DNA of 64,000 bases from Utricularia gibba (lineage: Eukaryota > Streptophyta > Magnoliopsida > Lamiales > Lentibulariaceae): positions 620,001 through 684,000 of the forward strand of contig NEEC01000020.1 of assembly GCA_002189035.1 (NCBI GenBank). The letters run 5' to 3'. Position numbers and translations under genes: made by a program. Position 1 is the first letter of the stretch; each line of letters begins with the position of its first letter. A model generated the notes under the pieces. The model was given only the letters and a program-made list of their open reading frames with translations, was not told the origin of the DNA and made no database searches. Below, piece by piece: positions 1 through 64,000 of the stretch.

Positions 1-162
1 GCAAGAAAGTCCACCTGGAGTACAGGATGCAGGCAGGCTAAGCATTACAGAACACAAGTGCATCCTGATCTACTGGTTGACTTGTTCGAAGAGCAATCGG
101 ATCGCAGTAGAATCATCAAGCGATGGTGAAATTGAAGCGCTACTAGGTTTAATCGAACGTAC

Positions 163-470
163 TGCGTGTAGAAGAAGAAGGCGATCAATCCGTAGAAGGC
201 TGAAATACGGTACATCGAGTAAGCCATCAGGAGGAACGCGGAAGCGCGATAGAACAGAAGCCATCGCGGATGGAGATTTTTCCAACACGTTGCCCAGAGA
301 TCGGAGGTCCTGCGAGGCCTGTGTCCGCCGCCGCCACTGCTACTCTTCTTGCTGAGAACAGAAACGGCTATCGCCGCCGGGAGTGCGATAATGAGAGCGC
401 AGAGGAGCACCTGCCACTGCAACCAGTAACCTAATCCCTGCGGCGGCGCGTGAGCTTGGGGATTGGGCAT
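163..470 (-). CDS. Plant multi-pass membrane protein of unknown function, first exon only (partial)
   Basis: The minus-strand reading frame from an ATG at 470 begins MPNPQAHAPPQGLGYWLQW and shows a hydrophobic helix, a short basic loop, then a conserved block (DLWATCWKNLHPRWLLFYRA, followed by a second helix ending FFFYTQ). This block matches a plant family of uncharacterised multi-pass membrane proteins (Arabidopsis At1g10660/At5g62960 type, from memory). The frame is open upstream to 506, but only through a non-ATG codon, so 470 is the likely start. A good donor (CA|GTACGT) lies at 162/163, exactly where homologues continue FYTQ-W. The remaining exons lie off the left edge of the window. 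Function is unknown; the family assignment is good, any role is not. Confidence 0.75.
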
Positions 471-1388
471 TCTGAACCAAGCCCCCACGCTACCAGCCTG
501 GGTCAATGCCCAACAGACACCTCACGAACGTGACGTTGTGCATGGTGAATAGCTGGCTTTAAATACAATATGAAATCATTACTTTTTTATTTTATTTTTA
601 TTATTTTAAAAAGGTCAACAAGCATGAAAAGTTTCTTTTTTTAATCAATTGAAAATAATCTTTTCAAGGAAAATGCATGAGTTGTGCCAAAAAAAAAATT
701 CTATATTTATTAAATATAATATTTTTTTGCAAAAAAAAATAATTATTTTTGACATTAAAAAATAAAAAATACATAATTTTGAATATAAAAATTAAATGAA
801 ATCTAGATCCAAAAATCTAAGATTCCACAAAACAACTCAAAAATAATGTATCATTAATTTCTTCATGCTCATACAATTAATAATGAATAAAATATTCATT
901 CATATCAATTTAAATAATAAATGTATAGATATTTTTTATTAATAATGATTGGAATTCATAAATTATATATTTTTTAATAATTCTAGTGATAAACATTTGA
1001 TTTATTTAATTGTTTAGTAGTTACTCAATTGCAAATAATCTATAATGCAGCGTATTAAATACAATAATATTTTATTATAACAACATAATATAAATTTATA
1101 TAAATATAAATAATTAAAATATGTTATTACTGAAACAATTTATTCAGAAACTATTATCACCTCTATAAAACTCAAATAATTTTCAAGGTGGGGGTAAGCT
1201 ATGCAATGCACCCCTATGAACTCAAATTTATATATTATATTTTAAATTAAAAAATTAATACTTAAAATAACCAATTTTCTGACACAAATATCACATGACC
1301 TCAACTTTTCTAAATCATCCCAAGTTTCTACACATGGCTTGGTTATTACAACACCTCAAAAAAGTCGTGTCACCCCCACGCGCCACCG
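471..1388. other. Intergenic, AT-rich, no gene seen
   Basis: Between the divergent start of the left-edge gene and the stop codon of the boron transporter. The sequence is low-complexity AT-rich DNA with many A and T runs. It should contain the promoter of the left gene near 470-560 and the 3' UTR of the boron transporter near 1300-1388. I see no coding exon or RNA gene. Confidence 0.6.
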
Positions 1389-4300
1389 TCAAATACTGCT
1401 CCCACCACCAGTCACGCCGGCGCCGGACGTCGAGGGCCCATCGCCTCTCCGTTCACCCAATCTCGGGCTGCCGTACGCCATCTCCGGGAACCGGAGCACG
1501 TCTTTGCTGGGGGTGTTGGAGGAGCTCGTCACCCGAGGACTGGAAAGGTGCTTCACCTCGCCACGGCTTCTGGTGATCATCCCATCCAGCACCTCAGCGT
1601 CGTGCGCGAACCTTTCCATGACTGCAACTCCCATGTCCTGAATCGGATTCAAAATCAAGTCAGTGGAGAGGGAGATGGCGGTTTCTTCCACAGTTTGTCG
1701 TACCATGGCGTTGCTGTAAGCCACTGCTGGTGCTTCTTCGTATTCTGCTGCATCCAGCTCCTGGAGATGGACTCCTTTGAAGAACTTGGGCAGAATGTAT
1801 TGCCTGACCGGAACTAGAAGCATGATGAGAAGAGGGAAGAGGACTCCGGCGATCGGAATCCAGGTTATCCCGAAGCAAAGAAGCAGATACACTGTCTGGA
1901 ACAAGGTGAACAATGCGATTGTCTTGAAGGGCACTGTCTCGATGAAGGTGGCGTGGTACTCTTCCAATACCCTGCAAGATAAAGGATGAAGGAGATGAGT
2001 TGCAGGAACATGGAGATCTGCAAATCCTTATGCTTACTTGTATCTTCTGCTGGGAGCTGTGAAGAGCAGAAGGATCCTTTCCCAGAACTGGTTTCCTGGA
2101 GGCTTTCAATGGCCATGTAAGCAAAGTATCCCCATAGAACAGAGGTTGGGATGGTTCTCAGAGCAGGAACTGCAGCAACACACGCCCCAACCATCATGGC
2201 TTGAAGTAAGTTGCTGAGGCGCTGCTCTTTCACCTCCACTGGTAGCAAGTCGTCGATCTCCTTCTCCACATCGAAAACTGATTTGTCGACTGGTGCATCG
2301 AGGGATCCCATGCTTGAGGCTAATTCCAGGGTTGATTCCTTCAGTTCCCTTAGACCCTGAAACAGAAAGCTTCATCTCACACACCAACCATACTTGCAGG
2401 TTGTTGTTCATGGGAGCATGGAAAATTTGAAAATTACTCTCTGTGATGATTCCTGGTAGATGAGAGGAGTCTGCATCAGTTGATATGCTTCCTGCATGTT
2501 CCCATAGAGTTCTCTCAAATTCATGTTGTTTCGGAAGCTTTCGCGAGCCGCACGGACCAACCGATTCCTGAGGAGCTGTTTGGTTTGAGCAACACAAACA
2601 TTTCCATGAGAATTGCATCCTGAAAAACCTCTGCTTGCAAAAAAATCACAACCTGATGTTTTAGAGTAGCTAGACTTTTAGTGTGCATTGGTGACTGTGG
2701 GATCACACCATTTGATGGAGGGATGCCAAGAAGACCACACATCAATGTCTGGAAACAAAAAAAAAAAAAAAGATGCAACTTTCAAGCAGAGATCAAGAAG
2801 AAGATCATAATGGAAAGAATGAAGAGCATCACAACCTACCAGAAACGCAAGAAGAAGAAGATCATAATGGAAAGAAGGTGGCTTTCTCAGATTAAATTCT
2901 TTCTGCTGCGCCAGTTGAGATGCAACACTGTGATCGAAGTAGTACAGAACAGCTATCATGGTTGCTGGAATAAAAGCTCCCAGTATATACAGAACAGGAA
3001 TCTTTGTCATATCCTGGTAGATCCACCACAGAAATAGCCTCTGAGAGAAAGCAAGAAGCATATACAAGAAAATGAACCAAGCAGTTCAGAAAACAAATGC
3101 TTGCCTTCACCACAGACCAGTTCTCATAGGCACCAGGAGCCCATGGATCCGGGCTCCGGAGACGCCTCGGAATACCTTCTGGTACAGTATGAGAGGGTAT
3201 GTAGGATACTGCTGACCAAACTAACACCATCAAGGGAACACCATAATCAGCTATTAGGCTCCTAAGCCAACCTGCGGAGAAAACAGAGCCAATGATTATT
3301 AGGAAGAGCACACATGAATATATGTAGATTAGTTCAGTGCCATAAACAAAACACCAGGTAAGGTAATGCTTCAAACATAATCACAAACTGCTTTAACACC
3401 ATGCCAAGAAAGTGTCTGGAAATGCATTTTGGTTGAAGCTAAAGTCTGGTCCTTTTTGGACTGTGTAAACACCCCCTCAAAAGCCTTTTTCCTTCTAAAG
3501 ATTGCTAATGGAAACCAGTTGAAACAAGCAGAACTAACCGGAACCGTATCGCCAAGACCGTGCCTTCCGGCTTCTCAATGATGTGTATAAGAGACCAAAT
3601 GAAAGTACCAAACCAAACATTCCATTAGCAAATCTCCATGATGGTACAAACTCCAGTCTATTAGGATTAACCCTTTCTGGTATCCGGAACTCTTCCACAA
3701 GCCCCTGATCAAAGTGATAAGAGATTCAAAGCTCATTGTTGAGAACAAGTATGATTGCTTCAGGATAGTAGAGACACATAAGATAGTCACCTTGATTGCT
3801 TGCTGCATAAACAGCATCGCTATAAGCATCCCGAACAACTCGCCCGCAACGCGTGTGAAACGGTTGATGATCGAGCAAGCTCCTAAAATAGACAAAAGGA
3901 GCAGCAGGGCTGCAGTCCACACGCATACCCTGAAATTGAGTTCACTTGAAAATGAGATCTCATGAACATAATGAAACAAAAAGCTTGTTTTTTTTTGTAT
4001 AAACATAGAAACAAGTGTAAGGCTGACCATGCTGTCCATGCAAGAAAGAGTTCACGGCCCACATCTGGCCTTTGCTTGGCGAAGCTGAACATGAAAGTGT
4101 ACATTATGACCGTAGGCTCAGCAACTCCTAGAATTAGCAATGGTTGCCCACCAATTATTGAATGAATTATTCCACAAATTGCCGTAGATGCCAGAGTCTG
4201 AACAGCAGTTAGAACCCCATCTGCAAAATCAGCCTCATTTCTCATAGCATCAAACAGGATCTAAATCTCCATCAACACAGAAAACAGCCCCTGATGAGAA

Positions 4301-4567
4301 AAAAAACCTGTATTTCTCTCCAGTTGTTCCCCAAACGAAATAACAGGGATAGCCGATGCGAAAAATATGTAAGTAGTGGGTGCCAAAATCCTGAAATCAG
4401 TGCATATCGAAGATGAATCCATGTTCGAATTAAAACAAGGAAAAAAAAATACAGAGCACACACCTGAAACCAGCCTTGAATCCTCCAACCCAGTCTTGCT
4501 TGTAACAAAGCAGTCTCCCCCGAACATCATTCCTTATCCCACGGAACGGCACAAATGTCTCTTCCAT
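1389..4567 (-). CDS. BOR1: BOR-type boron (borate) transporter, SLC4 family; reading frame broken by one missing base
   Basis: Borate exporter of the plasma membrane, related to anion exchangers; BOR1-type proteins load boron into xylem. Eleven coding exons: 4464-4567, 4308-4390, 4028-4220, 3791-3929, 3539-3704, 3105-3271, 2840-3013, 2653-2748, 2438-2575, 2038-2356, 1389-1971. The start is METFVPF-like ([10 protein letters not shown]), then [80 protein letters not shown] and [16 protein letters not shown], all BOR landmarks. The C-terminal tail ([19 protein letters not shown]) fits the BOR1 rather than the BOR4 clade. Splice phases agree everywhere except exon 10, which is one base short: AIESL should read on as [16 protein letters not shown], but the frame slips at about 2094-2103. 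With that base restored the protein would be 720 residues, the usual length. Intron 6 uses a GC donor. Confidence 0.93.
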
Positions 4568-7500
4568 TTCCCAACACCAACACTCGAACACTGAAACCCA
4601 GTCCCTGGAATCGAACTAAAAGCAACAAAGACGAAGCCTTTGACTCCCAGATGAAACCAGAGACAAAACCCACTAAAAAAAACAATACAACTGCCCAGAA
4701 AGCGTAGAAGCAATAGCTAATATATACAATGTCCCCGTACAATGTCCACTCTGCTCCAGACGAACCCGCAGCAAAGGAGGAGAGCACAATAAAATATTAA
4801 CACCAATAGAAAAAGAGAGAAATCACCCCCCAAGTCCCGGCAATGCAGAGAAGAAAGCGCGGGATACAGTTGGAAGACAAGCCAGCTGGCATCCGAGTTC
4901 TGTACAGCGATGGTGAACAGCAATGAATGAAATTCACTGTAGTGCACTGTCCTCTTCACTCCTCATATGAAAGCTATAGGGTGGGGCGGGGCGCGTATGT
5001 AATTTTAATTAAAATTATATTTCAAAAAAATTATTTTTCACGTTGTACAATTTATATTCTTTTTTAATATTGTAAATAAAAATTATTTGAAAAATTATAT
5101 TTAATTTATATTCTTTTTAAAATGAGAAATTATGATTGTTTCTCTGGTTAATTGATTGGAATTTCTTCTAATCCCAATTAACCAATCATTAATTTTTTAT
5201 AGGTGCTTCTTTAATAGCTTATTAGAAATAATAAACATTTTAATCATTAATTTTTATTATTTTTAAAATTTAAAAAAATAATCCTTATAAATTTAGTGTA
5301 ATCAATTCCAAATATTTCAAAATAATGACAAAATTAATCTCCATTTTTTAGAAAATTAGTTATGAATAATTTAATATTCATTATTTTGACATAAGTAATC
5401 TCTAATAATTGATTAGTTAATATTATTAATTAAAATTATTTAAGAATTCTGACCGAATTAGTTTGTCAAATTTATTGAATAATGAAGACTAATTATAAAA
5501 ACAAATTAAACCCAAAGAAAATTTGGTATCATTTTGATGTATATTTAAAAGTCGAAATATTTTTTCAATTAAATTTCTTTTTCAATGATAAAAAAATTAT
5601 AAATTGAAATAATTGTCAAATGTTTGTAAACCAAATAAACCACCCTTAGATGTCACCCCTACCTCCATGAGGTGGTAGTAGTGGAGGGGAGACCTCTTAT
5701 TTTATGTTCTTTTAGCTTATTATTTTATTTTCTATTAAAATTAATAAAGTTTTATCTTACTTTTTATTTTTTTTACCATATTACTTATTATTTATTTAAT
5801 TTCTATTAAAATTAATAAATTTTTTATCAAACATTTAACAAAGTACAGTTTTTTTAGATGAATATTCCAACAAAAAAACAAATTTCTCAATAATTTATCA
5901 AGATGCATCACAGTCTCAAAAATAAAATAAAATAAAATAAAAAGGAATAGAAATAGAATAATGTCCATACATCACTAATGCCCAAATTTCAAAAAATCTC
6001 AGATTTTGAATTGATAAAAAATCCAAATTATAATAAAATATTAGAAAATTTATTTAATTTCAAGAATACGTTTTTTTTTTTTAAAAAAAAAGAAACCCAA
6101 ATCTAAAATTTTAAGCATTGCGCACCATGAATCAAGGTGTTCGATCCTTATCCAATTTAAGGCTTGTTTTGTACTGAGTTGATTATGATTCATTTTTTAA
6201 GATTCTAATTTTTAAAAGATATATGATAAAATCAAAAATTCAAAATTTGTAATTAACATTAGAAATTATTAAATTTATTAAATATGTATTTTAGTAGTTA
6301 AATAAAATATTTATTAGAAAAATTATAATAATCACTTTATTTAATTTATAAATAAATTTATATCATAACATAAACTATGAATAATTTAATATATTAAACT
6401 TTACAATATATGTTTTATATAATTTTATAGTATTCTATAAAATAGTTTTACAATCTAAAACTAATTTTATTTATATAATTTTAAAATTTATTATATTCAA
6501 CATAATTTGAAAAATATGAAACATGCCCTAATTATCAAGTATAATGATTTTTATTTCAAAAAAATAAAAAATTTAAAAATTAAAACGTTTATTAATTTTT
6601 TTATAAGTTAAAAAAACCACAGCTTCTAATTTTTTAGAAATACTTCTTGAAAGATAATTTTCGAGAAAATATATAAAACATAAGGCTGAATAAATGAATT
6701 GAATTGACGGTGACGATTGATGGAACGATTTGCGGCTATTCGGCGATTTAGCAGCACAGCCACAGATTCAACGTTCCGGAGTTGTGGATGACGCACCATG
6801 TCATGCCATGCCATGTCTATGGCAAGTAGGCAGCACATACATTCTTTTATTTTAATAACATAACTATATTTAATTCGCCATTAAATTATTAAAATATTTT
6901 TAAAAAATCGTCCAACGCCCAAGCCTCCATCAACACAGTTTTAGACCTATAAACTTCACTAATTCCGTATAATCAGAATTAAACACACAAATAATATTAA
7001 TAACAATAACAAAATGATTAGTTGACTCGATGTGTCACAATGTTAGAATTTCGATGTTGATATAGAAAGTGAAATTTCGAGGAATATTTCATTTTATAAA
7101 ATACTTGTTGATAAGAGCTAATGTTCACGAAGATAGAGAATTAATTATGACTAGATTTCTTCATGAAATGAATAAATAAATTGCAAGTATTATGGAGTTT
7201 CATCACTATATTGAAATTGAGTACATGATTCATATGAGCACAAAGGTTGAGAAACAACTCTCTAACAAGAACTTTGCTCGAGATTTCAACAAGAGGGCCT
7301 TCAGTTCGAGATTTGGAGGCACCAAAGAAATACTGGAGAAAAATAAAGTGAAGACCTTCATGTAAAACATCAAATTCGATATTCCATTAAGTTCCAAGCA
7401 AGGGGAGCCTGGAATTTAAATTTGGACCAAATTTAGAACATTGGAATGTCATTAGGCATCGTATTTGGATTTTCATTTGGGTGGAAATAAATAAACAACA

Positions 7501-8442
7501 CTAAACATTAGTTACATGGGTGAATAATGCACGTTAATCATAAATTCGGTATGAATCCACATTAATTCCATACATGATTAAAATAATTTTTCTATTTAAA
7601 TACATTCACTATTTTGTTTGTAAATAATATGTAATATCGTAATCAGAACCTGACCTTACATTTTTATCCTTTTAGATACTCAGTATCCTTCTATCCCATA
7701 ATTGGTACGTGATCGAATTTAAATCTAATATCAAATATCATGATTTACACTTTTTTTATGATATTATAACTATTTCATCAATTTTGATGATCCCATAATA
7801 TGAAATGCAATACTATCTATTTTAATTAAAGAAATACTTCCTTGTTATAATTCATTATTTTTTAAAAAATATTTTTACTTAAAAAATTAATATAATTGTT
7901 CTATCTAATTTTTTTTATTCTTTTCGATGTAAAATTCATTGTATCTCAATCTTACAACTTTAATACCATAGATGTCTCAAAATTTAACATACGAAAAAAA
8001 AGAACGATTTGGTATGCATTGCAGTAGAATATGGACATGTAAAGTCAACTTACACTACATGTATTAAAAAAAGCGTAGTTCTCAACTTTAACAACTAACA
8101 AACTACTGCTACTACCACATGTTCTTCTCATAGAAGTTGAACTTCTAAGGAGTCGGGGGTGACGGTCTGACCGGCTAGAAGCGAACCGGACCGAACCACC
8201 CTAGAGTGTAGCTAGGGGAAATTCTGCTCCTCGTGGTGATGGAATTATTGGCATTGACTGGAATAAACAAATTGGGAAGCATGGGATGGGCGCAGGAAGG
8301 TTCCAAGTAGTTGCCCTGCTTCTCCAATTGGAATAATTTATGCGCCTTGAATAAGTATTGTATATTAAGCTCATTGTCATTATTGATGGTGGGCTGGGTT
8401 TTGTTTGGGCCGGGTTGGCGGGAAAAAACAGGAAAATTGATT
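4568..8442. other. Long AT-rich intergenic region, no gene seen
   Basis: About 3.9 kb. The first ~400 bases hold the 5' leader and promoter of the boron transporter. The rest is very AT-rich with homopolymer runs and simple repeats (for example AAAAT repeats near 5920-5942). Short reading frames near 6626-6838 and 8175-8500 show no recognisable protein features. I could not recognise transposon coding sequence or terminal repeats here. Confidence 0.55.
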
Positions 8443-8467
8443 TGCGGTGAGCGTGGATCGAACACGC

Positions 8468-8510
<43 letters not shown>

Positions 8511-8515
8511 CCCGC
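8443..8515 (-). tRNA. tRNA-Phe (anticodon GAA)
   Basis: The minus strand folds as a full 73-base cloverleaf: acceptor GCGGGGA against TCACCGC with discriminator A, D-arm GCTC..GAGC, anticodon stem TCAGA/TCTGA with loop CTGAAGA, and T-arm GCGTG TTCGATC CACGC. The anticodon GAA (plus-strand ttc) is at 8480-8482. There is no intron and the CCA tail is not encoded, as expected for a eukaryotic nuclear gene. The sequence is that of plant cytosolic tRNA-Phe, not the plastid trnF, whose anticodon stem differs. A short T run lies about 20 bases downstream on the coding strand near 8415-8425. Confidence 0.97.
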
Positions 8516-9008
8516 GATGTTGATGTTCTATCCAGTTATCAAAAAGACCAAATTTATGTGTCATTTTTATTGTTTTTAAAATCAAAATATTGTATGAATA
8601 CATTGAACCCTTCTATCATTTTAGCATTGGAATTTTTGAAAACTCTACTAATCTTATTTATTTATTTATTTTAAAAAAATTTAATCTCGGAATGGATAAT
8701 TATGCTTATAGTTAATAGATGAGTTGCCAAAAATCAATTAATCGATAAAGTTAAAAACACAGTCTCATTGTATCTCAAATGACCATACAAGATTATTAAG
8801 AAACTAAGAGGCCCTAAATCAGTTTTGTATATATAATATAAAAACATTTTATTACTAAGATTAGGGTTTAAAACATTTTCAGTAAATTATATAATATAAA
8901 AATTAAATTAACTGTTTTTTGAATCCGGGACGCTAGTACTCTTCCACCCGCGACGCGCTGTACATCGGATAAGCCTGCCACCGTAGCGACGGTTGCGCCG
9001 CCTTCGAA
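8516..9008. other. Intergenic; upstream region of CLPP5
   Basis: AT-rich spacer that becomes GC-rich from about 8930, marking the 5' leader of the ClpP5 gene starting at 9009. It should also hold the promoter flank of the tRNA gene near 8516. I see no coding exon. Confidence 0.5.
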
Positions 9009-10817
9009 ATGGTGCATTCTTGCGTCTTTTCTTCGCTCAAATTTAACTCCTGGTCTCTTCCTTTCTCTTCCAAGAACTCTGGCTCCTCCAGTTCTTCACC
9101 GGGAGTCTTCTGTTCGCCGCTCCCTTCGCGGTATGGTGTTATTAGGAAATTGAAGAAATCAGTTATAGGAACGTCGTCGGCGCAGGCAATTTACGGTCCA
9201 GAGTGTTACGCCTCCGACCTGGGATCGCGGAATGGGATTTGGTCGATTAGGTAATGATCAGATTGTTTTGTCCGTGATTTTGGTACGAATATGCTTCTGT
9301 AGATTTATTGTTGCAGTATATTCTTGAGTGCTTCGTTGTAAAAAAATTGCTCTAGAAGGCTATCTAGAAAGATTTGAACTTTTTTCCTGAGCTTGAAAGC
9401 TTTTTTTTTTTTTTTGTTTCTGGTTTTTTCATGTTATAACAGTGGGTAGTTATCTTCATTGGGTGCAGGGAGGATCTACGTGTTCCGTCATCTCCATATT
9501 TTCCAGCTTATGCACAAGGATCTCAAGGCCCGCCACCAATGTTGCAAGAGCGTTTTATGAGCGTTATTAGCCAGCTCTTTCAATATGTAAGCTATTTGGG
9601 TTTTACTCTTTTTTTTGTTCTCCATTCCTTGCTTGTTGAAATTGTATTCTAGCTTCTGCTATAGAGAATAATACGATGTGGTGGGGCGGTTGATGATGAT
9701 ATGGCGAATATTATTGTTGCTCAGTTGCTCTACCTTGATGCAGTCGACCCTACTAAGGTATGCTTGTTGCCACCATCTATCTCATACAACATGTAGCTAC
9801 AATCTCTATATTTTCTGGCTTCGTGAACTGTTAAATGCTTTCAGTTCTGCATCTTTGTATGGGATCGACAATCATTTTATGGCAGTGTTCTTATTATCAT
9901 TCTAGGATGATGTTGAAAAAGAAAATTTAGTGAAGTTTCTCAATAAATGTATTTTTTCCTAAATTTTTGCGCATTGGATGTAGGATATAGTGATGTATGT
10001 AAACTCGCCAGGTGGATCTGTCACTGCCGGTAATGTAGCTTCTCCTGGAAAATGTTTCTATGGGTTTAATTTGAAGTATCTCAACATTTACCATTGATAC
10101 ATAGGTATGGCTATATTTGACACAATGAGGCATATCCGTCCTGATGTTTCAACTGTGTGTGTTGGGCTTGCAGCTAGGTGAAGTCTCATTTCATTGGATT
10201 TTACAGCTCCTACTTGTTCATTTCTTTTGCACTGATTGTTTTTTTTAGTGAACCGTTATTGTATTGATGTCCTTGCAGCATGGGAGCTTTTCTTTTAAGC
10301 GCTGGAACTAAAGGTATATCGCTTTTAACTCCCTATCTTCTTAAACTGTCACGCTATCGATGTGTTCATTTTACATAGTTCTTATCTTGTTTAAGGTAAA
10401 AGATACAGCCTTCCCAACTCAAGAATAATGATTCATCAGCCCTTGGGTGGTGCTCAAGGGGACAGACTGACATTGATATTCAGGTGCGTCATCTTCAATC
10501 ATGATCATGCTGCAAAGTATATATGAATTTAATGGTTCAGTTTGGGATGTAACTTTTGTCTTAGATTAAATTGGGACATCTGTGCAGCGATTTTTTTTTT
10601 CGTTTTACAGGCTAATGAAATGTTGCACCACAAAGCAAATTTGAATGGTTATTTGGCTTACCACACTGGCCAAAGCCTCGAAACGATCAATCAAGATACA
10701 GACCGTGATTTCTTCATGAGTGCTAAAGAAGCCAAGGAATATGGACTCATTGATGGTGTTATCTTGAATCCCCTGAAAGCCCTACAGCCACTTCCCTCTG
10801 CAGCTGAACTGCAATAG
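9009..10817 (+). CDS. CLPP5: Plastid ATP-dependent Clp protease proteolytic subunit 5; one-base frameshift in exon 7
   Basis: Catalytic subunit of the stromal Clp protease core. Eight coding exons: 9009-9250, 9469-9586, 9665-9757, 9984-10029, 10105-10177, 10279-10313, 10396-10483, 10611-10817. The N-terminal ~80 residues are Ser-rich and basic, a plausible chloroplast transit peptide. The mature part carries [34 protein letters not shown], the nucleophile motif GLAASMGAFLL, the His motif [12 protein letters not shown] and the Asp region [18 protein letters not shown], so the Ser-His-Asp triad is present. Homologues read [17 protein letters not shown] across the exon 7/8 junction; here the G run at 10458-10461 has four Gs where five are needed, giving [11 protein letters not shown]. 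Exon 8 is in phase only if one base is added. The corrected protein would be 300 residues, normal for ClpP5. Confidence 0.94.
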
Positions 10818-11142
10818 CCCCTTAGTTTTATTTAGACATCTTGTCTCGTCGAGTTCCAGAATGATGTCCTACAAAAGAAAGTTAGGTTTTTGGTTCTTAT
10901 TTGTGACTTCTGGTTGATGTACTTCCATCATTCGGTGATTCATACGAGTTCCAGATTATTATACATCATGATTTTGTTCCTTGTCACTGAACTTTTGTGG
11001 GATTGATTTACAATGGCAGCCAAAGTCCCAACAGTGTCAAACTGCCAATGTTGTGAGAATGAATGATAGTGGTGATTAGTAGATAAGCATACTTTCATAA
11101 AATATTTGTACTGTCTTTGGCTATATGTTGCAGTGGAATCAG

Positions 11143-11470
11143 CTACATTTTGAAGATGGATCGAGTGCCTCCAGTGAAGTTCCTTATGAAAGCAGCAAAG
11201 GAGTACGAAGAGAGCTCTTCAATCTCATTATTGAAATCATTCTCCTCTGTTTTCTCTAGAAACTGCTCCACTTCATCTTCACACACTGAGTTGGCGTCTT
11301 CATGATAAGGTTCTTTTCTACAAACTTCCACATAATCATGCAGATTACTATTAACTTGTCCATGCTGCAACTACCCAAAGCTGTGAACTGCTCGAGGTCT
11401 TCTTCAGCATCAGGGAATATATCCTTCTGCGGCATTGCTTGAGAAACTAAGGTGAGTACCTCCTCATGTG
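11143..11470 (-). pseudogene. Possible coding remnant, unrecognised
   Basis: On the minus strand a frame ending at a stop near 11143 encodes an acidic stretch (VCEDEVEQFLEKTEENDFNN, then a tail ending GGTRSIFKM). Just upstream, around 11375-11465, another minus-strand frame reads like protein (IPYHDFGGKKAHEEVLTLVS, then DIFPDAEEDLEQFTALGS). The two pieces are one frame apart, with no usable intron between them. They may be exons of one gene interrupted by an indel, or chance. I do not recognise the family. No convincing start exon was found, and the upstream region is occupied by a ~70-bp repeat. Confidence 0.3.
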
Positions 11471-11788
11471 CTTTTTTTCCACCGAAGTCATGGTAAGGGA
11501 TGACTGGGTAGCTGTTTCGTAATCATGAGAATATTACATCAGTTGTGCATCTCACCACATGCTTCCTACCCGAACATCCTCTAGCTCTGCTGCATCTCTA
11601 TTACTCCCTGCATTCAGTGAAAAAATGTGCATTGCGTAGATGATTTTGATTATGAAAACAGGTAATGCACATGGGAAAAAGAGATCCTTTTGTTGCCATA
11701 TTTTCAGTTCCACAGCAACCATTTGAGACTTCTTACTGCAGGATTAGTAGCCCTTTTCTCACAGGAAATTGAGATTAAAAGCAATCGC

Positions 11789-12056
11789 AGTCCCCAACTT
11801 CCCCAGAAGGCAAATAGGCATTTCTTCCTGGATGCATAAGTATATTTGAACACCAGGAGTCCCCAACTTCCCCAGAAGGCAAAAAACAGGCACCTTTGCT
11901 TGGATGAATACATTTGAACACCAGGAGGCAAAAAACAGGTACCTCATGGATGCATGAATGCATTTGAAGAAGACCAGGAGCCCCCAACTTCCCCAGAAGG
12001 CAAAAAAAACAGGTACCCACCCCTTCCTGGATGCATTGTTACATTTGAAGACCAGG
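11789..12056. repeat. Imperfect ~70-bp tandem repeat, about four units
   Basis: The block containing CCCCAACTTCCCCAGAAGGC followed by AAA, then CTGGATGCAT..ACATTTGAA and ending ACCAGG recurs at about 11791, 11860 and 11981, with a shortened unit between 11900 and 11938 that lacks the CCCCAACTTCCCCAGA part. Spacing of the first two copies is 69 bases. It produces long but repetitive minus-strand frames (repeating AFWGSWG and LLGKLGT) that I do not regard as genes. Confidence 0.85.
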
Positions 12057-12862
12057 TTAGGCTTCTGAAGCCCTCCCACATGCTTATGTTCCTCCTCTGC
12101 TTGGTCAGCGCAAGAAGATGAGACATTGATTGATTTCGATCTGTGACACAGAGAGAGAAGTATCCCAAGTTGCTTTCTCCCATTTCTTCCACTCAATTCC
12201 CAGTTGATTGGATTTAGGGCCCAACTTGAAAATAGTGTTTTCATGTATTATAATTATAATTATTTTTAGTTTTGCATAACTTTAATTCATTTTACATCCA
12301 TTATGATATTTTTGGATAAATATGTGAGTTGCTAAGTCACATGATAATTTTAAATTTGTTTGTGTAAATTATTTAAATAATATTAATATGTGTATTAATA
12401 TTTAATAATTTTATAAAATATCTTATTTATTGTATAGTAGATCCGTGAGTCGGGTAGGATCAACCCGGATTAATAAACAATTGGATCATCTCGAACCAAT
12501 AAATAATCGAGCTAGTGTCATATTAATCATAATTATACATAATCGAGTTTTAGTTCGATCATAACATGAAATTTTACGAAAGCCCTTTGAATTAGGATCG
12601 GGCCGAGCCGGGCCGGCCTGGCCCAACTTTCATCCGTATTCAACACACACGGATGCTCATCTTTTTATTACCACAATAAAAAATGAAAATGACAGCTGTA
12701 AGTGCGCGACACTTGGGTTGAACTGCCACCGTTAGATGGAGAAATCGGACGGTTCTCATTTTCCAATATTTTGCGCCAATCCCGTCACTCGGTACGGCTC
12801 CATTGCTTCCATCAAACTACAGTGCCTGCTTTTTTTGATGCTCTGATTCTTCACGAAAAAGC
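12057..12862. other. Intergenic; promoter and leader region of the SWN-like gene
   Basis: AT-rich from 12240 to about 12590, then a GC-richer segment. It contains a cluster of GGGCCGAGCC/GGCCGGCC/TGGCCCAAC motifs at about 12599-12628, resembling plant site II-like (GGCCCA) promoter elements. The 5' leader of the SWN-like gene should lie between about 12680 and 12862. Confidence 0.45.
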
Positions 12863-15800
12863 ATGGTCGCCAAGTGCGAAGTTAGAGGTAGCTCTCTGCT
12901 CATATGCTTTGGTTTCCGAATTATTCTTCCGTATTCGGTTGTGAATTTCTTGGTGTGCGTTGTTTTGTCGCTCGGATGGCGGTGATCATGCCTTGGGGGT
13001 GTTGCTTATCGCTGATGATGAAGTGGTGAATGCTTATGTTCGATCGTTTTCCTGTGTTGAGTTGGTTGAGCTTGTTCACTTTTCATTGATCGATTGCGTT
13101 GATATTCTTTTGTTGTTTAGATGCGTAAGTTGAAGATGGGCGTTTTTTTTATATGGATTGTATGTGTTGAACGTTAAATGAAATCATGCTCACTGGATGT
13201 TTCTGGTTGGGTTTGTGATCGCCAGAAGCTTCACGGAGAACAGTGGAGGAATGGATGATTTGAACACGAAACTTCTGCAGCTGATAAAGGCAATTCAATC
13301 TGAAAGAGTTGCCTCTGTTGGAGTAATGGACCAAATTTTCTGTCAGGCTTGCTTCTTGAACTTCTCTGGGTGCTCTTTTCTAACATCTCAGTGTTTATCA
13401 GGACACGGTTAAGAAAAATTGTGAGAGGATCCATGTTTATGCATCAAATCTTGAAGCGTTGGCTACATCAAGAGATGATTGTGCGGTTAACAGGGTTGAT
13501 GGTTCAGGCAATTTGCTTTCTTTGAGAATGAGCTATCCACTTTTCAAGCTTGAGAGTCTCACTGAGCGGTCTGCTGAGAGAGATGACAGCCATGGTGAGG
13601 AAATTTCAATCTCATCACCTATCAGGCTTCCTCTGTGTCAAAGGATCCCTCCCTATACTACTTGGATGTTCTTAGATAGGTAAATGCTGTGCTTATTTAA
13701 TCCTCGACGCTTCTTCAGATTGCTATTTGAGTTCCTTCACAGCCACATGCTTCATTTTTACAAGAAACCGATGGCCGTGAGATATATATACTTGACCTCA
13801 CCTATTGGGAAACAGTTCTCAGCTACCTTGTTTTTTCCTTGCTTGGAAGTGAATGTGAAGCTTTCCATTTTATTTTAGTTTCTATCGTACTCCACAGAAA
13901 TCAGAGAATGGCTGATGATCAATCAGTCATAGGGCGCAGGCGTATTTATTATGATCAGCATGGGAGTGAGGCTCTGATATGTAGCGATAGTGAGGACGAG
14001 CTGGTTCAGTTAGAAACAGATAAACATGAATTTTCTGAGGGGGAAGATCGTTTGATGAGGTAACTTCATGAATTCTTCAAACCTGCTCCAGAAAAATAGA
14101 GATGATGGAAATTCAGTAGTATTTTAGTTTCCAGTATTTCCTCGTCAGTTCAATGTTGACCTATCTGTACAATTTTTTTTTTCTTGTGCATCTTTGCTAA
14201 CAAGATGTTTCCAGAATCACATAGTCTCCATAGACATTCTTACATGTACTTGTGTGTTAGGTTGGCCATTACAGAATGTGGGCTTGGTGAGGTAGTTCTT
14301 AATTTGCTCTCCGGATTTGTTGGTGGGACACTTCAGGAAATCCAGGTACTATGGGATCACAGTATACGTTTAATAGATGAGACTTGTTAAAAGAAGGAAA
14401 CAAATGGATGATAAATAAACCACACAGACAATGATGGTGTAATTTCTCCTTGATTTTAGAGGAGTTGGGGGGCTTATATATCCATGGATTTACTTTCTCT
14501 GAATATTCACTTATATGCAGGAACGCTGCAACATTATCATGGATAAATGTGAACAGATGGAGGAACAGGATTCTAAAAGTTCTAGAGTAGGAAATTCTGT
14601 GGATTATGCATTCCTGGACAAAAGCCTCAGTGATGCTTTAGATTCTTTTGATAACCTATTTTGTCGTCGCTGCCTGGTAAGTGGTTAGCTTGTGCATAAT
14701 ACTCACATCTGTGGTATTTTTTTCCTCGCTAAATGAAAGGTACTTGAAAGGAGGATAAGGCCTCAAAACTGGAGCATGACTATTTGTATTAATATTGTCT
14801 CTTGTGTGACAGGTATTTGATTGTCATTTGCATGGTTGTTCACAAACAATAATTTATTCTGTAAGTTCGATCATTCTTTAAAACCATGTTAGCTACTTGA
14901 GCATTTTCTCATATGTTGATTTCAAAAAAGTCCGGGATGGCAGAATGAGAAGCAGACTTGCACATTTGATCCAGAAGAGGGCAAGAAACCATGTGGTCAG
15001 CAGTGTTACCTTCAGGTACGTTTTAAAGTTCTTAGGATTCACGCAAAGGACTGAAAAACAAATGAGCCTCCAGGGTATCCTGTAGGAACTTTCATTAATC
15101 ATTTCTTAATTGTCTAGCTGGGTATTTCAAGTGAATTGCCAAAGGTTTCAGAATTAGTATCATCAGGAGAAAAAAATTCATCTATTCGAGATCGTGTTCA
15201 AGGTGAGAAGCATCTCTGTCTTTCATTTGTCTTTTTTTTTTCTGTATTCCCTATGTACTGTTCATATCACAAGGTCATCTGTATTCATGACAGAAAATTA
15301 TCTTGCAAGCGAGGGAGGGCCTATGACACCTAAACCTGGAAGTTCATCAATTATTGATGATGCGCCAGGTTCCTCTAGTGAGATCCACTCGTTAGTTGAC
15401 ACAAACACTTTGAATCATCATAGCATCGTCGAAAATGAAGTCCCTGAGTTGGATGAATCCCAACAACACAAGCATACCCGGTGTGTCTATGTTTTGTGTA
15501 AATAGTTCTTCCTTCCCCTTCAATTAGATCATCATAGCCATGAAGAAGTTTGTATTGTTTGAACCTTCAACTTCCTCACATCACCTTCTATTCCCTAACT
15601 ACTGGAGGAATCCAACTAAATATGCTTTTTTTTTCTTTTTTTGTAAAATTTAAATATTGGTGATCTCAGAGATGATGGCGAGGACGAAGGAAAGGATACC
15701 AATGTAATTCAGAAACATGTCCATTTATGCTTTGGAAGATCACATAAAGTACCACGTCAGTCAAGTGATTGGAAACCTCTCGAGAAAGACTTGTATCTTA

Positions 15801-17976
15801 AAGGATTAGAGATATACGGGAGAAATAGGTAATCCTTGAAATATGGATTTATCTCATTTTTTCTTGTTGCTCTGAGTTCCAAATTAGAGCTCATTTGGTG
15901 GTCATATTGCACAGTTGCTTTATTGCTAGAAATTTGCTTCCTGGTCTTAAAACTTGCAAAGAAGTGTCCAGTTACATGTATGGTGATGCGCCATCAACAT
16001 CTTGTGGATCTTCAGCTCTTTCTCAGTCGTTTCTTGAAGATTGCAAAGAGTGCCATGTAGGGCATCTGGTTTGCATTTTATTCTTTTCCTTGGATAGAAA
16101 ACCGTACATTCTGTCCTGCACCACCAGGATATCATTTCCATTGTGTCCATTCTTTTATTTCAGGATCGAGATGCTCCTCCAAAGTCAAGAGTGTGCCGTA
16201 AACGGGGAAGGGTGCGGAAGGTTAAGTCCTCTTGGAAATCTGCTGGCCATCCTTCTCTATGGAGAAGGATAGCTGATGGAAAGGATTTGCCATGTAAACA
16301 TTATACTCCTTGTGGCTGCCAGCCCCTATGTGGAAAGGAATGCCCTTGTTTGCTAACTGGGACTTGCTGCGAAAAGTATTGCGGGTATTGATAAGTTTAC
16401 TTCTTTCTGAGCATCTTTTTGGTTTTAGATCCTGCCTTCCTGTCAACCATTGCTTTTAGATTAAGCATGAGAAAAAAAAAACAACTTTTGCATCTGTGGC
16501 CATTGATATAGGGCAACCTTTTACCTGTTCTGTCCAGGTGCTCAATAAACTGCAAAAATCGGTTTCGAGGGTGTCATTGTACAAAAAGCCAATGCAAAAG
16601 TCGGCTATGTCCATGTTTTGCTGCTGGTCGTGAATGCGATCCAGATGTTTGCCGGTATTGCTGGGTTAGGTACACAAGTTTTTTCCGCTATTCTATTCTG
16701 GATGTGCAGCATAATTTTTTTTGTTTCAAGTTTTCGCCCTTGCTATTCTGGAAATCACCAAATACTAATCTGTGCAGCTGTGGGGGTCATGAGTTAGGAG
16801 AACCCACAAGGCGAGGAGAAAATCAGTGTAGTAACATGAAACTCCTTCTGAGACAGCAGCAAAGGGTAAGAGATTCTTCAACTTCAATGCCATTACCCGA
16901 CACCTCAATGCATGTCGCTATTTTCTTTTCATCTAAATATCCTCATGTCATAGAACAGGAGAATCCAGAGCATGCCCATTTGTCTTTCTTTTGGGGTAAA
17001 GTAACCAGTGCAATGCATGCCTTTTTTATAGATCCTCTTGGCTAAGTCTGATGTTGCTGGTTGGGGAGCATTTCTTAAGGTATGCTTTAAGTTGTGATCT
17101 CCAGACTTTTGGGTACGAAAAATGTGTGATGAAGATGGATTCCTTTGCAGAACCCGGTTAACAAAAACGACTACCTCGGAGAATACACCGGTGAACTGAT
17201 CTCCCATCAGGAAGCAGACAAGCGTGGGAAGATTTATGATCGTGCAAATTCATCCTTCCTTTTTGATCTCAACGACAAGGCAAGACACTCTTATCTCCCA
17301 TCTCATGCATTCACCATATGATCTGTCCACACACCATATTTTTTCATGAAGCCATTGCACAGTCGTATAACATCGTAAGCATGTCGATTTACTATAGAGA
17401 TATCATCAGTTGAGTCCATCTTTTGGATCCATGCATTCTCCTCATCTTTAGCATTCCACTAATGTGCACACACCATATGTTTTCATGAAGCCATTTTACA
17501 GAGGTGCTCCATATCTGAATAGATAACATCCATCTTTTGGATCCATGCATTCTCCCCATCTGTCGCATTCCATTACTGTGCAAATATACTCTTGGTTCAC
17601 ACATTGTATTGCATTTTCAGTTTGTCCTCGATGCGTACCGCAAGGGAGACAAGTTGAAATTCGCAAACCATTCATCAACACCAAACTGTTATGCCAAGGT
17701 GCATACATTGTTGCACTTTCTCTAGATGTCAATAAGTTCTTCTCTATCATGATCCATGACCATGATCAGTGTTGTGAGCTTCAGGTGATGCTGGTTGTGG
17801 GTGACCACCGCGTTGGCATCTACGCAAACGAGCACATCGAAGCCGGTCAAGAGCTGTTCTACGACTACCGCTACGGACCGGACCAGGCACCCACATGGGC
17901 TCGAAAGCCTGAGAACTCAAAGAGGGATGGCTCATCAATACCACAAGGCCGAGCAAAGAAACACCAATCAGGTTAA
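12863..17976 (+). CDS. SWN: Enhancer-of-zeste H3K27 methyltransferase, SWINGER-like (PRC2 catalytic subunit)
   Basis: Nuclear Polycomb PRC2 methyltransferase. Nineteen coding exons, all phases consistent: 12863-12873, 13226-13322, 13402-13679, 13898-14059, 14261-14345, 14521-14676, 14813-14860, 14944-15015, 15118-15202, 15294-15480, 15670-15828, 15915-16056, 16164-16384, 16538-16669, 16778-16865, 17032-17079, 17151-17279, 17621-17698, 17785-17976; 789 residues. Landmarks: IPPYTTWMFLDRNQRMADDQ, RRRIYYDQHGSEALICSDSE, ALDSFDNLFCRRCLVFDC, a SANT-like region near 440-480 (YLKGLEIYGRNSCFIARNLL), the CXC cysteine block near 520-611, and the SET domain near 640-765 with GWGAFLKNPV, GEYTGELISH, KFANHSSTPNC and ELFYDYRYGPDQAP, so catalytic and cofactor motifs are intact. 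SWN rather than CLF is favoured by SAGHPSLWRRIA and the KKHQS end. The first coding exon is only 11 bases (MVAK|S); intron 17 uses a GC donor. Confidence 0.94.
17331..17580. repeat. Direct duplication inside SWN intron 17
   Basis: Two adjacent copies of a ~115-140 bp block. One copy includes ACACCATATTTTTTCATGA at 17331 and TCCATCTTTTGGATCCATGC at about 17415. The other has the matching ACACCATATGTTTTCATGA at about 17469 and the same TCCATCTTTTGGATCCATGC at about 17529. Both are followed by ATTCTCC and CGCATTCCA or AGCATTCCA. It lies wholly in the GC-AG intron between exons 17 and 18. Confidence 0.8.
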
Positions 17977-18139
17977 GTATTCCCTCCCTCACACCCTCTT
18001 GTTTTAAGTCTCTTGTATAGTTTTTTGTTGCTAAAGAGCTCTGAGTACCAAATGTGCCAACTTGAATAATATGCAATGCAAAGTCCCCTTCTCATTACAT
18101 GATGAATTATATTCAAAAAAATGAGCATTATATTCTTCA

Positions 18140-18479
18140 TGATTACATACTCATGAATCACATAATCTCCAAATGGTTGTTCTTGGTGCAACACACCTCA
18201 TCATTCATCTCTATACATACAATGTGTTTGCTACTCCCCTTTCACCAACACAAAACTTTCATAATCTTGAGCCTGAGTTCAGCATTTCAGTTCTATTGTA
18301 ATGGTAAATTTTTGGCTAAGGACTTGTTCAAGGAGCTCAAGAGGCTCAAATACATGCCTACAATGGACTTTTGCCAAGAAAAGATTCAAAATGTGGATGG
18401 GGATGGGAATGCGAATGGGAATGTACCCATCGACTATCGGAAGTTTAAGAATCTCATGACCAAGGTCCAAAAGACTTAG
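18140..18479 (+). pseudogene. Decayed copy of the plus-strand EF-hand gene (copy A)
   Basis: The sequence from about 18140 matches the promoter, leader and coding region of the intact gene at 23505-23898 (shared CTCATGAATCACATAATCTCC, CACCTCATCATT, then coding). The start ATG is lost, and about 50 bases covering the first helix-loop are deleted. The remaining frame reads LFKELKRLKYMPTMDFCQEK and ends TKVQKT-stop at 18479. The calcium loop is disrupted by inserted residues (DGDGNANGNVPIDY instead of DGDGDGFINYEE). The 3' flank is also homologous to that of the intact copy (GTGGTTTTAT..). It is therefore a non-functional duplicate. Confidence 0.8.
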
Positions 18480-21248
18480 GCAACTGATTACCATATTAAC
18501 TCAATCAAATTCATGTGGTTTTATAACATAACATGATATCGTGTCGAATCGGAATCATATCCATTCAATTTTAATTTTATGATATTATATGAAATCTATA
18601 GGAGTTTTATTGATATTGAAATATTGGATTTTGTTATGGTATTTTGAAATCTTCATAATATTGATATAATAACAATTTTTTATTTTTTTATAATTAAAAA
18701 TTTAATGATATATGAATATCAACAATGGAATTTTAAAAGCACTCATATTAAAAGCATGTATAACACCAACTAGTGTTCAAAATATTTCGTGTCAATTAAA
18801 ATTATTTATTTTTATAAATAAATGAATACAATAAATCCATTTTTTAAAAAACCTAATAAACGAACACAAATGATATTCATGTTTGATTGTATTTGATTGT
18901 GCTTGATTAAATATAATATTAATGTTGTATTAAAATTTAAAAATTTCAAGTTGGTAAAAGATTATTAATGTGAAACATTTGAAGTTTAAGCAATATTATA
19001 AAAGCATATTTTAGCTATTAAATGACATATATGACTTTAAAAGCTCATATTTGAATTGTTAGTTGAGCTTAGATGATATTAAATCATCTTTGTCGACTAA
19101 AATATATAAAATTTTACTTTATATTGATTTTGTATAAAAGGAATTCATATAATCAAGAATTTTATGTGTAATTAATTTTTAGTTCGTTAATATATTGTAT
19201 ATATTTTCAAAATATTTTATATACTATAATTGTTTAATTATAAAATAATATATTTATCTTGAATAAAGTAAAATTTCAAAAACAATATAAAAATTGTGAC
19301 AATGATATTTCGCCTTTTTTATATCTTTTTATTATGAATATGTTCGGCACAAATTTTTTGTGCTAAGACTTGCGTGATGCGAATTTTTATATTTTTCAAT
19401 TATATAATAATTTATGTATACATATAATATACATGAATATTTATAAAATGTTATTTGATTAATAATAATAAATGAATAAAAACATGAGTAATAATATTCA
19501 TTGGTTAAACATGATCATCTTTAAAAAAGAAAAATATATTATATAATCTATGAGAAAGTAACTATATCATTTAATATTTATTTAGTAAATTAAGAATTCA
19601 ATGCATATTATTTTAATATTTTTAATTAATTTCAAAATTGAAGAAAAACAACTCTTGAGAATTTTATAGTAAATTAACATTCTTCTTGACCTATATTACA
19701 TTAAGGGGTGGCTATTAAAACCATTTAATTGTTATATTGAATCATCCCATGATTAATTTTTTTTACTTACAAAATGATTAATAGATTTGATATAGTTAAT
19801 CTAAATAATGAATCAATAATCACATAAACACTTTTGTAAAATCAATCAAATTTCATATAAAAAAATACATATATTTAGCAGTCAAATATCAGGTCAATTT
19901 TGAAACTGGATTTTAAAGTATAAGTTTGGCATCATAAAAAATCAAATGATCATTATAATATATCATTTATAATCTCATGAAAATATTAAGAACTATCAAC
20001 TATACTTAGGATAATGACCTAAAGAATGACTTGTGCCTAAAGGTTACCTCTTATTGGAAATTTATTCACTTTACAAGATATTTTAAGATTATGTATTTAT
20101 TACAATATTCATAAATGAATATGATACAAAATATACCTTGTAAATACTTGATTTCAAGGTAATTAGTGGTGATATAATAAACTTTATACAATTAGATAAT
20201 ATTTGAAATTCGAAAAAAAAAATTATTAGAATGTAAGTGTTGTTATCACATTGAATTTGTATTTGTTGTCTTCTGTTGATATGCTTAATTTAGATCATTG
20301 GTTTGTGATGATATTGATAGTTTTAATTAGGATCTAGAATATAAATAACATGTAATTTTACATTTAGTTGAACACTATGAACATTTGTACTTTATGTTCT
20401 ATTTTGATACCTACTACGTAATTTTCTTGAGTTTATATTTTATGGAGATTATATATATATATATATATATATTATTTGATATGTGAGTTTATTTTATGTA
20501 CAACAAAGATTATGAATACTCATTCATCAACATCCTCACACTACAAACACTTGATGACATAAAAAAATAATTTTTGATTTTTAGTTATATTAATGTATAT
20601 CATAACAAAATTTCAATGGAATAAAAAAAAAGTGAAAATTGTAAAAATAACACCCCAACTTTTAATCAGTATAAATTCTCTAACCTACAAATTTTATAAT
20701 TGCAAAAAAGACATCTCAAATTATCAAAACCATTCAGGTAAAGCCCAAAGTTCGAATTTTTAAGTCATGAACCGATTCATGACATCATGAATTAATTTTG
20801 GTTTCACACCCAACAATAATTCATGATAAGAATTTTCGCATTTGCATATAAAGTTTGATGAATCAAATCTCTTGTCAAGATTATATTGCGTTCGCATATT
20901 GTGATTTTCGAAGTTTGGCAAGGATAAGTTTATCAAAGAAAGAATAGTAGAAGTTGTATATATTGTTTATAATGATGCCTTATTAAAATGACATTAGGGG
21001 TCAAAATCAGTCAATTTTTGTAATATAGATGGGTTAAATATGCAATTTTATTATTTACAAAAAAATGTAAATTAAAGAACTTATGATGTAATTTTGAAAC
21101 TTAGAAACTAGATTTTTTATAGTAACTGTTAATTGAGGTGTGATTAACAAACTCCATTGAAGAAAAAAATAATAATCATATTATTATTAAACAAAACATG
21201 TTTTATCAAAACTATACTAATGTTAATCAATAACATATCACAAATCGT
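18480..21248. other. AT-rich intergenic region, no gene seen
   Basis: About 2.8 kb of very AT-rich sequence with no recognisable exon. It contains an (AT)n microsatellite at about 20450-20472. The part near 20330-20500 weakly resembles the 3' flanks of the EF-hand copies further right (near 22470-22560 and 24500-24660), suggesting it belongs to the same duplicated block. Confidence 0.5.
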
Positions 21249-21512
21249 TCAAAAGAAGCTCGAACCTTGTGTGATCATTGTCGTAAATTCCTCATAATTT
21301 AGAAATCCATCTTCATCGATATCGAAAAGTTCCATCACAAAGGGAAGTACCTTAGGATCAAACTTGAACTCTAACTTGTGAAACCCATTGCCCAACTCCA
21401 CGATTGAAATCTTGCCTTTTATGGATTGATCGAACTTCTCGAACAACACTTTCATTTCACATTCTTCATAGAATTCATGAAAAGACTTGATGAGGTCTGC
21501 TACGCTTTGCAT
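21249..21512 (-). CDS. Small two-EF-hand calcium-binding protein (minus-strand type)
   Basis: Single-exon frame of 87 residues from ATG at 21512 to a stop at 21249. The second EF-hand is canonical: loop DIDEDGFLNYEE followed by a hydrophobic helix (FTTMITQ). The first is weaker: loop DQSIKGKISIVE keeps D at 1 and E at 12 but lacks acidic residues at 3 and 5. Size and layout resemble small plant calcium sensors (polcalcin or KIC-like), but I cannot assign a subfamily. It is transcribed divergently from the truncated plus-strand copy at 22186-22359. A broken second copy lies at 22860-22945. No intron is needed and the frame is intact. Confidence 0.75.
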   Translation of the reverse strand: MQSVADLIKSFHEFYEECEMKVLFEKFDQSIKGKISIVELGNGFHKLEFKFDPKVLPFVMELFDIDEDGFLNYEEFTTMITQGSSFF

Positions 21513-22185
21513 TGTGGGCTAATGGAGAAGCAAACTTTCTTCATATTATTTATAGACATGTATGTGTTTTATTTTATAAAATAAATTGGAAATGAACCTA
21601 ATATAATTCATATTTAATATATAAAAAATGGGAAGTTAATAAAATTATGAAATATTTATTTCCTGAAAAATCATGCATATAATTTCTAATATTTCATCGA
21701 AAATTCAAATAATAGTATATTTCAACTTAAATTCAAAAGTTCTTTGAATGTATTCACCTAATATTTTTAAATGCCTATAATAACTAAAAATCGATATAAT
21801 ATTATGTGTATACATAATATTTTAGAGCTAGACACGAGTTTGACTCGACAAGTATAGTTTCACGAGTTGATTTGGATAATTGTATTACTTTTTTTTAAAA
21901 AAAAATATCCAATTAAATTATTTAAATAATTCTGATATTATAATATGAAATTGCATTATCTATGTTAACACATTTATTCACCTAAACCTATATACACTAC
22001 ACTTGTCAACGACACATTGTAAATTTGGTACCATATGATTCATTTCACCTATAAATATCTCTAAGTTATAATCTTTTTTGAGATGCCGTTGAAGTGGAAA
22101 AATATATATATTCTCCATTATTTGAGTATTAAAAATTACAATATTATATTAAAATCAAAATAATAAATTATTTTTAAAATATTAT

Positions 22186-22359
22186 TACATACTTAAGAAT
22201 CACATAATCTCCATTATACAAATCATTTCTGGTCCAACCTACCTTATATTTATCTCTATAAATAACATTTGCTTGCTACCATTGGATGGGGATGGGGATG
22301 GATTCATCAGCTATGAGGAGTTTAAAAAACTCATGACAAAAGTCGAAAAGAGAAACTAA
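22186..22359 (+). pseudogene. Truncated copy of the plus-strand EF-hand gene (copy B)
   Basis: Promoter-like sequence (AAGAATCACATAATCTCC..TCTCTATAAATAACATTTGC) matches copies A and C. It then jumps directly at about 22283 into the last EF loop: the frame reads DGDGDGFISYEEFKKLMTKV and ends EKRN-stop at 22357-22359. All of the start, first EF-hand and linker are deleted. The remaining loop is canonical, but with no start codon it cannot make the full protein. Confidence 0.8.
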
Positions 22360-22859
22360 GGGAGCGTTTGGTACACGGGTAGGGATTTAATTTGGATTTA
22401 TATAAACGCATTTAATTGATTTAAAAGATAATTCATGTTTGATTCGTAGATACAATTTATTTGAATTTAAAATCGACATAATATTAGTTGCATATTACAA
22501 ATAACTGCTCTTTGTTTTGATTTAGAATGTACTATGTACCTTTCTTATGTTAATGTTTTGTGTAGATTAAAGAAATAAATTATTTACCATAATATCAAAT
22601 TCTTGCTGATCAATACTTTTACGTCACAATGGCACGAGGACCTTTATTTTTCTAAACTCAACCTATTTCCACCTCTCTCCTCACACAAGTCGTGACAAAA
22701 TTAAGTTTTGATTATTAATTTAAGCAGTTTGCATCATAATTGATTTAAATCCAAAGAAGTTATCATACTTTTATTCATAACTTATAATAAATATATTCAT
22801 ATTAATCAAACCATATTTTATTCAATCATACTAATATTAAAAGATTATATATCACCGAA

Positions 22860-22945
22860 CATTCAAAAGAGGCTCGAACCTTGCCTCATCATTATTATGA
22901 ATTCATCAAAATTGAGAAAACCGCCGCAATAGATATTTATTTGAG
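22860..22945 (-). pseudogene. Remnant of a second minus-strand EF-hand gene
   Basis: On the minus strand this reads GGFLNFDEFIIMMRQGSSLF-stop, aligned to the C-terminus of the intact gene at 21249-21512 (DGFLNYEEFTTMITQGSSFF). Calcium ligands of the loop are lost (DIYCGG in place of DIDEDG). The homology ends abruptly where a ~105-bp tandem array begins. It is therefore a truncated, decayed duplicate. Confidence 0.75.
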
Positions 22946-23345
22946 ATGTATGTTTTTTTTAAAAAAAAATAAACCATTAATCAGTTTATTATGACTCATA
23001 TTCTAATGTATAAAAGTTGCAAAATTAATCAAATTATAGAATATTTATTGGAGATATATGTTTTTTTAAAAAAAATTAACTAATTAGTTGAATGTGATTC
23101 ATATTCTAATATATTAAATATGTAAAATTTATCAAATTATAGCATATTTATTGGAGATATATGTTTTTTTAAAAAACTAAATCATTAATCAGTTTAATAT
23201 GATTCATATTATAATGTATAATAGATGTGAAATTAATCAAATTATATAATATTTACTGAATGTATATGTTAAAAAAATAAATCATTAATCAATTTAATAT
23301 GATTCATATTCTAATTTATAAAATATATGAAATTATAGAATATTT
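22935..23345. repeat. ~105-bp tandem array, about four units
   Basis: A unit of form ATATTTATTGGAGATATATG, then T and A runs, ATCATTAATCAGTTTAATAT, ATTCATATTCTAAT..AAATTATAG recurs at about 22935, 23041, 23144 and 23248. Spacings are roughly 94-106 bases. A single-copy relative lies upstream of the intact minus-strand EF-hand gene at about 21540-21680, so the array appears to have grown within the second duplicated block. Confidence 0.8.
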
Positions 23346-23634
23346 ATTTCATGAAAAATTATGCATATCAATTCCAAAGTTTTAAACTTTCACCGAAAGT
23401 TCAGATGCTGACTGAATATTATTGCATTATCAATAATAAAAATATCTATTTTTCCTCTTAAGTAAAATTAAATTAAAAATACAACAAAATATTTGAAAAA
23501 TATTATTACATGCTCATGAATCACATAATCTCCAAAATCCAAATGTGCCACCCACCTCATCATTTTCCCCCATAAATAACAAATGTTTGCTATTCTTCAT
23601 TCACCAAACAAAAACCCACATCATTTTGGGAGAC

Positions 23635-23898
23635 ATGAAGAACCTGAGTACCGCATTCAACTATTACGAAGACAGTGACGTACACCATGCGTTTCGCTAC
23701 TACGATCATCACTCCAAAGGGATGGTTTCGGCCAAGAACTTGTTCAATGGGCTCAAGAAGCTGGGCTACGCGCCGACAATGGAGTATTGCCAAGAAAAGA
23801 TTAGAAGCGTGGATGGGGATGGAGACGGATTCATCAACTATGAGGAGTTTAAAAGTCTCATGACCAAGGTCCAAAGTAGTAAGACTAAGACCAAGTGA
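23635..23898 (+). CDS. Small EF-hand calcium-binding protein (plus-strand type, intact copy C)
   Basis: Single-exon frame. The ATG at 23635 (MKNLSTAFNYYEDSDVHHAF) gives 87 residues. An upstream in-frame Met at 23545 exists but falls in sequence shared with the promoters of copies A and B, so I prefer 23635. The C-terminal EF-hand is canonical (loop DGDGDGFINYEE, then FKSLMTKV). The N-terminal one (DHHSKGMVSAKN) is degenerate, lacking the acidic residue at position 12. Likely a small calcium sensor similar in size to polcalcins. It is the only intact member of three direct copies (A at 18140, B at 22186). The preceding leader contains CCATAAATAACAAATG, a possible TATA-type element at about 23571. 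Confidence 0.78.
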   Translation: MKNLSTAFNYYEDSDVHHAFRYYDHHSKGMVSAKNLFNGLKKLGYAPTMEYCQEKIRSVDGDGDGFINYEEFKSLMTKVQSSKTKTK

Positions 23899-24967
23899 AT
23901 GATAGGATTACTATACTATTTGTAAAACTCTATGAAATGTTATGTGGTTTTATCATATATTGTATGAAAATCATTATAAGGTTTAATGATATTAGAATAT
24001 TGAATTTGCTTTGGTACTTAGGATTGAGAATTAGAGATGTGATAAGTTCTGAAGCGAATGGTTTTTTCAAACCATAGCTTAATAAACTGCGATTCACTAT
24101 TGACTTCAATTCCGATTTCGAACCAAAATTGGATTTTAAATCTTGAACTAATCTAGAAATATATAGATTTTTTAAAGATTAATTTCCACGCACCCACATG
24201 AGACATTGTGGATACCTACGAATTATGTCATTTTTTAGAGGATTTTTTAAGTTTACATAATGATTGTTAAAAAAATATTTAAAAATGATTCTAAAAATAA
24301 ATAATATTTTCTAATCATCCATATGAGTTGTTAAGAGTCTGAAAAAAATAAATATAATCATGATTTTCAAATTCCAAATATCTGGATTTGACACGAAACC
24401 ATAAGATTCCAATTCTGAAATAGAAACCATACAAACACTTACATTTTCAAACCGAACTTTCCAACCATGATTCCAATTCGATCCAATTACAACTATATTT
24501 AGAATACAAATGACATATAATTTCACTTGTTAATTACATATTACAAATACTTGTTCTTTGTGTTTGATCTCAACATCTACTATACACATTTGTTGTGTTA
24601 ATTTGGTGTAGATTACATATATAAATTTTATTTAATATGTTAATTTATTTTATTTACAATGACGTCAAAATTCGAAGACGGCATATTATTTATAAGGTTC
24701 TAAAGTTTCACCCAAAGTTCGGACTTCGGATGTTAATTGGATATTATTGTAATTTCGATAATAAAAATATCTAATTTTCTTTTAAAGTAAAATTAAATTA
24801 AAAATAAAATATCTCCCTCACCACGCTACGTGGAGGTTGATGAATGGTCAGGAACAGATAAGCTACTCGTGTCCACGAATCGTCCGCTACGACGCTATAA
24901 TTGAATCCACCCCCGACTCCTTATCTCAATTTACCCTCTCCATCTTCCGGCGACACAAAAATCGAAG
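23899..24967. other. Intergenic; duplicated flank and CP12 promoter
   Basis: The first part is homologous to the 3' flank of EF-hand copy A. The stretch at about 24690-24812 (AAAGTTCGGACTT..ATATTATTGTAAT..AAAGTAAAATTAAATTAAAA) repeats the sequence at about 23393-23490 upstream of copy C. The segment at about 24500-24660 resembles 22466-22560. From about 24812 to 24967 the sequence is the CP12 promoter and leader (GCTATAATTG at 24893-24902 is a possible TATA element). Confidence 0.55.
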
Positions 24968-25357
24968 ATGGCAGCAGTCGCCGGAGTGAGCATCACCGCC
25001 GCGAGCACGAAATTCGTCGCGAAGGCGTCGGAATTCCCGATGAGGCCTCCTCGATCCGCGTTTTTTCCGCGGATGAACAGGATACCTGCAGTGGCGCGGG
25101 GGCGGATGCGCGTGGTGGCGATGGCGGCGCCGGACCAGCTGTCAGATAAAGTCGAGGAGAGTATTAAGAACGCGCAGGAGACGTGCGCGGACGATCCTGT
25201 CAGCGGGGAGTGCGCGGCGGCGTGGGATGAGGTGGAGGAGCTGAGCGCCGCGGCGGGCCACGCGAGGGCCAAGGAGAAGATCAAGGTATCCGACCCGTTG
25301 GAGAATTACTGCAAGGATAACCCGGAAACCGACGAGTGCCGTACCTACGATAACTGA
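24968..25357 (+). CDS. CP12: Calvin-cycle regulatory protein CP12 (chloroplast)
   Basis: Single-exon frame of 129 residues. CP12 is a small, intrinsically disordered stromal protein that joins GAPDH and phosphoribulokinase into an inactive complex in the dark under thioredoxin control. The N-terminal ~50 residues are rich in Ala, Ser, Arg and Met, a transit peptide. The mature part carries the first Cys pair (ETCADDPVSGECAAAWDEVE), the conserved AWD..EELSAAA core, and the second Cys pair (LENYCKDNPETDECRTYDN) at the C-terminus, which inserts into GAPDH. All four redox Cys are present and the reading frame is intact. The start at 24968 is the first ATG of the frame. It stands alone between the EF-hand cluster and a convergent bZIP gene. 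Confidence 0.97.
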   Translation: MAAVAGVSITAASTKFVAKASEFPMRPPRSAFFPRMNRIPAVARGRMRVVAMAAPDQLSDKVEESIKNAQETCADDPVSGECAAAWDEVEELSAAAGHARAKEKIKVSDPLENYCKDNPETDECRTYDN

Positions 25358-25817
25358 CCGCCGGTCCGCCCGCTCCCCTTTACTATTTATCTCCTTAGCC
25401 GGTCTTAATTAAATGGATTTTCATGTATTTTAAAATACTTTTTCTTATTCAAAAAATTGCTCATTAGTCTTACTTAGACATTGGCACCAATTAGAGCCAG
25501 AGGAGTCACCTCTTGCTATGAGCTGATCCGGGGACCCAAAAACTTACCATGATTCAGGTTCGAATCATGCCGATCGGCTCATGACGACGATCCGATCGAC
25601 TTGTTTTGGCGACAATCCTGTTGATGAATGAAAATTGCAATAAGGAAACGAGTAGCATGATCTGTGAATGCACACCATTGCCATTTGATATACAATATGC
25701 AGGAGTAGAACAAGGGAAGCCTGCGTTTTGCATACACTCTCTTATTCGGTACAGTATGCAAATGCACATGAGAAGCAAAATTGAGCAGGTGATGGTACAA
25801 TAGTGGAACAAGCATCA
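25358..25817. other. Convergent 3' regions of CP12 and bZIP53-like gene
   Basis: CP12 (plus) and the bZIP gene (minus) face each other, so this spacer holds both 3' UTRs. Short frames here have no protein features. Nothing else is seen. Confidence 0.5.
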
Positions 25818-26216
25818 TCAGCAGGGGAACATGTCTGGGATGGGTTGGACTGCGCAAGGGCGCTGCCATGGCTCCATGGAGATAGCCTGGATTTCGATAG
25901 GTGATCCCCCGAATTCGGAGGCGATTTCTAGCACAGAGTTCAGGCGCCGGAGTCGATCGGTCATCTTGGCTAGCTGAGTTCTCAAGACATTGTTTTCTGA
26001 TGAGAAGGTGATGTAGGAATCAGCAGCACCATCAATCATCCCTCTCAGCTTCTTGTTCTCCTCCTGCATCTCGCTCACTTGAGCAATCAGCTCATCAAGG
26101 TGTTTCTGCTTCCTCATCCGGGATCTTCTAGCCGACTCACGGTTCGACAGCATCCTCTTCCTCTTCCTCTCGTCCACATCCGAACCGGGGCTAGTGGGGG
26201 ATTGTTTGGAGGCCAT
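25818..26216 (-). CDS. bZIP53: Group S1 bZIP transcription factor, bZIP53-like
   Basis: Intronless 132-residue bZIP, as expected for group S1, which acts with group C partners on ACGT/ACTCAT promoters in sugar and amino-acid signalling. The basic region is DERKRKRMLSNRESARRSRM followed by RKQKHLDEL (N-x7-R motif present), then a long leucine zipper through LRRLNSVLE. The C-terminal PWQRPC..QPIPDMFPC matches the bZIP53 ending rather than that of bZIP44 or bZIP11. ATG at 26216. The 5' leader is long and carries a sucrose-control uORF at 26325-26417, so translation is probably repressed by sucrose. A likely 5'-UTR intron runs from about 26683 (GTAAGG) to about 26533 (GTGCAG). Confidence 0.95.
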   Translation of the reverse strand: MASKQSPTSPGSDVDERKRKRMLSNRESARRSRMRKQKHLDELIAQVSEMQEENKKLRGMIDGAADSYITFSSENNVLRTQLAKMTDRLRRLNSVLEIASEFGGSPIEIQAISMEPWQRPCAVQPIPDMFPC

Positions 26217-26324
26217 GAAGGGAATATATATTCAACAGGGTAATTGAATCTTACTACTAAAAATCAAGGCAATTCAGGGGCTTAAACAACAGATCCCTGA
26301 TAACTGTGAACTATGCTCTTATAA

Positions 26325-26417
26325 TCAACTGGCCTCTGAGAACACATAGAACCAGTAGAGAAACACTACTGAGAAGGAATGAAGAAGCATAAACCCTTGC
26401 ATCCGGATCCTTATCAT
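26325..26417 (-). CDS. Sucrose-control uORF (SC-uORF) in the bZIP leader
   Basis: A 30-codon upstream frame ending 108 bases before the bZIP start. Its C-terminal half reads FSVVFLYWFYVFSEAS, the near-invariant peptide of S1 bZIP uORFs that stalls ribosomes in high sucrose. The first Met at 26417 is preceded in frame by a TGA; two internal Mets at codons 6 and 10 could also serve. The stop is at 26325-26327. The conserved peptide was recognised from memory of the bZIP11/bZIP53 uORF family. Confidence 0.93.
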   Translation of the reverse strand: MIRIRMQGFMLLHSFSVVFLYWFYVFSEAS

Positions 26418-26736
26418 CAAAACTCACAGATAAAGACCAAAAAAACGCCACCCCATAACCAAATATTTCCCAGTATGAGAAAACCCAATTACAAAAACCC
26501 TAGATCGGAGTTCCAAGGAGAATCAAATCTGCACAAAACGACACACAATCAAGAATCCTTGTAAACAGTCCAGCACCCAACAGCGCCAAAAAAAAAGGCA
26601 AATATAAACAACAATTAAACTAACAAGCGACAAATACAAAAGCAAACATGAGAAACAGAGAAAAAAGAAACTAACCTTACGAGATTCTAAGCTGAGATCA
26701 GAAAGGGGGAGAGGGAAAAGTGCAGAGCGTGGGGTG

Positions 26737-26743
26737 TTTTATA
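26737..26743 (-). promoter_or_regulatory. TATA box of the bZIP53-like gene
   Basis: TATAAAA on the minus strand, about 520 bases upstream of the bZIP ATG and ahead of the leader that holds the uORF. Spacing predicts transcription starting near 26705. Confidence 0.55.
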
Positions 26744-26749
26744 ATGTGG

Positions 26750-29700
26750 ATAGGTGCACTTTACAGCTAGGCACGCGAACGCTGATTGGCTGATGGTGGG
26801 TCCGGGGTGGCAAAGACATTGATTCTTTTTTTTTCGGTGGAAAATGCGAATAATTCTGGGCCCTTGCATTTCTGATGAAGTGATAAGCCGCCTTATCCGT
26901 TAAAACAGTAAAATGATAACAGTTTCGGGGCTAATGTGTAAATATAAGGTTTCTAAAGGGGGTAATTGCAATTTGTGACCCCCGGTGCCCTGAAGACGAA
27001 GGCGATACCGGAGCGCATCCGCATCCAAACAGGGATGCTGGTGGGCGCCTCATCGGAGAGGAGCGCATCCAGATCCATGCTGGATTCTGGGAACCGCTCC
27101 TTGTTATATGCATCCACAAGTTACACTACAGCATCAAACCAGAATAAGGAATTGCCTCTCACAGCAGCAGAGGTGATTGCTGTAAGAAGACAACAGCCAT
27201 GGCAAACCACAGTAGCTTATGTCATAGAGAGATTAACGGAGGATATGAATGCGTGACAGCATAGAAGAGTAAAGAACGACACTGACACCCATGCCTCATA
27301 ACTTTCATACTATTCTCTCAAAGTTTGCACAGAGAAACAATGGCCATCATGAAAAGAGAGCATGGGGCAATAAAACTGATGCATAGGCATGCATACACAA
27401 ATTTCACCATCCACAGTGGTGGAAAAACAGTAAAAGCAATGCCATAGTGCACCTTGTTCAGTTCAGCTTACTTTACACCACAGGTTCAAAAAAAGTTCAT
27501 TTAAAGAGCACAGAGTGCATCAAATTCCAAAACTCGATTGATAGTAAGCCAGAAGAAGCAAACCTTCCCATGGTGACCTTTCCAACCCCCACCAACGATC
27601 ATAAGACCTCCCAAATCAAAAGCCTAAAACTTAACCCCCCAAACAGAGCGCTCTTCCGATGTAGGCAATCGGCTGGTGGGGTTGCAAATCAAAAATCCCA
27701 ATTGAATCAGCGACACCCACAACTGAAATCAACATAATCGACAACCAAAAACGCGAAAAGAAAAATCAAACATTTTCAACCCTCATAATTAACCATATGC
27801 AGCCGTGTTATCTCCCGGAATCATCGAGGATGAGTAACAAGATCTTCAATCCGAGAGACCGCAAACCGCTGTAGAACCAATCTTCGAGAAACATCTTCTT
27901 CGGATCCCATCCAAATCCTGATCTCCTCCCACGCAGTACCACTACTGCTACACGTCTATCTGGTCGGTTGATCAACCCAACTGCTGATATATTTGACAAC
28001 GTGAACAGTTTGATGATTCTATAGAACAAATCAGGTATTGACACATCACATACGGAAAATTAGGTTAATCATCTACACTAATTAAAATTTTTACATTACC
28101 CATGCTGTATATACTTATTTATGATATTTAGAAAACTATATTGTTTTTTTAAAATTAAATTCATTTCAAATATATAGAACACCAATTTTTCGTAGAAGTA
28201 TGAGGCTTTCATGACTCAACACCAAATGAGTTTTGAAACGGTATGTTATATGCAACGAGAATTTGTAAAATACCGTAATATTTTTATCAGGTATCTTATG
28301 AAACTTAACATAAGATTATCTTTCGAGTCTAAAGCATTCGTCCGATAATCGACTTTCATCACTCAACGGCTATTTTATTATTTTATTAAGGATTAAAGAA
28401 GATAAATAATATTTAAAGAAAATTTCAATATAGAATAATGATATTGAGTAAACCAAGAAATGCATGTAGACATATAGTGAAACCCTTCTCTATTTATGAT
28501 TCGGCTGATAACATATGAAATATTATCTTATTTTAAATAATGCATATTCATTATTTTAGTATTTAATCTTGTGATCGCACTAGTATGCAATATAAAAATA
28601 AATGCATTATAAAAAATATGTACAGTAATAATTAAGTTAAAATATTAATTCATTATTATTTATTTGGCATGAAAATAAATCCAGATGAAAGTGTGATATA
28701 AGAGAGAGACGGGTTGGTGGGGCCAGCTAGTGGCGATGCCGCTCGAGAAATGATTGGTGCCCGCCACGTGGCTTGCTTCAGACAGAAGCACTCCTCCGTT
28801 TTGTATGTAAAAATAAATAAAAATAAAAATAATTACACATACAAACGCATGTGCTTGTACCCTAATGGCATTTTCGTATTTAAAATTTAATCAATTAAAA
28901 ATCACGTAATAATACCAAGTTGTTGATTTACATAAACCCGACCCGATTAATGGTTCGGGTCCGGATTCCGGAATAATTTACTTATTATTATTTTTTAATA
29001 CGAAAAAAGGTTGGAAATTAGTAAGAAGAAGACGTGTGAGCGCGTCTACGGCTTTACTTGCTACATACAACTCGACTTTCGCATCTGCGCGGAAAAAAGT
29101 AAGATTCCCAAATTTATTACGAGACCTTGAAATCTCAGTTTTTTTATTATTTTTATTTATTTTTTAGATTAATATTCATTTATTGAATGACAGCTTACCC
29201 CCTTCCGCTTTTGTTTTCCCTCCAAACCCAAAAATAGAATATCTCCCCCCACCCCTATTCCCCCTATCTAACCATTAATTCGAATTACAATTCCCTTATA
29301 TTATTTATATTCACGTATTAAATACGAAAATTCTCTGATATTATAAGTTCTTTTTTTTTTATATTACTCGCTTATTTATCTTTGTTACCCCATTTTGTTA
29401 TTTTTTAATGGGGTTAAAAAACTATTTTTAATTGCAAAAACCAAGATTCAATGTCAAATTCAATTGTGTTTTAGATTCAAAATCAAAATCATAAACCTTG
29501 AATCGAATCTAAACCAAAATTGAATCACAGGGTTCGATTCAAAATTGGAATCATAAACCTGAAACCAAAACGACTCTAACCTAGGTGAGAAATATCCCAA
29601 AAAATGTCGAATTTTTTTCAAGAATGCTTGAGAAAAACAATGTTTTCTAAAATATTTTTTCAATCACCTATAACATGTGGGTAATTAATAAAAATAATTT

Positions 29701-29970
29701 TATAATTTTTTCAATTATCTATAACGAGAAAATTGACGTTTCGTCAATTTTAAACTATCGATTTCATAGGGGTTGAAATCGTGATTTTTGGGTTCCAAAA
29801 TTAACGACCTAGTGGAAATAGTAGAGTTCTAATTTTAACCCATTACATGTATAGGGGGTGGATTAGTAGGTGGAAGTACGATAAAAATAATTAATTAATG
29901 TTTTAAGCCTAAAATTGGAAAAGAGGAGGGATAAAAATAGGCTTGGAAAGGGGCAGCAGAGAGTTGTGTA
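26750..29970. other. Intergenic region without a supported gene
   Basis: About 3.2 kb. The segment 26950-28060 is less AT-rich and could be transcribed, but none of its short frames resembles a protein. A minus-strand 41-codon frame at 26953-27078 overlaps a repeated GGAGCGCATCC motif and is weak. From 28060 to 29970 the DNA is AT-rich with an isolated G-box. No transposon coding sequence or terminal repeats were recognised. Confidence 0.5.
28763..28772. promoter_or_regulatory. Palindromic G-box
   Basis: GCCACGTGGC, the perfect plant G-box bound by bZIP and bHLH factors, in a short GC-rich patch. It is about 1.4 kb upstream of the TPR gene, so its target is uncertain. Confidence 0.35.
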
Positions 29971-29973
29971 GTC

Positions 29974-29980
29974 TATAAAA
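29974..29980 (+). promoter_or_regulatory. TATA box of the TPR/J-like gene
   Basis: TATAAAA followed by a GAGA-rich leader (GAGAGGGAGAGAGAG near 30000). It lies 170 bases before the ATG at 30150 and predicts a start site near 30005. Confidence 0.6.
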
Positions 29981-30149
29981 AGGCTACTGCCCTAGAGCTA
30001 GAGAGGGAGAGAGAGTGCGTGTAATCAGAATCCTGTGCCAGCGATTACGAGCTGGCATCCTCAGTTGTGTGTTTAAAGCCTCCTTGATTCGCCTCATGGA
30101 TCCCTAGTAGGGAATTTGTGTTGTTGCTGTTGGAGCTACGGGGACGGGA

Positions 30150-31904
30150 ATGGCGGCCGGGAGTGTGTCGCCGGACAAGGAGAAGAGGCATTGGTGGCTC
30201 AGTAACAAGAAGGTAAAGTTTAGGGGTTCCCCTGTTTTTTCTCTTTTTCTTTTGTTGCTTGAGATTAATGGGAACTGAGGTTTTGTGTAGATGGTGGAGA
30301 AGTGTGTGAGGGAGGCGAAGGTGTTGATGGCGAGCTCGGAGGAGAAGGATTTCAAGGCGGCCTTGGGGTTGCTAGAGGCGGCGGCGGCGACGGCGCCGCG
30401 GATGGAGGTGGTGTTGGAGATGAAGGCGAGGTGTTTGTTGGGGCTGCGTCGGTTTAGGGAGGTGGTGGATTTGTTGCACGAGAGTGTTCCCAGTTTTAAA
30501 ACTGCGGTTTCCGATGAGGTGGGGTCGGAGGAGGAGGAGGCGTCGACTGAGAGTTCGTCGGTGAAGCTTCTCGCCTCCGGTGAGAAGGAGTTTAAGTGCT
30601 TCCCTATTAAGGAATTGAAGAAGAAGGTGGTTTCTGGGATGAGTAAGAACATGGAAAATGAAAGGCGATGGAGGTTGTTTGGATTTCCATGTTTGCTTCC
30701 TTTGATTTGGGGATTTTTTCTCTTTTCTCATTGAGGCGTTTCGTCGAACAGGTACCTGGTTCTAGGGCAAGCCTGCTGCCATTTGGGATTAATGGAGGAC
30801 GCCATGGTGCTTCTCCAAACCGGGAAGCTTCTTGCCGCCGCGGCCTTCCGCCGTGAGAGCGTTTCGTTGCCGGACGACATCTTCTCCACCAACAAATTCC
30901 CACTTGGTAGCGACAATTTCAACAACCCACAAAGGCCCCCGTCGAAGATGGAGACGGAAAACATCTCCCACCTCCTCTGCAACATCAAACTCCTCGTCCG
31001 CCGTAAAACCGCCGCGACGGCTGCGCTAGACGCCGGCCTCTTCTCCGAAGCCATCCGGCATTTCTCCAAAATCCTAGACAGCCGTCGCGTAGTCCCTCAA
31101 GCTTTCCTAGCCGAATGCTACGTTCACCGCGCGTCGGCGTACCACGCCGCCGCGAGAATCGCCGACGCAATCGCCGATTGCAACAAGGCCCTGGCATTGG
31201 ACACTTCCTCCATCCAAGCTCTCACCCTCCGAGCAACTTTATTCGAAACCATCAGATGCTTTCCCGATAGCCTCCACGATTTGGAGCATCTCAAACTCCT
31301 CTACAACTCTATTCTTCGCGACAGAAACCTCCATTGCCCAATCTGGAACCGCCGCTCTTTCCACTACCGAGAAATCCCAGGTAAACTCTGCTCTCTAGCT
31401 TCCAAAATCCAACAGCTGAAGCAAAGGGTCGCCGGTGGTGAAATCGGAAACATCGATTTCCATTCCTTGATGGGGTTAAAGAGAAACTGCTCAAAATCAG
31501 AACTTGAGAGATCCCATCTCCTCCTCACCCTTAAACACAAGCCGGAAAAATCCTCCGCCTTCATCGACCGCTGCGAATTCTCCGACGGCACCGTCGCGGA
31601 TTCCGTCAGAGATCGAGCGAAACTGTCCGCACTAGTGCTCTACAGATTGATCCAGAAGGGCTACGCCAGTGTGATGGCCACAATCTTGGCAGAAGAAGAA
31701 GCCGCAAAACAGAGGAAGACTACCCCCCAAGCGGCGGCAACAACAGCTGCCGACGTCAAAGGAATCAGATCTCCGATCACGACGCCGTCGGCATCAGTAT
31801 ACAAGGGTATATTCTGTCGTGATCTTGCTGTAGTTGGACGCTTGCTATCACAGTCGGGGTTCAACCGTCCCATTCCTTCCAAGTATGAAGCATTAAGCTG
31901 GTGA
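30150..31904 (+). CDS. TPR-repeat protein with a degenerate J-like domain
   Basis: Three exons (30150-30212, 30291-30673, 30752-31904), phases consistent, 532 residues, soluble, no signal peptide. Start MAAGSVSPDKEKRHWWLSNK, as in homologues. TPR-like helices occur around residues 30-75 (AALGLLEAAAATAPRMEVVL) and 240-345 (AIRHFSKILD..AECYVHRASAYHAAARIADA, CNKALALD). A J-like segment follows near 385-440 (DFHSLMGLKRNCSKSELERS, LLTLKHKPEKSS). The HPD tripeptide that stimulates Hsp70 is replaced by HKP, so it should not be an active J protein. The C-terminus GIFCRDLAVVGRLLSQSGFN..KYEALSW matches a plant TPR family (I recall At5g12430/At2g41520). Exact role unknown; chaperone scaffold is an inference. 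Exon sequence is much more GC-rich than its flanks. Confidence 0.88.
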
Positions 31905-34900
31905 ATTGACGACAAATCTCTCCCCTGAAGGAAGGCGACGACGACGAACACGAGCTTACCTGCTGAGGATCCAAATGCTGTAAAAAAAGTTTTATTTTTT
32001 TTAATTAAGGATTCCATTTTTTTTCTCCTTTTCTTCTTCTTTATCCACAAAATTTTGTTCCTTCACCTGGTGGGACAGTAAATAAATGAAGTACCTTGCA
32101 GTAAATTGATGAAGTCCAAGGACTAGGTGGTAAATATCTGAAATTAAGCTTCTTCAATGTTTTAATTTATTTTATTTAAATAAATACATCCCATATGATC
32201 ACACAAAATCACATGTTCATTGAAGAAACGGTTGATAAATAAACATAATTTTAACAAATTAAATATGAACGAAAACTTTATATTTTAGTTTATTTAATAA
32301 AAAAAGAATATTTGAATATAGTTTTTTTTAATCTTTTTACCCATGACTTTTTTACCAATTTCTTACAATTCCCAAAACACTGACATTCCCCTACTATGCC
32401 ATTTTAGACCTATAAATTCACTTCTTTGACCACCAAACTCTCAAATTTTACCACTCATTTGTGTAGGGTAACTCAATGGGGACATGAGCATCGTAACACA
32501 ACTATATTTCTATATTTTTATTTTTCATAGAATTCAAATAGCTCATTCTAATAACAAAACTGTTTGAATGCGTTTGGTTGTTTGATATAAAGTAGTTATA
32601 ATTGATTTAATAAAAAATATCATTGTTTGATATCTTATTAAATATTTAAATAGTTTTTAAATTAAAACCTACATAGAACCCTTTATAAATATAATTTGTA
32701 AATATTTTTTAAATCCATTAAGTATATGAGTTTTGAGAATAATCATCTATAACCAAATACATTATATCCAAATTATCTAAACCCAATCAACAAATTTACG
32801 ATAACCGACGATTCTCGATCTTGATTGTTACTCAAACAATCTGATTCTATTCCAATTTGGATCCAAGTTGTGGAGTCAATTCCACGGGCAAGGAGGCCAA
32901 ATTGTGGAATGGAAGGAGGTGGCTTGACGAAGAAGAGGATTCCCTCATTTCATCGTATGAAACCGATGAGACAAGCAAAGAAGAGAGTGACGTGTCCTTC
33001 CCCGGTCAAACCCCCAGTCACCACAGTAAAAAAAAATTACAAAGAAAGGCCAAATCCACAGGGTAAGAATCTTAAAGCAGTATTTACAGGAAGAGTAAAG
33101 CGCGGTAACTTTTGTTTTCAAACCATAACCACATCAGATCAAGATTCCAAACTTTTCTTTTATTTTTACTGCGACAGTTATTAATTACGTGGGGGCCCCA
33201 CACTCCCAGGGTAAATGAAATAATTACCTGCTTCACCTGCCGCAGTTGCCGTACCGCTTCCTTCCTTCCTTACTCTTCTTCTTCTTCCACAAGGAGCAGA
33301 AAGTGATCTGATATCAGCTTCTTCATTAAATGCGCGCTGGGTATTCGATGGATCCGCATTTAATGCCCGAATTATTAGTATTTTATTATTCAGGCATTAA
33401 ATTCTACGGAAATGCGAATCCTAACAGTTGCGCGATAATAAAAATAATCCTATTTGTTGCTACGCCAAGTACGGCTCAGTTATTGCGCGGTTAAAAAAAA
33501 ATTTACACGCGGTTAAAAAAAAGTATTCTGTACACGTGTTTGGTTTAAGTTATTAAAAAATACTTTGAAAAAAATAAAAGATGTTTTCTAAAGCTTATGA
33601 AAAATTATAAGGGTTTTTCAATGTAGAGTTCATTTATATTTGATAATAAAATTACATAAAATAGAATCAATTTGAAATTATATAAATTGTACTATAAATT
33701 TAATAAAATAAAATATATATTGTTGAATTTAATATATTAAATTATTGTATAATTTATGATGTATATATTTTAAAAGTAGATATAAATTGAATACTATAAT
33801 TTCTTATTTTGTTATCTTATTTAATAATTAAATAAAAGATTTAATAAATTCCACAATTTATAAAATTAATCCCAAAATTTAGATTTATAATTTTAGTATA
33901 AAGAGGTTAAATATTAAAAAAATTTGAAAAATTTAAACAAAATAAATTTAGAAAATTATTAATACACAAGAGTAACATTCTGTATATATATACTAAGTTA
34001 GTATGTATATTTTTATATCTATATATTTGGATTTATCTAAAATCAAATAATTTAAATCTATCGATATCTAAATACATTAACCAAATAAAGACTGTGTTAT
34101 ATTTTATTTACGACACAATCTACCATTAATCTCTTTTTTTCTCTTTTGACGAAATTCTCATCGAAACAAACTCATATATTATGGATAATCTACATTATGA
34201 AAGACTCACGGTCAGGGAATCAGTTGACCCGATGGTGGCTCGTGGTTGTAAATGGGACAAAATGAAATGAAAAAAATAAGGGCAGGGGCAGGGGCGGGGC
34301 AGGGGGGTGCGAAAAGGGTGAAGAGTATAAATGAGTGTGCGTGTTGGCATGTGACTCGCGCAAAAGCCAGGGATGCACCATGCACTTGCTTGATGCCCAC
34401 TTCTGGGATCGCCCCCACCCCCGCCCCCAGCCCCCGGAATTTAAAAAAAAAAAAAAATGGAAAAAGGGGAGTCACGTGACCAGCTACAGTGGCGCCCACC
34501 CACTGTGTGCGTTGGACGGTTGTAGACTTGTAGTGCACGGGTCACTGTACCTACGTTATGGGCTATCATGACATGAGCTACCGGTTCTCAAAACCGAACC
34601 GTGCGGGGTACCGGTTCGCAACTCACGGCTCCATTGGATACCCTACTCTTATAATTTAGGATGGTTTCCTATTTGTATTGAAATTAAAGATCCAATGAGT
34701 ACAATGAGTAATTCCACTATATGTCATACCTGATTACACAATAAGTGTAAATCAAATTATAAAAAAAAATAGAGCTAATCCATTATTAGTAATCTACAAT
34801 TATTTATATATTTAAATATTTGATTTTTATTTTTTATATATTATTGTAAATAGTATATGAATTATAAATCGATCTAATTTTTATAATTTAAAACTAATGA

Positions 34901-35616
34901 ATCTTGTTGTTTTTTTATTTTTTATTTTCTGAAAATTTACACCAATATGAAACATATATTAGTCATCCAAACAGTATCATAAGATATACGTTTTGATAAC
35001 ATGTTAAAATTTATTTCTTGATGTGGAATTGTTTGTTCTAATAATTTGAAAAAAAATGTGTTTGATTAATGACATTTTGTTTATTGAATTAGCATATTTG
35101 ATTAATAGATAGTTTATATTTATTAAAAATAAATTATATGATTACATTTAATAAAATATGTTCTTTTTTCATTAATTACATGAAAAGAATTGGAAAACCC
35201 GAAGGTTCATTTGGTGGGACATGAAAAGATTATTTTATTATTAATAATTAATATTAATTATATGTTTGGTAAATAATGTAATAAATATTAATTGTATTTT
35301 TTATTTTTCCATTTATTAATAATGAAATACAAATTCATTTATCATGTGGATTTAGTTAATCTAGTGATAATAAAATATAACATTACTCTTTCTATTTAAA
35401 ATTATTTAAAAATATATTATGAAAATTATTATATTTATATAAATATTTTTACTAAGCACATAACAAATAATTTTTAAATAATAATTTTCTATATAAATGT
35501 ATCTATATATATTTAAATTATTATTTAAACGTCACTTACATTTGATAACGGATTAATTTCAAAGACTATGATTTGTTTTCTATTTTTATTGCATTATTTA
35601 AATTGTTGTTTTCTAT
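31905..35616. other. Long intergenic region without a supported gene
   Basis: About 3.7 kb. AT-rich apart from patches near 32820-33310 and 34200-34560. Short plus-strand frames at 32825-33306 and both-strand frames at 34212-34571 have biased, low-complexity composition and no domains. A hairpin lies at 33346-33413. The GC-rich patch near 34276-34310 is a run of GGGGCAGG-type repeats. I see no RNA gene or transposon protein. Confidence 0.5.
33346..33413. repeat. Short inverted repeat (hairpin)
   Basis: GCATTTAATGCC at about 33356 and GGCATTAAATTC at about 33392 are near-perfect reverse complements separated by an AT-rich loop. Pairing extends weakly outward (GGATCCGCATTT against AAATGCGAATCC). 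It may be a small folded element or a miniature transposon end. No target duplication was identified. Confidence 0.45.
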
Positions 35617-35629
35617 TATATTTCTTCTC

Positions 35630-35762
35630 GTACTTGGCGAGATTGCAAACATAATACGGCTTGAATGGGGCTGTTATTGGGCTTTAATTGGGCCTATTAT
35701 TTCTTCTCGTACTTGGCGAGATTGCAAACACAATTGGGCTTGAATTGGGCCTGTTATTGGGC
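35630..35762. repeat. Tandem 69-bp duplication in a promoter
   Basis: Two copies beginning TTTCTTCTCGTACTTGGCGA at 35631 and 35700, each followed by GATTGCAAACA and by TTGGGCC/TGGGC motifs (site II-type elements used by TCP factors). It lies 165-300 bases upstream of the TMEM205-like ATG, so it duplicates likely promoter elements. Confidence 0.85.
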
Positions 35763-35927
35763 AGAAGATGAATAGTAATCAGCTTGCCTCGTTTTTCACG
35801 CTAGTTCAGGAGAAAGATCGCCTACCTATTTGGATGGTTTGTTCGCCGAGCTCTGGAAGTTTCTCTCCGAATTTGCGTAGTTTTTTGTTTGCTTGATTGC
35901 CTCCATCTGAGTTGACTGCGGGGAAAG

Positions 35928-36902
35928 ATGGGTTGGATGACGAGATTCGTGACGGCGGTTGCGTTTCTAGCGGTCGGAGTAATTTTCTCGCCGGAGACTT
36001 TTGGATCGAAGTCGGAGACTGAAAAGTCACCGGTGGTCGTTACTGTTCTGAAATTGGTTCATCTTTTGTGCTTCGCAACTGCCTGGGGTGCTGCTCTGTG
36101 GGTTACTTTTATCGGAGGGATCATCATGTTCAAGTAAGAAAGCTAACTCTAGCTGATTTTTCTTCCTGTTGTTGCACCTCCGTTACTTAAATTCCTGTTG
36201 TTGCACGTCATATCTACGTAAAGAGTTGGCTTACTTGGTTTCTTAATTGAAAAGTAGAGGGATATAGGAATAGGCATCGGGGAGATGTTTCTAGAGCTTG
36301 ATAGTTTTCATTCTATGGGTATTTGCGCTAAGCTGAGAGTTTGATACTCGGTTAAACAGAAACCTGCCAAGACATCAGTTTGGGAACTTGCAGAGCAAGA
36401 TGTTCCCTGCATACTTCTCCATGGTAGGCGTATGTTGTGCAGCCGCTGTTGGGGCTTTTGCCTACTTGCACCCGTGGAGAAGTTCCGGGGCTACAGAGAA
36501 GTACCAGCTTGGTTTCCTTGTTGCTGCCTTCGCCTTCAATCTGTCCAATCTAGTTGTCTTCACTCCCATGACCATCGAGGTTTGTTCACCATGTCCTAAA
36601 CTGATGGCGCTATTGATGAAATATTTGGAACTGGGATTATGGATGCCTGACTGTAAACCTGCTTCTGCATCTTTGATGTGGAGCAGATGATGAAGGAGAG
36701 GCACAAGGTAGAAAGGGAAGCCAACATCGGAGAAGAAGTGGGTTGGAGCAAGAACCAGCAGGAGGCGAAGAAGAATCCGAAGCTGGCTGCCATGAACAAG
36801 AAGTTTGGGATGATACACGGGCTGTCATCCCTTGCAAACATCTTCTCCTTCGGTAGCCTTGCCATCCATTCCTGGTATCTGGCCGGTAAAATCAACCTGT
36901 AG
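35928..36902 (+). CDS. TMEM205-like (DUF4149) membrane protein
   Basis: Three exons (35928-36133, 36360-36579, 36687-36902), phases consistent, 213 residues. An N-terminal hydrophobic segment (TAVAFLAVGVIFS) is followed by LKLVHLLCFATAWGAALWVT, NLPRHQFGNLQSKMFPAYFS, ending a helix then LGFLVAAFAFNLSNLVVFTP, and a C-terminal HGLSSLANIFSFGSLAIHSW helix. RHQFG..Q..MFPAYF and FGMIHG are typical of the TMEM205/DUF4149 family. In plants these proteins are often annotated as LEA-like or TMEM205-like; the biochemical role is not known. The insert MMKERHKVEREANIGEEVGW is charged and predicted to face the cytosol. The frame is intact. Confidence 0.88.
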
Positions 36903-37309
36903 CTCTGGTTCTGTGACATCACACTGGTCCTCTGTCTCTGTTGCATCAACAAGCTTTCCTTTAAAACCCTGTAAGCCATCCTCCATCTTCAATGGACTTT
37001 ATTTCTGGATGGTTTGGACAAAAAAATTGGTTAGAGATCCACCGAAGTGGAAAGCCTTAACCGATATGCTCGTTAAGAGAAGGCAAGAATGCCGTTCCCG
37101 TCCCTGTCGGGGGAGATGCCAACCATCTCTCCTTTCTACGAACACGACCAAGATATCTATATCCTGTGTATATAAACCCACGATAAATTTTTTCAAAAAC
37201 CGATGTGGGACAAATGGTGAGCACGTTACCCAAAAACGTGTCACGCATGCAAACAATCACCGCGACTTCAACATACCGAAAAAGTTAAGGCAGCCTCAAC
37301 GTTGTGGAG
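36903..37309. other. Spacer between TMEM205-like gene and next ORF
   Basis: Holds the 3' UTR of the upstream gene and the leader of the next. Short frames here are overlaps without protein features. Confidence 0.45.
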
Positions 37310-37828
37310 ATGATGCGTTGGGGGTCAGTCGCAGTGGTTCATCGGAGTTCAAGTAGGCGGTGCCGGGCACGGTGGCTCGGAAGTGGCAACACCGATGGTG
37401 GTAGTGGTGATTTGGCGGATCGCGCCGTTGAAAATGAGGTGCACGCTTCCGGGGTTCAGAAAAATCGCGAAGAGGCCCGTGAACGGGCGATGACCGGGAA
37501 TATCAACGGGTTCACCTGCGGAGCCGTCGACAGCGGAGGTGAAATTGACCGAGAAGAACAGCGGGAGGATGATGTGGAGTACTTCAAACACCGCAAAGCG
37601 TCGCCGTTGTCGGAGTTAGAGTTCGAGGACACGAGAAAGCCGATAACTAGGGCGACGGACACCGCAATTAAAGAAACGGATGCGACGGGATGGCTTCCGG
37701 AGCAATTGGACACCGCGGAGGAGTCCCTGCGGCGGGCGTCAGAGTTATTCCGGAAGAATGCGGAGAGAGGCGACCCGGAATCGCCACACGGTAGAGTTCT
37801 CCGGCAGCTTCGCGGCGAGGATTGGTAA
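37310..37828 (+). CDS. Plant-specific protein of unknown function
   Basis: Single-exon frame of 172 residues from ATG at 37310 (MMRWGSVAVVHRSSSRR), stop at 37828. The N-terminal third is basic, the middle acidic (EIDREEQREDDVEYF), and the C-terminal half looks conserved and structured: PLSELEFEDTRKPITRATDT, WLPEQLDTAEESLRRASELF, GDPESPHGRVLRQLRGEDW. No signal peptide or membrane segment. I have the impression that this C-terminal pattern occurs in uncharacterised plant proteins but cannot name the family. The open frame through GC-rich sequence, beside AT-rich flanks, supports real coding. Confidence 0.6.
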   Translation: MMRWGSVAVVHRSSSRRCRARWLGSGNTDGGSGDLADRAVENEVHASGVQKNREEARERAMTGNINGFTCGAVDSGGEIDREEQREDDVEYFKHRKASPLSELEFEDTRKPITRATDTAIKETDATGWLPEQLDTAEESLRRASELFRKNAERGDPESPHGRVLRQLRGEDW

Positions 37829-38517
37829 CCGCCTCCGTGTAGACGAAATCAGAAAATAAATTACTACTGCTAACGACCCCATGAACATGAAAATATTGCT
37901 AATTAAAAATTTTAGAAAAATTATATTAAAACTCAAATAAAATAAATTGAATTTATTTCGAATTCTATTGAAATTTCACGTTAATGGTCAATTTTTCATT
38001 GAAGGCCCATATGGTCAAATAAACGGACCGGATTCCTCATCCCAGAAGTCCGGCCCGAGAAACGCGGCGATGACTGGAATCGGCGCGGCGCCGATGTGAA
38101 ACAAGGTAATCGAAGTTGGGATTCTCACTGCTGAAATCCATCGGTCCTGTAGTTTCATTCGGCGTTGCCTTCAAGTTTCAGCGCACAATCTCTTGATCCG
38201 AAGCCCCAGATTCAGGCTGCGAGAAACGCTTTCCAGTTTTCCTCGCAGCCGGAGAATCTACTACGTTTCTAGTGTAATTCCTCGGAACTCTAACTAATCT
38301 CGCCGCCGTCTGGGAGCGGGATCGAATATAGGTTTTTCTAGATCCATTTCTTGTTATTTTTCGAAATGTTCTGCCTTGCTTTTCGATACGTATCAAGCGG
38401 AGAAATGCGTGATTTCATGGGATTGAATCGAGTGCATTTTCTGATTTCCGTGATGATTTGAAAGAAATTGGGGTACTGATGCTGCTTTTCTGGTTGATCC
38501 GTATGTGTTCAGGTCAG
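37829..38517. other. Intergenic; leader region of the GONST3-like gene
   Basis: AT-rich to about 38000, then GC-richer. The GONST3-like 5' leader probably contains an intron ending TGTTCAG at about 38512, immediately before the start codon. No separate gene seen. Confidence 0.45.
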
Positions 38518-39651
38518 ATGTCAAATGATGCAGAGAAACCCAGTGACGGAAACTCCAATGAAGTTCAGTCAGATGCCGCTTCTACTTCTGCTGCTGCTGA
38601 ACTTCCGAAATCCTGGTACAGCGGCTTGCTCCAACAAGCTTCGGTTTATGGGATTGCAGCTGGATACTGCATCTCTGGTTCCTTGCTTTCAATCATCAAC
38701 AAATGGGCTGTGATGAAGTTTCCATACCCTGGAGCTTTAACCGCGTTGCAGTATCTCACCAGTGCTCTCGGTGTTCTAGTCTGTGGATGGCTCCGAGTGA
38801 TAGAGCACGACAAGCTCGATCTCCTTACCATGTGGAGGTTCTTGCCTGCTGCAGTGATATTCTACCTGTCTCTTTTTACCAACAGCGAGCTCCTGCTTCA
38901 TGCAAATGTGGACACTTTCATCGTTTTCCGGTCAGCCGTTCCAATGTTTGTTGCCATCGGAGAATCCATCTTCCTACACCAGCCTTGGCCTGCAGTCAAG
39001 ACATGGCTTTCACTGGGAACCATATTTGCTGGTAGCGTGCTCTATGTCTTAACTGACTATCAGTTCACTTTAACTGCTTACACCTGGGCTTTGGCATACT
39101 TGGTGAGCATGTCCATCGATTTCGTTTACATAAAGCATGTGGTGATGACTATTGGGTTGAACACATGGGGGCTGGTGCTGTACAACAATCTTGAGGCTTT
39201 GCTGCTGTTTCCATTGGAATTGCTTGTGATGGGTGAACTGAAGAAGATAGAGCATGAGATCTCTGATGAGTCTGACTGGTACTCGTTCTCCGTCGTCCTG
39301 CCGGTTGGTCTCTCCTGCCTGTTTGGTCTAGCTATCTCCTTCTTTGGATTCTCCTGCCGCAGAGCTATATCTGCCACCGGATTCACCGTCCTCGGTATAG
39401 TGAACAAGTTGCTGACGGTTGTGATCAATCTTGTCATCTGGGACAAACATGCAACCTTCATCGGAACTGTAGGACTCCTGATCTGTATGGGAGGTGGGAT
39501 CTTGTATCAGCAATCAGTGAACAAGAAAAGCAAGACCACGGATACCCAAAACGACACCGGTGAGGAGCAACAGAAGCTGCTTGAATTGGAAAAAGTCACA
39601 GTTACCAGTAACCAGCAATCCTTGGAACAAGTAGAAGATGCAAAACCGTAG
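38518..39651 (+). CDS. GONST3: Golgi nucleotide-sugar transporter, GONST3/GGLT1-like
   Basis: Single-exon coding region of 377 residues. I place the start at 38518 because the sequence then begins MSNDAEKPSDG, matching the Arabidopsis GONST3 N-terminus (MSNDVENP). The longer in-frame start at 38458 would lie in a probable 5'-UTR intron. About ten membrane helices: ASVYGIAAGYCISGSLLSII, KFPYPGALTALQYLTSALGV, FLPAAVIFYLSLFTNSELLL, NVDTFIVFRSAVPMFVAIGE, and GLAISFFGFSCRRAISATGF. The GLN/GXL-type signature region near SATGFTVLGIVNKLLTVVIN is intact. Arabidopsis GONST3 was reported as a Golgi GDP-L-galactose transporter (GGLT1) needed for rhamnogalacturonan-II; substrate here is inferred from that. 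The C-terminal tail is acidic and cytosolic. Confidence 0.93.
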   Translation: MSNDAEKPSDGNSNEVQSDAASTSAAAELPKSWYSGLLQQASVYGIAAGYCISGSLLSIINKWAVMKFPYPGALTALQYLTSALGVLVCGWLRVIEHDKLDLLTMWRFLPAAVIFYLSLFTNSELLLHANVDTFIVFRSAVPMFVAIGESIFLHQPWPAVKTWLSLGTIFAGSVLYVLTDYQFTLTAYTWALAYLVSMSIDFVYIKHVVMTIGLNTWGLVLYNNLEALLLFPLELLVMGELKKIEHEISDESDWYSFSVVLPVGLSCLFGLAISFFGFSCRRAISATGFTVLGIVNKLLTVVINLVIWDKHATFIGTVGLLICMGGGILYQQSVNKKSKTTDTQNDTGEEQQKLLELEKVTVTSNQQSLEQVEDAKP

Positions 39652-40127
39652 GATTATTGCAAGGTTTCCCAGAGTCTATTATCATTGGTTTGTTCTCGTT
39701 CTTTGCTTAAGTATGGTGACAGTTCTTGCCCAGTTCCAGCAGACAGGCCGTCTCCCTAAGGATGAGGAAAAAAATACCGATTAACCAGGTTCGGTTTCTA
39801 TGTCCCCATTTGAAGATGCTCAAGAGTCTGAGGCCCTCTGCTTCCCCATCCCATCTTCTCGTTTCTCAGAATCATCGCCACCATTCATGGATTCAGAAGC
39901 GGAGTCTGTGCATCCTTGAATTCTTGATTCCCACCACCATCACCATTGTCATAATCTCTCAGATTCTGAAACAGAGCCCTGTGTTGCAGGTAACTTTGTT
40001 TTTTGAAGCTTCCCACTGCCACCCTCATGATCTTTATCAGGAACCCAGAAACAAGAAAAGCAGAATTGACATGTTCTTGAAACAGAATCTAAAGGAGCTC
40101 ACGTTCTAAGAACAGCTACCGGCGTCA
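39652..40127. other. 3' region of GONST3-like gene
   Basis: Probably 3' UTR. A plus-strand frame near 39800 looks protein-like (MSPFEDAQESEALC..) but stops after 39 codons. The same frame continues past that stop (SDSETEPCVAG), so a small decayed or uncertain gene cannot be excluded. Confidence 0.35.
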
Positions 40128-40688
40128 TCAGTGACGCCGCCAGCTTGCGGCGGATCTTTCTTTCAATCTACTGAATCCTTGTTGCGGCGTTTGCAGAGCA
40201 CCCCCGCCCTCAAAATGCTCACGATACTTGCTCCCCAGAACCACCATCTTGCAGTCCCCGCACCAGTACCCTGTATCGTCGTCTTCATCGTGATTATCGC
40301 CGCCATCGTCCCAAGCGCGTTCCCCTTTAGAAGTCGACCCGTGTTCGTATGTAGTAGTCGATTCAGGCAACCCGGTGACTCTCTCTTCCTCTGCCCGCTC
40401 CCTTTCGCGTCTGTTGGACACTTCTTCGTGTGCCCGGTTTGCCAATTCGAAAAAAGTCCAGGTCGCTTCTTCGGCATCAGAATCCACCGAAGGTGGAGAA
40501 CAAGGCTCCGATTCTGGGATTCCGGCCGGCGGAGAATCCGAGCAGTTAACCGGATCTTCGTCGTCTTCCCCATCCCGATTTCCGGTTCCACCTTCCTTGG
40601 TGGACATTCTTAGTTTTTCATACTCAGACAGTGTGAATTCAGGACAAGGAAATGTAGGTTTCGCCGTCAGTGGCTGATCGGAGAACAT
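40128..40688 (-). CDS. Hypothetical acidic protein
   Basis: Single-exon frame of 186 residues from ATG at 40688 (MFSDQPLTAKPTFPCPEF) to a stop at 40128. The middle is strongly acidic and Ser/Pro-rich (SPPAGIPESEPCSPPSVDSD), then comes a Glu/Arg-rich helix (RRERERAEEERV) and an Asp-rich run. Near the C-terminus is a CGDC..H segment (YWCGDCKMVVLGSKYREHF) that could be a small metal-binding motif. No signal peptide or membrane segment. I do not recognise the family. The opposite strand is also open over most of this length, so coding strand is not certain, but the minus frame has the more protein-like composition. Confidence 0.5.
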   Translation of the reverse strand: MFSDQPLTAKPTFPCPEFTLSEYEKLRMSTKEGGTGNRDGEDDEDPVNCSDSPPAGIPESEPCSPPSVDSDAEEATWTFFELANRAHEEVSNRRERERAEEERVTGLPESTTTYEHGSTSKGERAWDDGGDNHDEDDDTGYWCGDCKMVVLGSKYREHFEGGGALQTPQQGFSRLKERSAASWRRH

Positions 40689-41304
40689 CAACTTCTCCGG
40701 TAGTTGGGGAGGACTCCCAAGCGGTTATCGAAACCGTGAGTTCGTTAACTGGTACGTAGTTTCAACTTCCCCAAAATGCCCTTTAGTGTTGCTATTGTGT
40801 TGGGTGTTTTTGATAATTTCACATATACGGATTTTTATTATTAAAAAACTTAAATAAATTAAATCATTTTTCACGCTGTACGAAGGGCACCTGTGTTAGT
40901 TCGGGTAAAAGTATTCCTTTTAGCACCAGGGTGATCATCTTCATCAGAAGTTTCGTGGAAAAGTTTTGAATTTTGAATTTGCATTTTTTTTCTTCCGGAG
41001 TTCAGGGTATGGGGGCCATCAAAACTCCCTCTGATGCTTCAGTTCTTCTCCCTTCACCTGTTCTGCGGATTTGGTCATATGATTTGCCTCTATCTGATTT
41101 CTAGTTGTTTTGTAATTTCGGAGAAGGGTAATCAATGTGTTTCGATTTCCCTGAAGTGTCTTCTAAAAGCCTTGCTTTGAAATTTGTTCAGTTATCGTGC
41201 AATTTGTTGTTGATGCCCAGTGAGGATTTGGAGATTTGGGAATTCTCAGTTGGGGTAGATTTTGCAACATTCTTTGAAAAGGAAGAGAATTTTTGCAGGC
41301 GCAG
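40689..41304. other. Divergent promoter region
   Basis: Lies between the hypothetical minus-strand gene and the plus-strand asparaginase-type gene, so it should hold both promoters. A possible 5'-UTR intron ends TTTTTGCAG at about 41299. A plus-strand frame at 41135-41320 overlaps the leader and shows no domain. Confidence 0.45.
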
Positions 41305-43105
41305 ATGTCTGCACGGCTGAGGCTCCTTCAGTTCTCTCTTCTAGCAGCTCTGTTTTCTTCCCGGGTATGCGCCTTTTAATTCTTCATCCCTTTCCAGTGT
41401 TTTGACCGTACATTGATCGCGCCAAGGTTTAGGTTTGGGAATTCAAATACGATCCGATGTTTCTGGGGATGGATGAAAATTGGGTTTTTCATCTGTGGGT
41501 AACTGAATCGCCATAGAAAGTTGAAGAACCCCCCATTCCATTATATCTCTGTTCATACACGTATTTATCAAGTGTTTTCGTTTGAGAAGGCGTTGGGTGA
41601 TGACAGTAGTCCTGCTGTGAAATTCCCGGTTGTGGTGAGCACTTGGCCGTTCTTGGAAGCTGTTAGAGTAGCCTGGAAGGCTGTTGATGCCGGGCTTTCA
41701 GCCGTGGATGCTGTTGAAGCCGGATGCTCTGCCTGCGAGGAGCTCCGGTGTGATGGCACAGGTTGTGCATAATAACCCCTTCTGTTTCATGCCATTTTCT
41801 CTTTTATCAGATTCCTAATACCTGAATTTGAAGCTTTACATTGTGCTACCACACTGCCGAGACTGCATTTCAATCATCGAATCATTCCGATATTGTGCTC
41901 TCATACACATATGAATCTATGCAGTTGGTCCTGGAGGCAGCCCTGATGAAAACGGAGAGACAACAATTGATGCTATGATCATGAATGGGGTATGCATCAA
42001 CGCTCACTGCACCCTGTGCAATGCCTTTGCCGTTTTCCATAGTTTTCCCGAGCAGAGCAAGCTCGCTGCAGTGGCATCGAATCCGGAACTCGTTTTGAAT
42101 CTTGGTGTGCTTGTAGGTGACCATGGAGGCCGGGGCTGTGGCTGCAATGAGGTATGTGAGCAACGGGATTCGAGCTGCGAGACTGGTGATGGAGCATACA
42201 GAACATACCATGCTTGTAGGGGAACAAGCGTCTGTCTTTGCCATCTCCATGGGACTTGCAGGCCCCAAGAACCTTAGCTCAGATGAATCCATCGAGAAGT
42301 GGCTGAATTGGAAGCAGAGCAAGTGCCAACCAAATTTCAGGAAAAACGTCGTGCCTATCCACAATTGCGGTCCTTACCACCTGAGGCCGGTCTTGGAATT
42401 TGAAGAGGAGACATGCTTGGGAGCCAGAATATCTGCTCAGTTCAATCACCATAACCATGATACCATATCCATGGCTGTGTTTGACAGAGTAAGTTACTTT
42501 TCTCGGCCAAGTTCATCTCCCAGGTTCGATGAAATTCACTTCTTCTCAGGCAGGGAATGTAGCTGTTGGCACCTCAACCAATGGAGCAACTTTCAAGGTT
42601 CCCGGCAGGTCATCCAGGATACTAAACACAGCTCTCTGCAAAAGCCAAAGGAGTACCCTTGATCTCTCTGCTGCTTACTCTGCAACTTCACCTTCTTCTT
42701 TCAGAGTTGGCGATGGACCTGTAGTTGGATCTTCAGCATATGCTGATTCCGAAGTCGGCGCCTGCGGAGCAACCGGAGACGGCGACACAATGATGCGCTT
42801 CCTTCCTTGGTACTCAATCCAACTCCGGCTCCATCCACTCACAAACTGCCTATGCTTCAACTCTCTCCGTTTCCTGCAGCTACCAGGTAGTGGAAAGCAT
42901 GAGGCTGGGCATGGAACCGAAGGCGGCTGCAGAGGATGCTATCGCGAGAATCGCGAGGAAATTCCCGGACTTCGTCGGAGCAGTTTTCGCCATCAACAAG
43001 AAGGGTGTCCATGCCGGTGCCTGCCATGGCTGGACCTTCGAGTACTCGGTGAGGACTCCTGATATGGATGATGTGCAGGTCTTCCGCGTCATCCCTGAAC
43101 GGTAA
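41305..43105 (+). CDS. Isoaspartyl peptidase/L-asparaginase-type Ntn hydrolase (AGA-like), secretory
   Basis: Threonine-type N-terminal nucleophile hydrolase acting on beta-aspartyl or N4-GlcNAc-asparagine bonds. Seven exons: 41305-41364, 41590-41761, 41925-41989, 42117-42488, 42550-42608, 42705-42809, 42880-43105; phases consistent, 352 residues. Exon 1 encodes a signal peptide ([20 protein letters not shown]). Core motifs: [60 protein letters not shown], and [13 protein letters not shown], where self-cleavage before Thr would create the catalytic N-terminus. Downstream are [25 protein letters not shown] and [20 protein letters not shown]. This matches Arabidopsis At5g61540 (probable isoaspartyl peptidase/L-asparaginase 3). 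The signal peptide suggests vacuole or apoplast. Confidence 0.93.
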
Positions 43106-44123
43106 GCTTGCTCCCTCCTTGAAAGTACGTGGGTTGTGAATTGTGATTCTTCCCGCGTCATGGTACTTATAAGAATAAATCAATTCATAATTGATTTTAA
43201 CATAATTTAAAATTCTAATAGAATGAGAACTAATAGATGTATAGACCGAAATCATAATTTATATTAAAAAATAGAAATTAATTCATCAATTTGTTAAACA
43301 TTACAATCTTTTGACATAATTTCCTCAATTTCTTATATAAAATTAATTATTTGAATTTAATATTTTAAAATTTTTAATTTTTTATAAAATTATTGAATCA
43401 AAGTGAAAAAAAATTATGCATCCAAATTAAAAATATTTCATCTCAGGTTCAATCATTCCCAAGTTTCGAAATGCTTGTTTATAGCCCAAACAAACAATTT
43501 TCAATACCAAAGTCACTCGCATCCAAACCCACAAAATTCATTTTTCTGATTTTCAATACAATCACCAATCGTTTTTCTTCTAAAGCTCACGATTTTGTAA
43601 GAGTAAAATTATTTTTTTGTACATTTTAGATACAATAATTTTTCATTAATTAATATAAGTTTTGTTTGACCAAATATTTAACTTTATTAAATCATATTTT
43701 AATTGTTGTTCTCGAGTATATTATATGTTCCATTTTTTTCTTTTTGTAATCAATCCTATGAACCAAGTGATCGCTAAGGTTCCACAGATAGATCGATAGA
43801 TGCCCCCAACTCCCTTTCTTAGGAATGGATACCAAAGGAGATAGATAATAGATACCTTTCTTAGGAGCAAGGAGAACCAAAGGGATCGCTTTTTCACTTT
43901 CTTCCCTTTCCCTTTTCCTTGAGGTTGATTCTCCCTGCGATTTTCGAAATAAAATATTCTCAATATTTATTCAAAATTTATATTTTTGGATCCAATCTAA
44001 AATCCGAAATTTTCCAGAATTCTATAAACATGAAGATATGCAGAAAGGGGCAGCAGAGATGATCGATCAGGATGGACAGACCTTGTAATGGCTGTCCTTA
44101 CCATTTCTTTCTCAGTTTGGGAT
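43106..44123. other. Intergenic, AT-rich
   Basis: 3' UTR of the asparaginase-type gene, then AT-rich sequence without exons. From about 44040 the sequence becomes GC-richer, leading into the MIR166-like hairpin. Confidence 0.5.
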
Positions 44124-44204
44124 CTGCTGCGGGAGCGTTGTCCGGCCCGAAACCTCATGCCCGCGCGAGGGTGGTTCCGGACCAGGCTTCGTTCCCCTCA
44201 GCAG
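44124..44204 (+). ncRNA. MIR166: MIR166-like microRNA precursor hairpin (diverged)
   Basis: The 3' arm at 44177-44197 matches miR166 at 19 of 21 positions (core GGACCAGGCTTC, end TTCCCC); it differs at position 1 (C for U) and position 15 (G for A). The 5' arm at about 44132-44152 matches the conserved miR166* (GGAGCGTTGTCCGGCCCGAA, against GGAATGTTGTCTGGCTCGAG). The arms pair through CTGCTG/CAGCAG at the base and most of the duplex, with a short loop near 44153-44171. miR166 normally targets class III HD-ZIP mRNAs. The hairpin sits in the 3' flank of the convergent SRA-SET gene. The changes could mark a decaying paralogue or a real variant. Confidence 0.75.
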
Positions 44205-44366
44205 GTATAGTAATCAGAGGGCATGTTAAAGGAGAAGTCTCATTCAAATTTGAAGTACTACCAGCACCATGAATCATAGGAGCAAAACCATCATGGTAAC
44301 CGTTCTAGTCCTGTACTGGTAACAGATGAACATGCAGCAACAAGTAGTGTGTGTGATCGGGAGTGA

Positions 44367-45914
44367 CTAGTGGAGAGTGGGAGAGTAGTGGAACATACCG
44401 ATGTCGGATAATGGATGCGTTAGCTCATGCAAGGGAGGTATGTTTTTGGAGGCGAAGAGCATGATGTGCGGAATCGTCTTGTCGTAAACGACATGCCGAA
44501 CGGCCAGGTTGGGCCTGCTGCTTTGCCTGATAAACCTGGAAACGTTACCAAACTTGGATGAATCTACCCGGTAAGTCGTCGACTGCTCATTACAGCTCCC
44601 ACTGCTCATTCCTGCATCCTGGAAGGTGCTGTCCGGGGAAGGCGCTGGTTCGGGCTTGTCGAGTTGCTGCAGTTTTCCGACATATTCACATACAAAGCTT
44701 CCGGATGATATGAATCCCTTGGTTCTGACGCCCCATTCCCCAGAATCCGTCTTGAAAACCTCCAATCGGTAGCATAAACCACGTTGACTGGCTCTGTTCC
44801 CGCAAGAAGAGGGGCACTTGCAGTTTGGACCGCACTCGAACACAACCGGCAGTTCGCCATCAATCTTTCTAGCAATGCAGGGACAAGGGGTAGAAGTTGA
44901 ACAGCCACCCTTGCATCCACAACCTCCATGTTCTATTTCTGTGCACCATTCTGGATATGCAACGGTGCTTATGTAAGAGAATGCAGGCGGCGGTTCTGTA
45001 TCATATGCATTGAGAGCACGGATTGGCATGTTCTCTTCCCCTTCTGATAAGTCATCCACCACACAGCGCTCCGTGCCCATAAACTTGATGGATGGAATTT
45101 GCTGACCAAGTCTATTCAGCTGAAACCTGAAGATAAACTTGCCGGTGGAAGATTTTTCTTTCCAGAATCTAGCGATAATATATAAACCATCATACGAAAA
45201 TGGGGAAGCACTCGGTGATGGATTACTTGTTCTTCTGCTTATCACACGAATCGGATAACTGGCCTTCATGCTATTCGCCATAGCAAGATTACCAAGAACC
45301 AGTTTCTGATCTTCTTTCTCATCTCCATGGCCTGAGTATACCAAGACATTGTGGTCTCTTGATTCGTTGTAATAGCGACCAGAATTCACTATGCTTATAG
45401 CGTAACGTGTTCCCTCATGATCCATGTAATCTATACCAGACATGTGGGAACAGTGCAAACCCACAACCATGAGCTCAGCTCTGAGATGGAATGTATCACC
45501 AACTTTCACCCCAGGGACATGACCAAATCGTTTCTCCGTATTGATCCACAGCCCTTTCTTCTTCATGTCATATGCCACGCTCATATCAACTCTAGGGCTT
45601 TCTGGATCTTCTATTTTCTTTGATCTGAACATTTGCCTAAATATCTTCAAAGTTTCCTGGACTTTTGAGCTGTCCAACTGAGCTACGTCAATGACACTCT
45701 CACTCAAGGTATCAGTTTTTGGGCGCTTGTGAGAAATGAGCTCCATTTCCTCAGAAATGCTAATACCATCGCACGCTCGCTTATTACCCAAACGAAATTC
45801 TGCTTCAAAATTGTTATTCATCGCCTTCGAGTTCTTGGATTCACTGACATGATTTCTGGGGAAATATATCATCACTACTGTAGCTTCTTCCTGCATCATA
45901 CAAATCAATTGCAT
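44367..45914 (-). CDS. SRA-SET protein of the SUVH family with a degenerate, truncated SET domain
   Basis: SUVH proteins bind methylated DNA through the SRA domain and methylate H3K9 through SET. This intronless frame encodes 515 residues. SRA spans about 128-285 (HVPGVKVGDTFHLRAELMVV, SGIDYMDHEGTRYAISIVNS, EDQKLVLGNLAMANSMKASY). Pre-SET lies near 325-385 with its Cys cluster (GGCGCKGGCSTSTPCPC, FECGPNCKCPSSCGNR). SET begins normally (GEWGVRTKGFISSGSFVCEY) but lacks the GNDEYLFDIG-type segment. It reads FIRQSSRPNLAV where active enzymes have FINHSCSPNL, and stops after HELTHPLSDIG without post-SET cysteines. The N-terminal extension of SUVH5/6 is also missing. It is probably catalytically dead but could bind DNA. 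A 5'-UTR exon near 46192-46430 with a GTGAGT donor, and an acceptor just before the ATG (CCATTAG at 45915), suggest a real transcription unit. Confidence 0.82.
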   Translation of the reverse strand: MQLICMMQEEATVVMIYFPRNHVSESKNSKAMNNNFEAEFRLGNKRACDGISISEEMELISHKRPKTDTLSESVIDVAQLDSSKVQETLKIFRQMFRSKKIEDPESPRVDMSVAYDMKKKGLWINTEKRFGHVPGVKVGDTFHLRAELMVVGLHCSHMSGIDYMDHEGTRYAISIVNSGRYYNESRDHNVLVYSGHGDEKEDQKLVLGNLAMANSMKASYPIRVISRRTSNPSPSASPFSYDGLYIIARFWKEKSSTGKFIFRFQLNRLGQQIPSIKFMGTERCVVDDLSEGEENMPIRALNAYDTEPPPAFSYISTVAYPEWCTEIEHGGCGCKGGCSTSTPCPCIARKIDGELPVVFECGPNCKCPSSCGNRASQRGLCYRLEVFKTDSGEWGVRTKGFISSGSFVCEYVGKLQQLDKPEPAPSPDSTFQDAGMSSGSCNEQSTTYRVDSSKFGNVSRFIRQSSRPNLAVRHVVYDKTIPHIMLFASKNIPPLHELTHPLSDIGMFHYSPTLH

Positions 45915-46450
45915 CTAATGGAGAACTAGCAATGGAAATGAAAGCTAGCGAAACACAATTAATCATAAAGTACGGACAATTAACGTTACCACGAACGCCA
46001 AAATGCAGTGAAAAACAGTAAAATCACTAAAAAAATCTCAGACGAAACCGGATCACCGACAAGAAGCGTGAAATGCGCCCAAATGTAGCGAAAAACAGCG
46101 AAGCGACTCGAGAATCCCGATAAAACCGCTTTAAACCATTAAACATGCACAGCATCAGCAAAAAAATGCAGAAGAAAGAACAAACTCACTGGAAACCCTA
46201 CGATGAAACTGCCGTCTGACGACACGCGTGAAGTGAACTCCAAAATGCCGCCGGAAACACGAAAACCCTCGAAGATGGAAGCAGAAAAGGAGTAGAGAAG
46301 CGCGAGCAAGCTCGGGAGAAATTACTGCAGAAAACCGGTGGCGGAGAAGCGCCGGCAGACGGAAGAAATGGCGGTTCGCAGACACCGATCCCTTGGAAAA
46401 CCCAAACGCTTGATCTTCCTCTTTGAAAATTCAAATATTGTAAACCGTGC
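45915..46450 (-). promoter_or_regulatory. 5' leader and promoter of the SRA-SET gene
   Basis: A GC-rich segment at about 46192-46430 reads as a 5'-UTR exon ending TTTCCA|GTGAGT. The following ~270 bases are AT-rich and end CTCCATTAG at the ATG, consistent with a leader intron. Confidence 0.5.
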
Positions 46451-48014
46451 AACCGCTGTTTAGAGTGCTCTGTACGAATGAGCTATAAACATTTCTTTAA
46501 AAATATTTAATAAATATTATTCAAATTACTTTAATAAGGTATATTTATTTTTTAATTATTAATTATCACAGCAGCTTAAAAATATTTAATTGATCAAATT
46601 ATTGCAGGATCTTGTCCCAAGTAAATTAGCAAAATATTCCAACTTTAAAAATTAATTTTCAAAAAACCTCAAATTGTTATTTTTCTTACAGATACCTTAC
46701 TTTCAATAATAATTTACAAAATATCTCATTTTTTTAATTTAATTTGTAAAATACCTTATCTGTTTTTCAAGATATCCTAATTCTTTTTATTTTTCTGTAC
46801 AAAATACTTTAATTAACATAACGCTCTAATTTTTAAAATAAATTAGGATAAATTACTAACCACATTAATTAGGTATTTTGCCACTCTATTGATCAATTAG
46901 GTTAACAAAAAAAGAAAATTAAGGCATTTTTCCAATAAGAACAACTAATTTCTACTCTTTCTAAACCAATTTATAATTGTTTTGGAATTATTTAATTGAA
47001 TTGATTAATATTTAAAGTGCAAAAAAATGATAAATAAATTTTATAATAAATGAAACATACATCATATTCATGTATGAAAAAAGGCATAATTATAATTATT
47101 TATAAAAAATATTTACAAGGTAAACTTATATCTTATAATTTTTTAATACTGCAATAGATAGTGTTAATTTTTTTTGTAAAAATTGTAATAAAGAATAATT
47201 GAATATAAAAAATGATGAATTAAAAAAGATAATTGAATATATAAGATAATATTATCATCTTAATCTAATCTTTTTAATATTAATTTTTTTGAATTAAAAT
47301 GTAAAAAATGGTGAAGAATTAGATGGAATAAAAAATAGATAATGGCTTCTTTTCACAATAACATTCTAGAATTGATTTTAATAAAATTAAAAACAATGAT
47401 AAAATAAAAATTGATATATATTTGTAAATAATTTTTCAGAAAAATTATTACAGAATAAATTTATATTTGAAATGTAAAAATGGTAATTGATTTTAATAAT
47501 TAAATTTTAAATTTTAAAATTATGTTATATATTATTTATATTATAAAAATATAATATGTTTTTGAATTATAATTTATGCTATTAGTTTAATAAAAAATAT
47601 GTATAACTGTAATTTGAATATTACAAATATTTATCAAAAATCAATTTTCATAGATAAGTCACTATGTCTTGGTTTTCATATAATTAAAATGATTTTTAAA
47701 AATGAATTATTGTAAAATAAAATTTGAAATATGTTTGAAATATAGAAATAATTATATATGAATTGAATATGAAATGGAGAACATTATTATCGAAAAAAAT
47801 TGACAAAATTTTTAATGATTGCGTTAGTAAAATAATGGTATCAAATTTATTGATTGTAAATCATTGCAATTTTTATTTAAAAAAATTGACCCGAAAAGGT
47901 GCATCAATCAGCTGCTTCGGGTGCACCATTATCAAACGCAACGCGTACAGGTGCAGCAGCAGGAGTAGCGGTGGCGACTCGATAGGCTGAACCGTGACCC
48001 AACAGCTTGAAGCC
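46451..48014. other. AT-rich intergenic region, no gene seen
   Basis: About 1.6 kb of AT-rich, low-complexity sequence with no exon recognised until the bZIP leader near 47900. Confidence 0.55.
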
Positions 48015-49892
48015 ATGATGCAAGATCCCAACTCCAAGGAACCCCGATCCCACGCGCCGCCGCATTACGGCGCAATGCGGGCAGGCCACCACCGGCGAGC
48101 CCACTCCGAGTTCAACTTCCGCCTACCGGAAGACGTAGATCTGGGGTCCGCGCAGTTGGATGAGCCCGCTGGGAGTTTCGAGGAGATGGGATCCGAGGAT
48201 GATCTGCTCTCCACCTACATGGACATCGAGACGCTCTGCGGTGGATCTGGGTTCGCCGATTCGGGCTCCGACAATGTGGGCTGCGGCGGGTCCGCCCCCG
48301 AGAGAGACAAGCGCGGGGGAATCAGGCCGCGGCATCGGTACAGCAACTCGGTGGACGGGTCGAGCTTGCTGTTGGGCGAGAGCACTAGCAGCATCGAGGC
48401 AAAGAAAGCTATGCCTCCCGATAAGCTCGCCGAGCTATGGACGATCGACCCCAAACGCGCCAAAAGGTTCCAATTCTCTTCCCCAATTCGAGATTCCTTC
48501 TGGGTCGAAATCTCCAATCGAATCCCGTATTCACAAGCTCATCAAATTGTTCAGGATTTTGGCGAACCGCCATTCTGCTGCCCGTTCCAAGGAAAGGAAA
48601 GTGCGCTACATATCGGAGCTGGAGAGGAAGGTTCAGACCCTCCAGGCGGAGGCCACAACCTTATCTGCTCAGCTCACCCTCTTCCAGGTTCTTCTTCAAA
48701 CCACCGCTTTCAATTTTACAGAGAATCGATCAATTTTTTAAAACCCTAATCAAACCAGGTTTGTTACCTAATTTAAACCACTCTAAACTATCTAAAAAAA
48801 CAGGATGTGTAGATCATTTACAATTTGGATAATCCTCAGATAGATAGATATATATAGATATATATATTCAATTTTTACCCTATAAAAGATTGAATTGAAT
48901 GTATAATTATGGAATTAAACTAACATTTATAATTAACTAGAGTCAATTTTAATTCGATATAACTGTTTTTATTTTTAAAATTTATATCAAATTTTATTTT
49001 ACTAGAATTAATTTTTATAAATAGTTTAAGTTTATAAAAATAATGAGATTTTTTTGTATAATAATTGATTTTTTATAATTAATTCTAATATTGAAATTAT
49101 ATTGTATATCTATTTTTATAAAGAATAGTATAAATAATTTAGCTAACTTAAATTATAATTTTATTATAAATATCTTTAAATCAAAATAATGTTTTTATAA
49201 TACAAATAATGTACAAAATATATATTTTTAAATTTATAGCTTATAATTATTAATAATTATGAATAAACATATAATTTAATTATTAAAATCAATTTTTGTT
49301 TTTTACAATTAAACATAAATTTATTATATAATAATTGCTATATAAAATAATTTTAAATATATATAAATTATTATTCTATTTAAATTTTTAATTTTGCGAA
49401 AATCAATTATACATTACTTTTTCCAAATGAAATTTAAAAATAAAAGAATTAGAAAATGTAATGTACAATGGCAGAGAGACACGAGAGGGCTGAGCAAGGA
49501 GAACACGGGGCTGAAGCTCCGGCTACAGGCAATGGAGCAGCAAGCGCAGCTGCGAGATGGTAAGCTACCCGCAATCTGATACTTGCTTTTTCTGTTCACT
49601 GTGAACCGCAGTCTTCCATCTTCTTCCTACAGCTCTGAATGAAGCACTCAAGCAGGAGGTAGAGAGGCTGCGGATCGCCACCGGAGAAGCGTCCCACGGC
49701 CCGGACCCCTTTACTTTCGCACCGTACAATCAGCCGGGCAACTTCCCGTCGCAGCCGAGTGACGGTACCTCCACGGCGGCGGCGGTTTCGTCGCGTCAAC
49801 ATGACGCGCTGGGGCGGTTCCGAGCCCTGGGTATCGGCAATACTGGTGAGGAGGCGTCGGTGTCCGCCATGGAAAGCGGCACCACGTTCTGA
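48015..49892 (+). CDS. Group I bZIP transcription factor (bZIP18/bZIP52/RF2b/VIP1-like)
   Basis: Four exons (48015-48466, 48555-48687, 49475-49559, 49633-49892), phases consistent, 309 residues. N-terminal [20 protein letters not shown] and ELGSEDDL-like ([19 protein letters not shown]) are the group I signature, including the RxxS 14-3-3/kinase site in [20 protein letters not shown] is a second phosphosite region. The basic region is [20 protein letters not shown]; its [10 protein letters not shown] carries the Lys in place of the usual Arg that defines group I. A long zipper follows ([40 protein letters not shown]). The C-terminal tail is shorter than in Arabidopsis bZIP18. Intron 2 is 787 bases and very AT-rich. 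The start is the first of two adjacent ATGs; the frame is open upstream only from a non-ATG codon. Confidence 0.93.
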
Positions 49893-50639
49893 TGCTCTAA
49901 TTGTTGATAGAATGACAGGCACGGCGTTTAACAGGAAGAAGCTTGGTGGCTTCTTATTCTTTCCATTGCATTTGATTGTTTACTCTGTTCATGGCTGTCA
50001 TCCCTTCTTCTGATCTTCATGGACTCTGTAAATGGCCCTTTTTTTCTCGTACGCCTCCCAGCCTTTCATTTCACTTAGAATCAGAATTCGAAATGATCGT
50101 AGAATACCTGCGTCGCCCTCCTGGTCTCCGTGCGCCTCGTATTTGGATGTTAAGGTGGAGTGGGGGTTAGGTTCAAATTTTGTAAAAAAATGAAACTGTT
50201 CACAATGTCATGAACTAGTTTTGAGAGGAAATTCTTTATCACACCAACACTTGGAACAATTGGAGAGATAATTTCAAGTTCTTCCCAACTTTATACTGTA
50301 GTATATCATTTCATTTACACATCATCATTTATTTTTATTTTTGTACGAAAATTCATATAAATACATACTTTTCTAAAATATATATATATTTAATCATATT
50401 TTATATTGAAAATTTTAAATATAATATATTGTAATATAATTATATTACAATATTTATATTAATCAATAAATTAAAACATAACAATTAAATATATGCAAAA
50501 CTTATGCAATAAAATATTTAATAAATGCATAACCAATATTATTCGAATTAAAATTCCAAAGTCTCGAAAACACATTCTCAAAAATATCTAAAATTGAAAT
50601 TAATCAACTCTTAATTTTCTCTTCGAATGTATATCCATT
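49893..50639. other. 3' region of the group I bZIP gene, then AT-rich spacer
   Basis: 3' UTR to about 50300, then AT-rich sequence leading to the Mutator-like element. No gene seen. Confidence 0.5.
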
Positions 50640-51444
50640 AAGCTGCTTGAAAATGGTGTTGATTTAGCATGACCTCTAGTATTCACTCTTTTTGCTAGAT
50701 TGTGAATAAAATCAAATGAAGATGCACCTCATCCACTCTCAGGAATTAATGGATTAAATTGACTTTTGTATATTTTCGCAAAGATCTTCACTTGATAATA
50801 TTTTGAAATATAAGAACTTGCATCTTCATTGAATTTCTTGTACACTTAAGAGAGGAATAAAATTAATAACTATTATGATATTACAAATAACATGATATAT
50901 CAAAAGATAATTCTTACCTGAATAGCATTTGAACATGGAATAGTTTTTTGTTGCTACTTTCCACAAATACATGTCAATTTTATCAAACAAATAATATAAT
51001 AATGTTTTTTTTTCTAGAATTTTTGCTTCGAGACATCACATTGTTACTCATTTTATCTACGTTCTATTTCTTGATCCTGTAATTGGTTGATTTGTCATCA
51101 CATTTCCTATAAACAAATAGTGAATATGGAGTAAGCAATTGACCCCTTTCTATGAGTAAATCCATCTTCGTTTTACTATACACATCTCTCAAAAGTAGCC
51201 TCAACAAGAGTTTTTGGATGTAATCTTCGTGTCCCATGTAAAACACTTTTTAATGATTCAACAATACTTGTGGTATGGACACCACATCTACAAAAATAAG
51301 AAATATAAAGTTAATATAATAATAATATGAATAAAATTATTCCATTTAGAGTTAACTAATGTTATCATCATATGATAATGTTCATCGCTTTGGATCGATT
51401 TCATGGAGATACTCAAATACTACTTCATTCTTATTTCTGATTTT

Positions 51445-51930
51445 CTACATAGCTATTTGAAACTTTTCTTTTTTTGAACTCAAGGCAGTTTCCCAAAATA
51501 AATTAACTAAATGTTTTGACCTGAAATGATATATGAAATTTGGAAATAGATGTTGCATACAAAATCTGTAATCTACTGTAGGCTCATTGAAAGCAGGTAT
51601 AGCCTTAATCGCAGATAATAATCCTGCACCACGATCAGTTACTAGACAAATACGACGTCCTTTCACGATATGCTTAACCAAAAGGTTAAAAAACCAACAA
51701 CATGATTCATAAGATTCTTCCTCAACAATAGCAAATGCAAGTGGAATTATAGTGTGGTCACCATCAATTGTGCATGCTATTAGAAGGTGATATCTATATC
51801 CTGCATATAGATGTGTTTCATCAACAATAATAACCGGACGACAATACCTAAAAGCATGGACGCATGATCCAAAAGCCCAAAATATATGGTGTAGCATTTG
51901 CTTGCCATCATGAGAACGAAGATTCTCATA
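51445..51930 (-). pseudogene. MULE transposase core fragment
   Basis: The longest open part of the transposase. It encodes GKQMLHHIFWAFGSCVHAF, then the first Asp motif IVDETHLYAGY, the second in CLVTDRGAGLLSAI, and the typical YRFCMQHLFPNFIYHFRSKH segment. It ends at a stop after KEKFQIAM at 51445, upstream of where the SWIM zinc finger would follow. It is part of the decayed element at 50640-53815. Confidence 0.85.
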
Positions 51931-53372
51931 TTCAAATATAGTATCTGTGATAAAATAAATATGTTAGTAAACAAATATCAATATTTGTAAAATAATAAAA
52001 ATGAATTACCTGGGTTAGATTCCTTAATAGATAACAAATAAGAATGAAGCTTTGTCACCGATTCTTCCCAAGTACCATACATATGCATCATAGCACGCCT
52101 AATAACAGTCCATCCAAGCTTATATGATATCTTGAAATGATAAATTTCATCAATATCATCAATAACATCAGAAACACAAATCCTTGAATTCGCTTTAACC
52201 TTGTTCATGATATGAAGAGACACAAATTTACTAGTAATGCTATCATTTCTAGCAGTTCTGGAACTGCTAGAAAAGCAAGTATGAGGCCCCTCGTATTGTG
52301 TCACAGTCCAAAACTGAGTGATACTGCTATTCCATACCTTTACACACCATTTATTGCATTTCGGTTGATATAATTTATTTCATACTACTTGTTGTTGGTC
52401 TTCTCAACATGAAAAGGTCTTTTTCAGCTTCGTGATACAATAATAATTCAATGCTTCCTTTATTGAAGTTTTATCTTTAAAGAAAACCTCCTTGCATGGA
52501 TCACCGCTTGTCCCATCAAAGAAGTTTAAAATCTTCTAAAATTCAATTGCTGTTGGAATTTCCATTGACACATCGTTTTCATAAAACCTGTCTTCTATTT
52601 GTTCATCATCATCATCACTTGAAGAAAGTGGAGATGGAATTACTTCTTGCATCATTTCGTTTTTAGCTTGCTCAATAGCATTTTCCTCACATAAATGATC
52701 CAAATCCCATAATATATCTTCATCACAAGGTGATTCTGGTGATGAAGAATTGTGATATGTTGATGAAGTGCATGGATTATTATGAATAGTTGATATTTCT
52801 CCAACACTAATTAGAAATAAAACATAAAATATATCATTAACACAATTTAATCATATGAATTCAAAAAAATATCCTAAATGTAATTTAAAACTAATAATAA
52901 TAAATGTTATTTGAAAAAAAAAATACATACCAGTGTGTTGTTGAATGATCAAATTCATGAAGTTTGGAGTTGCACTAATATACATATCAACACTTGAAAC
53001 CATACGACTTTGATTAAAAATCAAAGACAAACTATCATCCGTTTGATCAAGAGGATGGCAGTATCTCTTAAAACCCATTGTTGAATCCATAGCAACATAA
53101 TTCACAATGATGGTAATAGAATACTCAGTTGAAGATAGTTGCATAACTTCATAAATCAATGACTATAGCATGAATATTGAGGTATCTTGAGCAACCCAAG
53201 CAGAAAATCATGGTGGTGAATCATACCACATACTAGTGTTTCCATAAAACAAGTTATCTCTCTAGTACAATCGGATCTCAATTGGAGAGGAAGCCATTGA
53301 AATTGTAAGAGGAAGAAAAGGGGAAAGAATGATGATATGAAATGTGTGTTTCATTATATACTTCATTTTTTC

Positions 53373-53815
53373 ATTGTGAATTGAAAAAAAGACAAATTAA
53401 TTTAATATTACACCAAACTTTTTCAGAATTTTAATTTTAAAGTTTGAACATGTCAGTATCACATATGTACTATTGCTTCATTTTTGAATTTTGAATTGAA
53501 AAAAATACAAATGAATTTAATATTACATCAAAAATTTTCAGAATTTTAATGTAAAAAAATCTAAACATGTTAGTATCACATGTGTAATATTGTTTCGTTT
53601 TTTAATTTTGAATTAAAAAAACAAATTAATTTAATGTTATAGCACACTTTTTTCATAATTTTAATTCTATTTATGAACATGTCAATATCACATGTGTACT
53701 ATTGATTTATTTTTTTAATTTTGAATTGGAAAAAAGATAAATTAATATAATGTTACATCAAATTTTTTACAGAATTTTAATGCTAAAATCTGAATATGTC
53801 AATATCAAGTATGTA
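53373..53815. repeat. ~115-bp tandem repeat, about four units, at the 5' end of the MULE
   Basis: Units start near TTTTGAATTGAAAAAA and contain AAATTAATTTAAT, TTTTCAGAATTTTAAT and GAACATGTCAGTATCACATA-type sequence followed by TGTACTATTG. Copies begin at about 53378, 53493, 53610 and 53723, a spacing of 113-117 bases. Position just outside the transposase start fits subterminal repeats of a MULE. Confidence 0.85.
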
Positions 53816-54556
53816 TTATTGTACTGAACAAATTGATTATAATATAATATAAAAAGAAATAAATATATTATATTATTTATTTGAATTTTCACGTAAAATA
53901 TAAATATAAAATATTGATTGAATTTTGGTATAAAAATTAAATAAAAAATGATGATGTGAAAATAAAATGGAACACTAGAGTACAATGTTGGATATAACTT
54001 GGAATTCTCTCTCAAAGTGTTGTTGTGATAAGTAATTTGCACCTAGCTTTGGTTTTAAATTTGATAAAATTTTATTTTAAAGATTTTCATATTCGTATTT
54101 AAAATTTGATGAATCGGATGATATTATGTTAGTATTATATCGTATTTACATTTCATATATTCAAATTTATGATAATTAAATTATATTCATATTTGTATAA
54201 TTTAAATTAATGAGTGTTATATTATATTTTGTGTGATATATAGTATAACGACATTATAATCAAAATTTGTTAGTTATATAATATTAGGGATTAAATATAT
54301 AATTTTATAAGTTTAGAATTAATTTACTTATACAAAATAAATTGAAAAGCTTATGACATAATTTTGAAATTTAAAAATTCAATATTGATTATAATTTGAA
54401 ATGACATCAAACTACATCCACTAATATATAAAAGTCACTATAACAAAAGTAATTGCAAAAGAGCTCCCATAGAAATTGCATATGGACCCCAGATTCTTTA
54501 AAAACTAAAAAGTACCACTGGGATGAGGAAAAATATTAACAAAAGAAGCGCACATT
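53816..54556. other. AT-rich spacer, no gene seen
   Basis: Between the MULE repeats and the 3' end of the AZG1-like gene. AT-rich; only short frames of low complexity. Confidence 0.5.
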
Positions 54557-56244
54557 TCACGCATCTTCACGTTTAGGCACCGCTGCAACCCTGAATTTAC
54601 TCAAAAGCCCCTTACCGAAATCCCAGAGATGCAAAATGATGTAACTCCCAATCCCACCAATCAAACCGTACGCAATCGAATAAGTCAACGGCATCAAAAT
54701 CATAGTCAAGAACGCCGGAATCGCTTGGCTCATGTCCCCCACTCCACCTCCGCCGCCGCCTTCATCATCATCACCGCCACCAGAATCAACGGCGGCCCCA
54801 CCGCCCACGGTGGGATCGACGCCAGCAACGGTGTCAGGAAGAGCGCGAGTATGAAATACGCGCCGGCGGTTAAAGCCGTTATCCCCGTCCTCCCCCCTTC
54901 CCTTATCCCTGTTGATGATTCGATGAAGGCTGTCACGGTCGACGTGCCCAGTAATGATCCGACGACGATCGACGAAGCGTCTGCTATGAAAGCGAAATAC
55001 TGGCCTTCGAAATCGCCGTTGGCGTCGGTGAAGCCGGCGAAATTGGCCATGGAGTAAAGAGTTCCGGTGGTGTCGAGGATATCTACGTAGAGAAATGAAA
55101 TCACGGCCTCCCAGAAGGGGGCTTTTGCTATTTCCACGAAGCTCAGGGCGCCGGCGGTGGTGCGGATGCGGTGGACGTCGACGACTTTTTTGAAGTAATT
55201 GTAGGCGGAATCCCCGCCGGGAGTGTTCGGGAACGCCGTAACGGCGGTCCCTCTGAACCACGAGACCGCCGTGACGAAAACGATGCCGTATATCATTGCT
55301 CCTTTGATATTTTTCACCAAGCAATACGAAATAATTACGAATCCCACCACTCCAAGCCACAGCGTTGGGCTCATCATTCGTCCCTGCAAACAGAGTATGT
55401 CGCCAGAGACATCGCCGCCGGGGATTAACGCGACTGTGCCGTTCGCCAACCTCATAATCGGCGCCACCGCGGCCCTGGCGGAGCTAGGGCAACCTCCCAG
55501 CGTAATTAAAGTCGATGAGCTGTATCCGATCAGCCCGATTCCTTGATTGTTTTGAAGTCCAATGAAAGCTAGAAACAATCCGATTCCGGCGGAAGAAGAT
55601 ATTCTCACCGGTCTAGGTATCAATTTCGCGAGCTTCGCTCGGAGACCGACGGCGGAAATGAACACAAAGATCATTCCCTCGACAAAAATCGCCGCCAAAG
55701 CGCTCCGGTAGGTTAAATTGCCGGAGCCGTGAAATCCGACGATAGAGTAAGCGAAATAGGCGTTAGCGCCCATCCCCGGCGCCAGAGCTAACGGAAGATT
55801 CGCGAATACCCCCATAATGAAACAGCCGACGAAGGACGCCGCCGCAGTGGCGACAATTAAATCCTTCTTGGTTTTCTGTAAACAAGCAGCATAACCAGGA
55901 TTCACAGGAGCAAATTTGCAGGATTCGCTAGGGGAAACAACGGTGATGTTTCCGCCTCTGCAATCGGCGAGAGGAACAACCGGATCAGAGCAAACATCGA
56001 CACAATCCGCGACGGAACAAGTGCCTCCGGAATCGGAGAGTATGGAGGCGTTCACCGCGAGGATGTACGCCATCGTCAGAAACGTGGCTGTCCCTGCTCG
56101 AAGCTCTGTGGTGAAGGTAGTGCGCCGTTCAGTGATCCTGAAGTATTTTCCGATGCGACTCTGCGCGATGCCGGAGTTCAGGCGGTCCAATGGAGATTTC
56201 GCGGCGGTTGACGGCTGAGTGGGAGTGCCTGATTCCATTTCCAT
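54557..56244 (-). CDS. AZG1: AZG1-like adenine/guanine permease; one-base frameshift near the C-terminus
   Basis: Purine (and, reported for Arabidopsis, cytokinin) importer of the NCS2/Azg-like family in the plasma membrane. Intronless, as in AZG1. The main frame begins [12 protein letters not shown] and contains [100 protein letters not shown] and [20 protein letters not shown]. It then stops at EVEWGT (54730). The expected continuation [40 protein letters not shown] and the stop at 54557 are present one frame away. The C run (plus strand) at 54736-54740 needs one more base. Corrected length would be 562 residues, close to AZG1 (about 580). Confidence 0.95.
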
Positions 56245-58556
56245 CAGTCCGAATTCCGAAGAAACTTTTTCCCACCTCGTGGGTCAGCGCCAGCGAGCCC
56301 CTTATACAAATTCCATTATTTTATTCGCATAAATGGATAATATTATTCATCCATTTTACAATAAAAATCATTCCTACACTTTTAAACATAACCATGTATT
56401 TGGAATTATGTTTTTTTAAAGATAAAAAAGCTAAATATGCCTATATTATATACACCTTTTTCTAATAATTATATTATTATTATTAAAAAAATATAGCCAT
56501 TACAACTCCATGCCCACGAACACTGGATGGCTTTCCAACACTTGGAAAGCAGTCATACGAGTCTTTCGGTTCCTTCATACCATCACATCAATGATTGAGA
56601 TTTTTAAGTCACAAATCAATACAATTTTTGAAATTATTTTCTGTCTTTATAGTACTCCATTCAACAATGAACTATTTTATTTAAATATATAATCCAAGTT
56701 TTATATTTAAATATTGATTTCTAGCGGAGTGTTTGATCCAATGAAAGATATAATTTAAGAAGTATTTAGGAAAATTTTTAAAACCTATTTCTAATTTTGA
56801 GAAGTAAAAATAATTTTGTTCTAGAATATTTTTAATTGTAAAGTAATTTTATCAAAAATACTTTTAAAATTATAACTACAAAAATTATTTTTGGAAACGT
56901 AAGAAATTGGTTATTTTTAATTTTTATTTATACTTTTTAAAAATAATTTTAAAAAGTGAAAACAGTTTTCAAAAATTTTCTAGAACACTTCTTTAGATTA
57001 ATTTCATATCGATCACATAAGATATTTTTTCCAAAAGATAATAATATAAAATTATGAAAATTAGATGTTTTAATTGAAAATACCATTGAAACAGAGAATA
57101 AATTATTACGTTTGTTATCATAATCAAACCAATGCATGTAATCAATGCGAGTGCCCTGAGTTTATGATAGAGTGGAAAGGATGTAAACACCTTAAACAAT
57201 TTCATATTAATTATGGATAAAAAAGAGAGAGGTTTTGTATATAAGTATTTTTATTAATATTAAATAAGATCTTATTCTCAAAAGAAATTATAAAAATTAA
57301 ATAATTTTGGAGTTTTTAATATCTTATATTAAAAGAATGTACTCTTACATTAATTTTGGAGTTCCTTTGGTTCGGTATGCTCCCACTCAAGGGAACACCT
57401 TACCCATGAATCGATTTGGAGTATCACGAGTAAGTGGATGTGTTGTTTGGCCAGCTTTCAAGAAAGCAAACTTTAACACATGTATAATTCTTTTGGTAAA
57501 GCGTAAAGAATGCAATGATAATGATCTTTTACCATATTATTTTTATCAAAGTATTTATAAATTCATATTATATTATAATTTCAAAAATTATTAATTTTTT
57601 TAAATGCCCATTTCAGTTATTAAATAAAATTATATTATTAAATTTTACAACTATAATATTATAGTATTTCACAAGATAATTTTATAATATCAAAACTGAT
57701 TGTATTTTAATAATATAAAAACGAGTGCTGGGTTCATAAAGTAAACATTATCTTTATTACTAGGGAATAACCATTATACTCTTTCCAAATTATTGAGACT
57801 GATTTTTCGAATTTCTTGATAATCAAATTGTTTGCACTAATACCAATTTCCACCAGAATTTCGAATATATTTAGAAAAATGATAATTTCGTAATATATTT
57901 ATTATAAAATTAAATAACTATTTTTCTTACTATTTTTTATATTTTAATATTTAAAATATAAACCGTAATGAATGGGGGCACGGTTTCAAGCTTCATTAAA
58001 ACGTCGTTGAAAAAAATAGTAATAAAAAAATTACTTGAGTGTGAAAAGACATTTCTACCCATAAAGTTGGTACTTAATTAAATTATAGTTGTAATTTAAA
58101 ACAAAATATTATATATTTAATACCATCATGTTATTTTATAATGCCAAATGTATATCCAGCATATGCATTTTCTTTATTTTAAAAATACAATATGCATTTT
58201 TTACACCCAGTTATGCATTATTGATGTGTTTACTTCAGAGAAATTGATATATGGAAAATATTTTAATATAAAAATTAGACGGAAAAGGAATATATTTAAT
58301 AAAAAATATTTTAACTTTGCGCCTGAAATAAAGTGCAGGCGTCCGGTCCAATATTCTGTTTATTGGGCTTATGTAGTTGCAGGCCCATTTGATGTTGCTA
58401 ATTTCTGACATCTTGGCGGAAAGACTAATCAACGTGCATCCAGGGAGAGTGGCAATAGCAAAAGCAGTAGTCCTTTGGACCTTTTCTCCCTCTGAATTTT
58501 TCTCGGCGTTTTTTCCTTCACAGCGGAAGCAAATTGAGTAAGAAGGTGCTGTGGCG
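56245..58556. other. Divergent intergenic region between AZG1-like and alpha-SNAP genes
   Basis: AZG1 promoter and leader to the left, alpha-SNAP promoter to the right. The middle ~1.9 kb is AT-rich with no exon recognised. Near the alpha-SNAP gene there are TTGGGCTTA (about 58363) and AGGCCCATTT (58381-58390), plant site II-type elements common in housekeeping promoters. Confidence 0.5.
58381..58390 (+). promoter_or_regulatory. Site II-type element (AGGCCCATTT) upstream of alpha-SNAP
   Basis: AGGCCCATTT, 167 bases before the alpha-SNAP ATG, with an inverse TTGGGCT about 18 bases upstream. Such GGCCCA/TGGGC pairs are bound by TCP factors in plant housekeeping promoters. Confidence 0.4.
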
Positions 58557-60707
58557 ATGGGTGATCATGTGGCAAGAGGCCAAGATTTTGAGAAGAAAGC
58601 TGATAAGAAGCTTGGTGGCTGGGGTATCTTCGGTTCCAAGTACGAAGACGCCGCCGATTTGCTCGATAAAGCTGCGAATTCATTCAAGCTCGGAAAATCA
58701 TGTAGGTATTCGCGATTGGTGTGATTATTTATGCTTTTATCATAAAATTAGGTCGATGATCGTGTTTTTTGGGGGCACCGATTTTTTGTTTTCTTTGTTT
58801 TTATTTTGTGTGTATTGCATATCTTTAAGATCCTTGTGCTTGTGAAAGATGAATGCGAATGAATAGCTGTCGTTGTCTTTTTTAGTTGACCTCTAAAGGG
58901 ATATTAACTTGTGAGTTAGACCAGCAATTAATGCTTCGATTGGTTTTATCAGGGGACCAGGCTGGATCAGCGTATGCCAAGTTGGCTAATTGTCATTTGA
59001 AGGTATTCTTTCTTGGTGTACCCTTTACTTGTTATCAACTTGGGATTTCATCATTTATTTCGACTTACAGGTTGATAGTAAGCATGAAGCTGCTAGTGCA
59101 TATGCTGATGCAGCACATTGCTATAAAAAGATCAATGTTAAAGGTATCTTTTCATGTATCTTTCTTGGTATTTCTTGTTTTTTATTCAGGAAGTTTTGGA
59201 CATATTTCAAGTCTAAAGTAAAGTAGTAGAAGCATTTGTTTATTTTTCCCTGTTCCCAGAACCGTGGTTTTTTCCTTAGCAGTTCTCATTAGATTAGATG
59301 AGCTGATAGGTATGTATCTATTAACCTACACCACTTTGCAGAGGCTGTATCCTGCCTTGAGCAATGTGTGAATATTTTTATGGAAATTGGACGGCTTAAC
59401 ATGGCTGCTAGGTATTATAAGGTAAAAGCATTATTGGCTCGAACTTGAGTTTTACATGTATATTTTGAAAGAAGAGATTTTCAAGGAAAATGGGTTTTAG
59501 CTTCAACTAATAAAACTTTAAATTTGTTCTTCTCATTGTTCTGTTGCAGGAAATAGCAGAACTTTATGAACAGGAACAGAAACTGGATCAAGCCCTTGAT
59601 TACTATGAGAAAGCTGCTGACCTTTTCCAAAGTGAAGAAGTGACAACAACTGCTAACCAGTGCCGACAAAAAGTTGCACAATTTGCAGCTCAGCTGCAAC
59701 AGTTAGTTTTCGAAATCTCTCTGCACGTTCATGTGTTGATGAAATGAGGCAATATGGATTTGCTTTGATTTTTTTTTTTTTTCTGAGTGACCGTATATTG
59801 CAAATGATACCTTGTCCTTTTGCTATTTCAAAAGTCTATGCAGTGAATAAGTAATGAAATTGTACTGGGGAAATTCACATGTTTTGTTTTTATTTCCTTT
59901 TGCTCCCCCAGGTATCAAAAGTCTATTGATATTTTTGAAGACGTAGCTCGACAGTCTCTCAATAACAACTTACTGAAATATGGCGTGAAAGGGCACCTTC
60001 TTAATGCTGGAATCTGCCAGCTTTGCAAAGACGATTATGTTGCAATATCAAATGCATTAGAGAGATACCAGGTACTACTTAATTCTAAGCAGTTTTTCAG
60101 CTACATATCCCTCAGCCTCCCTGAAACATGCGGTTCTTTATCTGTAGGAGCTGGATCCCACATTTTCTGGAACACGTGAATTCAAATTGCTTTCGGTATG
60201 TCAAAGTCTTTGTGAACTTTTTCTATATAATACATTTTCCATCCAATATCTGCAATATGTATAATCTAAACGTAAAGGGCTGTTAAACAACGCTCGTGTT
60301 CACCGAGTCATATTACCTTCTGCCTTCAGATCCTGAGGATGCAAACTATTTCTCATACTTCTGGTGCCTCCTTCATTAATGATATTTTTCCTAAAACGTG
60401 GTATCCTCACAGGACATAGCATCTGCAATTGATGAGGAGGACGTTGCAAAATTCACAGACGCTGTCAAAGAATACGATAGCATGACCCACCTGGTAACCC
60501 CGTCCTAAAATTGCACCCCTCTCTCCTATAAAGTTGCACACTATTTTTTGCCACCCCCCGGAGAAGAAATGGCGCCCCAACTGTTTCTCACTGTCCAGCA
60601 CAATCTTATCATTCCAACCTTCACAGGATGCTTGGAGGACTACACTTCTGTTGAGAGTGAAAGAAGCACTGAAGGCCAAGGAGATGGAGGAGGATGATCT
60701 TACGTGA
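58557..60707 (+). CDS. ASNAP: Alpha-soluble NSF attachment protein (alpha-SNAP)
   Basis: Adaptor that binds SNARE complexes and recruits NSF for their disassembly after membrane fusion; cytosolic, peripheral on membranes. Nine exons: 58557-58701, 58953-59002, 59071-59143, 59342-59421, 59550-59701, 59912-60071, 60148-60195, 60413-60493, 60627-60707; all phases agree, 289 residues, the usual plant length. Start [20 protein letters not shown], then the membrane-interacting loop region [21 protein letters not shown] right-handed helical TPR-like array follows ([76 protein letters not shown]). The acidic C-terminal helix [19 protein letters not shown] carries the conserved end that stimulates the NSF ATPase. 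No defect seen. Confidence 0.96.
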
Positions 60708-61268
60708 GCCCCCCCACCGCACCTCCCTCTCCGCTGCAACCACTGTGAGTCATGATGTTTGGCTTTTGCTTCTTCTGGTTATTGTCTGTGGTGTTGCATG
60801 ATGTTATGTGTCACTGGGACCTCTTCCCTGTCCTATCTTCTCTTTGCTGATTCCATTCATCAGTGCATTTGCATAAAGAAAATCAGTAGTAACAACTGAG
60901 GAGCTTGTCTTAAAGGTAGGTGAGGCATACTTAGGTGGGGGCAGTTTCCGGGTCGGGTCTCTCGTTTTGGATCCGGGTCATCCATATTTCATCCCCTGCA
61001 GCTTCAAATAGAACAAACGGATCATCCATATTCGGGTGGCATATAAAAACATTTTGATTAGGGTTTTTTTAATAATCTCTCGAATTTGACATGATCCTTT
61101 CTATAGTATAAGATATTATTGACTTTTTAATTCTATGAGGTTTCATTAAATTCACTTAATTTCATGATTAGAACAAAAAACTTCGATGTTTAACACTTAG
61201 GTCTAGAAAAAAAAATTAATATTTTACTGAAAAAAAATGATGTAATTATTTTATTTTCGAGTTGGGTC
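60708..61268. other. 3' region of alpha-SNAP
   Basis: 3' UTR to about 60900, then a short AT-rich spacer up to the MITE. No gene seen. Confidence 0.5.
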
Positions 61269-61922
61269 TAGAGGTGGGTTCGGTTCGAACCAGAACTGTG
61301 GTTCGAATCGAAACGTCGGTTTCGGTTCCGATTTGGTTCCAGGAGGTGGATGTCCGTACGGTTTCGATTCGATTCGGCAAATTTGGAATTGTGGAATTGA
61401 TGGTTCCGATCCGTGTGTGAACCGTACTGTTCACGGTTCTGAACCAAAACCGTCGGTTGAGAATCAAAAAAAATTTTAAAAAACATAAAAATTAGAAAAA
61501 AATTAAAAAAAAATTTAAAAATTAAATAAATCTATATTATTTTAGACACTGTTTTCAAACATCCATGTGACGTAAATGGGTGACTGGAAAATCTTCTGAA
61601 ACACCCCTTCTCAAACATACTGATGATAGATGTGAGTGTCAAGAAAATGATCTCAGGCCTTCATGACATTCTTACATGAAATCGTACGGTTCATATAGGT
61701 GACTGGAAAACACCTATAAATAGTAATCAATCGGTTCCGATTACGGTTTGGTTCACGATTCTCGATTCCGGTTCCGAACCGAAACCATCCGTACGGTTCC
61801 GGTTTCGATTCGATTCAAAGTTTCATCCGTACGGTTCTGAACCGGAACCGGAACCGGAACTGTTGTCTACAGTGAACTGCGGTTTTGGAACCGATGATTC
61901 GTCGGAACCGAACCCACCTCTA
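61269..61922. mobile_element. Non-autonomous hAT-type MITE, 654 bp, with perfect 8-bp target site duplication
   Basis: Terminal inverted repeats TAGAGGTGGGTTCGGTTC at 61269-61286 and its reverse complement GAACCGAACCCACCTCTA at 61905-61922 are perfect over 18 bases. The flanking 8-mers are identical: GTTGGGTC at 61261-61268 and at 61923-61930. An 8-bp duplication is the hallmark of hAT elements. The interior is full of GGTTCCGGTTT/CGATTCGATT motifs in both orientations, so the ends can fold extensively. There is no transposase frame; the arm-pairing and repeat motifs explain the Arg/Asn-rich minus-strand frames seen here. Confidence 0.93.
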
Positions 61923-61930
61923 GTTGGGTC

Positions 61931-62464
61931 GTCCAACCGAACCGTCCGAGCAGTTCGGACTCATCGACAAAAGGGACAATGGTTAACCGGAACCGGTTTT
62001 CAAATGTTCTAACTATTGACTGTCCGGTTAGGTGGATTAGCCGGGTTGACGGTTCCCGTAAAACTCCATTTGATTTGATTATTTTATACATACTATTTTT
62101 CTATACAAAACTAATTCTGAAATTTTAATTTTGTTTATATATTTGATAAGCCAACTATCGATTTTGTTAATATTTCGATATAGTATATATTTCAATGCAC
62201 AAGTAGCTCTACTTTGGTCATCTACTACCGGGAACCAAAACCAAACCACAACAAAGAGTAAGGCATGTTCTTGCTGGTGCATCATTGTGCAGCAAAACTG
62301 CACACACAGGCGCTTGCTCTCCCCATCCCAACAACAAGGTGTTCCAACAACTACCCACAACTCACGGCATTCTTGCTGGATGCATCATGGCAAAGAGAGG
62401 AAGGCTAGCAATGGAATCCCTGCTATTAATTCATATTGGTATCTCCCTGATCCACAAGTTGGAT
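61931..62464. other. Spacer between MITE and tandem duplication
   Basis: Begins with GGTTAACCGGAACCGG-type sequence related to the MITE interior near 61985, then AT-rich, then a GC-richer stretch to 62464. No supported gene. Confidence 0.45.
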
Positions 62465-62857
62465 TGATGCATCGAGAGACCAAAAGCCTAGAGCAATGAG
62501 GGAGTTTAAAGCGAAGAGCACCTTGAGCAGGGGCTAAATGCTTCTTCCTCGCCTTAGTACTAACAGCAGGTCCATGTCAATATCAAATGAAGGGTGTGAA
62601 TAGTAGAACCTGAACATGAACTGAACTGCAAAAAGAAGCTAATGGAAGGGATGTTATGCATCCAGAAGCCATAAGCATAGAGCAATGAAGAGCACCTTAT
62701 GCAGGGGGAGTCTGCTCTTGGACTGCCCAAGTGCTTCTCCCTCACCTTACTACTAACAGCAGGTCAATGTCAACATCAAATGAAGAGTGAATATGCAATC
62801 CTTAACATGAACTGAAATGCAGAAAGAAGCTAATGGAAGGGATTTTGTGCATCTTGA
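62465..62857. repeat. ~190-bp tandem duplication downstream of the PRA1 gene
   Basis: Two copies starting ATGCATCGAGAGACCAAAAG at 62468 and ATGCATCCAGAAGCCATAAG at about 62657. Each continues with TAGAGCAATGA, AAGAGCACCTT, CTTACTACTAACAGCAGGTC (or CTTAGTACTAACAGCAGG) and ends GAAGCTAATGGAAGGGAT. A third start (TTTGTGCATCTTGAC) follows at about 62844. It lies in or just beyond the 3' UTR of the PRA1 gene. Confidence 0.8.
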
Positions 62858-63019
62858 CAAATGAGAAGAATCAGGAAAGTAAAATACAAGCACACAAGTT
62901 TAAATCATGAGCAACAATGCTATTGGGGTGAATCGCAGAGCATTACTAAGGAATTCAGTGAACAAGTGAAGCCTGGATTGATGAAGCACTTTAGGGGTTG
63001 GTTCAGATCTGGGTGGAGT

Positions 63020-63640
63020 TCAAACGCGTGTGGCGACAGCGGGTGCGGCGGCGGTGGCAGCGGCGCCTCCAAGGAGCGACAAGAAACTCGAATTGGCAGG
63101 TCCTTGATCATCCAAGAACAGATCTTCGGGCACTCGGAAGGCTCCATGGGCGCAGACAACGGCAAGGCCGACAAGCAAAGAAGAGATCACGAGAGATCCA
63201 ATGCTGGTGAGGAAAACCACGACGATAGTCGAGACAACGAGAATCCCCAGCATCTCCCGATCGGAGAACGCGCGTCCGCCGATGACGAGAGGCTGGTCGG
63301 AGGGGCGAAAAGCGTAGAGAAATATCCACGCGGCGAGAAGAACCAACAGAACGAGGAGAGAGAACGGGTGAGAGAGGAGAGATATTCCAACAGAGAGCGC
63401 AATCACGGAGAAGTAGTTGACTCGGAAATAGGAGAAATTCCGGCGGATTCGGGATGCCGCCTCCCCGAGGTTGTCAGGCCGGGCGATGGCGGAGCGATCT
63501 ATGAGCTCCCTCCAAGGCCGGCGCTGAGACAGCCCCTGGCGTATGGTGGTGTTCAGGCGGGAGACGAAACTGCGCAACGCCGGAGTGGCGATCGGCGGCT
63601 GGGATTCCGACTGTGGGCTGGAGACAGGAAGCGTCGCCAT
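63020..63640 (-). CDS. PRA1: PRA1 family protein (PRA1.B-like Rab acceptor)
   Basis: Prenylated Rab acceptor family, membrane proteins of ER, Golgi and endosomes that act in vesicle traffic. Single-exon frame; I choose ATG at 63640 (MATLPVSSPQSESQPPIATP) over the in-frame ATG at 63679, because homologues start this way. 206 residues. Conserved core: RPWRELIDRSAIARPDNLGE followed by AASRIRRNFSYFRVNYFSVI, then two pairs of hydrophobic helices (LSHPFSLLVLLVLLAAWIFL and MLGILVVSTIVVVFLTSIGS, VISSLLVGLAVVCAHGAF) with RPSDQPLVIGGRAFSDRE between them. The C-terminal tail is Ala-rich. The frame is intact and GC-rich against AT-rich flanks. Confidence 0.94.
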   Translation of the reverse strand: MATLPVSSPQSESQPPIATPALRSFVSRLNTTIRQGLSQRRPWRELIDRSAIARPDNLGEAASRIRRNFSYFRVNYFSVIALSVGISLLSHPFSLLVLLVLLAAWIFLYAFRPSDQPLVIGGRAFSDREMLGILVVSTIVVVFLTSIGSLVISSLLVGLAVVCAHGAFRVPEDLFLDDQGPANSSFLSLLGGAAATAAAPAVATRV

Positions 63641-64000
63641 CGTCGAAGAGAGAGAAAAGCCCTCAAAATGCAATGGCAATTATTTAGGGATAAAGATGCC
63701 TAACATTCGAATTTGGGATGGTAATGTAAATATTATATTAATACTTCTTTATTATCTTAATCTTATTTCATTAAAAAATTGATTTTACCTAATAATTATA
63801 AATTAGTCAACAATGTTCAAAAAATTAATCTCAAAATTTTATTACCTACCAATTTAACATAAATAATTACAATTGTTTGAAATAATTAACATTACTAATC
63901 TGTAAATATTTAAAATATTTAATAAAATTAATGATCCCTAATTTTAAAATAATATAAAGATAATTATACTTGATCGTTACACAATGAAAAATAAAAAATA
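63641..64000. other. Promoter side of the PRA1 gene, AT-rich
   Basis: 5' leader of PRA1 to about 63690, then AT-rich sequence to the window edge. No gene seen. Confidence 0.5.

Follow-up and report, generated by a model that had tools for sequence, protein, structure and literature searches.

The window, a 64,000-nucleotide stretch of plant DNA (G000:C317:620001-684000), carries a SUVH-like gene that retains the SRA and pre-SET domains of its family, with a complete zinc-binding cluster and signs of constraint, and has lost each catalytic motif of its SET domain. Its closest relative is a paralogue with an intact SET domain. SUVH proteins normally read DNA methylation and write a histone mark. 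On balance, the gene probably encodes a catalytically dead SUVH, derived from a divergent SUVH5/6-side paralogue and acting as a non-enzymatic chromatin protein. Judged by its sequence relationships, it most likely reached the enzyme-dead state by a second route, beside that of the known SUVH2 and SUVH9.

Domain architecture and gene structure

A 515-codon open reading frame occupies 44367..45914 (-), with its stop at 44367, as an earlier reading of the sequence alone (the sequence-only reading) had described. The domains found in it are as follows.

45099..45530 (-), SRA (SAD) domain, residues 129-272 of the 515-residue frame (Pfam PF02182 SAD_SRA, 144 bits)
44793..45047 (-), pre-SET domain, residues 290-374 (Pfam PF05033, 49.9 bits)
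44418..44735 (-), degenerate SET domain, residues 394-499 (Pfam PF00856, 50.4 bits; cut-off 22.4)

All three matches are above their Pfam cut-offs. The arrangement, with an SRA domain N-terminal to a nine-cysteine pre-SET and a SET domain still recognisable by its profile, is that of the SUVH family, and the best match among solved structures is Arabidopsis SUVH6 (6a5k, E 1.9e-79). Each of the nine zinc-binding cysteines of the pre-SET is present, and the loop between Cys5 and Cys6 is shortened. A single-sequence AlphaFold model was unusable (mean pLDDT 30).

The 5' end of the frame probably lies within an intron of a spliced leader.

46190..46480 (-), putative 5' non-coding exon without ATG, 3' end ..GGTTTCCA/GTGAGTTTG (splice-site reading and ATG count)
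45891..46189 (-), putative 5'UTR intron, 299 nt, GTGAGT...GATGCAG (splice-site reading)
44367..45872 (-), probable coding sequence, beginning at the first AUG after splicing and ending with the stop, ~501 aa

The predicted intron is bordered by the donor TTTCCA/GTGAGTTT and the acceptor GATGCAG/GAAGAAG, and it takes in the first 8 codons of the 515-codon frame. Exon 1 (291 nt) contains no AUG, a property of 2% of shuffled versions, and the earliest AUG after splicing, codon 15 (45872), is in frame. Counted from this codon, the protein is likely to be ~501 aa long. The leader proposed in the sequence-only reading is plausible, and the start of the 515-residue frame given there needs correction, since its first codons would be intronic.

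A diverged MIR166-like hairpin lies at 44126-44202 (+) of the window, convergent with the SUVH-like gene and ~165 bp beyond its stop. The transcripts of the two may overlap in antisense orientation. The hairpin scores 36 bits, short of the gathering score of 60. In its guide, CCGGACCAGGCUUCGUUCCCC, CATTCCC carries an A-to-G change, which is paired with a T-to-C change in the star arm. Exact MIR166 sequences occur 11 times elsewhere in the genome.

Loss of the catalytic motifs of the SET domain

The GWG, NHSC and YDY-type motifs are tied to AdoMet binding and catalysis in SET enzymes. Their counterparts in the SUVH-like gene, identified by alignment, are listed below.

44730..44738 (-), EWG replacing the AdoMet-binding GWG, residues 393-395
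44616..44633 (-), DSTFQD replacing DEYLFD, residues 428-433, aligned in register
44508..44534 (-), FIRQSSRPN replacing FINHSCSPN, residues 461-469
44409..44426 (-), ELTHPL replacing ELTYDY, residues 497-502, both tyrosines gone

After ELTHPL the protein finishes in an unrelated 13-residue tail, followed by the stop, and there is no post-SET. A three-frame reading downstream contained no post-SET cysteine cluster, and tblastn searches with the SET/post-SET tails of three paralogues revealed neither a lost post-SET nor a hidden DEYLF in nearby frames. The new C-terminus and 3' flank have no copies elsewhere in the genome except for a 38-bp match at ~43941-43978. Of the four features that mark an active SUVH4/5/6-type H3K9 methyltransferase (GWG, NHSC, YDY and the post-SET CxCx4C), none is present. 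Because the motifs for AdoMet binding and catalysis are gone, methyltransferase activity has presumably been lost, and the protein most likely cannot methylate H3K9.

These results bear out the central claim of the sequence-only reading, namely that SRA and pre-SET are kept and the SET active site is lost, together with its observations that FINHSCSPNL has become FIRQSSRPNL and that the post-SET cysteines are missing. The change of GWG to EWG and the loss of both ELTYDY tyrosines are losses beyond those it reported. Its statement that the central SET segment is missing was mistaken: the stretch is present in register, diverged to DSTFQD, and the Pfam match spans positions 2-101 of the 105 in the SET profile.

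Kinship with an intact SUVH5/6-side paralogue

Searches of the 100.09-Mb, 516-contig plant assembly that includes the window revealed SUVH5/6 types (L003 and L004), SUVH2/9 types (L006-L008), SUVH1/3 types (L005 and a broken copy, L009), SUVH4-like exons and a further locus, L002 (G000:C1:7552590-7553852). The last of these has a 746-aa frame with a complete SET domain (88 bits, 1-105/105) and a post-SET. In a tree whose Arabidopsis members were taken from solved-structure sequences, the SUVH-like gene and L002 are sisters (support 98/96; 46% identity), and the pair joins the SUVH5/6 types (94/95). SUVH2/9 form a separate clade at 100/100 that excludes the SUVH-like gene. Since the closest relative is intact, the loss of SET catalysis appears to be separate from that in SUVH2/9, which supports an independent loss from a SUVH5/6-side ancestor, as the sequence-only reading had suggested.

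In the tree of SRA domains, Arabidopsis SUVH5, SUVH6 and L003/L004 form a clade to which the pair is sister. A topology uniting the pair with L003/L004 alone, as a purely local origin would predict, was not rejected (p-AU 0.097), and the branch is long; under both placements the SET loss is distinct from that of SUVH2/9. The SUVH-like gene has evolved fast, with a branch length of 1.25 versus 0.50 for its sister. A shared neighbourhood, which would hint at a whole-genome duplicate, was looked for and not found: the two genes have no common neighbours within ~15 kb.

L002 itself is active-looking, yet it has Asn at the position of the base-reading Asp of the SRA domain, and its SET insert is very short. 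The broken SUVH1/3-type copy (L009/L011, G000:C1:1486417-1487453) has a frame interrupted within the pre-SET, which makes it either a pseudogene or an assembly error.

Apparent constraint on the SRA and pre-SET domains

Residues identical in six active-type SUVHs were taken as invariant. The SUVH-like gene keeps 35 of 41 in SRA and 23 of 24 in pre-SET, compared with 21 of 33 in SET, where 12 are lost. The difference between SRA plus pre-SET (58/65) and SET (21/33) is significant (Fisher p 0.0055). Counts of unique replacements showed no difference between SRA plus pre-SET and the SET core (Fisher p 1.0).

A branch codon model gave a dN/dS ratio (w) of 0.078 for SRA and 0.107 for the link plus pre-SET, with w=1 rejected in both (2dlnL 7.0 and 9.5, respectively), and 0.74 for SET, where w=1 was not rejected (2dlnL 0.1); these values derive from paralogue data with a saturated branch dS (~3), and the branch also covers time before the SET loss. 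The excess of branch w over background in the SET core was reached in none of 80 null simulations (parametric bootstrap). The contrast between domains is marginal, with equal w across the parts weakly disfavoured (2dlnL 4.6, 2 df). The SRA and pre-SET values answer the selection check proposed in the sequence-only reading and speak for that reading, as far as saturated data from paralogues allow.

When the decay of SET is used as a clock, the period of relaxed constraint corresponds to 0.20 substitutions per site (0.10-0.35). The open frame would survive that much drift by chance with a probability of ~1e-5, or 3e-3 at the low end. Because such survival is improbable, the rest of the gene was probably under selection for most of the time during which SET decayed, and an old pseudogene is disfavoured.

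The base-recognition pocket of the SRA domain

In the SRA domain of SUVH5, the flipped base is held between Tyr416 and Tyr428, and its Watson-Crick edge is read by Asp418 (PMC4740795). SRA alignment locates the equivalent of the latter residue in the SUVH-like gene.

45366..45368 (-), Asn183 codon, equivalent of SUVH5 Asp418 (flipped-base recognition)

The stacking pair is kept as Tyr181 and Tyr193. The position of Asp418 is Asn in both the SUVH-like protein and L002; the remaining 11 SRA sequences in the comparison, those of SUVH4/5/6/9 among them, have Asp. If Asn183 goes back to the ancestor shared with L002, it would be older than the SET loss. The adjoining residue, Glu184, is at the spacing of UHRF2 Glu498 (Phe495+3; PMC4740795).

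The change from Asp to Asn may weaken or alter the reading of modified bases, and could shift base preference without abolishing binding; for the N217D variant in PMC4157451 the ratio given is 32:1:1. Since the Asp418 equivalent is Asn in both paralogues, reading of 5-methylcytosine is unproven, and the methyl-DNA reader role put forward in the sequence-only reading is a hypothesis, to be treated as a question and not as a result.

Proposed function and alternative explanations

Arabidopsis SUVH2 and SUVH9 are the established precedent. Neither activity nor AdoMet binding was detected for these proteins (PMC2582956), which bind modified DNA and recruit Pol V via DMS3 (PMC2582956, PMC7617993). 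The SUVH-like gene resembles them in combining SRA, pre-SET and a SET domain without NHSC and without a post-SET, and it has also lost several of the 10 SET invariants (of 33) that none of the four SUVH2/9 sequences retains. However, SUVH2/9 retain two residues that it has lost, the His of NHSC and the initial Gly of GWG (GWG is present in three of the four), and in the tree it pairs with a SUVH5/6-side paralogue whose SET is intact. It is similar to SUVH5 and SUVH6 in its best structural match and tree grouping, but differs from them in the absence of catalytic motifs and post-SET, in Asn for Asp418, and in belonging to a pair outside their clade. With L002 it shares the same Asn in the SRA pocket, although L002 has complete SET and post-SET regions and no neighbours in common with it within ~15 kb.

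We propose that a divergent SUVH5/6-side paralogue gave rise to a SUVH-like gene in which SET catalysis was lost and the SRA/pre-SET body retained, with a SET-like scaffold remaining. Its protein would act non-enzymatically, through SRA and the pre-SET/SET surface. It might bring partners to modified DNA, as SUVH2/9 do with Pol V through DMS3. An equally simple alternative is that it occupies the sites and partners of active SUVH5/6-type enzymes. In this scheme we infer transcription and translation of the gene and, for its product, DNA binding, partners and a loss of activity. Because the genome also has three genes of the SUVH2/9 type, the SUVH-like gene would be an addition to them and not a replacement.

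One variant of this proposal, possible but doubtful, is that the usual reading of 5-methylcytosine has gone, base recognition by the pocket having been re-tuned or lost before SET died, and that contacts with other proteins, or competition with L002, account for what the protein does. The Asn shared by both paralogues at a position otherwise occupied by Asp would fit this explanation, whereas retention of both stacking tyrosines and the placement of Glu184 speak against it. A recent pseudogene, in which function was lost shortly before the present and the open frame is a remnant, is an unlikely explanation. The fast branch, the many lost SET residues and the unrelated C-terminal sequence are consistent with it, the degenerate Arabidopsis SUVH7 and SUVH10 are probable pseudogenes (PMC8701781), and the same genome holds the broken SUVH1/3-type copy. 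Conversely, 501 codons are open behind an intact splice leader, the zinc cysteines and most SRA and pre-SET invariants are retained, and the frame would be expected to survive with a probability of only ~1e-5 to 3e-3 if drift were as old as the SET decay; compatible drift is limited to < ~0.05 substitutions per site. It is very improbable that sequencing errors or a missed intron conceal an ordinary active SET and post-SET. Insertion errors can break frames in long-read assemblies, but the changes here are substitutions in an uninterrupted frame, and neither the tblastn searches with paralogue tails nor the three-frame reading recovered DEYLF or a cysteine cluster.

A bolder form of the catalytically dead SUVH proposal, which we regard as speculative and rather unlikely, is that the gene defines a second, independently arisen class of enzyme-dead SUVH readers, whose SRA pocket, re-tuned by Asn for Asp, came from an active paralogue, and that it works in a plant with reduced RNA-directed DNA methylation machinery. 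Published work on the bladderwort Utricularia gibba, the probable source of the DNA, describes a truncated DCL3 and a low level of cytosine methylation, and SUVH is absent from the main text of that paper (PMC8333044). The genome searched here contains only three Dicer-dimer domains, which fits a U. gibba DCL3 without that region (PMC8333044). Literature on SUVH copies whose SET is defective yielded nothing for the lineage of the SUVH-like gene; one survey drops sequences without SET, and others note truncated SET domains. SUVH2/9 are the known case in which a histone methyltransferase family gave rise to a reader that has no enzymatic role and directs Pol V. Another, independent case would indicate that the body formed by SRA and pre-SET has a use even when the enzyme is gone and, if the plant is U. 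gibba, would bear on how it manages methylation.

Other features in the window

At ~17172-17886 (+) of the window, tblastn detected exons resembling those of a SET gene (FLFDLN, KFANHSSTPNCYAK and ELFYDYRYGPDQ), which we take to be of the E(z) type; scanning a single short exon frame from this region against Pfam gave no match. The window also contains a gene for the U6atac minor spliceosomal RNA at 37018-37145 (-) (86.9 bits) and a fragment of a MULE transposase domain at 51445-51963 (-).
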